Below, piece by piece: positions 1-35,856 of a stretch of DNA of 35,856 nucleotides (position 1 is the stretch's first letter; every line of letters begins with the position of its first letter). Source of the stretch: Magnetococcales bacterium (GTDB taxonomy: Bacteria > Pseudomonadota > Magnetococcia > Magnetococcales > UBA8363). Position numbers and translations under genes: made by a program. Location: contig JADGCQ010000033.1 of the NCBI GenBank assembly GCA_015228925.1, forward strand, positions 1 to 35,856, read 5' to 3'. Below the pieces are notes generated by a model that was not told the DNA's origin, did no database searches, and saw nothing but the letters and a program-made list of their open reading frames with translations.

Positions 1-15
1 CGACCTGGGGGGGAA

Positions 16-930
16 ATGGTCAAAGCCTACACCAAACCGCCCCTTTCCTTCGACGAGCAACTGAATCTGCTTGCTTCTCGCGGATTGACTATCGACGACC
101 GTGCCCAGGCAAGAGAGGCTCTTGCTACGGTCAGCTACTATCGCCTCAGTGCTTACTGGGATCCTTTCCGTGTTCGTGACGCCAATGGCAAAGCCACCGA
201 TCAGTTCGAACTTGGCAGTCGTTTTTCGGAGGTCATCACCCTGTACGAGTTTGACCGCCGATTGAGGCTGGTGGTGATGGATGCGATGGAGCGCGTTGAG
301 GTTGCTATCCGAACTCAGGTCACTGACCGCTTGGCTCATACCTATGGAACATTTGCCCACATCGATCCGGGCAACTTCCAGTCAGGATTTCTTCATGCGA
401 ACTGGCTTGCGGGTATCGAAAACGAAATCCGACGCTCAAAGGAGCCGTTTATCCACCATTACCAACAAACCTACCTGGGTTTTCCTACGCTCCCCATCTG
501 GATGGCTACGGAGGTGATGAGTATGGGAACACTTTCCCTGCTCTATCATTGGATGAAAAACCCAGACCGGAAGGCTGTCTCTGGATATTTCAAAACCCAC
601 CACATGCGGTTTGGAAGCAACTTGCACACCCTCACTTATATCCGCAACCTTTGTGCCCACCATAGCCGGTTGTGGAACAGGGAGTTTGCCATTCCGCCCC
701 ATGTCAGTCGGCACCCCGATTGGCAACCTCCCGTGACGCCACGGCATGATCGACTTTTCTACGTTTTGCTGGTTCTGCGTCAGTTGCTTGCCGCCATGGG
801 AACCGGGGAACTATGGCAGCAGTTCTGCTCGGATCTGATCGCTCCCATTGCCACCAATGATCGCTGGCGCAAAGCAATGGGCATGACGGATAGATGGGAA
901 AAGCATACGTTGTGGAAGGTGACACCATGA
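16..930 (+). CDS. Abi_2 family (AbiD/AbiF-like) protein
   Basis: This 304-residue protein resembles the Abi_2 (AbiD/AbiF-type) abortive-infection family. The N-terminal part has the family's SYYRLSAYW stretch at residues 40-48. Near residues 209-223 there is IRNLCAHHSRLWNRE, which carries an R-N-x(3)-H arrangement (R210, H215) like the HEPN ribonuclease motif proposed for this family. Family members are linked to phage exclusion, in some cases paired with or inhibited by small RNAs; whether this one is active is inference. The start ATG at 16 follows a purine-rich GGGGGGAAA run, so the gene appears complete. It is a single gene, not overlapped with the following one. Length is normal for the family. 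No signal peptide or membrane segment is visible, so a cytoplasmic protein is expected. Confidence 0.85.
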   Translation: MVKAYTKPPLSFDEQLNLLASRGLTIDDRAQAREALATVSYYRLSAYWDPFRVRDANGKATDQFELGSRFSEVITLYEFDRRLRLVVMDAMERVEVAIRTQVTDRLAHTYGTFAHIDPGNFQSGFLHANWLAGIENEIRRSKEPFIHHYQQTYLGFPTLPIWMATEVMSMGTLSLLYHWMKNPDRKAVSGYFKTHHMRFGSNLHTLTYIRNLCAHHSRLWNREFAIPPHVSRHPDWQPPVTPRHDRLFYVLLVLRQLLAAMGTGELWQQFCSDLIAPIATNDRWRKAMGMTDRWEKHTLWKVTP

Positions 931-983
931 TCACTATCCCAGAATCTGGGGACACTTCCCCGTTTCCCTTTTGGGGTTATAAT

Positions 984-1000
984 TTTTTTGATATTACCCC
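984..1000. repeat. Left copy of 17-bp direct repeat flanking the glycosyltransferase
   Basis: TTTTTTGATATTACCCC here recurs with one mismatch at 2254-2270 (TTTTTTGATATTGCCCC), just beyond the other end of the glycosyltransferase gene. Both copies sit at the 3' side of short GGGG...CCCC inverted-repeat stretches. No transposase lies between them, so they may simply be related terminator-like hairpins. Confidence 0.5.
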
Positions 1001-1050
1001 TTTCTAAGGATCCTGACCTTTCCGGGGACAGGAATCGCATCAAAATATTC

Positions 1051-1118
1051 ATGATTGCACAAAGGAAAATAATCTGGTGTTCCAGATTTTAAATTTCTTT
1101 ATGATTGCGCAACGGAAA
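1051..1118. promoter_or_regulatory. Pair of 18-bp direct repeats around a small hairpin, upstream of the glycosyltransferase
   Basis: ATGATTGCACAAAGGAAA at 1051-1068 and ATGATTGCGCAACGGAAA at 1101-1118 match at 16 of 18 positions and start exactly 50 bp apart. Between them lies a perfect hairpin, AATCTGG (1071-1077), TGTT, CCAGATT (1082-1088). The arrangement looks like paired binding sites in front of the glycosyltransferase gene. The function is inferred; no regulator gene is adjacent. Confidence 0.4.
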
Positions 1119-1185
1119 GCGGTATGATGCCCCAGGAATATCAAAGCCAATGTTGATCGCGGCAGATTGCCAAAGGATTGAATCC

Positions 1186-2202
1186 GTGAAGGAAACTTAT
1201 CTTTATGTCACCGGGGCCAACGCCGCCTATTTCCCACTGGTAGCAACCCTTCTCGGATCATTTGAAACCTTTGTCCCCCATAGTCAACTGATGGTCTGTG
1301 ATTTTGGTCTTACCGAAGGGCAAGCCCGTTTTTTTGCAAATCTGGGGATCCTGCTTCCCAAACCCGATGATATTCTTCCCCATCAACACCCTTATTATTA
1401 CAAAGCCTGTGTTGGCCACTACATCAAAGATCTGGACTTTGATGTCCTGGTATGGATCGACTCCGACTGTGTGATCGTCGGTCCCATCACCCAATTTCTT
1501 TCCCAATATCTCGCTACCGTCGATCCCAAACAGGAGGCATTCCTGGCTTGTCCCGATTCCGCCGGAAAAACGATTGCCGAATTTGTTGCCACATTTCCCG
1601 ACCCCAACGAACCTTTTGTCCAGAACAAGCTGGCACAACTCCCCAGAGCCTATCAAGAATCCTATCTGAGCGCGGGACTCTTTGCGATTCGGTCTCGGAG
1701 TGTGCTTGCGGCGTATCATGAAACCGTCCAAATAACCCCACCCCATTTTCTCTACGACCAGAACATACTCAACTACCTCGTCTATAAAAACGCCCTGCAT
1801 GTTATCAAACTCAACTGGATGCAGTGGAATATCTCCGGCCCCTATCTCAACGATCTGGTCGTCGATACCAGCGGCGGTGTACTCGCGGTGCGTCATGGCC
1901 ATGACCGGGTTTGGAATATTCATCTCTCCGATGGCAAAGAACAGACCGCCCTGAAACTGACTTTGTTAAATATTGAAATAGAAGGACAATATCTCTTGGG
2001 ATTACTCAGAGAACCCGTTCATCCCCTGCTGAAAGAGTTGACCACCCTGTTTTTATCAAGATTTCTACTCAATAACCCCACCCGTAAACGACTGCTCCTG
2101 GAATCAGGGGCACTACTCCCTGAGAATCCTGCGCAATCGGGGATACCGATACCGGACAACCCAGTGTACAAACTGTATCTGGGGGGGGCATGGAAAGGTT
2201 GA
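1186..2202 (+). CDS. GT-A-fold glycosyltransferase (GT8-like)
   Basis: The protein looks like a nucleotide-sugar glycosyltransferase of the GT8-like GT-A fold. It begins with a strand typical of the fold (YLYVTGANAAY). It has a metal-binding DxD motif in WIDSDCVIVGP, a later SAGLFAIRS stretch that fits the NSG-type acceptor segment, and an LYDQNILNYLV segment resembling the family's DQ-N motif. The substrate cannot be told. No membrane helix or signal peptide is seen. The open frame can be extended to a TTG at 1105 or an ATG at 1150. I prefer the GTG at 1186 because AAAGGA lies 8 nt upstream and the fold starts at once. It has no glycan-cluster neighbours, which is unusual for such an enzyme; it sits between an Abi gene and an orphan ParA, so it may be accessory. 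Confidence 0.75.
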   Translation: MKETYLYVTGANAAYFPLVATLLGSFETFVPHSQLMVCDFGLTEGQARFFANLGILLPKPDDILPHQHPYYYKACVGHYIKDLDFDVLVWIDSDCVIVGPITQFLSQYLATVDPKQEAFLACPDSAGKTIAEFVATFPDPNEPFVQNKLAQLPRAYQESYLSAGLFAIRSRSVLAAYHETVQITPPHFLYDQNILNYLVYKNALHVIKLNWMQWNISGPYLNDLVVDTSGGVLAVRHGHDRVWNIHLSDGKEQTALKLTLLNIEIEGQYLLGLLREPVHPLLKELTTLFLSRFLLNNPTRKRLLLESGALLPENPAQSGIPIPDNPVYKLYLGGAWKG

Positions 2203-2253
2203 GCGTTGCGAAATTTGGGGATATCACGGTTGTTTTCCCGTCGGTGCTATCCA

Positions 2254-2270
2254 TTTTTTGATATTGCCCC
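2254..2270. repeat. Right copy of 17-bp direct repeat flanking the glycosyltransferase
   Basis: This is TTTTTTGATATTGCCCC, matching 984-1000 at 16 of 17 positions. Together with GGGGATATCA about 35 bp upstream (from about 2217) it can form an imperfect stem, so it could be part of a terminator for the glycosyltransferase gene. Confidence 0.45.
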
Positions 2271-2316
2271 CTGCTGCGAATGGAATTGATCCCCCAGGAA
2301 CACCATCTGGCCCCAC

Positions 2317-2682
2317 TCAGGGAGGGGGCGTTTTGACCAATTTGGGACGATCCAGAATAAACTGCACCTGGTCCAAAGTCCGTTTGACCTTGGAAGCCCA
2401 ACCGGCGTTCCGGTAGGCGTCGCGTAAATGGGACACAATCGTCGCAAAATAATCGTCGCCATCCAGAAAATCACTCTGGTCCTTCTTGCTCATGATGGCT
2501 TCGGGAATGGAAAAGGTGATGGTGTAAGGCAAGGAAAGCCCTTTATGCATCCGACTGGCGATGTCTTTATCGATCAACTTTTCCAGCCTCTCCGTTTCAC
2601 GCGCAACGGCTACTTTTTTCCTGTTGGCAAATGCCATCCGGTTGCGCTGTAAATCCTCTTCCGAAATCAATGTGATCGCCAT
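2317..2682 (-). CDS. Hypothetical protein, 121 aa
   Basis: I do not recognise this family. The 121-residue product starts MAITLISEEDLQRNRMAFANRKK and has a charged N-terminal half rich in Arg, Lys and Glu. This is followed by a segment with ITFSIPEAIMSKKDQSDF and a C-terminal amphipathic stretch. No signal peptide or membrane segment is visible, so it is probably cytoplasmic. The ATG at 2682 is supported by GAGG seven nt upstream. It is transcribed away from the parA-like gene, with about 265 bp between their starts, so the two could share a divergent control region. It could be a small DNA- or partner-binding protein, but that is only a guess from composition and context. Confidence 0.55.
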   Translation of the reverse strand: MAITLISEEDLQRNRMAFANRKKVAVARETERLEKLIDKDIASRMHKGLSLPYTITFSIPEAIMSKKDQSDFLDGDDYFATIVSHLRDAYRNAGWASKVKRTLDQVQFILDRPKLVKTPPP

Positions 2683-2908
2683 TCAATGACCTCGCCAATA
2701 TCAATCTGTTGAACCGGGATAGGGACCGTGTTTGAGCCTATCCGACGTATACCCAACACGACCAACTTGTCAATACGACAAACCAAGGGTAGCATGGATC
2801 ATGCCGTCTGCGGATCAATACGGTGGTTCTAACGCAATTTTGAAAGAACCCCCTGGGAAATGTCACACCTTGCGCATCAGGATTCAGTACCCTTACTCTC
2901 CACAGCAT

Positions 2909-2923
2909 CTGACGCCACGTCAG
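2909..2923. promoter_or_regulatory. Inverted repeat upstream of the ParA-like gene (operator or parS-like candidate)
   Basis: CTGACG CCA CGTCAG is a perfect 6-bp inverted repeat with a 3-bp spacer, ending 27 bp before the parA-like ATG. It lies in the divergent region between the 121-aa gene and the ParA gene, so it may be an autoregulatory operator. No second copy was noticed in the gap. Confidence 0.35.
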
Positions 2924-2950
2924 TAAAAAGTCAAGGACGGAAAATTTTTG

Positions 2951-3694
2951 ATGAAAATTTATTCCATCTACAATATCAAAGGTGGTGTTGGCAAAACCAC
3001 TTCCACCGTTAATCTTGCCTATACCTCCGCCGCACAAGGGGTTGCAACCTTGATTTGGGATTTGGACCCGCAAGGGGCCACAAGCTATTATCTATGCCAT
3101 AAGGTCGGGATTCCCGGTGGCGTCAAAAGTCTGATGAAACCCGCAACACCTCTGTACGATAGGATTAAATCCAGCGGGTATCCCCATCTTGATCTTTTTC
3201 CGGCAGATGCCTCCTACCGTTTTTTTGATCGTTATTTCCAGGAAGCAACGAAGCCAAACGGTTGCTTAAAAAAAATGATTCAACCATTCCGCGATCATTA
3301 TGAACGGATGTTTTTGGATTGCCCCCCTGGACTGTCACTGCTCAGCGAAAACATTTTACGGGTGACCGACTACCTTGTGATCCCCCTCATCCCTTCCCCC
3401 TTGTCCTTGCGATCCTACAACCAGTTGGTGCGGTATCTGGCCAAAGGGAAGAAGTGGAAAATGAAGGTTATCCCCTTCTTTAATATGGTCAACAACAATA
3501 ATTCAGTCCATCGGATTGTCGCGCAGAATGTTTGCGAAAAATATCCCATTTTTGCCAAACAACGCATACCCCAGTCCAACATCATCGAAGCCATGGGGGT
3601 GAAACGATCACCGCTTGCCGTTTATGCCCCGGACTCCAAGGAAAACCAAGCCATGCTCGCCTTGTGGCAGGAAATTCTTGATCGTCACGCATAA
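2951..3694 (+). CDS. ParA/MinD-family P-loop ATPase, orphan
   Basis: A 247-residue ParA-superfamily ATPase. The deviant Walker A motif KGGVGKTT, with the signature lysine, is near residues 9-16. WDLDPQGATSYYL follows as the switch/A' motif, and MFLDCPPGL is the Walker B region. These proteins dimerise on ATP and position DNA or protein cargo on the nucleoid. There is no parB next to it, so it is probably not a complete chromosome- or plasmid-partition locus. It could position another cargo or be a remnant of an accessory partition system. The frame opens with TTG at 2948, but the adjacent ATG at 2951 is the likely start. It converges on moaA with only 15 bp between the stop codons. Confidence 0.85.
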   Translation: MKIYSIYNIKGGVGKTTSTVNLAYTSAAQGVATLIWDLDPQGATSYYLCHKVGIPGGVKSLMKPATPLYDRIKSSGYPHLDLFPADASYRFFDRYFQEATKPNGCLKKMIQPFRDHYERMFLDCPPGLSLLSENILRVTDYLVIPLIPSPLSLRSYNQLVRYLAKGKKWKMKVIPFFNMVNNNNSVHRIVAQNVCEKYPIFAKQRIPQSNIIEAMGVKRSPLAVYAPDSKENQAMLALWQEILDRHA

Positions 3695-3709
3695 TCCCGT
3701 CTGGCACAC

Positions 3710-4708
3710 TCAACCGCCCAACCCAGACATCGCGTGATTCGAATTCCTTCCCCCTGTATCCAGAAACATATGTTCCAACGGCTTTTTTTGTACCGCATGG
3801 ACAATCAAATCCCGTAATTCCCCATTACTGGCCCCCGATCGCATCGGCCCTTTTAAGTCCATGCGCCCTGTATTGCCCAGGCAGTAGACCAGTTCACCCT
3901 TGGCAGTTAACCGCATCCGATTGCACGTCTCACAAAAACTGCGGGATTTGGCCGCGATGATCCCAATGGTTGTTCCGCTCTGCGTGTGAAAAAAATAATT
4001 GGCGGGACCATTGCCCATCATTTTTTTTTCTGCCGTCAAGCTGCAATCGCACCCCACATAATCTTTCACTTTTTCGAGGATTTGGGTCGCCGGCATGTAT
4101 CGCGTATCCGCCTGTTGTCCCGCCTCACCAATCGGCATGGTTTCGATAAAACGCAACACCAACCCCCAAGTTCGTGCAAAATCGACCATGGCCGGTATTT
4201 CATCATCGTTGAGGCCACGCATCACCACCATATTGACCTTGACTGGTTGCAGTCCGGCTACCACCGCAGCTCGGATTCCTCGCAAAACAACATCCAGTTG
4301 ACCGCCACGGGTGATATGGGCAAAGGTATCCTCCCGGAGTGAATCCAGTGAAATATTCACCCGGCGCAGACCCGCCTGTTTCAACGCCAGGGCAAACCGT
4401 TCCAAAAGTGCGGCGTTGGTAGATAGAGAAACTTCGATGATATCCGAGCGTTTGGTTAAATCACCGATCAGGCGTACAAGATTTTTGCGCAACAAAGGTT
4501 CACCACCGGTCATCCGTACTTTGCCAATCCCAAGTTCGGCGAAGATCCCGATCAAGCGGCCCATCTCCTCCAGAGAGAGTACCTCCTGGTTATCCACCAG
4601 CAACCGATCATCCCCCACACGGCAATACAAACACTTCATATTGCACCGGTCGGTCACCGAAACCCGCAAGTAGGTGATCACGCGGCCAAAGGAATCGACC
4701 AATGCCAT
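3710..4708 (-). CDS. moaA: GTP 3',8-cyclase MoaA
   Basis: MoaA is the radical-SAM enzyme that, with MoaC, turns GTP into cyclic pyranopterin monophosphate in molybdenum cofactor synthesis. The N-terminal [4Fe-4S] motif is CNMKCLYC (C-x3-C-x2-C), the SAM-binding region includes RMTGGEPLLR, and the second cluster lies in CETCNRMRLTAKGELVYC. The C-terminus ends in the family's glycine pair (GLGG), which is needed for activity in studied homologues. The frame runs up to 4765, but the ATG at 4708 has GGGAG upstream, gives a normal length of 332 residues and avoids overlapping the hemerythrin-like gene, which ends 7 bp away. It is the last gene of the leftward molybdenum-cofactor operon. Confidence 0.95.
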   Translation of the reverse strand: MALVDSFGRVITYLRVSVTDRCNMKCLYCRVGDDRLLVDNQEVLSLEEMGRLIGIFAELGIGKVRMTGGEPLLRKNLVRLIGDLTKRSDIIEVSLSTNAALLERFALALKQAGLRRVNISLDSLREDTFAHITRGGQLDVVLRGIRAAVVAGLQPVKVNMVVMRGLNDDEIPAMVDFARTWGLVLRFIETMPIGEAGQQADTRYMPATQILEKVKDYVGCDCSLTAEKKMMGNGPANYFFHTQSGTTIGIIAAKSRSFCETCNRMRLTAKGELVYCLGNTGRMDLKGPMRSGASNGELRDLIVHAVQKKPLEHMFLDTGGRNSNHAMSGLGG

Positions 4709-4715
4709 AATTTTT

Positions 4716-5159
4716 TTACTCCCAGTCCATCGCATCAAGCAGCGGGAAAAGTTCTTTTTCTTCACGCTCGATACGCCAAATCAACTGGGAGGTGATCGTC
4801 AGACTTTCTTCAACAAAATGGCTCCAGTGAATCGTCAATGCCTCCTCCGATCGCCACCTGCGGATGTATCCTGAAAAGTCTCCCGCAACATTGCCCATTT
4901 CCGTCATAAACGTACTTCCCAGGTGCCGGAGACCTTCGTGCCGGTGACGCAGTAATTTTGGGTAAAGCAGTTGATCCTCCTGGGTCAGATGCAGCAAAAC
5001 CCGTTGGTCCAATTCGTGGAGGATCACCCCGATTTTTTGCAATGATTTTCGGCTGAAAGGTTCATTCAGCAATCCTCTCAGGATTTTCAGATCATGAAGA
5101 ATTTCCAGATGTTGGGTCTTGAGCAGACCAGAAAGAATGTGTATCACAGGGATCTCCAT
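4716..5159 (-). CDS. Hemerythrin HHE-domain protein
   Basis: A 147-residue all-helical protein of the hemerythrin-like (HHE cation-binding) family. Candidate di-iron ligands include H17 in LKTQHLEILHDL, the HELDQRVLLHLTQEDQLLYPKL helix with H48, H57 and E61, then HWSHFVEES and the late EKELFPLLD helix. Such proteins bind O2 or NO or help Fe-S centres tolerate oxidative and nitrosative stress. It sits in the molybdenum-cofactor operon, 18 bp after moaC and 7 bp before moaA. MoaA carries two oxygen-sensitive [4Fe-4S] clusters, so a role in protecting it or sensing O2 or NO for the operon is a reasonable inference, not shown. There is no signal peptide. Confidence 0.85.
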   Translation of the reverse strand: MEIPVIHILSGLLKTQHLEILHDLKILRGLLNEPFSRKSLQKIGVILHELDQRVLLHLTQEDQLLYPKLLRHRHEGLRHLGSTFMTEMGNVAGDFSGYIRRWRSEEALTIHWSHFVEESLTITSQLIWRIEREEKELFPLLDAMDWE

Positions 5160-5177
5160 AGCCTTTGGAACTGCCCC

Positions 5178-5696
5178 TCAATTCACGCCCCCACCATCAT
5201 CGGGATGACGTGGGATTCGGCGAAAATGACCACTGCGACCACCCGATTTTTCCAAGAGGCAGATCCCCTCAAGCGACATTTCCCGATCCACCGCCTTACA
5301 CATGTCATAGATGGTCAGACCTGTCACCGAAACTGCTGTCAAAGCTTCCATTTCGACTCCTGTAGGTCCAAGACAGCGCACCTGTGCCACGATTTTGATC
5401 ATACCGGCAGTCACGTCGGGTTCAAAAGCGATATCTACCGACGACAAATTCAAGGAATGGCACAGTGGAATCAGGTCATCCACCCGCTTGGCCGCCATGA
5501 TACCGGCCAACCGTGCCACCTCCAACACATCACCCTTGACCATTTTTCGATCCAGAATCAGATCCAGTGTTTCCCGGCGCATCCGTACCCATCCCGCAGC
5601 CACCGCCAAACGCATGGAAGCGGGTTTGGCCGTCACATCCACCATTCGGGATGCACCATCGGCATCAAAATGTGTCAAACCGCCTTTGTCACGCAT
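5178..5696 (-). CDS. moaC: Cyclic pyranopterin monophosphate synthase MoaC
   Basis: MoaC completes cyclic pyranopterin monophosphate formation from the MoaA product. The 172-residue protein shows the family's conserved blocks: THFDADGASRMVDVT at the N-terminus, AGIMAAKRVDDLIPLCHSL in the middle, and GVEMEALTAVSVTGLTIYDM with CKAVDREM near the active site. The start ATG at 5696 overlaps the end of moeA by 8 nt (ATGCGTGA), which suggests translational coupling. The C-terminal tail after the last conserved block is slightly longer than usual and ends in a Gly-rich DDGGGVN. It is followed by the hemerythrin-like gene and moaA. Confidence 0.95.
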   Translation of the reverse strand: MRDKGGLTHFDADGASRMVDVTAKPASMRLAVAAGWVRMRRETLDLILDRKMVKGDVLEVARLAGIMAAKRVDDLIPLCHSLNLSSVDIAFEPDVTAGMIKIVAQVRCLGPTGVEMEALTAVSVTGLTIYDMCKAVDREMSLEGICLLEKSGGRSGHFRRIPRHPDDGGGVN

Positions 5697-6924
5697 CGTC
5701 CATCATCCATACATCCACAGTGTCTCCCGAAGTGATGGTCACCGGACCTTCGGGAAGAATGATCAAGGCATTGGCCCGCGACATACTGGTCAGAATACCC
5801 GAACCTTGTGGTCCCGTCATCTCCACACCGAGTCCATCTGCCCCAAATGTCAGGATACCCCGTAAAAACTCTTTGCGCAGATGTTTTTTAGTAAAATGTC
5901 CTTGAAATGTTGCCTTCAATAATTGATTCGGCCATTCTCCACCCCCCATGAGACGGAACAGGGCGGGACGGATCAACACATAAAACACCGTCAAACCCGC
6001 GACCGGATTGCCAGGAAGACCAAAGAATACTGCCCGTCCCAACCGTCCATAAGCCTGGGGTTTACCCGGTTTCATCGCCACTTTCCAAAAATGGATCTCT
6101 CCCCGATTTTTCAATGCCAGGCGGACGAGATCATAATCACCGACCGAAACACCGCCCGTGCTGATGATGGCATCTGTTTCATGGGAGGCTTGTTCCAAGG
6201 CTTTTTCGATGGCCCCCAGGTCATCGCCAATGATACCAAGGTCTAGGATTTCGCACCCCAAAGCTTGCAAGGCGGCCTTGAGTCCGGCGCGATTGCTGTC
6301 ATGGACCTGACCGGGACGCAAGGGGCTGGTCACCGCAACCACTTCGTTGCCTGTGGATAAAATCGCAACCCGGATGCGACGAAACACGGCAACTTGGTCG
6401 ATCCCCTGGGCTGCCAGGATGCCAATATCTGCCGGTTTCAACCGTTTTCCCCCACGCAGCACACACTCTCCCACCCGCATATCTTCTCCAGCTTGGCGGA
6501 TATGGTCTCCCGGTTTCACACCGCAGGGGAGACGCACCCCATCCTGGTCTCGATGACACACCTCCTGGATCACAACCTGATCGGCCCCCCAAGGTATCGG
6601 TGCCCCCGTCATGATCCTGACCGCCTCCCCCGGACCCAATTCCGCAGTAAAATAGCCTCCGGCGGCCAAATCGGAGACCACCCGCAATCGTACCTCTCCC
6701 GTCCCTGCCAAATCGACGCTACGTACCGCATAGCCGTCCATGGCGGAATTGGCATGATTGGGAACGTCCAACCGAGCGCGTATATCCTCAGCCAACACCC
6801 GCCCCAACAGATGATCCAGTCCCACAATTTCCGTTTCCGTTACCCTGTGGATACCGGAAAGAATTTTTTCTCGCGCCCCATCGAAGGAAATCATTGCATC
6901 GTGTTGGGATGTTTCTTTACCCAT
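5689..6924 (-). CDS. moeA: Molybdopterin molybdenumtransferase MoeA
   Basis: MoeA inserts molybdate into adenylylated molybdopterin. The family features are visible: NSAMDGYAVRS near the N-terminus, MTGAPIPWGADQVV, the STGNEVV segment of the MogA-like domain, TGGVSVGDYDLV, and LPGNPVAGLTVF before the C-terminal beta-barrel. The frame opens at 6996, but the ATG at 6924 has AAAGGAGG five nt upstream and gives a normal 411-residue protein (MGKETSQHDAM). It overlaps the end of the moaE-moaB fusion by 8 nt (ATGGGTAA) and the start of moaC by 8 nt, so the three are probably translated in a coupled way. Confidence 0.95.
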   Translation of the reverse strand: MGKETSQHDAMISFDGAREKILSGIHRVTETEIVGLDHLLGRVLAEDIRARLDVPNHANSAMDGYAVRSVDLAGTGEVRLRVVSDLAAGGYFTAELGPGEAVRIMTGAPIPWGADQVVIQEVCHRDQDGVRLPCGVKPGDHIRQAGEDMRVGECVLRGGKRLKPADIGILAAQGIDQVAVFRRIRVAILSTGNEVVAVTSPLRPGQVHDSNRAGLKAALQALGCEILDLGIIGDDLGAIEKALEQASHETDAIISTGGVSVGDYDLVRLALKNRGEIHFWKVAMKPGKPQAYGRLGRAVFFGLPGNPVAGLTVFYVLIRPALFRLMGGGEWPNQLLKATFQGHFTKKHLRKEFLRGILTFGADGLGVEMTGPQGSGILTSMSRANALIILPEGPVTITSGDTVDVWMMDDA

Positions 6925-7975
6925 GTCCGCCTCCTTTGGCCATCGCCAGGGCATGGGGTACCAAATCAGCCACAACACCCAGACTGTGTAACGCACCCCG
7001 GGTCGAACCCGGCAAATTAATAATCAACGTATGACCACGAAACGCCGTGATTCCCCGTGTCAGAACCGCCGAACGTACTTGGTTTAATCCTTCTCGACGC
7101 ATTATTTCTGAAAACCCCGGCAACTCCCGTTGGGTGACCATGCGGGTAGCCTCCGGCGTCACATCGCGCGGTCCCGGTCCCGTTCCACCGGTTGTCAGAA
7201 TGACATCCATCCGTGCCACATCGGACCAATCCCGTAGAAGGGCCGCGATATCTTCCCGATCATCACGCAGCACACGGCGGACAATTTTCAAGGCTCCCAA
7301 CGTGTTGACCGCCGCCTCCAAACCATCGCCACTCCGATCCGACGCCAAATCTCGGCTGTCCGAAAGGGTCAGGATTCCCACAGTCAAACCGGCCCAGTCG
7401 TCCCCCTTGTCTTTGTGGTTGTCAGGAATCTTCCCCACACTTGGGGGTTTCATCCCCGACACCTTGTCCTGGGAACAGGGATGGCCATGGGAATGTGGTT
7501 GTCCCATCGACAAGTCCTTCCATTGGGTCGCCGCCGCGACACATCCCGGACAAGTGTGGATCCAGCGTTCTTCTCCCGATGCCAGAATTTCCTTTTTCCA
7601 GAATGGTGCAAGAATTTTTAAATAGTCGATCACATAACGGCAGCCGTCAAATGCGGCTGCCCGATGCGCCGCCGCCGCGATCACCAGTACAATATTTTCA
7701 TCCAACGCCAATCGGCCCACCCTGTGAACGACCAGCAATTTTTCCAGATTAAAACGGGCCAGTGCCTGCGTTTCAATCTTTTCCAGTTGTCCCTCTGTCA
7801 TCCCCGGGTAATGTTCCAGATTCAACGCGACAACCGCATCATCCGCATGGTGGTCCTGGGCCAAATCACGAACCGTACCCACAAAAGAGACCAATCCTCC
7901 CACGCGGTGTATGCCACGACGCAACTGGGCCATCTCCTCCTGGATGAAAAAATCTTCCTGCTGGATACGAATCAT
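6917..7975 (-). CDS. MoaE-MoaB (MogA-like) fusion protein
   Basis: Two cofactor enzymes are joined in one frame. Residues 1-150 are MoaE, the large subunit of molybdopterin synthase: FVGTVRD holds the substrate arginine and DYLKILAPFWKKE holds the catalytic lysines. Residues about 197-352 are MoaB/MogA, which adenylylates molybdopterin: ILTLSDSRD, TTGGTGPGPRDVTPEAT, LPGFSEIMRREG and INLPGSTRGA. The linker of about 45 residues carries CPGC just before it, then HSHGHPC, possible metal ligands. I prefer ATG at 7975; a GTG at 7981 is also in frame. It is first in the leftward operon and divergent from the CHASE2 gene. The MoaE partner MoaD (small sulfur carrier) is not encoded in this window. Confidence 0.92.
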   Translation of the reverse strand: MIRIQQEDFFIQEEMAQLRRGIHRVGGLVSFVGTVRDLAQDHHADDAVVALNLEHYPGMTEGQLEKIETQALARFNLEKLLVVHRVGRLALDENIVLVIAAAAHRAAAFDGCRYVIDYLKILAPFWKKEILASGEERWIHTCPGCVAAATQWKDLSMGQPHSHGHPCSQDKVSGMKPPSVGKIPDNHKDKGDDWAGLTVGILTLSDSRDLASDRSGDGLEAAVNTLGALKIVRRVLRDDREDIAALLRDWSDVARMDVILTTGGTGPGPRDVTPEATRMVTQRELPGFSEIMRREGLNQVRSAVLTRGITAFRGHTLIINLPGSTRGALHSLGVVADLVPHALAMAKGGGHG

Positions 7976-8168
7976 GTTCACTCGTCCCTTTTGTTCATGA
8001 ACCTTGTTTCAGTCAAGATCATTTTAATGGCCTGAATACGGGATGTTTGATTGTTCGTCCGTTTCGCATGGTTTATCATTCGGGAATATCTTGATCGCAA
8101 ACATATGGCCGATCCTCAATCAAATACACACCCCTTCTCATGCAACCCAAGGATCCTGGTTACCCTGG

Positions 8169-10595
8169 ATGGCTGCGAACCACTCACTTTTACGCAAATG
8201 GATCGTTCTTTCCATCTTGACCGTTGCCTTCATGCTGGCTGAAAAAACGGCCTTGCTGCACGATCTGGAGATGTGGAGCTACGATTGGGGCGTGCGCACC
8301 TCACACCATCCAACGGACAAACGGATCGTTCAAATTGCCGTGGATGAAAAATCTCTTGCCGCGCTGAACGGTTGGCCATGGGATGATCAATACGAACTTC
8401 AACTCATGCGCATGTTGACCCAAGGTTCTCCAAAACTGATCGTGGAGACCCGCGCTCGCAACGACATTCAACCACACCCTGAAGCAACCCAGCATCGCTC
8501 CCAAGACAATACGGTCCCGGAAAACCCCAATAATCTCAAGTCCGTGTCCGAAACCGAAGAGTATGCCAGGATCATCGGACGCGCAGGCAACGTTATTCTC
8601 GCCCTGAATGGGGTATTGATTGCCGATGATCAAACCCCGCTTCCCCCCTTGTCTGCGGAAATCATCAAACATGCTATTTCCACGGACCTTTCCACATACC
8701 CCAGGGATGCGATGCCCCATGCGGCCATCATTCATGGCCCTTCTCCAGGCGTTGCCAATCAATCCATGGCTTTGGGGGTGATGATCACGTCAACCTATCC
8801 CAATACCGTTGTGCGCACAACCAACCTTGGTTACAACGTTTCTGGAAACCATTTTCCGGCACTGGCACTGATTGTCGCTGCCAAAAGTCTCGGTATTCAA
8901 CTTTCCGAATTACGGCTGCAACCTGATCTTCCCATGGCCTTGGGACAATGGGAAATTCCCCATGGTGACAACTTGGCCATGTTAGCATGTTTTTATCGGG
9001 AGAAAACAAACCAAAGCCCGTTTCCCAGCTATTCTTTCATCGATGTTCTGGAAGAGAAGGTCTCTCCAACATTGTTTCGCAATCAAATTATCCTCATTGG
9101 TTTTACCGCCCCTGGCCTAGCCCCACGCTATCTGACACCTCTTGGGCAAACCCTGGTCCCTATGGAAATACTCGCCAACGAGGTTGCGACGATCCTCAAT
9201 CATGATCCTTTCAGGCAACTTTCCTGGGCATCACAAACAAAAATCCTTCAATATCCCATTGCTGGCGTGTTGCTCATCGTCATTCTTGCCCGATTACCGC
9301 TCTTGATGGCCTTGCCTCTGGGTTTGGGGTTGGCCTTGGCACTTATGGTTTTGCAAATCACCCTCATGAATCATTATGGTATTTGGTTTCCCCTGACTGG
9401 AGTGTCTGGATTGCTGTTTTTGGGAACGGTTTCCCTGGCCTTTGTGACACGTAGTCCACAAAACGGGCAAAGTCCTTTTCCCGGTTCGGATGCCGACGAC
9501 AGCAATCGCATGTTGGGCTTGGCACTGCAAGGTCAGGGACAAATGAACCTTGCCTTTCAACAGTTTCGTTTGTGTCGTTGTGACGAACTGACCATGCAAC
9601 TTCTTTACGATTTGGTCACCGACATGGAATCCAACCATCTTTTCCAGGATGCCACCACCGTTTTGGAATACATGGAACACAATAAACCCGGCTACCGCGA
9701 TTGTGCCAAACGCTTGGAATCCATCCGAGCCATGGCCGGTGGACAGCCCGTTCCTGGGCCATCGGAACAAGCGGCAACCGGTTACCAAGAGGCATTATCT
9801 GTCCTGGAGCGGTATCACCTGGAGGAAGAATTGGGCAAAGGGATCTTTGGCACCGTCTGGCATGGCCACAATGGCCAGGATCACTCTAGCGTCGCCATAA
9901 AGATTTTTCCGCTTCAAGAACGGGTTGCCGATGAAAAATCGTTTCTTTTAGCCAAATCCATCTTCCATCGCATGGCCGATCATGCCCTGTCTTTGCACCA
10001 TCCCAACATTATCGAAACCAAAGATGCCCAAGTTCTTGAAGGGAAGGGTGTATTGGTCATGGAGGTTCATACCGGCGTCATGCTTGAGCAGGTTATTTCT
10101 CCTCGGAATCTTTTTCCGCTCCCGTTGGCGATCCAAATCGTTGCCAAAACTGCCATGGCTTTGGATTATGCCCATCGTAAGAACATTTTCCACGGTAGGC
10201 TCAAACTGGGGAATATCCTCTACAACGAAGCGTCCCGGGAGGTTAAATTGACTGGGTTTTCGCAAACGCTTCTCTTGGACGCGCTCACTTTGCCAGATGC
10301 CAACCATCCGTGGCAACGGGCCTCTTTTCACATGGCTCCCGAACAGACGCAAGGGGAACCGCCAACCCGCCGTTCCGACATTTATGCTTTGGGGAGAATT
10401 TTTTTCCATTTGGTAACTGGAACGCCCCCGCCAACGATTCCCATCACCTCCGATCTTTTTCCCCCTGACTTTCCAGAATGTTTGGTACGGATGATTCAAA
10501 AATGTACGGAACATCAACCAGAAAGACGGTTTGCCACCTGTATTGATTTTGCCAGGGATTTGGTTGGTTGCATTAAATCTTATGGTGTTCAATGA
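8169..10595 (+). CDS. CHASE2-domain membrane protein with a predicted pseudokinase domain
   Basis: Architecture (numbered from the ATG at 8169): a first membrane helix at residues 9-26, an extracytoplasmic CHASE2 sensor to about 345, two or three membrane helices at about 362-426, a helical segment with a TPR-like look at about 445-520, and a Ser/Thr kinase fold at about 549-800. The glycine loop (GKGIFGTV), VAIK lysine and APE motif are kept. The catalytic loop, however, reads HGRLKLGN where HRDxKxxN is expected, and the DFG motif reads GFS. Both catalytic aspartates are missing, so it is probably a pseudokinase acting as a binding or scaffold domain. The frame extends to an ATG at 8043, but the added 42 residues resemble nothing. 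A clear ribosome site is lacking at either start. Confidence 0.85.
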   Translation: MAANHSLLRKWIVLSILTVAFMLAEKTALLHDLEMWSYDWGVRTSHHPTDKRIVQIAVDEKSLAALNGWPWDDQYELQLMRMLTQGSPKLIVETRARNDIQPHPEATQHRSQDNTVPENPNNLKSVSETEEYARIIGRAGNVILALNGVLIADDQTPLPPLSAEIIKHAISTDLSTYPRDAMPHAAIIHGPSPGVANQSMALGVMITSTYPNTVVRTTNLGYNVSGNHFPALALIVAAKSLGIQLSELRLQPDLPMALGQWEIPHGDNLAMLACFYREKTNQSPFPSYSFIDVLEEKVSPTLFRNQIILIGFTAPGLAPRYLTPLGQTLVPMEILANEVATILNHDPFRQLSWASQTKILQYPIAGVLLIVILARLPLLMALPLGLGLALALMVLQITLMNHYGIWFPLTGVSGLLFLGTVSLAFVTRSPQNGQSPFPGSDADDSNRMLGLALQGQGQMNLAFQQFRLCRCDELTMQLLYDLVTDMESNHLFQDATTVLEYMEHNKPGYRDCAKRLESIRAMAGGQPVPGPSEQAATGYQEALSVLERYHLEEELGKGIFGTVWHGHNGQDHSSVAIKIFPLQERVADEKSFLLAKSIFHRMADHALSLHHPNIIETKDAQVLEGKGVLVMEVHTGVMLEQVISPRNLFPLPLAIQIVAKTAMALDYAHRKNIFHGRLKLGNILYNEASREVKLTGFSQTLLLDALTLPDANHPWQRASFHMAPEQTQGEPPTRRSDIYALGRIFFHLVTGTPPPTIPITSDLFPPDFPECLVRMIQKCTEHQPERRFATCIDFARDLVGCIKSYGVQ

Positions 10596-10607
10596 TTTCT
10601 TTACCAT

Positions 10608-10636
10608 AAAAAAAGGCTGCACCGGAGTGCAGCCTT
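10608..10636 (-). terminator. Rho-independent terminator of tRNA-Gln
   Basis: The stem AAGGCTGCA/TGCAGCCTT (10613-10636, 6-nt loop) is perfect. Read on the minus strand it is followed by seven T residues (the A-run 10608-10614), 14 bp beyond the tRNA 3' end. The polarity fits the tRNA rather than the converging CHASE2 gene. Confidence 0.85.
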
Positions 10637-10649
10637 GTGACAGGTTACT

Positions 10650-10723
10650 TGGCTGGCGGACCAGGATTCGAACCTGGACTGGAGGAGTCAGAATCCTCTA
10701 TCCTACCGTTAGACGATCCGCCA
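10650..10723 (-). tRNA. tRNA-Gln (anticodon CUG)
   Basis: A 74-nt cloverleaf is found on the minus strand. The acceptor stem TGGCGGA/TCCGCCA is fully paired. The anticodon arm is GAGGA-TTCTGAC-TCCTC, giving anticodon CTG. The T arm is CCAGG-TTCGAAT-CCTGG. The discriminator base is G, as expected for glutamine tRNAs, and the CCA end is encoded. A terminator follows directly, so it is transcribed alone or as the last gene of its unit. Confidence 0.95.
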
Positions 10724-10900
10724 TTTGTCACCCGACTATTTATCCTGAAACGGCTCTCTTGTCAAGATCTCGGAGGTGCCACCCCAGGGCAATTGCATTT
10801 GGAATTTTTTGACATGAGGGGGTATTGATGCCCGATAACTTGAGATACATCCTAGAAAATTATTAAAAGAAAAAAGGGGTCTGGGGGATTGCCCCCAGGG

Positions 10901-10954
10901 TTTTGATTTTGATTTTGATTTTGATTTTGTTTTTGATTTTGACTTTGTTTTTCA
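10901..10954. repeat. Hexanucleotide tandem repeat, TTTTGA type, nine units
   Basis: Nine consecutive hexamers read TTTTGA x4, TTTTGT, TTTTGA x2, CTTTGT and TTTTCA. They lie right after the GC-rich hairpin of the left arm. The corresponding right arm has only about four units, so the left tract has probably expanded by slippage. Confidence 0.9.
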
Positions 10955-10972
10955 CGCGCCCTTTTTCCCGAA

Positions 10973-11103
10973 GCATTTTTCCCGTGCCTTTTCTTTTAAA
11001 GGGAAAAATGCGCAGGCGCGCGCCTTAGCGTGGTATTTTTCGCGCCTTCTGCGAAAAATACCACGCATAATGCCATGTTTTACACCTTCACCATGGCATT
11101 ATG
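10973..11103. repeat. Three consecutive perfect hairpins at the centre of the inverted element
   Basis: Hairpin 1: GCATTTTTCCC (10973-10983) pairs with GGGAAAAATGC (11001-11011). Hairpin 2: 11028-11043 pairs with 11051-11066, a 16-bp perfect stem around CGTGGTATTTTTCGC with a 7-nt loop. Hairpin 3: CATAATGCCATG (11066-11077) pairs with CATGGCATTATG (11092-11103), 12 bp. Hairpins 2 and 3 share base 11066. Confidence 0.9.
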
Positions 11104-11396
11104 TTTGCCATATTTGTGCAAAAAGTGCGAAAAAAAATGGGTAGGGTACGGGGCGCGTGAAAAAACAAAACCAAAGTCAAAACCCTGGGGGCAATCCCCC
11201 AGACCCCTTTTTTCTTTTAATCATTTATTCTTTCCGAGGCATTTGGACGTGCCAATTTTAAATGCGATTGCCCTGGGAGGCACCATTCCAGTTGGGTTGC
11301 ATTATTTTTCCTCTCTTGGGGCGACGGGATACCGTATAGTATGGACGCTGCGCCAGCTTTTCTTTTGATCGAACGACCAGTGCTTGAGGCATCCCG

Positions 11397-12752
11397 ATGG
11401 GCAAACGAATGATTACATGGATATTTTTGTTTGTACTTACTTTTGTTCAGTGGCCCGATGCCGCCTTTTCGACAGACAAACATCCCACATCTTCATTTAC
11501 GCGGCTCCTGGAACAAACTTTGGAAAACAATCCACGGATTCGGGCTGCCCAGGAAACTCTCAAAGCGACCCAGGCTCTCATTCCTCAGGCCAAATCACAA
11601 CTTCTCCCCAGCCTTTCTTTCCAATGGGATAACACATTTCGTTCCAGCCAATGGCACAATGGGAGTAGTCAATCGGATCCGACATCCACATCATTATCTC
11701 TTTCTCAACCTCTTTTTGATCTGGAAACCCTGCGCGATTATCAACGTTTGGCACCGTCCATCAAAGCGGCGCAAAGGGATTGGGAAGGGATTCGGCAGCA
11801 GGTGTTCCTGGAGTTTATCGAACTGACTGCCAATCTTCTTCAAGGAGAGGATGTGTATAAGCTGGCTGAAAACAACTATCGGCTCACCCAGGCCCATTTG
11901 ACCGCCACCACGGTACGCCATGATGCGGGAGAATTGACCAAAACGGATGTCAGCCAAAGTCGTGCGCGGGTTTTCGCCGCCAAATCGGAGTGGATTGCCG
12001 CCAAAGCCGATCGTCAGTCCAACAGGGCACGGTTTGTGGAATTATCCGGCCAGGAAGCACCAGAAGACATTCAACTGCCGATACTTCAGCATCCATTGCT
12101 TGCCAAATCTTTATCCGATTTGGTTGCCATCCTTGACCAACGCCCCGATATTGAAGCCGCAAGGCTGCGGCTGCAAACCGCTCAAGGTAATATTGAAGCC
12201 CGTAAGGCGGGTTATCTTCCCACCGCCGAGCTGAGTTCATCCGCTTCCAGGACTTTTGATCCCACCAGTTCCAGTACCTCTGGTCCCCAGGATGATACCT
12301 CTCTGACCCTGAGCCTTTCCTGGCCCTTGTATTCAGGTGGATTGACGGGGGCAAAGATCCAAGAGGCGGTCGCATCCAGGGATTCGGACCAAGCCTCTTT
12401 GGAACAGATACACCTGGCTGCCATTCGGGAATTGAAAGTCACTTTGCTGGAACTGGAAAAAAACGAGGCGGTCAATCAAGCCAACATCGCACGGGGGACC
12501 GCCGCCAAGGATGCCTTGGACGGTGTATCTCAGGAGTTTGAAGTTGGGACAAGGACTTCTCTGGACGTATTGGATGCCCAAAATGAATTTTTCAGTGCGC
12601 AAACCGAAAAAGTTAAAAGCGGTTATAACCTCAATCTTTCCGGTTATCGATTGCTCAAAGTTCTGGGATTATTATCCTTGGATAAAATCGATCCCTCGAC
12701 GCTCCCTGCAAACCATCTCCTCTCCCCACCCACCACGGAAACCAAACCATAA
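11397..12752 (+). CDS. TolC-family outer membrane efflux protein
   Basis: A 451-residue outer membrane factor of the TolC type, the exit duct of tripartite efflux pumps or type I secretion systems. A signal peptide is visible (MGKRMITWIFLFVLTFVQWPDA, cut near residues 24-27). Two repeats follow, each with long amphipathic helices and a beta-hairpin, as in TolC: NNPRIRAAQETLKATQA begins the first and RPDIEAARLRLQTAQGNIEARKAGYLP the second. WPLYSGG and GTRTSLDVLDAQNEFF are typical family motifs. No inner-membrane pump or adaptor gene is nearby, so it may serve partners encoded elsewhere. GAGG lies about 7 nt before the ATG. Confidence 0.9.
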   Translation: MGKRMITWIFLFVLTFVQWPDAAFSTDKHPTSSFTRLLEQTLENNPRIRAAQETLKATQALIPQAKSQLLPSLSFQWDNTFRSSQWHNGSSQSDPTSTSLSLSQPLFDLETLRDYQRLAPSIKAAQRDWEGIRQQVFLEFIELTANLLQGEDVYKLAENNYRLTQAHLTATTVRHDAGELTKTDVSQSRARVFAAKSEWIAAKADRQSNRARFVELSGQEAPEDIQLPILQHPLLAKSLSDLVAILDQRPDIEAARLRLQTAQGNIEARKAGYLPTAELSSSASRTFDPTSSSTSGPQDDTSLTLSLSWPLYSGGLTGAKIQEAVASRDSDQASLEQIHLAAIRELKVTLLELEKNEAVNQANIARGTAAKDALDGVSQEFEVGTRTSLDVLDAQNEFFSAQTEKVKSGYNLNLSGYRLLKVLGLLSLDKIDPSTLPANHLLSPPTTETKP

Positions 12753-12815
12753 CCAGTTCATACTGCGACATTGGTGATGCTTTCTTGCGTTATTTTAAAT
12801 TTTGATCCCCAACAA

Positions 12816-12851
12816 AAAACACCTTGCACGGCGAACCGTACAAGGTGTTTT
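12816..12851. terminator. Bidirectional rho-independent terminator
   Basis: AAAACACCTTG and CAAGGTGTTTT (12816-12826, 12841-12851) pair perfectly. An inner ACGG/CCGT stem closes a CGAA loop after one mismatch. T-runs lie on both exit sides, so it can end the tolC transcript and the small minus-strand gene that faces it. Confidence 0.85.
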
Positions 12852-12915
12852 AACGTTCTCCGGCAGATTACGCCAGATTCTTGTGCAGCCAGGCGTCCTA
12901 TGCAGCCAGACGGAC

Positions 12916-13179
12916 CTACTTCCAGCCCGATTCTTTCTCGCACGCGGCCATCTCAGCGGGATTTTTCTGTTCCCATGCCGTGATGGAGAGGGTTTCCCCT
13001 TCGCTCATCTTGCCATTCATGCAGGTGCAATACTTGGACATGACCTCAGGAGCAACATTTTCCTTTGCATTGTCCATCATGCATTTGGCAATCCAGGCCG
13101 CATCATCCTGGCCCGCAAAGGCGAAACCACTGACCATAAAGGCACACGCAAAGAGCGCAGACGCTGTTTTGATCTTCAT
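12916..13179 (-). CDS. Small secreted protein with four conserved-looking cysteines
   Basis: An 87-residue protein with a clear signal peptide (MKIKTASALFACAFMVSGFAFA, probably cut before GQDD). The mature part, about 65 residues, has four cysteines in the spacing C-x17-C-x-C-x26-C, including a KYCTCMNGKM segment, so two disulfides or a metal site are possible in the periplasm. I do not recognise the family, although the YCxC helix resembles small periplasmic proteins of unknown role. GGAGG lies close upstream of the ATG at 13179. It stands alone, between tolC and metZ, and shares the bidirectional terminator with tolC. Confidence 0.75.
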   Translation of the reverse strand: MKIKTASALFACAFMVSGFAFAGQDDAAWIAKCMMDNAKENVAPEVMSKYCTCMNGKMSEGETLSITAWEQKNPAEMAACEKESGWK

Positions 13180-13308
13180 GAAAAACCTCCCACAAGGTTG
13201 ATTGTTATCACGTCGCGTATGCTACTACCGGGATTCATGAAAGTTCAAAGCTTTAAAATAAATTTATTTTTCTATAATTTTTTTCTCTTGACTTTATTGT
13301 GGTTATTT

Positions 13309-14508
13309 TTAGACATGTTCCATAGCCTGATGAACATCGGCCAAAATATCTTCCGCGTCTTCAAGCCCTATGGAAAGACGAACCAGACCTTCGGTGACCC
13401 CTGCCTGGATCCGGTCCTGCGGGGCGAGTTTGCCATGGGTTGTTGTCGCCGGATGGGTCACCAGTGTACGGGTATCTCCCAGGTTGGCGGTAATCGTGGC
13501 AAGCCGCAGATTGTCGATGAATCGATGCGCCTGATGCCGTGTTTCCAATTCCAGACAGATGATACCGCCAAACCGGCGCATTTGCTTCAGAGCGGTGGTG
13601 CGTTGCGCATAGTCCAGAAGACCCGGATAGCGCACCTTCCCCCCTAATTGAGGATGGTTTGCCAAACTGATGGCAACTTTTTCGGCGTTGTCACAATGTT
13701 TTTCCATCCGTAACGGTAGTGTTTCCAATCCTTTGCATAATACCCAGGCATTAAATGGGGACAATGAAGGCCCTGTGTTCCGCAAAAACGGGAATACCTG
13801 TTTCATCAATAATTCTTGTTGCCCCACAATGGCCCCCCCCAAAACGCGCCCCTGGCCGTCCAAATATTTTGTGGCCGAATGAACCGTCAACTGCGCCCCC
13901 AGGGCGAGGGGTTGTTGCAGGCAAGGGGTACAAAAAACATTGTCCAACACCAGCAAAATACCATGCTCCTGGGCCAACTGCGCCAAGGCTTCGATATCGA
14001 CCAGTTCCAACGTTGGATTGGCAGGCGTTTCGGCAAAAAACATGCGGGTTTTTGGCGTTATGGCCTTTTTCCAGGCTTCCAGATCCGACAACGGTACCCG
14101 GCTGACACCAATACCCATCCGGGCCAGCACCGTATTGGCCATATTGGTCGTCGAACCAAATACGGAACGGCTGAGAACCAGGTGGTCTCCTGAAGAAAGC
14201 AGTGATAAAAACACCGTAGCAATCGCCGCCATACCCGAAGCGGTTGCAATGGCTTTTTCACCCCCTTCCAAGGCGGCAATTTTTTCTTCAAAGGCGGCGA
14301 CGGTGGGATTGGTAAAGCGGCTATAGATATTGCCATCCTCCTCATCCGCAAAAACTGCACGCGCCTGTTCGGCACTTTCGAAGATATAGCTGGATGTTAA
14401 AAACATCGCCAAACTATTTTCTCTTTGTTCGGAACGATGGATACCAGAGTGCAGGGCACGGGTAGAAGCACCCAGGTTACGCCAGTCGAGAGGGGAGTCT
14501 TTTTTCAT
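13309..14508 (-). CDS. metZ: O-succinylhomoserine sulfhydrylase MetZ
   Basis: A PLP enzyme of the cystathionine gamma-synthase family that makes homocysteine directly from O-succinylhomoserine and sulfide. Family blocks are clear: LGASTRALHSG at the start, YSRFTNPTV, ALEGGEKAIATASGMAAI, ETPANPTLELVDI, and HSATKYLDGQGRVLGGAIVG with the PLP lysine. The TKYLDGQGRVLGG form favours MetZ over MetB. GDTRTLVTHPATTTHG and GLVRLSIGLED close the protein. The frame opens at a TTG at 14568, but the ATG at 14508 gives the usual length of about 399 residues. Oddly, the bases just before that ATG read CTCCTC, the reverse of a ribosome site. It follows hspQ. Confidence 0.9.
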   Translation of the reverse strand: MKKDSPLDWRNLGASTRALHSGIHRSEQRENSLAMFLTSSYIFESAEQARAVFADEEDGNIYSRFTNPTVAAFEEKIAALEGGEKAIATASGMAAIATVFLSLLSSGDHLVLSRSVFGSTTNMANTVLARMGIGVSRVPLSDLEAWKKAITPKTRMFFAETPANPTLELVDIEALAQLAQEHGILLVLDNVFCTPCLQQPLALGAQLTVHSATKYLDGQGRVLGGAIVGQQELLMKQVFPFLRNTGPSLSPFNAWVLCKGLETLPLRMEKHCDNAEKVAISLANHPQLGGKVRYPGLLDYAQRTTALKQMRRFGGIICLELETRHQAHRFIDNLRLATITANLGDTRTLVTHPATTTHGKLAPQDRIQAGVTEGLVRLSIGLEDAEDILADVHQAMEHV

Positions 14509-14589
14509 GAGGAGGTACGCTTTATCAGTCGAGTGCAAACGGTCAATCAACAGACCAACACGCCACAAATGGCAGGTGATCCAGGGTTT

Positions 14590-14907
14590 TTAGTGGATGA
14601 CCAGCCTTGGAAGATACCTCCCTTGGCTGAAGGAACGGAAATAGTTTCCAAGTCTTGGGTTTTCTACCGGTTGTGACGAGATGTCAAGGATTAAATTTCT
14701 TTCGGCCACATAAGTTTCGCCTTCACTGTCATGGACCAAAATTTGATACCAGGGTTGATTTTTAGGTGGGCGCGTTCGCGCCATTCTTTCATACCAAGCA
14801 TCATCCCGTTGATAGATCGGGTCCACATCGACAATGACTCCCCGATAATCAAACAAATTGTGTTGGATCACTTGACCCACGGAAAATTTGGCAACCTGTT
14901 GGCTCAT
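14590..14907 (-). CDS. hspQ: Heat shock protein HspQ (YccV-like)
   Basis: A 105-residue protein of the HspQ/YccV-like family, known in E. coli as a specificity-enhancing factor for Lon protease and as a binder of hemimethylated DNA. The core reads FSVGQVIQHNLFDYRGVIVDVDPIYQ, then WYERMARTRPPKNQPWYQILVHDSEGETYVAERNL, which matches the family's beta-barrel and its conserved PxxxQPWYxxLV-type segment. The length is normal. No strong ribosome site is evident near the ATG at 14907. It lies upstream of metZ on the same strand, so co-transcription is possible. Confidence 0.88.
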   Translation of the reverse strand: MSQQVAKFSVGQVIQHNLFDYRGVIVDVDPIYQRDDAWYERMARTRPPKNQPWYQILVHDSEGETYVAERNLILDISSQPVENPRLGNYFRSFSQGRYLPRLVIH

Positions 14908-14955
14908 AGTTTTATGACATCTCCAGGCACTCTCTACAGTGATGATTCTTTCTCA

Positions 14956-15408
14956 TTAAAGGAAAGGGCCTACCGCTGCAAGGGTTGAAACAATTGATCC
15001 CAAGGTTAAATTAATCAACACGATGCGTCGTATCTTGAGCATATACATTCCCGCTTCTGGGTATAATTCTTCTTTTATCATTTTTTTCATTTTACCGAAG
15101 GGGACAAGGTAGACCCAAATAAAAAGAATGATCATTGTCCACCCCATGATCTGCATAATTATAATATGCGTTCCAGCATTTTTGAAACCACCCAATTCGT
15201 GGACGATCATCCAATAGCCCGTGGCGGGTTGCAAAAAGACAATCACCCAAATCCAAGAAAAAAAACGTTCCAGGATAGCCACCCACAGGCGAACTTTAGT
15301 AGGAAGATCTAGGCTTTCCATGGCGGGACGTAGCACCCAATAGGCCAGAAACATCCCGCCAACCCAGATGATTGCGGCCATCACATGCATGGATAACGGT
15401 GTTGCCAT
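14956..15408 (-). CDS. CopD/HemJ-like four-helix membrane protein
   Basis: A 150-residue inner membrane protein with about four hydrophobic helices, near residues 5-27, 45-68, 80-103 and 128-149. The first helix contains MHVMAAIIWVGGMFLAYWVL, an arrangement seen in CopD-type proteins and in HemJ, where the histidine may bind haem or metal. I favour an uncharacterised CopD-family protein rather than true HemJ, because the latter's other conserved residues are not obvious. It is divergent from cysM, with about 200 bp between the starts, and has no copper genes nearby. A role in copper or haem handling is therefore uncertain. Confidence 0.7.
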   Translation of the reverse strand: MATPLSMHVMAAIIWVGGMFLAYWVLRPAMESLDLPTKVRLWVAILERFFSWIWVIVFLQPATGYWMIVHELGGFKNAGTHIIIMQIMGWTMIILFIWVYLVPFGKMKKMIKEELYPEAGMYMLKIRRIVLINLTLGSIVSTLAAVGPFL

Positions 15409-15614
15409 ACCATTTCACCTGGGTCAGCTTGAAAAAATATATTATTTCACCAATAATAACGCCACGCATCACCGAGTTCATTATAACAGATTTTCTCCAG
15501 AACAAGAAACTAAGGATGAACACAACCTTGAAATGGGTGTATCTTTCACTTACAAAGGTGTATCGGGCGTGACCCATGCCATTTCAAGTTTATTTTTTCT
15601 AAAAGGATCTCCCA

Positions 15615-16499
15615 ATGACAACATTGGAAAACTGTGTCGGCAACACCCCCATGGTCGCGCTGAGTCGGCTGACCCCATCCCAGGGTATTCGTATTTTTGC
15701 CAAGCTTGAGGGGAACAATCCTGGAGGATCGGTCAAAGACAGAGCGGCCTTAAGTATGTTTATCGGGGCCGAGCAGCGCGGGGAAATTCATCCTGGCATG
15801 CGTATCATCGAACCCACCAGCGGTAACACCGGCATTGCGTTGGCGATGATCGCCGCTATCCGTGGTTATCCAATCACCTTGGTCATGCCCGAAAATATGA
15901 CGATTGAACGTCGTGCTGTGATGACCGCTTATGGTGCCCATTTGGAACTGACACCCGAATCCAAGGGGATGGAGGGGACCATCGATCGGGCAAGAGAGAT
16001 GGTTGCCAATGGTGAAGGGCTGATGTTTGATCAATTTTCCAACCCTGACAATTGGCGTGCCCATTATCAAACAACGGGACCGGAGATTTGGCGGGATACT
16101 CAAGGACAGATTACCCATTTTGTTTCGGCGATGGGGACTACGGGGACCATCATGGGGGTCTCGACCGCCTTGAAAGAGCGCAACCCGGCGGTCCAGATTA
16201 TTGGCGTTCATCCCGATGAGAAATCAAAAATTCCTGGAATTCGTCGCTGGCCCCAATCTTATCTGCCAAAAATTTATGATCCTGCCAAGGTCGATCGTGT
16301 CTTGGATGTCAGTAGCCAAGCGGCACGGGAGATGACCCATTGGTTGGCACTCAGGGAAGGATTGTTTGTGGGACATTCGGCTGGTGGTGCTGTTGCTGCC
16401 GCCATCGCCTTGGCCAAAGGTTTGGATCAACCGGCAACGATTGTCGTCATTTTGCCGGATCGCGGCGACCGCTACCTGTCCACCGATCTGTTTGGATAA
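15615..16499 (+). CDS. cysM: Cysteine synthase CysM
   Basis: A PLP-dependent cysteine synthase making cysteine from O-acetylserine and sulfide (or thiosulfate for the B type). GGSVKDRAAL carries the PLP lysine, PTSGNTGIALAMIAA is the substrate loop, and the glycine-rich phosphate loop is SAMGTTGTIMGV. The segments IIGVHPDEKSKIPGIRRWP and VILPDRGDRYLSTDLF fit CysM (B type) rather than CysK. Length 294 is typical of CysM. AAAGGA lies 7 nt before the ATG. With metZ close by, this end of the window has two sulfide-using amino-acid enzymes, but they are on opposite strands. Confidence 0.92.
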   Translation: MTTLENCVGNTPMVALSRLTPSQGIRIFAKLEGNNPGGSVKDRAALSMFIGAEQRGEIHPGMRIIEPTSGNTGIALAMIAAIRGYPITLVMPENMTIERRAVMTAYGAHLELTPESKGMEGTIDRAREMVANGEGLMFDQFSNPDNWRAHYQTTGPEIWRDTQGQITHFVSAMGTTGTIMGVSTALKERNPAVQIIGVHPDEKSKIPGIRRWPQSYLPKIYDPAKVDRVLDVSSQAAREMTHWLALREGLFVGHSAGGAVAAAIALAKGLDQPATIVVILPDRGDRYLSTDLFG

Positions 16500-16535
16500 C
16501 ACGACTGCGGAGTTTTTTTCGCCATGCCTGCGATG

Positions 16536-16853
16536 TCAGGACAACACCCACGCGCCATGTGCCTTGATTGCGTTGTACATGGCATCCGGGGCTAGGTCGA
16601 TTTCCCCGGGCCAGGTCACGGCTCCATAGTCAAGATAAACCTGGGCAAATAAATCCTGATCGCGCAATGCGGTGAACACACCAGCATCTTCATCCATCAC
16701 GAGGTGAGACATTGCGACGATCCCTTCCACGCCGTCCAAAAAACGGACTTTGAGGCAGTAGTTCGGCAGTGCCTGTACTTCTGCGATGCGCCAGGGTGCG
16801 GTGAGAACTACGGGAGGGACGGGATTCGGAAATTGGGTTGCTTGTTCTCGCAT
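16536..16853 (-). CDS. DUF2442 protein, copy A
   Basis: A 105-residue protein with a C-terminal DUF2442 domain: VRFLDGVEGIVAMSHLV in the middle and VTWPGEIDLAPDAMYNAI near the end. The start ATG at 16853 lies inside the upstream DUF4160 gene (46-bp overlap) and has GGAG nine nt before it. A longer frame to 17081 is the shadow of that gene. DUF2442 and DUF4160 genes are commonly found side by side; toxin-antitoxin function has been suggested for such pairs from this layout but is not established. The last 26 residues are nearly identical to copy B (17159-17413). Confidence 0.85.
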   Translation of the reverse strand: MREQATQFPNPVPPVVLTAPWRIAEVQALPNYCLKVRFLDGVEGIVAMSHLVMDEDAGVFTALRDQDLFAQVYLDYGAVTWPGEIDLAPDAMYNAIKAHGAWVLS

Positions 16854-17068
16854 CGTTGCCAGTTCTCCATCAGTTCGGATTGGTGGATGGTTGCCCACTC
16901 GCGCACCAGGGCCATGGCTCGTTTCGGCAGTTTCCCTTCGATCATCTCCAGGGTTCGAATATCGAACACGGCTTCGTATTCGGCATAAAGGGCATGAAAG
17001 TGGGGCGGGGCATGGTCTCGCCGAAACATCTGGATCAGAATACCATAAAAATAGCTGATGGTTGGCAT
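16808..17068 (-). CDS. DUF4160 protein, copy A
   Basis: An 86-residue DUF4160 protein, opening MPTISYFYGILIQMF and followed by the signature DHAPPHFHALYAEYEAV with its conserved His-rich loop, then LEMIEGKLPKRAMALVREWA. The function is unknown. It overlaps the downstream DUF2442 gene by 46 bp, so the two proteins are made from one transcript. It is the second of two tandem copies of the pair. A sister copy lies at 17428-17688 and shares the MPTISYF start and the HAPPHFH loop. Confidence 0.85.
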   Translation of the reverse strand: MPTISYFYGILIQMFRRDHAPPHFHALYAEYEAVFDIRTLEMIEGKLPKRAMALVREWATIHQSELMENWQRCENKQPNFRIPSLP

Positions 17069-17158
17069 AGTCTCGGTTCACTGATCAACCACGGTTTCAA
17101 CTGTTGTGGACGCCTCACCGATTTGTTCTCTCCTCAGGCGTGTATTTTTCCCGCCATG

Positions 17159-17413
17159 TCAGGACAACACCCACTCGCCATGTGCCTTGATCGCGTCGTA
17201 CATGGCGTCTGGGGCCAGGTCAATTTCCCCGGGCCAGGAAACGAAACCATCCGTGACGGACAGACGCCTGAAGAATGCCGGATCTTTGAGTACCTCGAAA
17301 ACACCATATAAATGAGAGGGCAACAGACGTACTCGTCCAGAAAGGCCATCCGCGAAGGTCACGACAAATTCAAGATGGTCAATCACTTTGGCTTCCACAA
17401 TATTCCAGTACAT
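17159..17413 (-). CDS. DUF2442 protein, copy B
   Basis: An 84-residue DUF2442 protein starting MYWNIVEAKVIDHLEFVV. It lacks the longer N-terminal part of copy A, and ends FVSWPGEIDLAPDAMYDAI, almost the same as copy A. The ATG at 17413 has AGGAG just upstream (GGAGGAGCT). A GTG/ATG further out at 17431 is also in frame. It lies 14 bp downstream of its DUF4160 partner, where copy A instead overlaps its partner by 46 bp. The two copies have diverged in their N-terminal halves but not at the C-terminus. Confidence 0.85.
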   Translation of the reverse strand: MYWNIVEAKVIDHLEFVVTFADGLSGRVRLLPSHLYGVFEVLKDPAFFRRLSVTDGFVSWPGEIDLAPDAMYDAIKAHGEWVLS

Positions 17414-17427
17414 AGCTCCTCCTTGGG

Positions 17428-17688
17428 TCAACGTAGTGGTTCGATGGCATGGGGTGATTCATGTTGTTGACACAGTTCCCAATTGCGCAGCAATTCATCC
17501 TGGTGAAGTTCTGTCCAATCCAGTACCAGTTCGCGAGCGCGGCGTGGCAGATTGCCTTTGGTCACTTCCAACGCCTGAATATCAATAATGGCGGTGAATT
17601 CGCCGTAGGTGGCATGGAAGTGCGGCGGTGCATGGTCGTCCAGAAACATGCGAATAAAGATTCCAAAAAAGTAGCTGATTGTAGGCAT
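17428..17688 (-). CDS. DUF4160 protein, copy B
   Basis: An 86-residue DUF4160 protein with MPTISYFFGIFIRMF at the start and DHAPPHFHATYGEFTAI as the family signature, followed by LEVTKGNLPRRARELVLDW. The frame can be read from 17733, but the ATG at 17688 matches the start of copy A. It is the first gene of the two tandem pairs as transcribed. The promoter probably lies in the roughly 38-bp space to the pilE stop (or within it), because both pairs point left. Confidence 0.85.
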   Translation of the reverse strand: MPTISYFFGIFIRMFLDDHAPPHFHATYGEFTAIIDIQALEVTKGNLPRRARELVLDWTELHQDELLRNWELCQQHESPHAIEPLR

Positions 17689-17726
17689 AGTCTCGGAAAC
17701 GGGATCATATCCGTTTCTATAATATG

Positions 17727-18134
17727 TTACCAAGCACTCGTTGGCGTTTTGTTTCCCAGGGAATTCAAGGTAAGGTTGCCATCAGAGACCTGGACCCCCT
17801 GCGCCGTGGCGGTCAGGATGACGCATGCACCGATGCCTGTGCCGCAGGCGGCAGCCGAGACCAAGTAATATCCGCTCTCGGAGGCGACACTCCCAGCTCC
17901 GGCATCCGTCATCCCAAGGCCACCGGCGACCAGATTCGTGGTGTACGTGTTGTTGATCGTAAAAAATCGCTCTTCAGCGGCCATGATTTCCAGAAGAATC
18001 GCTTTGCCATCCGTTCTGCGGGTTTCCATGACCTTGTTTTTATAATACGGAACGGCGACCGCAACCAACACCCCGACGATTACCAAGGCAATCACAAGTT
18101 CGATCAGGGTAAATCCTTCTGATTTGTTCTTCAT
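17727..18134 (-). CDS. pilE: Type IV pilin-like protein PilE
   Basis: A 135-residue type IV prepilin. A short leader, MKNKSEG, is followed by FTLIELVIALVIVGVLVAVAVP, the class III signal cut by PilD after G7, with E5 of the mature protein kept. The C-terminal part has the cysteine pair (AACGTGIGAC) that closes the D-loop. It is last in the operon after pilY1, at the position of pilE in the Pseudomonas fimU-pilVWXY1Y2E cluster, so a minor pilin role in assembly and adhesion is likely. GAGAAAATGG lies just upstream. The end overlaps nothing, 39 bp from the DUF4160 copy B start. Confidence 0.88.
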   Translation of the reverse strand: MKNKSEGFTLIELVIALVIVGVLVAVAVPYYKNKVMETRRTDGKAILLEIMAAEERFFTINNTYTTNLVAGGLGMTDAGAGSVASESGYYLVSAAACGTGIGACVILTATAQGVQVSDGNLTLNSLGNKTPTSAW

Positions 18135-18171
18135 CCATTTTCTCTCATTTTTTTAAGTGCAAGAGTGCCGT

Positions 18172-21100
18172 TCAATAACCACACAAACCGCTTGTTGTCG
18201 AACAATCGGTCCAAAAGGTTCGGACGACCGGGTTGGAAAAAGGGAGCGCACTGATCGGCTTTTCCGGTCCGACCAATACGATGGGATTGCTCCCCTCTGG
18301 CATGACAATACTGGGTTCGGGTTGCAGGCCAGGCCGATTCAAGGTTGTCTTTCGATGATCGGTCGTCGCCCCTTCCTGGGTCGCGCTATCGAGAAGCTCA
18401 CTGGTTGAAAAATCAATCAGTGCCGTGGCATCACAAAGATCGATCAAGTAAAAGATACCTGAACCCTGTTGGGGGGAACAACTCCCCTCTACATAGGTCG
18501 AGGGGAGGTATGTCGTGAACATGAGCATGTTATCGAAGACCACGGCATCACTCAATACCTTCTCACCGACATAACCGCTGGTAGGGTCTTTCAATTGCAG
18601 CATCCAACCGGATGCGGCGATCCGAGCTGTCAAGGCGGTGCTTTTGGCGGCAGCATCGCCGACCCCCAGCAGATTGTCCGTGGCATCATAAAGATTGGAT
18701 TCCGTCAGTATGGTGAAGGTTTCTCCCGAAATGTTGTCATCACGAAAACTATAAAAACGATCCTGGATCGTCTCATTCAGCGGATGAGACCGGTAGCCGG
18801 AGCCGATTGAAACCTGATAGCCGGTGGTATCATGACAGGTGGTTTTAACGATATCCGGGGTGGTGAAAAATCTGCGATTGTTGGCCGATGTCATACTCTC
18901 CGTGACGGTATCGGCATCACCCAAGGAGGCGATACGACCACCAGAGACCAGCGAACTGGTACCCGTATTCGCTTGGTCGATATCCAGCCGCCACAATTGT
19001 CCACCGGTATCACCAAAATACATCCGATCGGCATAGCCATCACTGTCCAGGTCTACGACCTTGATATCACCGGGAATGCAGTTGGTCATATCGGAAAGGA
19101 GAAGATCGGCGGAACCTAGATAATCGGATCCGGCTGCCCACCAGATCCGTTCCCCGGTCGTGGCATTGACGATGTATACGGCCCGCCCTTCGGAGTCTGT
19201 CTGAAACAGGGTGTTGTCATCCTGGCTGGTGTCATAACCGCCACCAAAAATGAGGATTTGGGTATCGACACCATTGAGTTTGATCTTGGAGAGGATGGGG
19301 CGCGACCAGGTTTGGCCCAATTCTGCAAAGTCTCCCGATGTATCCGTACCGTCAATCCGCCACAGCAAAACCGGTGCATCGGGATCGGTCACATCCAATG
19401 CATAGTAATATTGCCCGCCACGGCGCATACCCACATAGAGATAAACGTGGTCTCCCGTTTCAATGGTGCCATCCCCGTCCGCATCATGACTCCAGACGGT
19501 GACCGACCCATCCAATCCATCGGGATGTTCGCTGCTTCCCGAATTGGCGTAAAAAATGGCCAGATTGGTTATAAGTTCTTTAGGTATAAAAGAAAAAATT
19601 TCTGCGCCCGCCTCACGAGATTTGGCGGTATCGCCATCGACATCGATGGCATGAAGGAATCCTTCGTTGGTGCCAAAGTAAATGACCTGGTTGTTGGTCC
19701 CATAGCTCACGATCAATGGTCTGGAATGCAGCGGATCACCCATGTGCGCACGGGCATCTGTCGTACTGGAGTCGGAATCTTCATCCAATGTATCCACCCC
19801 GCGTGCCCATTGCAGCAGACTGGTTCTGTAATTGCTGAGTCCATAAGGATCTACGGTACCGGAAATTCCAAGAAGATCTTCGGTAATCAGCGTGTTGTCT
19901 TCATGGAGGCGATAATCATTGATACTGGTCGTCGAAAGGGGGACATTGCTGGGGGCTGTCGTACCCACATAGGTGTAGGATTTGCGACTGGGCAAGTAGG
20001 TATCGGTCATCTCGCCAATGGCACCACCCGTGGTCACTGCGTTGCCATCCACCACGGAGGACCAGATGCTCTGGGCCGTGTCCTTGAATGCCCCGGTTGT
20101 GGCATCCACAGCCGCCACACCATTGGCATCGGTCACTTCGGAGGGCGACCCGCTCAAGACGTATCGTTTAAGGTTTCCATCCCATGTGGGGAGCGAACTG
20201 GGGCTGAACAGGGCAAAATAGACATCGTTGGAATGGGTCAGTTTGTTGTATTGGTTGACCGTCAGACTGGGGGCGACGAAGGAGGTCGTTACGGCGGATA
20301 TTTCCGCAAGGATGGAGGTAAACGCATCGGTCAAACCGGCGGTATCCCCGGTGGTGTAATATTTACCACCGCCTTTGGTCGCTGCGGCACTCAGCAGGGT
20401 TTGATCGGTGGTGAAGCCGATGGTATAGGTGACGACCTTTTGCGTGCCGCTGAGAGTGCTGCTGCTATCGGAGTTGTAGAGGTAATCCGCCAATTCATCC
20501 AGACAATTGCCGGAACAGGTGGAAGAACCGGTGATGCTGGAAAAATCGGGCAAGGCTTTGATAGAGCTATCGGCACTGGTATCGTTGGTGGGTTCACCAT
20601 CGGTCAACAGGACGATATAGTTGCCTTGGCAGTTGGTTTGAATCGGACTGATGTAGGTGGCGTCGCTGGAGACGCCGGAGCAGTTGCTCCCTGGCGCGTT
20701 GGCCGTGCCATAGACAACCCCTTCTCCCCGGAAAAAACGGGCCGCTTCATACAGTGTTTCCGCCAAGGGGGTATAGCCATCGGGGGTTAATGCATTGACG
20801 GTCGTTTTGTAGGATAGTCGATTGGTATCTGTCAGGTTTTGCATGGGGAGGATAAAATAGCCGCCACTATGGCTGGAGGTGTCGTTGGTGTTGAAACGCA
20901 TAACGGCGGCACGAATATTGGACGTGCTGTCCATCAGGTTACCAAACACCTCCTGGACAATCTCTAGCCGTGTTTTGGTCACCGAGTAGGCATTCCAACG
21001 CCAGTTCAGATAATTACCCGAATACAGGGTATAGGTGCTTTCATTACTCCAAGTGATGGACCGGCTTGAACTGGCGTTGTAAGGCCCGTAGGAGCCATCG

Positions 21101-21594
21101 GCGGCATAAAGCTTGGAGCCATCGACGCCATCACCGTGGATGCCGTTGTCGTCTTCACATTCGACGGTAGCACTACGGTAGCTGGTGGACAGAGTTCTCC
21201 AACTGCCGCCGGAGCTGGTTGACCAACGAGCAATGCGATCAATAAAAAATCCGCTGGAGTTCAGGCTGGTCGTGGCGGTCGTGCAGTTGTTGCCGCTGGC
21301 GGCAAAATATTGACTGGTGCTGCACGAGGGGGGACTTCCCGATGTGGTCCAATAGATTCTGCTGGTGTTGCAACTCCCGGAATAGGTGGTCGCGGGGTCG
21401 TAGGTGGTTTGGGTGGTGACGTTCGTGTCCATACTGCCGGAGGTGTCGATGATGAACAACACATTGGGCAAGCCGGTCACTTCTGTGGATTGGCTACCCA
21501 GGAATACCTCGGTGTCCTTTGCCAAAATACTCCCTGGTATCATCATGAATATCACCAGGTAAATCCATGTTGTCCATTTTTTACGATTTCTCAT
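18172..21594 (-). CDS. pilY1: PilY1-like type IV pilus tip adhesin
   Basis: A 1140-residue secreted protein of the PilY1/PilC family, which sits at the pilus tip and modulates adhesion and retraction. After a signal peptide cut near residue 25 (ending SILA), a von Willebrand factor A domain carries the MIDAS motif DTSGSMD at residues 50-56. The C-terminal beta-propeller begins near residue 620 with PLHSRPLIVSYG. Candidate Ca2+ loops are DHDADGDGTIETGD (about 700) and DLDSDGYADRMYFGD (about 848). The N-terminal third is rich in Ser, Thr and Cys. The ATG at 21594 has GGAG seven nt upstream; a longer frame to 21627 is possible. It lies between pilX and pilE. Confidence 0.92.
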   Translation of the reverse strand: MRNRKKWTTWIYLVIFMMIPGSILAKDTEVFLGSQSTEVTGLPNVLFIIDTSGSMDTNVTTQTTYDPATTYSGSCNTSRIYWTTSGSPPSCSTSQYFAASGNNCTTATTSLNSSGFFIDRIARWSTSSGGSWRTLSTSYRSATVECEDDNGIHGDGVDGSKLYAADGSYGPYNASSSRSITWSNESTYTLYSGNYLNWRWNAYSVTKTRLEIVQEVFGNLMDSTSNIRAAVMRFNTNDTSSHSGGYFILPMQNLTDTNRLSYKTTVNALTPDGYTPLAETLYEAARFFRGEGVVYGTANAPGSNCSGVSSDATYISPIQTNCQGNYIVLLTDGEPTNDTSADSSIKALPDFSSITGSSTCSGNCLDELADYLYNSDSSSTLSGTQKVVTYTIGFTTDQTLLSAAATKGGGKYYTTGDTAGLTDAFTSILAEISAVTTSFVAPSLTVNQYNKLTHSNDVYFALFSPSSLPTWDGNLKRYVLSGSPSEVTDANGVAAVDATTGAFKDTAQSIWSSVVDGNAVTTGGAIGEMTDTYLPSRKSYTYVGTTAPSNVPLSTTSINDYRLHEDNTLITEDLLGISGTVDPYGLSNYRTSLLQWARGVDTLDEDSDSSTTDARAHMGDPLHSRPLIVSYGTNNQVIYFGTNEGFLHAIDVDGDTAKSREAGAEIFSFIPKELITNLAIFYANSGSSEHPDGLDGSVTVWSHDADGDGTIETGDHVYLYVGMRRGGQYYYALDVTDPDAPVLLWRIDGTDTSGDFAELGQTWSRPILSKIKLNGVDTQILIFGGGYDTSQDDNTLFQTDSEGRAVYIVNATTGERIWWAAGSDYLGSADLLLSDMTNCIPGDIKVVDLDSDGYADRMYFGDTGGQLWRLDIDQANTGTSSLVSGGRIASLGDADTVTESMTSANNRRFFTTPDIVKTTCHDTTGYQVSIGSGYRSHPLNETIQDRFYSFRDDNISGETFTILTESNLYDATDNLLGVGDAAAKSTALTARIAASGWMLQLKDPTSGYVGEKVLSDAVVFDNMLMFTTYLPSTYVEGSCSPQQGSGIFYLIDLCDATALIDFSTSELLDSATQEGATTDHRKTTLNRPGLQPEPSIVMPEGSNPIVLVGPEKPISALPFSNPVVRTFWTDCSTTSGLCGY

Positions 21595-21642
21595 AACGGA
21601 CTCCACTTGTTGACGATGGACTGACATTCCCTTGTGATTTTA

Positions 21643-22182
21643 TCACGGAGGACAGTTGGCGGTGACGCTGCCGCTTGGGCCAAGCTTTCTGATTCCCTGT
21701 AAATTGGTGGTGATGGCACTCGCCGTCGTGATCTCTCCCCGTCCCCTGACCTGATAAATATACCAGGAAAAACTCTGGCTGTCTTCACCCATGCTGAACC
21801 CACTGGCGACACCTTCACCCGAATAACAGACGACAGCGCGGGTACTGACCGAGGCATCGTTCATGTTCAGGCTGGATCCGTCTGCGGGACGCAGGGTGAT
21901 GGCCGATAGCGACTGGGCCAGGACGTTGGTACTCGACAACGTGCCATTTCCTTCTTGGACGACCGTTTCAATGGCCGATTCGGCGGCTTGAAAGGTCATC
22001 TCATTTTTTTGGGCATTGGCGGTGACTTTTTCTTCCACTTGGTTGATTCCCATGCGGCTGGTGGTGATGATGGTGAGAACAACCAGCAATATCAAGGTGA
22101 TCACCAACACAGAGCCACGATTCGCGGTATCGAGAGTCTGTGTTTCTGGATGCGGGCGCGGCGGTATGATTGTTGGAGTCAT
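21643..22182 (-). CDS. pilX: Minor pilin PilX
   Basis: A 179-residue protein with the PilX N-terminal pattern: a 22-23-residue polar leader, NRG, then SVLVITLILLVVLTIITTSRMGINQ. It lacks the Glu5 normally found after the cleavage site in main pilins, as in other PilX proteins. The segment KNEMTFQAAESAIE fits the family. It ends near the pilY1 start (48 bp gap), and its own start overlaps the pilW stop by one base (TAATG), which implies coupled translation. PilX supports the pilus-tip complex together with PilV, PilW and PilY1. Confidence 0.85.
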   Translation of the reverse strand: MTPTIIPPRPHPETQTLDTANRGSVLVITLILLVVLTIITTSRMGINQVEEKVTANAQKNEMTFQAAESAIETVVQEGNGTLSSTNVLAQSLSAITLRPADGSSLNMNDASVSTRAVVCYSGEGVASGFSMGEDSQSFSWYIYQVRGRGEITTASAITTNLQGIRKLGPSGSVTANCPP

Positions 22183-22904
22183 TAGTATTCTTTCATGTTT
22201 CTCAACATAATGGTTGTATAAAATGTCCGTCGCAGTCTGCCATCCGCGACGGCTGGCAAGGCGTTTTCATCCAGCAATAAAGTGATTGGATTTTGGCTGA
22301 CCGTGATGGCATTGATGGAAGCGACCACGACGCCGATGCGCAGGGCGATCACATTGCTCCAGTTGCTGACATTGGCGGCGTTACTGTAACGGTTGACTTG
22401 GCCATCGGTGGGGTTGTCCATATCTTCCCCATAGAGTATCTGCAAGCTTTCAACGCCATCGACAATGGCGTAGGTGGTGAAGCCGGTCGGAACCGTGGCG
22501 GTGCAATTTAATTCTGGGAGACCGGCGGCATTCAATTGAATGAAAAAAGTGTCCTGGGTGATGGTGCCACCGGTGGCGGCCCCGGCGCAGTTGGTGCTGG
22601 ACTCATATTGCACGGTGATCGCATCGCTCAGGTTGGTTCCCGTCCCGTTGGTTCCGGTGATGGCGGTGATGATGTTTGTACTTTCGCGGGGATAGCCGGT
22701 CAGGCGTAGATTGTTGCCCAGGTAATTCAATACAAAACGGCCCGTCCCCTGGACTTCTGAAAGGGTTTCCATGAGGACATTGGATTGGGTATTGCTGTCA
22801 ATGATTTTGATCACCCCCAGCATCAGCAGTAATCCCAGGGTGATCCCGATCATCATTTCGACCAGGGTAAATCCCGGATTGTTTTTTTGGGATGCGGTGT
22901 TCAT
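22182..22904 (-). CDS. pilW: Minor pilin PilW
   Basis: A 240-residue prepilin-like protein: leader MNTASQKNNPG, then FTLVEMMIGITLGLLLMLGVI with Glu5. QGTGRFVLNYLGNNLRLTGYPR is characteristic of the PilW family. It contains two Cys in the middle (CAGAATGG and LNCTAT) that could form a disulfide. The ATG overlaps the last four bases of pilV (ATGA). It is part of the tip complex of the type IV pilus and follows pilV as in Pseudomonas. Confidence 0.88.
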   Translation of the reverse strand: MNTASQKNNPGFTLVEMMIGITLGLLLMLGVIKIIDSNTQSNVLMETLSEVQGTGRFVLNYLGNNLRLTGYPRESTNIITAITGTNGTGTNLSDAITVQYESSTNCAGAATGGTITQDTFFIQLNAAGLPELNCTATVPTGFTTYAIVDGVESLQILYGEDMDNPTDGQVNRYSNAANVSNWSNVIALRIGVVVASINAITVSQNPITLLLDENALPAVADGRLRRTFYTTIMLRNMKEY

Positions 22905-23527
22905 GGGACTAGGTTAAACACAAGGCATTGCAGGTTGGCGGGGCAACTGGCCAGGGATGTCACCGTTTCTCCGGGCATTTTTTGCCACGAAACGACGATT
23001 TGATGTGTGGATGACGTGGTGGGAACGAGGTCGTTGCAAACACTGGAGATGGTCAGGCTTGGCAAATTATTGACGGCGTTGCAATAGAGGTCATAACGAT
23101 CAAATTGGGCCATTTGGACTGTGGTGCATGAAGAGGCACCGATGGCACCGAAATCGCTGCAATAAGGGGCACTGGTGCCATCGCCGATATTGGTGAAAAT
23201 GGCGGTACCCGTTACAGGATCGAGGGAGATATTGCCGGTATTGCAGGTGATGCCGGGATAAGTTTTTGCGTATTCACCGCCCAAGGCTGCCGTGGGATTA
23301 GCATGCATCCGTTCAGCGAGTTCCTGGGCGATGGCGGAGGCGGCATCTCGAAAGGCGATCTGGCGATTGGCCTGAAGACTTTTCAGTTGCAACCCGGCCA
23401 ACCCCAAAAAACCCACCGAAAAAACGAACAGGGCGATCAGAACCTCGATCATGAAATATCCGCCATGATGATGTTGGATCGAAGCCTGTTGCCCGGTAGC
23501 GGGGATGAAGGTCATGGAGGATCGCAT
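22901..23527 (-). CDS. pilV: Minor pilin PilV
   Basis: A 208-residue prepilin-like protein. The PilV motif is GYFMIEVLIALFVFSVGFLGLAGLQ, read here in two parts: GYFMIEVLIALFVFS and then VGFLGLAGLQLKSLQ. Glu5 is present. The leader before the cleavage site is long at 23 residues and His-rich (QHHHGG). ALAERMHAN-type sequence (ELAERMHANP) follows, as in family members. The frame starts at ATG 23527, which has GGGGGT upstream; an ATG at 23515 would overlap the fimT stop as ATGA. It has several cysteines in the second half. Confidence 0.88.
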   Translation of the reverse strand: MRSSMTFIPATGQQASIQHHHGGYFMIEVLIALFVFSVGFLGLAGLQLKSLQANRQIAFRDAASAIAQELAERMHANPTAALGGEYAKTYPGITCNTGNISLDPVTGTAIFTNIGDGTSAPYCSDFGAIGASSCTTVQMAQFDRYDLYCNAVNNLPSLTISSVCNDLVPTTSSTHQIVVSWQKMPGETVTSLASCPANLQCLVFNLVP

Positions 23528-24069
23528 TGGGTGACCCCCACGGCGGCAGGGTTGTAGGAGCGGGTGCGACCGATGAATGTGAGGGTGATCACTTTGCCGG
23601 ATGCGATGCCCCGACTATCGCAATAGACCAAGTTTCCCGTTTGCAGGACACCTGCGGCGGAGCGGGAGAAGCCATCACTGCTGAAGGAGAGGACATTTTG
23701 GGCGTTGGTATCTCCGCGCAGGGTTGCATTACCGGCTGCAATGCTTTCGTAGACTTTAAGGATGGTATCTCCAGCCGTGAAGGATTCCGAACTATCGGCG
23801 TCCAGAAACACCAGCCAGCCCAATTCCCAATTGCCCGATGCCGTACAGGTTGCCCCATCCGTGCTGTCGCAGATGCTGACCTGCTGGCGTTGTTTGATGG
23901 CCTCTCCTCGTGCATAGTGGAGGGTACCGAGGACCATGTTGACACGGGCGACCATACGGCTGTTTTGCATTATGGTTTCATAAAACGGGACCGCCAGGAC
24001 GGACACCATCAACGCAATCGCAAGGGTGATGAGCAGCTCAACCAGGGTATAGCCTTGTCGAGAATGCAT
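23512..24069 (-). CDS. FimT/GspH-type minor pilin
   Basis: A 185-residue prepilin of the FimT/FimU/GspH family. The leader MHSRQG is followed by YTLVELLITLAIALMVSVLAVP with Glu5. The GspH core is recognisable: LGTLHYARGEAIKQRQQVSICDS, then GWLVFLDADSSESFTAGDTIL and a C-terminal CDSRGIASGKVITLTFIGRTR segment. As the first gene of the leftward pilus operon it takes the place of fimU. It overlaps pilV by up to 16 bp. FimT-like pilins have been linked to DNA binding in natural transformation; whether this one does so is unknown. Confidence 0.85.
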   Translation of the reverse strand: MHSRQGYTLVELLITLAIALMVSVLAVPFYETIMQNSRMVARVNMVLGTLHYARGEAIKQRQQVSICDSTDGATCTASGNWELGWLVFLDADSSESFTAGDTILKVYESIAAGNATLRGDTNAQNVLSFSSDGFSRSAAGVLQTGNLVYCDSRGIASGKVITLTFIGRTRSYNPAAVGVTQCDPP

Positions 24070-24156
24070 GACCTTGCCACCCTAGTTGAAAATTGAGCCA
24101 AAAAATCCCGTTTTCATTATGACGCTGACTGCGCATTCAGTCAATGGTTATTCTGT

Positions 24157-24173
24157 CCAGGGCCATCGCATTT
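24157..24173 (+). repeat. Trace of the dispersed-repeat end
   Basis: CCAGGGCCATCGCATTT differs by one base from the outer end of the dispersed element (CCAGGGCAATCGCATTT, right arm at 11260-11276). It lies between the fimT gene and the stop of the AlbA gene at 24179. A match this short could be chance, but the same motif borders all recognised copies. Confidence 0.4.
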
Positions 24174-24178
24174 GAAAC

Positions 24179-25462
24179 TTAAGGCAGATCACCCGCCGAG
24201 TTGGCCGCATAAACAGTCAACAAGAGTTCTGTGTTATCGATCAGACGATATTTGGGCAACCGGCCAGAGTTCCTGAAACTTTCATCCAGGATGATCGGAA
24301 CCCCATCACCGCGTTTCTCCATGAAATACTGGCGCATCATTTCTTCGACACCTTCTTCGACCGGACAACGTGCCAACAACGTGGTCAACAGTTCGTTCCT
24401 GGTCAGTTGGCGCAGGGGCAAACTATCGATGGTGATGGTATTGGGAAGGGCACCAGGCGAATAGAGTTCGAGGCGATCATCAAACATGAAAAGTCGGATT
24501 TTGGAGCCATAAATGGAATAATCCCGGTGCGCAACGGCATTGACGACCGCCTCGAAGAGGGCACGAATGCTGAATTGGGGTATTTCAACCCGTCCTGGCT
24601 GTTTTCTGGCCGCCACACGCATGTTACGACGCACAAAGCGCATAGTCTGCCTGATTTGATCATCCAGGGGACCATGGATCTCCATGGCGTCCATCTGTTG
24701 ATTGGAATCCTGCCGTGATCCGCGATAACGGACGGCCAGGATGAAGGCATTCGGCATCCATTGGGCCGGTTTCCTGGAACACATCAACACGCCGGCAACG
24801 CTGGCCCGTTCGACCCCTTCATCGTCCGCTTTAAGCAGTCCAAGTTTTCGCAGGGTCGTCTCATCGACATCCACTCCAGAAATCGGTGAAAAAGCGGGAT
24901 TCCATGGATTTTTCAAAAAACGACGCAACAACGCATCATCCAGAGCGGACAGAGAGGTTCCAGGAACCGGTTGTTCGTCAAACCGAATGAGTTGGGCCTG
25001 ACTGCGCTGTTGCAGCAAACGGGACAACACCAGGGTATCCATCTCGCGTTTTGAACTGCCTTGGCGATGGAAATATCCTCCAGGGCTTTTATGGACAAAC
25101 AAACTGCGGGGAATCTCGACTTTCAAGACCGCCTTCGGCACCCCCATGGTATCCGGCAACGTCATACGCAGGGTGTGGAACCGGACTGGCGGCTTGATGC
25201 TATCATTGCACACTTCAAAGACGTGGCGTTCAACCGCATCGAGATGCCCTTGGGAAATACCAAGGATCTCGCGGGTTTTGTCATCCACGCCAAACACGAT
25301 CACGCCGCTGGCGGTGTTGGCAATCGCCGCGATTTCGTCCGCCAGATCGGAGCGTGTGGGTGCCTTGACCTTATTCCCCGTCATGACCACGGCTTTGAGT
25401 TCGAGGGAGCTATCCTCGCCCAATTGAATTTTCCGCAGCAGTTCTTCCGCGCCGTCAAACAC
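24179..25462 (-). CDS. Schlafen-AlbA-domain ATP-binding protein
   Basis: A 427-residue protein with two recognisable parts. An AlbA_2 (Schlafen-like) domain lies at about residues 15-140, with SSLELKAV and GVIVFGVDD as its core. A GHKL-type HATPase_c_4 segment lies at about 300-345, with EAVVNAVAHRDYS and YSPGALP. These COG2865-like proteins are transcription- or nucleic-acid-linked regulators often found in defence neighbourhoods; the enzymatic activity is unclear. The frame extends to 25642, but the GTG at 25462 is preceded by GGAGG at a 5-nt spacing and overlaps the stop of the upstream trlF gene by 8 nt (GTGTTTGA), so the two are translationally coupled. Confidence 0.85.
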   Translation of the reverse strand: MFDGAEELLRKIQLGEDSSLELKAVVMTGNKVKAPTRSDLADEIAAIANTASGVIVFGVDDKTREILGISQGHLDAVERHVFEVCNDSIKPPVRFHTLRMTLPDTMGVPKAVLKVEIPRSLFVHKSPGGYFHRQGSSKREMDTLVLSRLLQQRSQAQLIRFDEQPVPGTSLSALDDALLRRFLKNPWNPAFSPISGVDVDETTLRKLGLLKADDEGVERASVAGVLMCSRKPAQWMPNAFILAVRYRGSRQDSNQQMDAMEIHGPLDDQIRQTMRFVRRNMRVAARKQPGRVEIPQFSIRALFEAVVNAVAHRDYSIYGSKIRLFMFDDRLELYSPGALPNTITIDSLPLRQLTRNELLTTLLARCPVEEGVEEMMRQYFMEKRGDGVPIILDESFRNSGRLPKYRLIDNTELLLTVYAANSAGDLP

Positions 25463-28211
25463 GTCGGCCTCCGTGAGCAATGCGGCGATAGCGTCGTTCG
25501 AATGCCTCCTCGCCCCCTTCCATGATACGGCAGATTTCCTCGCGCACCGTTTGTTCTTGTAGGCTTCCGTCGCAGGTTCGGCAGGTTTGACCTTTGATGA
25601 CAGCCAAGGCCATGACCTGCTCGGCATCGCCATTGACCACAATGTTGGCGTTGTGCGTCACCACGATGACTTGACGGTGCTGTTTGATGGCCCTGAATTG
25701 GGTCACGATCAATTCAGATATCAAGTGATTGTCAAGATCATCTTCGGGCTGGTCCAGAATCAGCGGTTCCTCTCCATATGACAGGAGGAAGGCGAGCATG
25801 GCCGCCGTCTTTTGTCCTGGCGAACCTTCGTGTATGTTTTGAAGTCTGTTGCTGTCTCCAGAGGGGTGGTAACGCACATTCAAAGCATCCCCTGGAAACC
25901 AAAGATCCAGACGATCCAGACGCTCCGGCGGCAAGCCTTGTATTTTGGCAATGAATCGTTGATCTTTTGCGGTATAATGGCTGCTTTTCCCTGTTGCCGC
26001 AAACTCTCGGAGAACCTGCTTCAACTGGATGATGCCCTCCTCCGGTTTATCTGGCTTGATCATTCCCAGTAAACCATTTTGGCCCGGCGTGCCGATAACT
26101 TTGTCGAACTTTTCTGCATTACAGTCGATCAACTCCCGCAATTGGTTCTCGTACAGATCGGTATCCCCAAACCGCACCGCAGAGATTTGTACATACCGAT
26201 TATTGGTCAGAACCGTGGTGAGAAATTGACTGCGCATCTCTGTCAGAGATTGGCGTAACTGGGCAATATGTTTTAGTTTTTCCTCGGCCTGATGGCGGAC
26301 ATCCTCCTGGCTTTCTCGCCGTGACGCCATGTCGGAAAGTTGCCGCTCCAAGTTCTGGCGTTGTTGCAGAAGTTTTCCGAACTCATTGGGTTCCCCGGCT
26401 TGTTCCTCCCGAAGTTTGTTGCGCAAGGTTTCATAGTTTTCTTCTGCATCATGCAGGGCCTGTTTCCAGGTCGGGATAGACTGCGCAGATTGCCAACGTT
26501 GCAAACAAAAATCGGCATGGTTGGCCAATTTTTCGACGATACGGGCCATTTTCTCAAGGCGGTGCATGATGCGGGACGTTTCATTGACCACCTCGTGGTT
26601 GGAGGCATCCTCTGGCGCAAACAGGGTTGGATCGATGGAAGCGGGTGCTATCTCCTCGGCCATGGTCCGTAACTGGTCTCCCATGCCAGACCATGAGCCG
26701 ACCCAGGTCTCCAGGGAGTGCTGTTGCTGCTTGCGATGTTGATAATTCTTCAGAATCTCTGCGTGTTCTGCCTGTTCAAAAGCGGCCAGACGACGTTTCA
26801 CATCCAGCAGCTCGCCCTTGATGCGCTCCTCGTCTTTCAGCCCGGCAGAGATTTCCCGTTCCTTGGTACGCAAGGAGAGATAGGCCGATTCGGTTTCCTG
26901 CCAGCCTGTTTTCCAGTTTCGGTGTTCATCTCCAAGGGCGTTGTCGATCAGGTCAAGGAGTTTCCTGGGAGTTCTGGCAAACTCAAAAATCTGCTTTTGA
27001 CTAAAAATCCGAACAGGGAACCGGTCGGCAACAACCCCCTGAGTCGGTTGCCAGTCACCTTGGGTGTCCATTTCGGAAATAATTTCTTCTTTCCCTCCGG
27101 GGGTCCACAGAATGCGGTATCTGCCGTTATTCTTGTGGTAGGTGACCTCCAATATGGTATCGTTGGTCAACAAGCCGTCATCCTGGCGGGACTGGGAGAT
27201 TTTTCTGTATTTCTCAAAGTCTTTTTCCAGGTTGTCGTCGGGCCACTCTCCCCCCCGGCGCAGGGCCAACCGGAGAAATTCCACCAGGGTGGATTTGCCG
27301 GTGCCGCGCCCACCGATGAGGGCGTTCATCCATGGGTTGAATTTGCATACGTAGCGATTGGAGCGACCCATGTAAAAAGCTTTTTCCACAGTTAATTCCT
27401 CGATATACAAACGTCCGTGGTTATCATTTGGGTTGGTCTTTAGAGGAAACTGATCCGAACGTTTGATGGACATGTCCCCATCCAGCAACGCCAAGCGCAC
27501 CCCTTCCAGGGTGGGTTTTCCCATCTTGACCCAGGTGAAATGGCTTCCAGGAGAGCGTTCACCGCTGGGATGATGGGTGTCCGATCCCAGAATCTCGGCC
27601 CATCCTGGTTTGTTGTCATGATAGAGTTGGGGCTTGTTGTAATCAGGATCACGGATCTCCATGGCAAAGAGGTGTTTGCATTCAATCACCTGTGCCAGGG
27701 TCTGTCCGGTCAGTGTTGTGAATAGCCCATTGTCATTGTCCGCATGGGCGGGGAGGGCTATCCCACCTGCTTTGACAATCTCCTCGATAACCTCCACGGC
27801 ACCCTTGCGCGTGAGTCCGGCATCACCGCTCTGAGTATCAAGATCGACCGCTCCCAGTAGACGATCAATATCCGCTGTCTTTGTTGTATCGGGTTCAAAC
27901 AACGCCAACACATGGAAGCCGCCATGGACCGTCAGTTCGACGCCAGGGAACAGTATCAAAGGACGGAACCCATCCGGTTTTTCGGATTCCATCTGGAACA
28001 ATGCTTCCCGTAATATGTCGATCCACTTTCCCGTGTTGTGATCCGTGATGGCCACGCAATCCACTTCGGCGCACATGGTGTCCAGCAACCATTCCTCGGG
28101 GGTACGTTGCCGTAAAGTGGCCTGATCCGGTCCCTTACCGTAATCATACGATGCGGGCGTATGGGTATGAAAATCAAATTTCCACCAGCGGGCACCCGGC
28201 CATGGCCACAT
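25455..28211 (-). CDS. TrlF-type PHP-domain SMC-like ATPase
   Basis: A 918-residue protein in two parts. An N-terminal PHP phosphoesterase domain (about 1-270) shows the metal ligands HTH (15-17), ITDHN, PGVEL, PAHAD and LGSDTHH. A split ABC/SMC-type ATPase follows: Walker A GGRGTGKST at 300-308, a long coiled-coil middle rich in Glu, Arg and Gln (about 400-700), the signature SPGQKTAAML at about 797, Walker B LILDQPEDD at about 817 and VVTHNAN at about 850. This matches the TrlF family, which is discussed in the context of RNA damage and anti-phage conflict. The ATG at 28211 starts 5 nt after the PopZ-like stop; the frame runs on to 28343. It is coupled to the AlbA gene downstream. Confidence 0.87.
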   Translation of the reverse strand: MWPWPGARWWKFDFHTHTPASYDYGKGPDQATLRQRTPEEWLLDTMCAEVDCVAITDHNTGKWIDILREALFQMESEKPDGFRPLILFPGVELTVHGGFHVLALFEPDTTKTADIDRLLGAVDLDTQSGDAGLTRKGAVEVIEEIVKAGGIALPAHADNDNGLFTTLTGQTLAQVIECKHLFAMEIRDPDYNKPQLYHDNKPGWAEILGSDTHHPSGERSPGSHFTWVKMGKPTLEGVRLALLDGDMSIKRSDQFPLKTNPNDNHGRLYIEELTVEKAFYMGRSNRYVCKFNPWMNALIGGRGTGKSTLVEFLRLALRRGGEWPDDNLEKDFEKYRKISQSRQDDGLLTNDTILEVTYHKNNGRYRILWTPGGKEEIISEMDTQGDWQPTQGVVADRFPVRIFSQKQIFEFARTPRKLLDLIDNALGDEHRNWKTGWQETESAYLSLRTKEREISAGLKDEERIKGELLDVKRRLAAFEQAEHAEILKNYQHRKQQQHSLETWVGSWSGMGDQLRTMAEEIAPASIDPTLFAPEDASNHEVVNETSRIMHRLEKMARIVEKLANHADFCLQRWQSAQSIPTWKQALHDAEENYETLRNKLREEQAGEPNEFGKLLQQRQNLERQLSDMASRRESQEDVRHQAEEKLKHIAQLRQSLTEMRSQFLTTVLTNNRYVQISAVRFGDTDLYENQLRELIDCNAEKFDKVIGTPGQNGLLGMIKPDKPEEGIIQLKQVLREFAATGKSSHYTAKDQRFIAKIQGLPPERLDRLDLWFPGDALNVRYHPSGDSNRLQNIHEGSPGQKTAAMLAFLLSYGEEPLILDQPEDDLDNHLISELIVTQFRAIKQHRQVIVVTHNANIVVNGDAEQVMALAVIKGQTCRTCDGSLQEQTVREEICRIMEGGEEAFERRYRRIAHGGRRV

Positions 28212-28216
28212 CGTAT

Positions 28217-28531
28217 TCAACCCCCATCGCGGATACGGCGAATTTCTTCTTTGATCAGGGGTTCCGCGATGCCGGGAAGGGCTTCCGCCACCATGTCCCG
28301 AATCGTCCGGCGTGCCATGGATTCCATCCGTGGTTCCAACCAATCCCGAACCGCTTCCGCCAAGAGTTTGGGATCGACCCGTCCCAACTCTTCTTCACGC
28401 AAACGGGCAATCTCTTCCTGGATCAACGGTTCGGCAATCTTTGGCAACATCCCCCGCACCCACTGCCGCATCACCGCACGGGTTGATTCGGGGAAAAATG
28501 ATCGGGTTTGTCCATTCTGGTCATGATTCAT
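28217..28531 (-). CDS. Small PopZ/DUF2497-like helical protein
   Basis: A 104-residue charged helical protein that starts inside the proS stop (ATGA overlap). It has an internal repeat: LPKIAEPLIQEEIARLRE near residues 29-46 and LPGIAEPLIKEEIRRIRD near residues 85-102. Each resembles the C-terminal oligomerisation helix of PopZ/DUF2497 proteins (pattern WLDxNLPxIVExxVxxEIxRI). PopZ is a polar organising protein of alphaproteobacteria. This protein lacks the acidic, proline-rich N-terminal part, so I call it only PopZ-like. It is placed between proS and trlF with a 5-nt gap to the latter. Its role, and even the family assignment, is uncertain. Confidence 0.6.
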   Translation of the reverse strand: MNHDQNGQTRSFFPESTRAVMRQWVRGMLPKIAEPLIQEEIARLREEELGRVDPKLLAEAVRDWLEPRMESMARRTIRDMVAEALPGIAEPLIKEEIRRIRDGG

Positions 28532-30258
28532 GATCGACCCCTCGCCGCTTCGTCTTGTATCCGGGCACGCAACACCCCGGCAACCTCCGCAATGGCGATG
28601 CGTTCTTTCTCCGGTTGACCGCGCCGTTGTATCTCGACCGTCCCCTCCTTCAAGGAACGTCCCCCCACAATCGCCCGAAAGGGGAGACCCAACAGATCGG
28701 CATCCTTGAACTTGACCCCCAACCGTTCATCCCGATCATCCATCAGCACATCGATACCCCCCTGCCGCAATTCCTTTTCCAAGGCTTCCGCCACCTTCAT
28801 AGAATCCTCTTCCCGAGGATTGACCAGCATCAATTCAACCGCAAATGGTGCCAAAGCCAATGGCCAGATAATCCCCTGTTCATCATGGTTTTGCTCGATG
28901 GCGGCGGCCACGATGCGCGATACACCGATGCCATAACATCCCATGATCGGGGTGCGCTCCTTGCCATCGGCATCCTGAACCGTCACTTTCATGGCACGGG
29001 TATATTTATCCCCCAACTTGAACACATGGCCCACCTCAATCCCCCGATCCAATCGCAACGGGGAGACCCGGCAGCGTGGACAGGGATCTCCCGCCACCAC
29101 ATTACGGATATCGACCCAGCGCGGTGTGGGGCAATCACGCCCCCAAACCCCATCCAACACATGGTTGCCATCGCGATTGGCTCCGGCGATAAAACAGGTC
29201 AACCCCGCCAAAGATCGATCGGCCCAGAGTGGCAGTCGCCCACCCACCGGACCCAGAGAACCCACAGCGACACCCGTTAACGCCGTCACGCGCTCCGGTT
29301 CGGCCAATACGACCGTCCCAACCCCCAAAGCATGGGCCGCTTTGACTAGGTTGAGTTCATGATCGCCACGCAGCAACAGTTGAAACGCCCTGCCATCACC
29401 TTCCACCACCAGGGATTTGACCATCGCCGACACGGGACACCCCAGAAAGGTGGCGACCTCTTCCATGGTTTTCATCCCCGGCGTTGCGACGGTGCGCATG
29501 GGGCCAACGTGTGCGCAAGTCTCCTCAGTCTCCGATGGCATCAGCGATTCGGCCTTTTCCAGGTTGGCCGCATAACCACAGCCGTCACAAGAGGCGATGA
29601 CATCTTCACCACTTTCGGCCAGGACATGAAATTCATGGGAAAAAGCTCCGCCAATAGAACCCGTATCCGCTTCCACGGCGCGATATTTTAAACCACAACG
29701 TCCAAAAATGCGGTTGTAGGCATCGACCATGATGCGATAACTGTTTTCCAGGCTCGCCTCGTCCAAATCAAAGGAATAAGCATCCTTCATCAAAAATTCC
29801 CGCCCCCGCATGATGCCAAAACGTGGGCGGACCTCATCGCGAAATTTGGTCTGGATCTGGTAAAAGTTGGCCGGAAGATCACGGTAGGAGCGCAATTCCC
29901 GGCGTGCCAGATCGGTGACCACCTCTTCGTGGGTAGGACCGTAACAAAAGTTACGGCCACCGCGATCCTGAAACCGCAATAATTCCGGTCCATACATCTG
30001 CCACCGCCCCGATTCCTCCCATAACTCTGCCGGCTGTACCGAAGGCATCAAAATTTCCTGGGCACCGGCGGCATCCATCTCTTCCCGGACGATGGCCTCC
30101 ACCTTGCGCAACACCTTCAACCCCAGGGGGAGCCAAGTATAAATTCCAGCCCCCAATTGCCGAATCAGTCCGGCACGTAACATCAGTCGATGGGACTCCA
30201 CCCGCGCTTCGCCCGGGTTCTCCTTCAACGTGGGAATCAATGTGGTACCAAAACGCAT
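28528..30258 (-). CDS. proS: Prolyl-tRNA synthetase ProS
   Basis: A 576-residue class II bacterial-type prolyl-tRNA synthetase. Motif 1 and the N-terminal domain appear in MLRAGLIRQLGAGIYTWLPLGLKVL and ILMPSVQPAELW. YGPTHEEVVT and FRDEVRPRFGIMRGREFLMKDAYSF form motif 2; in the answer these are given as separate blocks. A YbaK-like editing insertion lies in the middle (PVSAMVKSLVV, GDHELN). GCYGIGVSR and the C-terminal anticodon domain follow. It attaches proline to tRNA-Pro and is essential. It is the first gene of a leftward run with the PopZ-like gene, trlF and the AlbA gene, so the accessory genes are probably transcribed from its promoter. Confidence 0.96.
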   Translation of the reverse strand: MRFGTTLIPTLKENPGEARVESHRLMLRAGLIRQLGAGIYTWLPLGLKVLRKVEAIVREEMDAAGAQEILMPSVQPAELWEESGRWQMYGPELLRFQDRGGRNFCYGPTHEEVVTDLARRELRSYRDLPANFYQIQTKFRDEVRPRFGIMRGREFLMKDAYSFDLDEASLENSYRIMVDAYNRIFGRCGLKYRAVEADTGSIGGAFSHEFHVLAESGEDVIASCDGCGYAANLEKAESLMPSETEETCAHVGPMRTVATPGMKTMEEVATFLGCPVSAMVKSLVVEGDGRAFQLLLRGDHELNLVKAAHALGVGTVVLAEPERVTALTGVAVGSLGPVGGRLPLWADRSLAGLTCFIAGANRDGNHVLDGVWGRDCPTPRWVDIRNVVAGDPCPRCRVSPLRLDRGIEVGHVFKLGDKYTRAMKVTVQDADGKERTPIMGCYGIGVSRIVAAAIEQNHDEQGIIWPLALAPFAVELMLVNPREEDSMKVAEALEKELRQGGIDVLMDDRDERLGVKFKDADLLGLPFRAIVGGRSLKEGTVEIQRRGQPEKERIAIAEVAGVLRARIQDEAARGRS

Positions 30259-30282
30259 AATCCCTCACTCTTCCTTAGGTGA

Positions 30283-31155
30283 TTAAACTCGGCTGCCGCC
30301 TTCCAAAAAGGCATAGGCGGAATGATTATGAATCGATTCAAAATTTTCCGATTCCACAGTAAACCAGGCAATCCTGGGATCTTTTTCCAGTTCGGAGGCG
30401 ACCGCACGGACCATATCCTCCACAAACATGGGATGGTCGTAGGCTTTTTCGGTGACATACTTCTCATCCGGTCGTTTCAGGATGGCGTACAAGGGGCAGG
30501 AAGCTTGGCTTTCCACCAGTTCGATCACCTCTTCGACCCAGACAAATTGATGAAAACACAGATTGACCGTCACATGGGAACGTTGATTGTGCGCCCCATG
30601 ATCGGAAATCTCTTTGGAACAGGGGCATAATGTTGTGACCGGCACGACCACCTCCAGGGTCATGCGAAAATCATCACCGCGTTGCCTGCCAGAAAAGCGG
30701 ACATGATAATCCATCATCGCCTGCGCCCCGGTCACAGGGGCCTTTTTTTGCATGAAAAATGGAAAGACCAGATCAATATAGGCCTCTTCGGCATCCAGAC
30801 GGTCCCGGATCCCCTGGAGCAGATCCGGGAGATTTTCTACAGATACCGCCTGGTCATAGGCACTGAGTACCTCTAAAAATCGCGACATGTGCGTCCCTTT
30901 GAATCGGTGGGGCAACCGGACATACATGTTGACGGAGGCGATGGTATGTTGATGCCCCCGGCTGCGATCCCGGACAATAATGGGATAGCGGATGTTTTTG
31001 ACACCGACTTTGTCGATATCGATCCGACGGTTATCTCGGCGGTTTTGAACATCGGTCAGTTCGTCTGCGGTTTCGTTGGGATCGTACAGATTCATTGTTA
31101 CCGTGGCGTCAGGTGGTGAAGAGGGAACATGGTTCGGAGTTTCCATGGGGACCAT
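30283..31155 (-). CDS. folE2: GTP cyclohydrolase FolE2 (type IB)
   Basis: A 290-residue GTP cyclohydrolase of the COG1469 (FolE2) type, which makes 7,8-dihydroneopterin triphosphate for folate and queuosine. Conserved blocks are DVQNRRDNRRIDIDKVGVK, PVTTLCPCSKEISDHGAHNQRS (with the catalytic Cys and the metal-binding His and Glu region), and VESENFESIHNHSAYA at the end. The ATG at 31155 is used here; an ATG at 31146 is an equally good start, and no strong ribosome site is seen for either. A leader with a terminator hairpin lies 27 nt upstream (see that entry), which suggests control by attenuation. It is divergent from nadK. The enzyme type can use metals other than zinc, as known for the family. 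Confidence 0.95.
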   Translation of the reverse strand: MVPMETPNHVPSSPPDATVTMNLYDPNETADELTDVQNRRDNRRIDIDKVGVKNIRYPIIVRDRSRGHQHTIASVNMYVRLPHRFKGTHMSRFLEVLSAYDQAVSVENLPDLLQGIRDRLDAEEAYIDLVFPFFMQKKAPVTGAQAMMDYHVRFSGRQRGDDFRMTLEVVVPVTTLCPCSKEISDHGAHNQRSHVTVNLCFHQFVWVEEVIELVESQASCPLYAILKRPDEKYVTEKAYDHPMFVEDMVRAVASELEKDPRIAWFTVESENFESIHNHSAYAFLEGGSRV

Positions 31156-31181
31156 GATGATTAAATATATTGGCGTTTTCT

Positions 31182-31207
31182 AAAAAAAAAGGGCATTGTA
31201 TGCCCTT
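31182..31207 (-). terminator. Terminator-like hairpin in the folE2 leader
   Basis: On the minus strand AAGGGCAT, ACA, ATGCCCTT form a perfect 8-bp stem with a 3-nt loop, followed by nine T residues, ending 26 nt before the folE2 ATG. The next minus-strand gene upstream is more than 1 kb away, so the most economical role is attenuation of folE2 itself. Confidence 0.75.
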
Positions 31208-31257
31208 CCTCGGTCTGTCAGCAAGACCGCAGGGTTTGGTTTTTGTACCTGAACCCT
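31208..31257 (-). promoter_or_regulatory. Structured leader of folE2, two hairpins before the terminator
   Basis: In the minus-strand RNA a first hairpin pairs AGGGTT (31252-31257) with AACCCT (31231-31236). It encloses a CA/A internal bulge, a GGT/ACC stem and an ACAAAA loop. A second hairpin pairs CGGTCT with AGACCG (31211-31229). Both sit directly before the terminator. The arrangement fits a riboswitch or attenuator; a THF-II (folE motif) riboswitch, which occurs in alphaproteobacteria upstream of folE genes, is possible but not confirmed. Confidence 0.45.
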
Positions 31258-31280
31258 CCTGATCATTCAGACGACCTATC

Positions 31281-32168
31281 ATGAAAAACATTGGCATTAT
31301 CACCAAACGTTCCGACCCTATGGCTCTCGAAGCCAGTGCGCAACTGGCCTCGTGGCTTCATGAAAATGGACTCAAAGTCACCGTCTCCATTGAAACCGCC
31401 CGCGATGCCGGTATTGACCGGGATATTGCGTCGGGGGTTCCCCAGTCCAAAATCCCCGTAGATTGTGACTTGGTGGTCGTCATCGGTGGTGACGGTACTT
31501 TTATCGCCGCCACCCGGGCCGTTGGCGACCGCAATACCCCGTTGATGGGGGTCAATGTGGGTCGCTTGGGGTTTTTGACCGAAGTGGCCATGGATCAAAT
31601 GATCTCGACCCTGAGCCAGATTCTTTCGGGACGGTATAATGAGGAATACCGCACACTGTTGGATGTCGCCGTCGTCCGCAACGGTGAACAGGTTCTCAAA
31701 ACCCGCGTCCTCAACGATGCCGTGGTTCACAAAGAGGCCCTGGCGCGCATGATGGAATGTAACGTTGCCATTGACGACGTATTTGCCTTTTCTACCCGGT
31801 CCGACGGTCTGATCCTTTCGACGCCGACAGGTTCTACCGCCTACGCCTTGTCCGCAGGGGGGCCGATCATCCATCCGGCATTGGATGCCATTCTGCTGGT
31901 TCCCATTTGCCCTCATACCCTGGCGAACCGCCCCATCGCCGTTCCAGGTAATGGCTGTGTCACAGTCACACTGGCCCACGATGGCCTTGATCGTCTTTTG
32001 ACCCTGGATGGCCAAGCCGGTTTTGCCCTTTTTGATGGTGACAAGGTTTTGGTACGCCAATCGCGGCATAAACTCCGTGTACTCCATGCCGAGGACCGTG
32101 ATTATTTCTCGGTTCTGCGCGACAAGTTGCACTGGTGGGAAAATCCCGCTTACCGTCGTCATACGTGA
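31281..32168 (+). CDS. nadK: NAD kinase
   Basis: A 295-residue NAD kinase that phosphorylates NAD to NADP. The GGDGT motif is in VVVIGGDGTFIAATRAV, followed by GVNVGRLGFLTEV. The NE-type region reads VLNDAVVHKEALARM, the catalytic-site strand is RSDGLILSTPTGSTAYALSAGGPII, and HTLANRPIAVPG follows. The start ATG at 31281 (MKNIGIITK) gives the normal length; no clear ribosome site precedes it. It is divergent from folE2 (126 bp between starts) and converges with the SPOR gene (7 bp between stops). It is a housekeeping gene. Confidence 0.95.
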   Translation: MKNIGIITKRSDPMALEASAQLASWLHENGLKVTVSIETARDAGIDRDIASGVPQSKIPVDCDLVVVIGGDGTFIAATRAVGDRNTPLMGVNVGRLGFLTEVAMDQMISTLSQILSGRYNEEYRTLLDVAVVRNGEQVLKTRVLNDAVVHKEALARMMECNVAIDDVFAFSTRSDGLILSTPTGSTAYALSAGGPIIHPALDAILLVPICPHTLANRPIAVPGNGCVTVTLAHDGLDRLLTLDGQAGFALFDGDKVLVRQSRHKLRVLHAEDRDYFSVLRDKLHWWENPAYRRHT

Positions 32169-32175
32169 GGGGCGA

Positions 32176-34161
32176 TCACTTTTTGAGGGTCCGTGCCCGT
32201 TTCTGTACAAACGCCCGCAGGCGTGTACTCAACTCGCCGCTCTCCATGGCCTTTTCATAATAGCGCAAGGCGTTCTCCGGTTGCTGGAGCTTTTCAAGGG
32301 AAATGGCGATCCCCATTTGCCAGATCCCCTTGCCGGGGTCGCCACGGAGCAGGGCCTCGTACAATTCCACCGCCTTCTGATGTTCCTCCTGTCGTTGATA
32401 CAGGGCGGCAAGAAACGCGGAAAAGTTGGGATCGGACCGTGCCAAGCCTTGCGGGTCGCGGCCAGAAACCGCCGGCTTCAGGATGGTCAAAGCCTCCGCA
32501 GCCTGTCCAGACTCCACATAGATTCGCGCCAATCGTTGCCGGGCCAGGAGATGTCCTGAGTCGTGTTCCAAAACCCGTTTGTAGAGTTCTTGGGCGTTAC
32601 TCGAACGTCCATTTCTTTCTTCAGCAAGTGCTTGATCATACAGAGCTTGCACTTCAGTGTTGCTTGTCATGTTGGCGGTTGTCGCGGGAACGACGGGTTG
32701 TTCTGCGCCGACAGATGGGGGTGTTTGCTGGGTCGTGGGGGGATGTTTTTCTTCCGTACTGTTTTTGACCGCGACCGGCATGTTGGGTGGCGTCAAGTCA
32801 AGACGGCTTTGGGCAGGTTCCATGCTTTGGGTTGCCCTGGAACCGTCCACCGGAACCGTTTGGGTTGAAAGGGCTGCGGTATCCTTGGGTTTTTCCGTAT
32901 TTGTTGCGGCCATTTCAGCTCCGGGGGATGGTGCCGACGCATTCAACCAACGGATGGAGGCCTCCTCTGGCACCTCTGCCTTGTTTTTTTCCTCCGGGGG
33001 TGTGGCAATGGGAGCTGTTGCAGATACGGGGGGGACTTGTTTGGTCACCGCATCCCCATTGGGCAAATGTGTTGGAGCCTCCGGTTGTGCCATCTGGGAA
33101 GGGGCGGGACCACTTTGAGGCACGATGGCCTGGGTGGATTCTTTTCTTTGGCTGGCCGGTTTGTGGCTGGTGTGGCCGATACCGGCGGTCAGGAGGGCCT
33201 GGGTCGGTGGGGCGAACGAATCGCTCAGGGCCAGATAACCGTCGGTTTTTTCCTTGGCGCGGAAATTATCCATAAAACGGCGTGCCACCATGATGTTGTC
33301 AAAACGGCCAATACGGACGCTTTGCCACAATCGGCTGGGATCTTTGATGCCGTACAATTCTAGCAGATAAGCATCATAACCCTTGCGACGCCAGAATGCG
33401 GCCAGCCGCAAGGCACTGTCTCGGTCCAAAAACGCCCCCACTTGAATGGAGTAACGAAATGGCATTTCGTTGCGGGCCATTTCCTGGACGCGACCTGTAA
33501 TGGTTTGTTTGTTTCCCTCTTCGACGGTATAAACCCGTGCCGATGGGGTATTGTTTTCCTGGGTGGTTTCGACATGTTCCGGTGGGGTGTTACCCTGCCC
33601 GGGTTTGACGACCCAGGCGGATGGTTTGCCTGGGGTGTTTGCGGTGGAAATCTTTTCCATTCCTCCGGGGGGGGGATCGTTTGTTTTGAGGCTTTGTTGC
33701 ATGACGGGATAGAGTCTTAAATCGACCTCCATCTTTCGCCCTTGTTCCAGGTTTAAATCCACGATCAGGTCGTGATACCCGTATTTTTTGATCTCCAGTC
33801 GGTGGCTACCGGGTTCCCAGTCAAAGCGGATCGGGGTGACTCCGACAAAATTTCCATCCATGAGGATCCCTGCACCCGGCGGCTCGGTGACTGCGTGGAT
33901 GTTTCCAACGCTGGCGATGGTGGCCTCATGGGGAGGTGCTTCGGCACTGGCGGATTGAAAGAACAAGGTATTCCAAAAGGCATTCCAGGCGATCATGAGG
34001 ATCAGGGTGACAAGCATCCATCCCCAGATGGGAATCGACTTGACGATTGCCCTGTTGTCCGATACCGCGTGTTTTGTCTGCATCGGTTCTGTGTGTATGG
34101 GTGAAAACACGTCACCTGGAACTTTCTCCATCTCTGTCAACCTGGGGGGTATGCGGCTCAT
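32176..34161 (-). CDS. PEGA-SPOR-TPR membrane-anchored protein
   Basis: A 661-residue protein, numbered from the ATG at 34161. A single membrane helix at about residues 44-62 anchors it. A PEGA domain follows at about 88-152, with TEPPGAGILMDGNFVGVTPI and its PEGA-like repeats. A SPOR domain lies at about 235-315 (YSIQVGAFLDRDSALRLAAF, SVRIGRF), which in known proteins binds denuded septal peptidoglycan. Then come a Pro-, Thr- and Gln-rich low-complexity linker at about 320-505 and two or three TPR repeats to the end. It is probably a periplasmic envelope or division protein. The ATG has GGAG six nt upstream; the frame continues to 34203. It converges with nadK. Confidence 0.85.
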   Translation of the reverse strand: MSRIPPRLTEMEKVPGDVFSPIHTEPMQTKHAVSDNRAIVKSIPIWGWMLVTLILMIAWNAFWNTLFFQSASAEAPPHEATIASVGNIHAVTEPPGAGILMDGNFVGVTPIRFDWEPGSHRLEIKKYGYHDLIVDLNLEQGRKMEVDLRLYPVMQQSLKTNDPPPGGMEKISTANTPGKPSAWVVKPGQGNTPPEHVETTQENNTPSARVYTVEEGNKQTITGRVQEMARNEMPFRYSIQVGAFLDRDSALRLAAFWRRKGYDAYLLELYGIKDPSRLWQSVRIGRFDNIMVARRFMDNFRAKEKTDGYLALSDSFAPPTQALLTAGIGHTSHKPASQRKESTQAIVPQSGPAPSQMAQPEAPTHLPNGDAVTKQVPPVSATAPIATPPEEKNKAEVPEEASIRWLNASAPSPGAEMAATNTEKPKDTAALSTQTVPVDGSRATQSMEPAQSRLDLTPPNMPVAVKNSTEEKHPPTTQQTPPSVGAEQPVVPATTANMTSNTEVQALYDQALAEERNGRSSNAQELYKRVLEHDSGHLLARQRLARIYVESGQAAEALTILKPAVSGRDPQGLARSDPNFSAFLAALYQRQEEHQKAVELYEALLRGDPGKGIWQMGIAISLEKLQQPENALRYYEKAMESGELSTRLRAFVQKRARTLKK

Positions 34162-34358
34162 TTTAAACTCCGTTGGCCAGCATCGGAAATGGCGAATCAT
34201 CAAAATAGACAGTCAACATACTGTCGCTTTTCCATAAACCAGACGCCCACGAACCGTGGAAGAATTATTTTTTATCAACATAATAGAACAACAATGCCGA
34301 TAATCTGGATAGGTTGTTTTCCGGTGTTTAATGCAAGGTACAGACCAGTTTGATTTAA

Positions 34359-35738
<1,380 letters not shown>

Positions 35739-35776
35739 TTCAGAAAAAGGATTGCGGGGGGGATCATCCCCTCTGC

Positions 35777-35856
35777 GCCAGGACAATCGCATTTGAGATT
35801 GGCATATCCAAGTGTCTCGGAAATAATAAATTATTAAAAGAAAAAAGGGGTCTGGG
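35777..35856 (+). repeat. Dispersed repeat arm, cut by the window end
   Basis: The last 80 bases match the right arm of the element at 10775-11284 (read in reverse) from GCCAGGACAATCGCATTT through TTGGCATATCCAAGTGTCTCGG and AATTATTAAAAG to AAAAAAGGGGTCTGGG. The GC-rich hairpin that follows in the other copies is beyond the window. Together with the copy at 10775 this shows a family of non-coding elements. Confidence 0.85.

What the first reader, a model, noticed from the sequence alone, without database searches (positions are those of the whole stretch)
24179..28211. TrlF-like PHP-ATPase coupled to a Schlafen-AlbA protein: candidate defence or RNA-damage module
The sequence shows an SMC-like ATPase with a PHP nuclease/phosphoesterase domain whose stop overlaps by 8 nt the GTG start of an AlbA_2-HATPase protein with an ideal ribosome site. 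Both families are, by established knowledge, recurrent in bacterial conflict systems (TrlF in RNA damage/repair contexts, Schlafen-like AlbA domains in defence islands). The tight coupling suggests a two-gene system: a sensor/ATPase with a PHP effector plus an ATP-binding partner. The novelty of this exact pair is inference.
Basis: partly seen in the sequence, partly recalled or inferred. Interest (0 to 1): 0.65.

Follow-up and report, generated by a model that had tools for sequence, protein, structure and literature searches.

The report
Mobile TrlF–Schlafen two-nuclease defence pair
Two overlapping bacterial genes, a DNA-end-type nuclease/ATPase related to the known anti-phage protein Ppl and a partner that carries the RNA-cutting site of human Schlafen proteins, travel together through at least 17 bacterial phyla and often sit inside anti-virus gene clusters, so they probably form one anti-phage system that has not been tested as a pair.

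Summary
Window 25455-28211(-) encodes a full-length TrlF/Ppl-type PHP-ABC ATPase (918 aa). Window 24179-25462(-) encodes a 427-aa Schlafen AlbA_2 + GHKL-ATPase protein. They overlap by 8 nt. The pair is a real, mobile unit. In Magnetococcales all 20 TrlF loci found have the partner directly downstream. Among the 80 best TrlF loci in 85,000 species genomes, 57 are paired, 20 solo and 3 cut by a contig end; 22 show the same 8-nt overlap. The paired loci span at least 17 phyla. TrlF and partner distances co-vary (r=0.93, 0 of 2000 permutations). The proS locus is intact but lacks the pair in six relatives, so it is not a housekeeping operon. Elsewhere the pair lies inside BREX, type I R-M, Hma-like and Tn7-borne loci. 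PHP metal ligands, Walker/ABC motifs, the complete Schlafen catalytic triad (equivalent to SLFN14 E206/E211/D249) and the GHKL motifs are near-invariant. Best explanation: a two-gene variant of Ppl defence, in which a DNA-end/NTP-depletion-sensing exonuclease works with an ATP-gated Schlafen RNase. Defence is strongly inferred. The RNase step and the wiring between the proteins are inferred. New variant of a known kind.

The parts
25455..28211 (-). TrlF/Ppl-type protein, 918 aa: PHP phosphoesterase/nuclease domain (about 1-260), ABC/SMC-type ATPase head split by a coiled coil (about 268-880)
   Evidence: NF045780 595.8 bits (cut-off 350), PADLOC Ppl 3.8e-144; PHP ligands H15,H17,D57,H58,E92,H100,H156,D211,H213 invariant or nearly so in 69 homologues; AF2 pLDDT 90.7, Foldseek to SMC/Rad50 heads
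24179..25462 (-). Schlafen AlbA_2 (about 10-150) plus GHKL ATPase (about 260-418) partner, 427 aa, GTG start overlapping the TrlF stop by 8 nt
   Evidence: Pfam SLFN_AlbA_2 1.9e-17, HATPase_c_4 9.8e-17; triad E16/E21/D61 aligned with SLFN14 catalytic positions; AF2 pLDDT 90.9, Foldseek to 3lmm, SLFN14/13/5/11/12 and SAMD9 tRNase
25455..25462 (-). 8-nt overlap GTGTTTGA (partner start, TrlF stop): translational coupling junction
   Evidence: sequence; the same -8 overlap in 22 of the paired loci
25468..25472 (-). GGAGG Shine-Dalgarno of the partner, inside the 3' end of trlF
   Evidence: sequence
28221..28228 (-). G-rich ribosome-binding site of trlF, overlapping the end of the DUF2497 gene
   Evidence: sequence
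24193..28219 (-). limits of the mobile unit: DNA homology to the pairs of close relatives begins and ends within about 25 nt of these positions while flanks differ
   Evidence: blastn of seven relatives
28217..28531 (-). neighbour, not part of the system: DUF2497/PopZ-like gene after proS, immediately upstream of the unit
   Evidence: Pfam DUF2497; conserved after proS in same-genus genomes that lack the pair there

Best explanation
A horizontally mobile two-gene anti-phage module. TrlF is the sensor and DNA nuclease. By homology to E. coli Ppl, its PHP domain would be a 3'-5' ssDNA exonuclease held off by bound NTPs and released when infection depletes nucleotides and exposes 3'-OH ends; its SMC/Rad50-like head would bind DNA ends. 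The co-translated partner is a Schlafen-type RNase candidate with the full catalytic triad, fused to a GHKL ATP-binding domain. The GHKL domain probably keeps it inactive while ATP is plentiful or while it is bound to TrlF. On activation it would cut tRNA or rRNA and stop translation, while TrlF degrades phage DNA. Shown: gene anatomy, intact active sites, conserved coupling, co-evolution, mobility, defence-cluster context. Inferred: anti-phage function of this pair, RNase activity, physical complex, ATP gating.
For: Pairing 20/20 in Magnetococcales and 57 of 80 best TrlF loci in at least 17 phyla. Identical 8-nt overlap in 22 loci, +1 to +4 nt spacing in 29. Distance matrices correlate r=0.93 (71 pairs) and 0.85 (59 core pairs), 0 of 2000 permutations. 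The unit has different flanks in every relative and proS lacks it in six relatives. Pair inside a BREX operon (BrxC, PglXI, BrxHI, PglZ), inside hsdR-TrlF-partner-hsdS-AAA-hsdM beside a Tn7-like TnsD on IncC plasmid pNDM102337, next to HmaB/HmaC, PglZ, DUF499, MTases. Active sites: PHP ligands in 68-69 of 69, Schlafen E16 51/51, E21 49/51, D61 50/51, GHKL E304/N308/D314/G337/G385/G387 51/51. Profile hits to SLFN14 3.5e-12 and SLFN13 (PDB 5yd0) 2.4e-11. Ppl mechanism from the review PMC12904381.
Against: No functional data for the pair. The Schlafen triad is equally conserved in AlbA_2-GHKL proteins not linked to TrlF, so its conservation does not prove RNase activity here. Two divergent paired lineages vary the active sites: the Magnetococcales clade 3 lacks D61 and its PHP ends in D-x-K, and the IncC/Pseudomonas type has E21 to Q and D-x-K. 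Solo TrlF/Ppl exist and E. coli Ppl protects as a single gene. An E. coli plasmid TrlF 90% identical to a paired one has no partner, so the partner is not always needed. The window locus itself is not in a defence island.
Confidence: 0.55

Rival explanations
1. The partner is a regulator, not a nuclease: an ATP-sensing inhibitor or activator (or an autoregulatory nucleic-acid-binding protein) that sets the threshold of the TrlF exonuclease, in the way an immunity or antitoxin protein would.
For: GHKL motifs are the most invariant part; Schlafen catalytic residues degenerate in two paired lineages while GHKL persists; 8-nt translational coupling fits fixed stoichiometry; solo TrlF can work without it (Ppl, PMC12904381).
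Against: In the main lineage all three triad residues are kept in 49-51 of 51 across 17 phyla, more than a pure scaffold needs. No HTH domain was found for a transcriptional role. The partner also occurs without TrlF, next to a SNF2 helicase and DNA methylase (L213, L214).
Confidence: 0.25
2. Two independent defence genes that share an operon: TrlF works as a solo Ppl and the Schlafen-GHKL is a separate backup effector, as described for Schlafen RNases near BREX.
For: 20 of 80 TrlF loci are solo; near-identical TrlF without partner in E. coli plasmids; Schlafen-GHKL without TrlF in G260/G371; paper PMC12839542 lists Schlafen RNases as backup effectors in BREX loci.
Against: Strict order, strand and 8-nt coupling across phyla and strong distance co-variation are more than shared neighbourhood usually gives; only 12 changes between paired and solo on the tree against 27 in shuffles.
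Confidence: 0.13
3. A toxin-antitoxin or plasmid-addiction pair, with protection as a side effect or absent.
For: Frequent on conjugative plasmids; overlapping two-gene layout.
Against: Solo copies are stable in many genomes; both proteins carry enzyme active sites and neither looks like a labile antitoxin; clustering inside BREX/R-M.
Confidence: 0.04
4. A housekeeping DNA/RNA repair unit tied to the proS operon.
For: In the window it follows proS-DUF2497 by 5 nt.
Against: Six same-genus relatives have proS-DUF2497 without it, and the pair lies elsewhere in two of them.
Confidence: 0.02

Closest known systems
E. coli Ppl (single-gene anti-phage protein; NCBIfam NF042955, PADLOC PDLC02208)
   Same: Full-length PHP + SMC-like ATPase homology (579 bits to NF042955; PADLOC 3.8e-144); all PHP and ATPase motifs kept.
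   Different: Below the Ppl equivalog cut-off of 1000 bits, about 30% identity; here directly next to a Schlafen-GHKL gene, while the Ppl locus examined is solo (L039).
TrlF family AAA-like ATPase (NF045780)
   Same: Scores 595.8 bits against a cut-off of 350: a member.
   Different: The family is defined for one protein and says nothing of a partner; it mixes paired and solo members.
Bacterial Schlafen RNases (AlbA_2) in defence loci; eukaryotic SLFN11/13/14 and the SAMD9 tRNase domain
   Same: Schlafen core fold, and catalytic triad positions aligned with SLFN14 E206/E211/D249.
   Different: GHKL ATPase fusion without a wHTH, and a dedicated TrlF partner; RNase activity untested. [quoted passage not shown]
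PARIS (AriA OLD/ABC ATPase + AriB Toprim nuclease)
   Same: Analogous logic: ABC-ATPase sensor with a separate translation-stopping nuclease in a tight two-gene operon.
   Different: No Toprim/AriB; TrlF carries its own PHP nuclease; the partner is of another fold. Works-like comparison only.
BREX accessory (backup) effectors
   Same: Clade-2 pairs lie inside BREX operons between PglX and BrxHI/PglZ.
   Different: The window pair is not in a BREX locus.

Membership tests
TrlF family (NF045780) | Score over the curated cut-off along the whole protein | tested here: met
   595.8 bits, cut-off 350, residues 6-911
TrlF family (NF045780) | Intact PHP metal-site and ABC ATPase motifs | tested here: met
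   PHP ligands and Walker/signature/H-loop residues invariant
Ppl equivalog (NF042955) | Score over the curated cut-off | tested here: not met
   579.3 bits, cut-off 1000: a relative, not Ppl itself
Ppl equivalog (NF042955) | Single-gene system without adjacent partner | tested here: not met
   Partner 8 nt overlap in the window and partner adjacent in 57 of 80 relatives; E. coli Ppl locus L039 is solo
Ppl equivalog (NF042955) | ssDNA 3'-5' exonuclease, NTP-inhibited, anti-phage | not testable with these tools
   Known for E. coli Ppl from PMC12904381 only
Schlafen RNase (SLFN core) | AlbA_2/SLFN fold | tested here: met
   Pfam 1.9e-17; profile and Foldseek hits to SLFN14, SLFN13, SLFN5, SLFN11
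Schlafen RNase (SLFN core) | Catalytic triad Glu-x4-Glu ... Asp | tested here: met
   E16, E21, D61 align with SLFN14 positions, incl. the residue changed in the E211A structure
Schlafen RNase (SLFN core) | tRNA/rRNA cleavage | not testable with these tools
   needs a biochemical assay
Schlafen / His-kinase-like ATPase / wHTH protein (type described near BREX) | C-terminal winged helix-turn-helix | tested here: not met
   No HTH family in Pfam; protein ends after the GHKL domain in the model
PARIS | Toprim/AriB nuclease partner | tested here: not met
   Partner is Schlafen-GHKL
BREX locus component | Neighbouring BrxC/PglX/PglZ | tested here: not met
   Absent around the window pair; present around clade-2 relatives L049 and L050
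Two-gene operon as a conserved module | Conserved adjacency in unrelated genomes | tested here: met
   17 or more phyla, 57 of 80 loci, r=0.93 co-variation

The most novel reading that the evidence does not exclude
A dual DNase-RNase immune module in which one ATPase senses DNA 3' ends and nucleotide depletion and licenses an ATP-gated Schlafen tRNase, so that the same danger signal triggers both phage-DNA degradation and translation arrest; a bacterial counterpart of the link between replication stress and SLFN11 tRNA cleavage.
Probability: 0.3. Interest if true: 0.78.

Novelty: new variant of a known kind. Interest (0 to 1): 0.6.

Why it matters
It turns a generic 'TrlF family ATPase' annotation and an orphan 'ATP-binding / RNA-binding domain protein' annotation into one testable two-gene system found in at least 17 phyla and, as a divergent lineage, on multidrug-resistance plasmids. 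It would be a natural case of a DNA-end/NTP sensor coupled to a Schlafen RNase, relevant to how human SLFN11-type proteins connect replication stress with tRNA cleavage. A ready natural experiment exists: TrlF proteins 90% identical with (Thauera, L133) and without (E. coli plasmid, L037) the partner.

Tried and rejected
Housekeeping proS-operon unit: rejected by synteny. RNA-damage/repair context: no TrlF paper found, and one RNA_ligase hit among the clade-2/orphan neighbours was not located, so unsupported rather than excluded. Transcription-regulator reading of the partner: no HTH found. Phage-borne origin: no DNA match to phages; TrlF in phages is rare and mostly solo, with one paired IMG/VR contig (L192). 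Attachment repeats at the unit's ends: only chance-level repeats. Promoter scan: 7 found against 4.6 expected, uninformative. Search of the pilin gene in relatives gave nothing, so the downstream border of the insertion could not be dated. Key preprints (Taboada 2025) and the 2020 ABC-ATPase survey are not in the library, so prior description of the exact pair cannot be excluded. An idea that triad conservation is specific to pairs was dropped.
Full report
Observation. The two genes are where the finding says. TrlF starts at ATG 28211 and ends at TGA 25455; the partner starts at GTG 25462 and ends at TAA 24179, so they overlap by 8 nt. A GGAGG lies 5 nt before the GTG. TrlF starts 5 nt after the stop of a DUF2497/PopZ-like gene that follows proS. 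TrlF scores 595.8 bits against NF045780 (cut-off 350), 579 against the Ppl equivalog (cut-off 1000) and 3.8e-144 against the PADLOC Ppl model. The partner is SLFN_AlbA_2 plus HATPase_c_4 and nothing else.

Genome and locus. The window is a whole contig of a 4.25-Mb genome. Around the pair lie nadK, folE2, proS and a type IV pilus cluster, no defence genes (nadK and folE2 named from their sequences, not by a family search). In six same-genus genomes the nadK-folE2-proS-DUF2497 block is syntenic (one of them cut by a contig end) and never followed by TrlF; in two of them (G006, G007) the pair sits on another contig. DNA homology of seven relatives' pairs to the window begins at 28206-28219 and ends at 24193-24216, whatever the flanks. 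The unit is therefore a self-contained cassette of about 4 kb. It is present in 3 of 8 genomes of the genus and 17 of 48 of the order.

Linkage. In the order, 20 TrlF loci were found and all 20 have the partner directly downstream, in three lineages; the two other lineages are only 23-38% identical to the window in TrlF. In 85,000 species genomes, of the 80 best TrlF loci, 57 have the partner within 100 nt on the same strand, 20 have none, 3 end at a contig edge. The start of the partner overlaps the TrlF stop by exactly 8 nt in 22 loci and lies 1-4 nt after it in 29; the overlap is usually (A/G)TG-TTTGA, which also fixes the partner's N-terminal Met-Phe-Asp. Pairs occur in at least 17 phyla. 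On a TrlF tree the paired/solo label needs 12 changes against 27 in shuffles. TrlF and partner distances correlate at r=0.93 for 71 pairs and 0.85 without the divergent lineages, never reached in 2000 permutations. Solo forms also arise inside paired clades: an E. coli IncF-plasmid TrlF 90% identical to that of Thauera has no partner, with homology ending 9 nt after the TrlF stop.

Context. Relatives of the pair lie inside a BREX operon (BrxC, PglXI, TrlF, partner, HEC-03B/NsnB-like ATPase, BrxHI, PglZ in L049; PglXI fragment and BrxHI around L050). On IncC plasmid pNDM102337 it is hsdR-TrlF-partner-hsdS-AAA-hsdM beside a Tn7-like TnsD gene. It is also on Pseudomonas and Yersinia plasmids. Among 60 immediate neighbours of pairs in other phyla, HmaB (4), HmaC (3), PglZ (3), DUF499 (3), type III methyltransferases (3) and ResIII helicases (3) recur; some proteins count under more than one name. 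Clade-3 neighbourhoods include Septu PtuA-type genes.

Anatomy. All PHP metal ligands and ABC motifs are invariant or nearly so in 69 TrlF proteins. In 51 partners the triad E16/E21/D61 is kept in 51/49/50 and the GHKL residues in 51. The triad aligns with human SLFN14 E206/E211/D249: the 9jr9 construct E211A shows its Ala exactly opposite E21. Residue numbers other than E211 are from my own knowledge of the family. AlphaFold models are confident (pLDDT 90.9 and 90.7). The partner matches 3lmm, Schlafens and the SAMD9 tRNase domain; TrlF matches SMC/Rad50/Wadjet heads.

Mechanism. E. coli Ppl is reported as a 3'-5' ssDNA exonuclease held off by NTPs and released by nucleotide depletion plus 3'-OH ends (PMC12904381). 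Schlafen RNases near BREX are proposed to cut tRNAs as backup effectors (PMC12839542). Joining the two, the most likely mechanism is a DNA-end/NTP sensor and exonuclease with a co-translated ATP-gated RNase. The joining is inference. The regulator reading of the partner remains a serious rival because divergent lineages lose triad residues and keep the GHKL domain, and because the triad is also kept in unlinked Schlafen-GHKL proteins.

Novelty. Each half is known. PADLOC v2 has no model for the partner beyond weak pAgo-type matches, and ten literature searches of the open library found no description of the pair. Two likely places for an earlier mention could not be read. I rate it a new variant of a known kind.

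Noticed in passing
L213 6595-7887 and L214 6245-7537: A Schlafen-GHKL protein of the same clade follows a 940-970 aa SNF2 helicase (4-nt overlap) and precedes a DNA methylase and a ResIII helicase, with no TrlF: the partner is also plugged into an R-M-like operon.
   Followed up: partly
L051 8286-10883 (G039:C105): Paired TrlF with an in-frame deletion of about 50 residues that removes the last PHP metal motif (D-x-H), while the partner keeps its triad; a natural PHP-broken variant.
   Followed up: no
L116 1905-11856: Two TrlF-Schlafen units in tandem in a Thermoanaerobaculia genome, the second followed by a protein with two GHKL (HATPase_c_4) domains.
   Followed up: partly
L034 5365-9152, L040, L041, L215: A divergent plasmid lineage of the pair (IncC, Pseudomonas, Yersinia) with Schlafen E21 changed to Q and, in the members checked, PHP D-x-H changed to D-x-K.
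   Followed up: partly
L060 1-12768 (G008:C3): In another family of the order a clade-3 pair lies on the same contig end as nadK, folE2 and a DUF2497-like gene, as in the window: a possible shared integration neighbourhood.
   Followed up: no
L069 8722-8979 and 9799-10137: The DUF2497/PopZ-like gene after proS is duplicated in G007.
   Followed up: no
window 16935-17694: Two copies of a stretch also found in G021 (L061 5758-5933, 70-81% identical), next to a ComP-like pilin gene; perhaps pilin paralogues.
   Followed up: no
L036 1343-3959: A PM2-like Vibrio virus carries a TrlF gene split into two reading frames next to its integrase.
   Followed up: no
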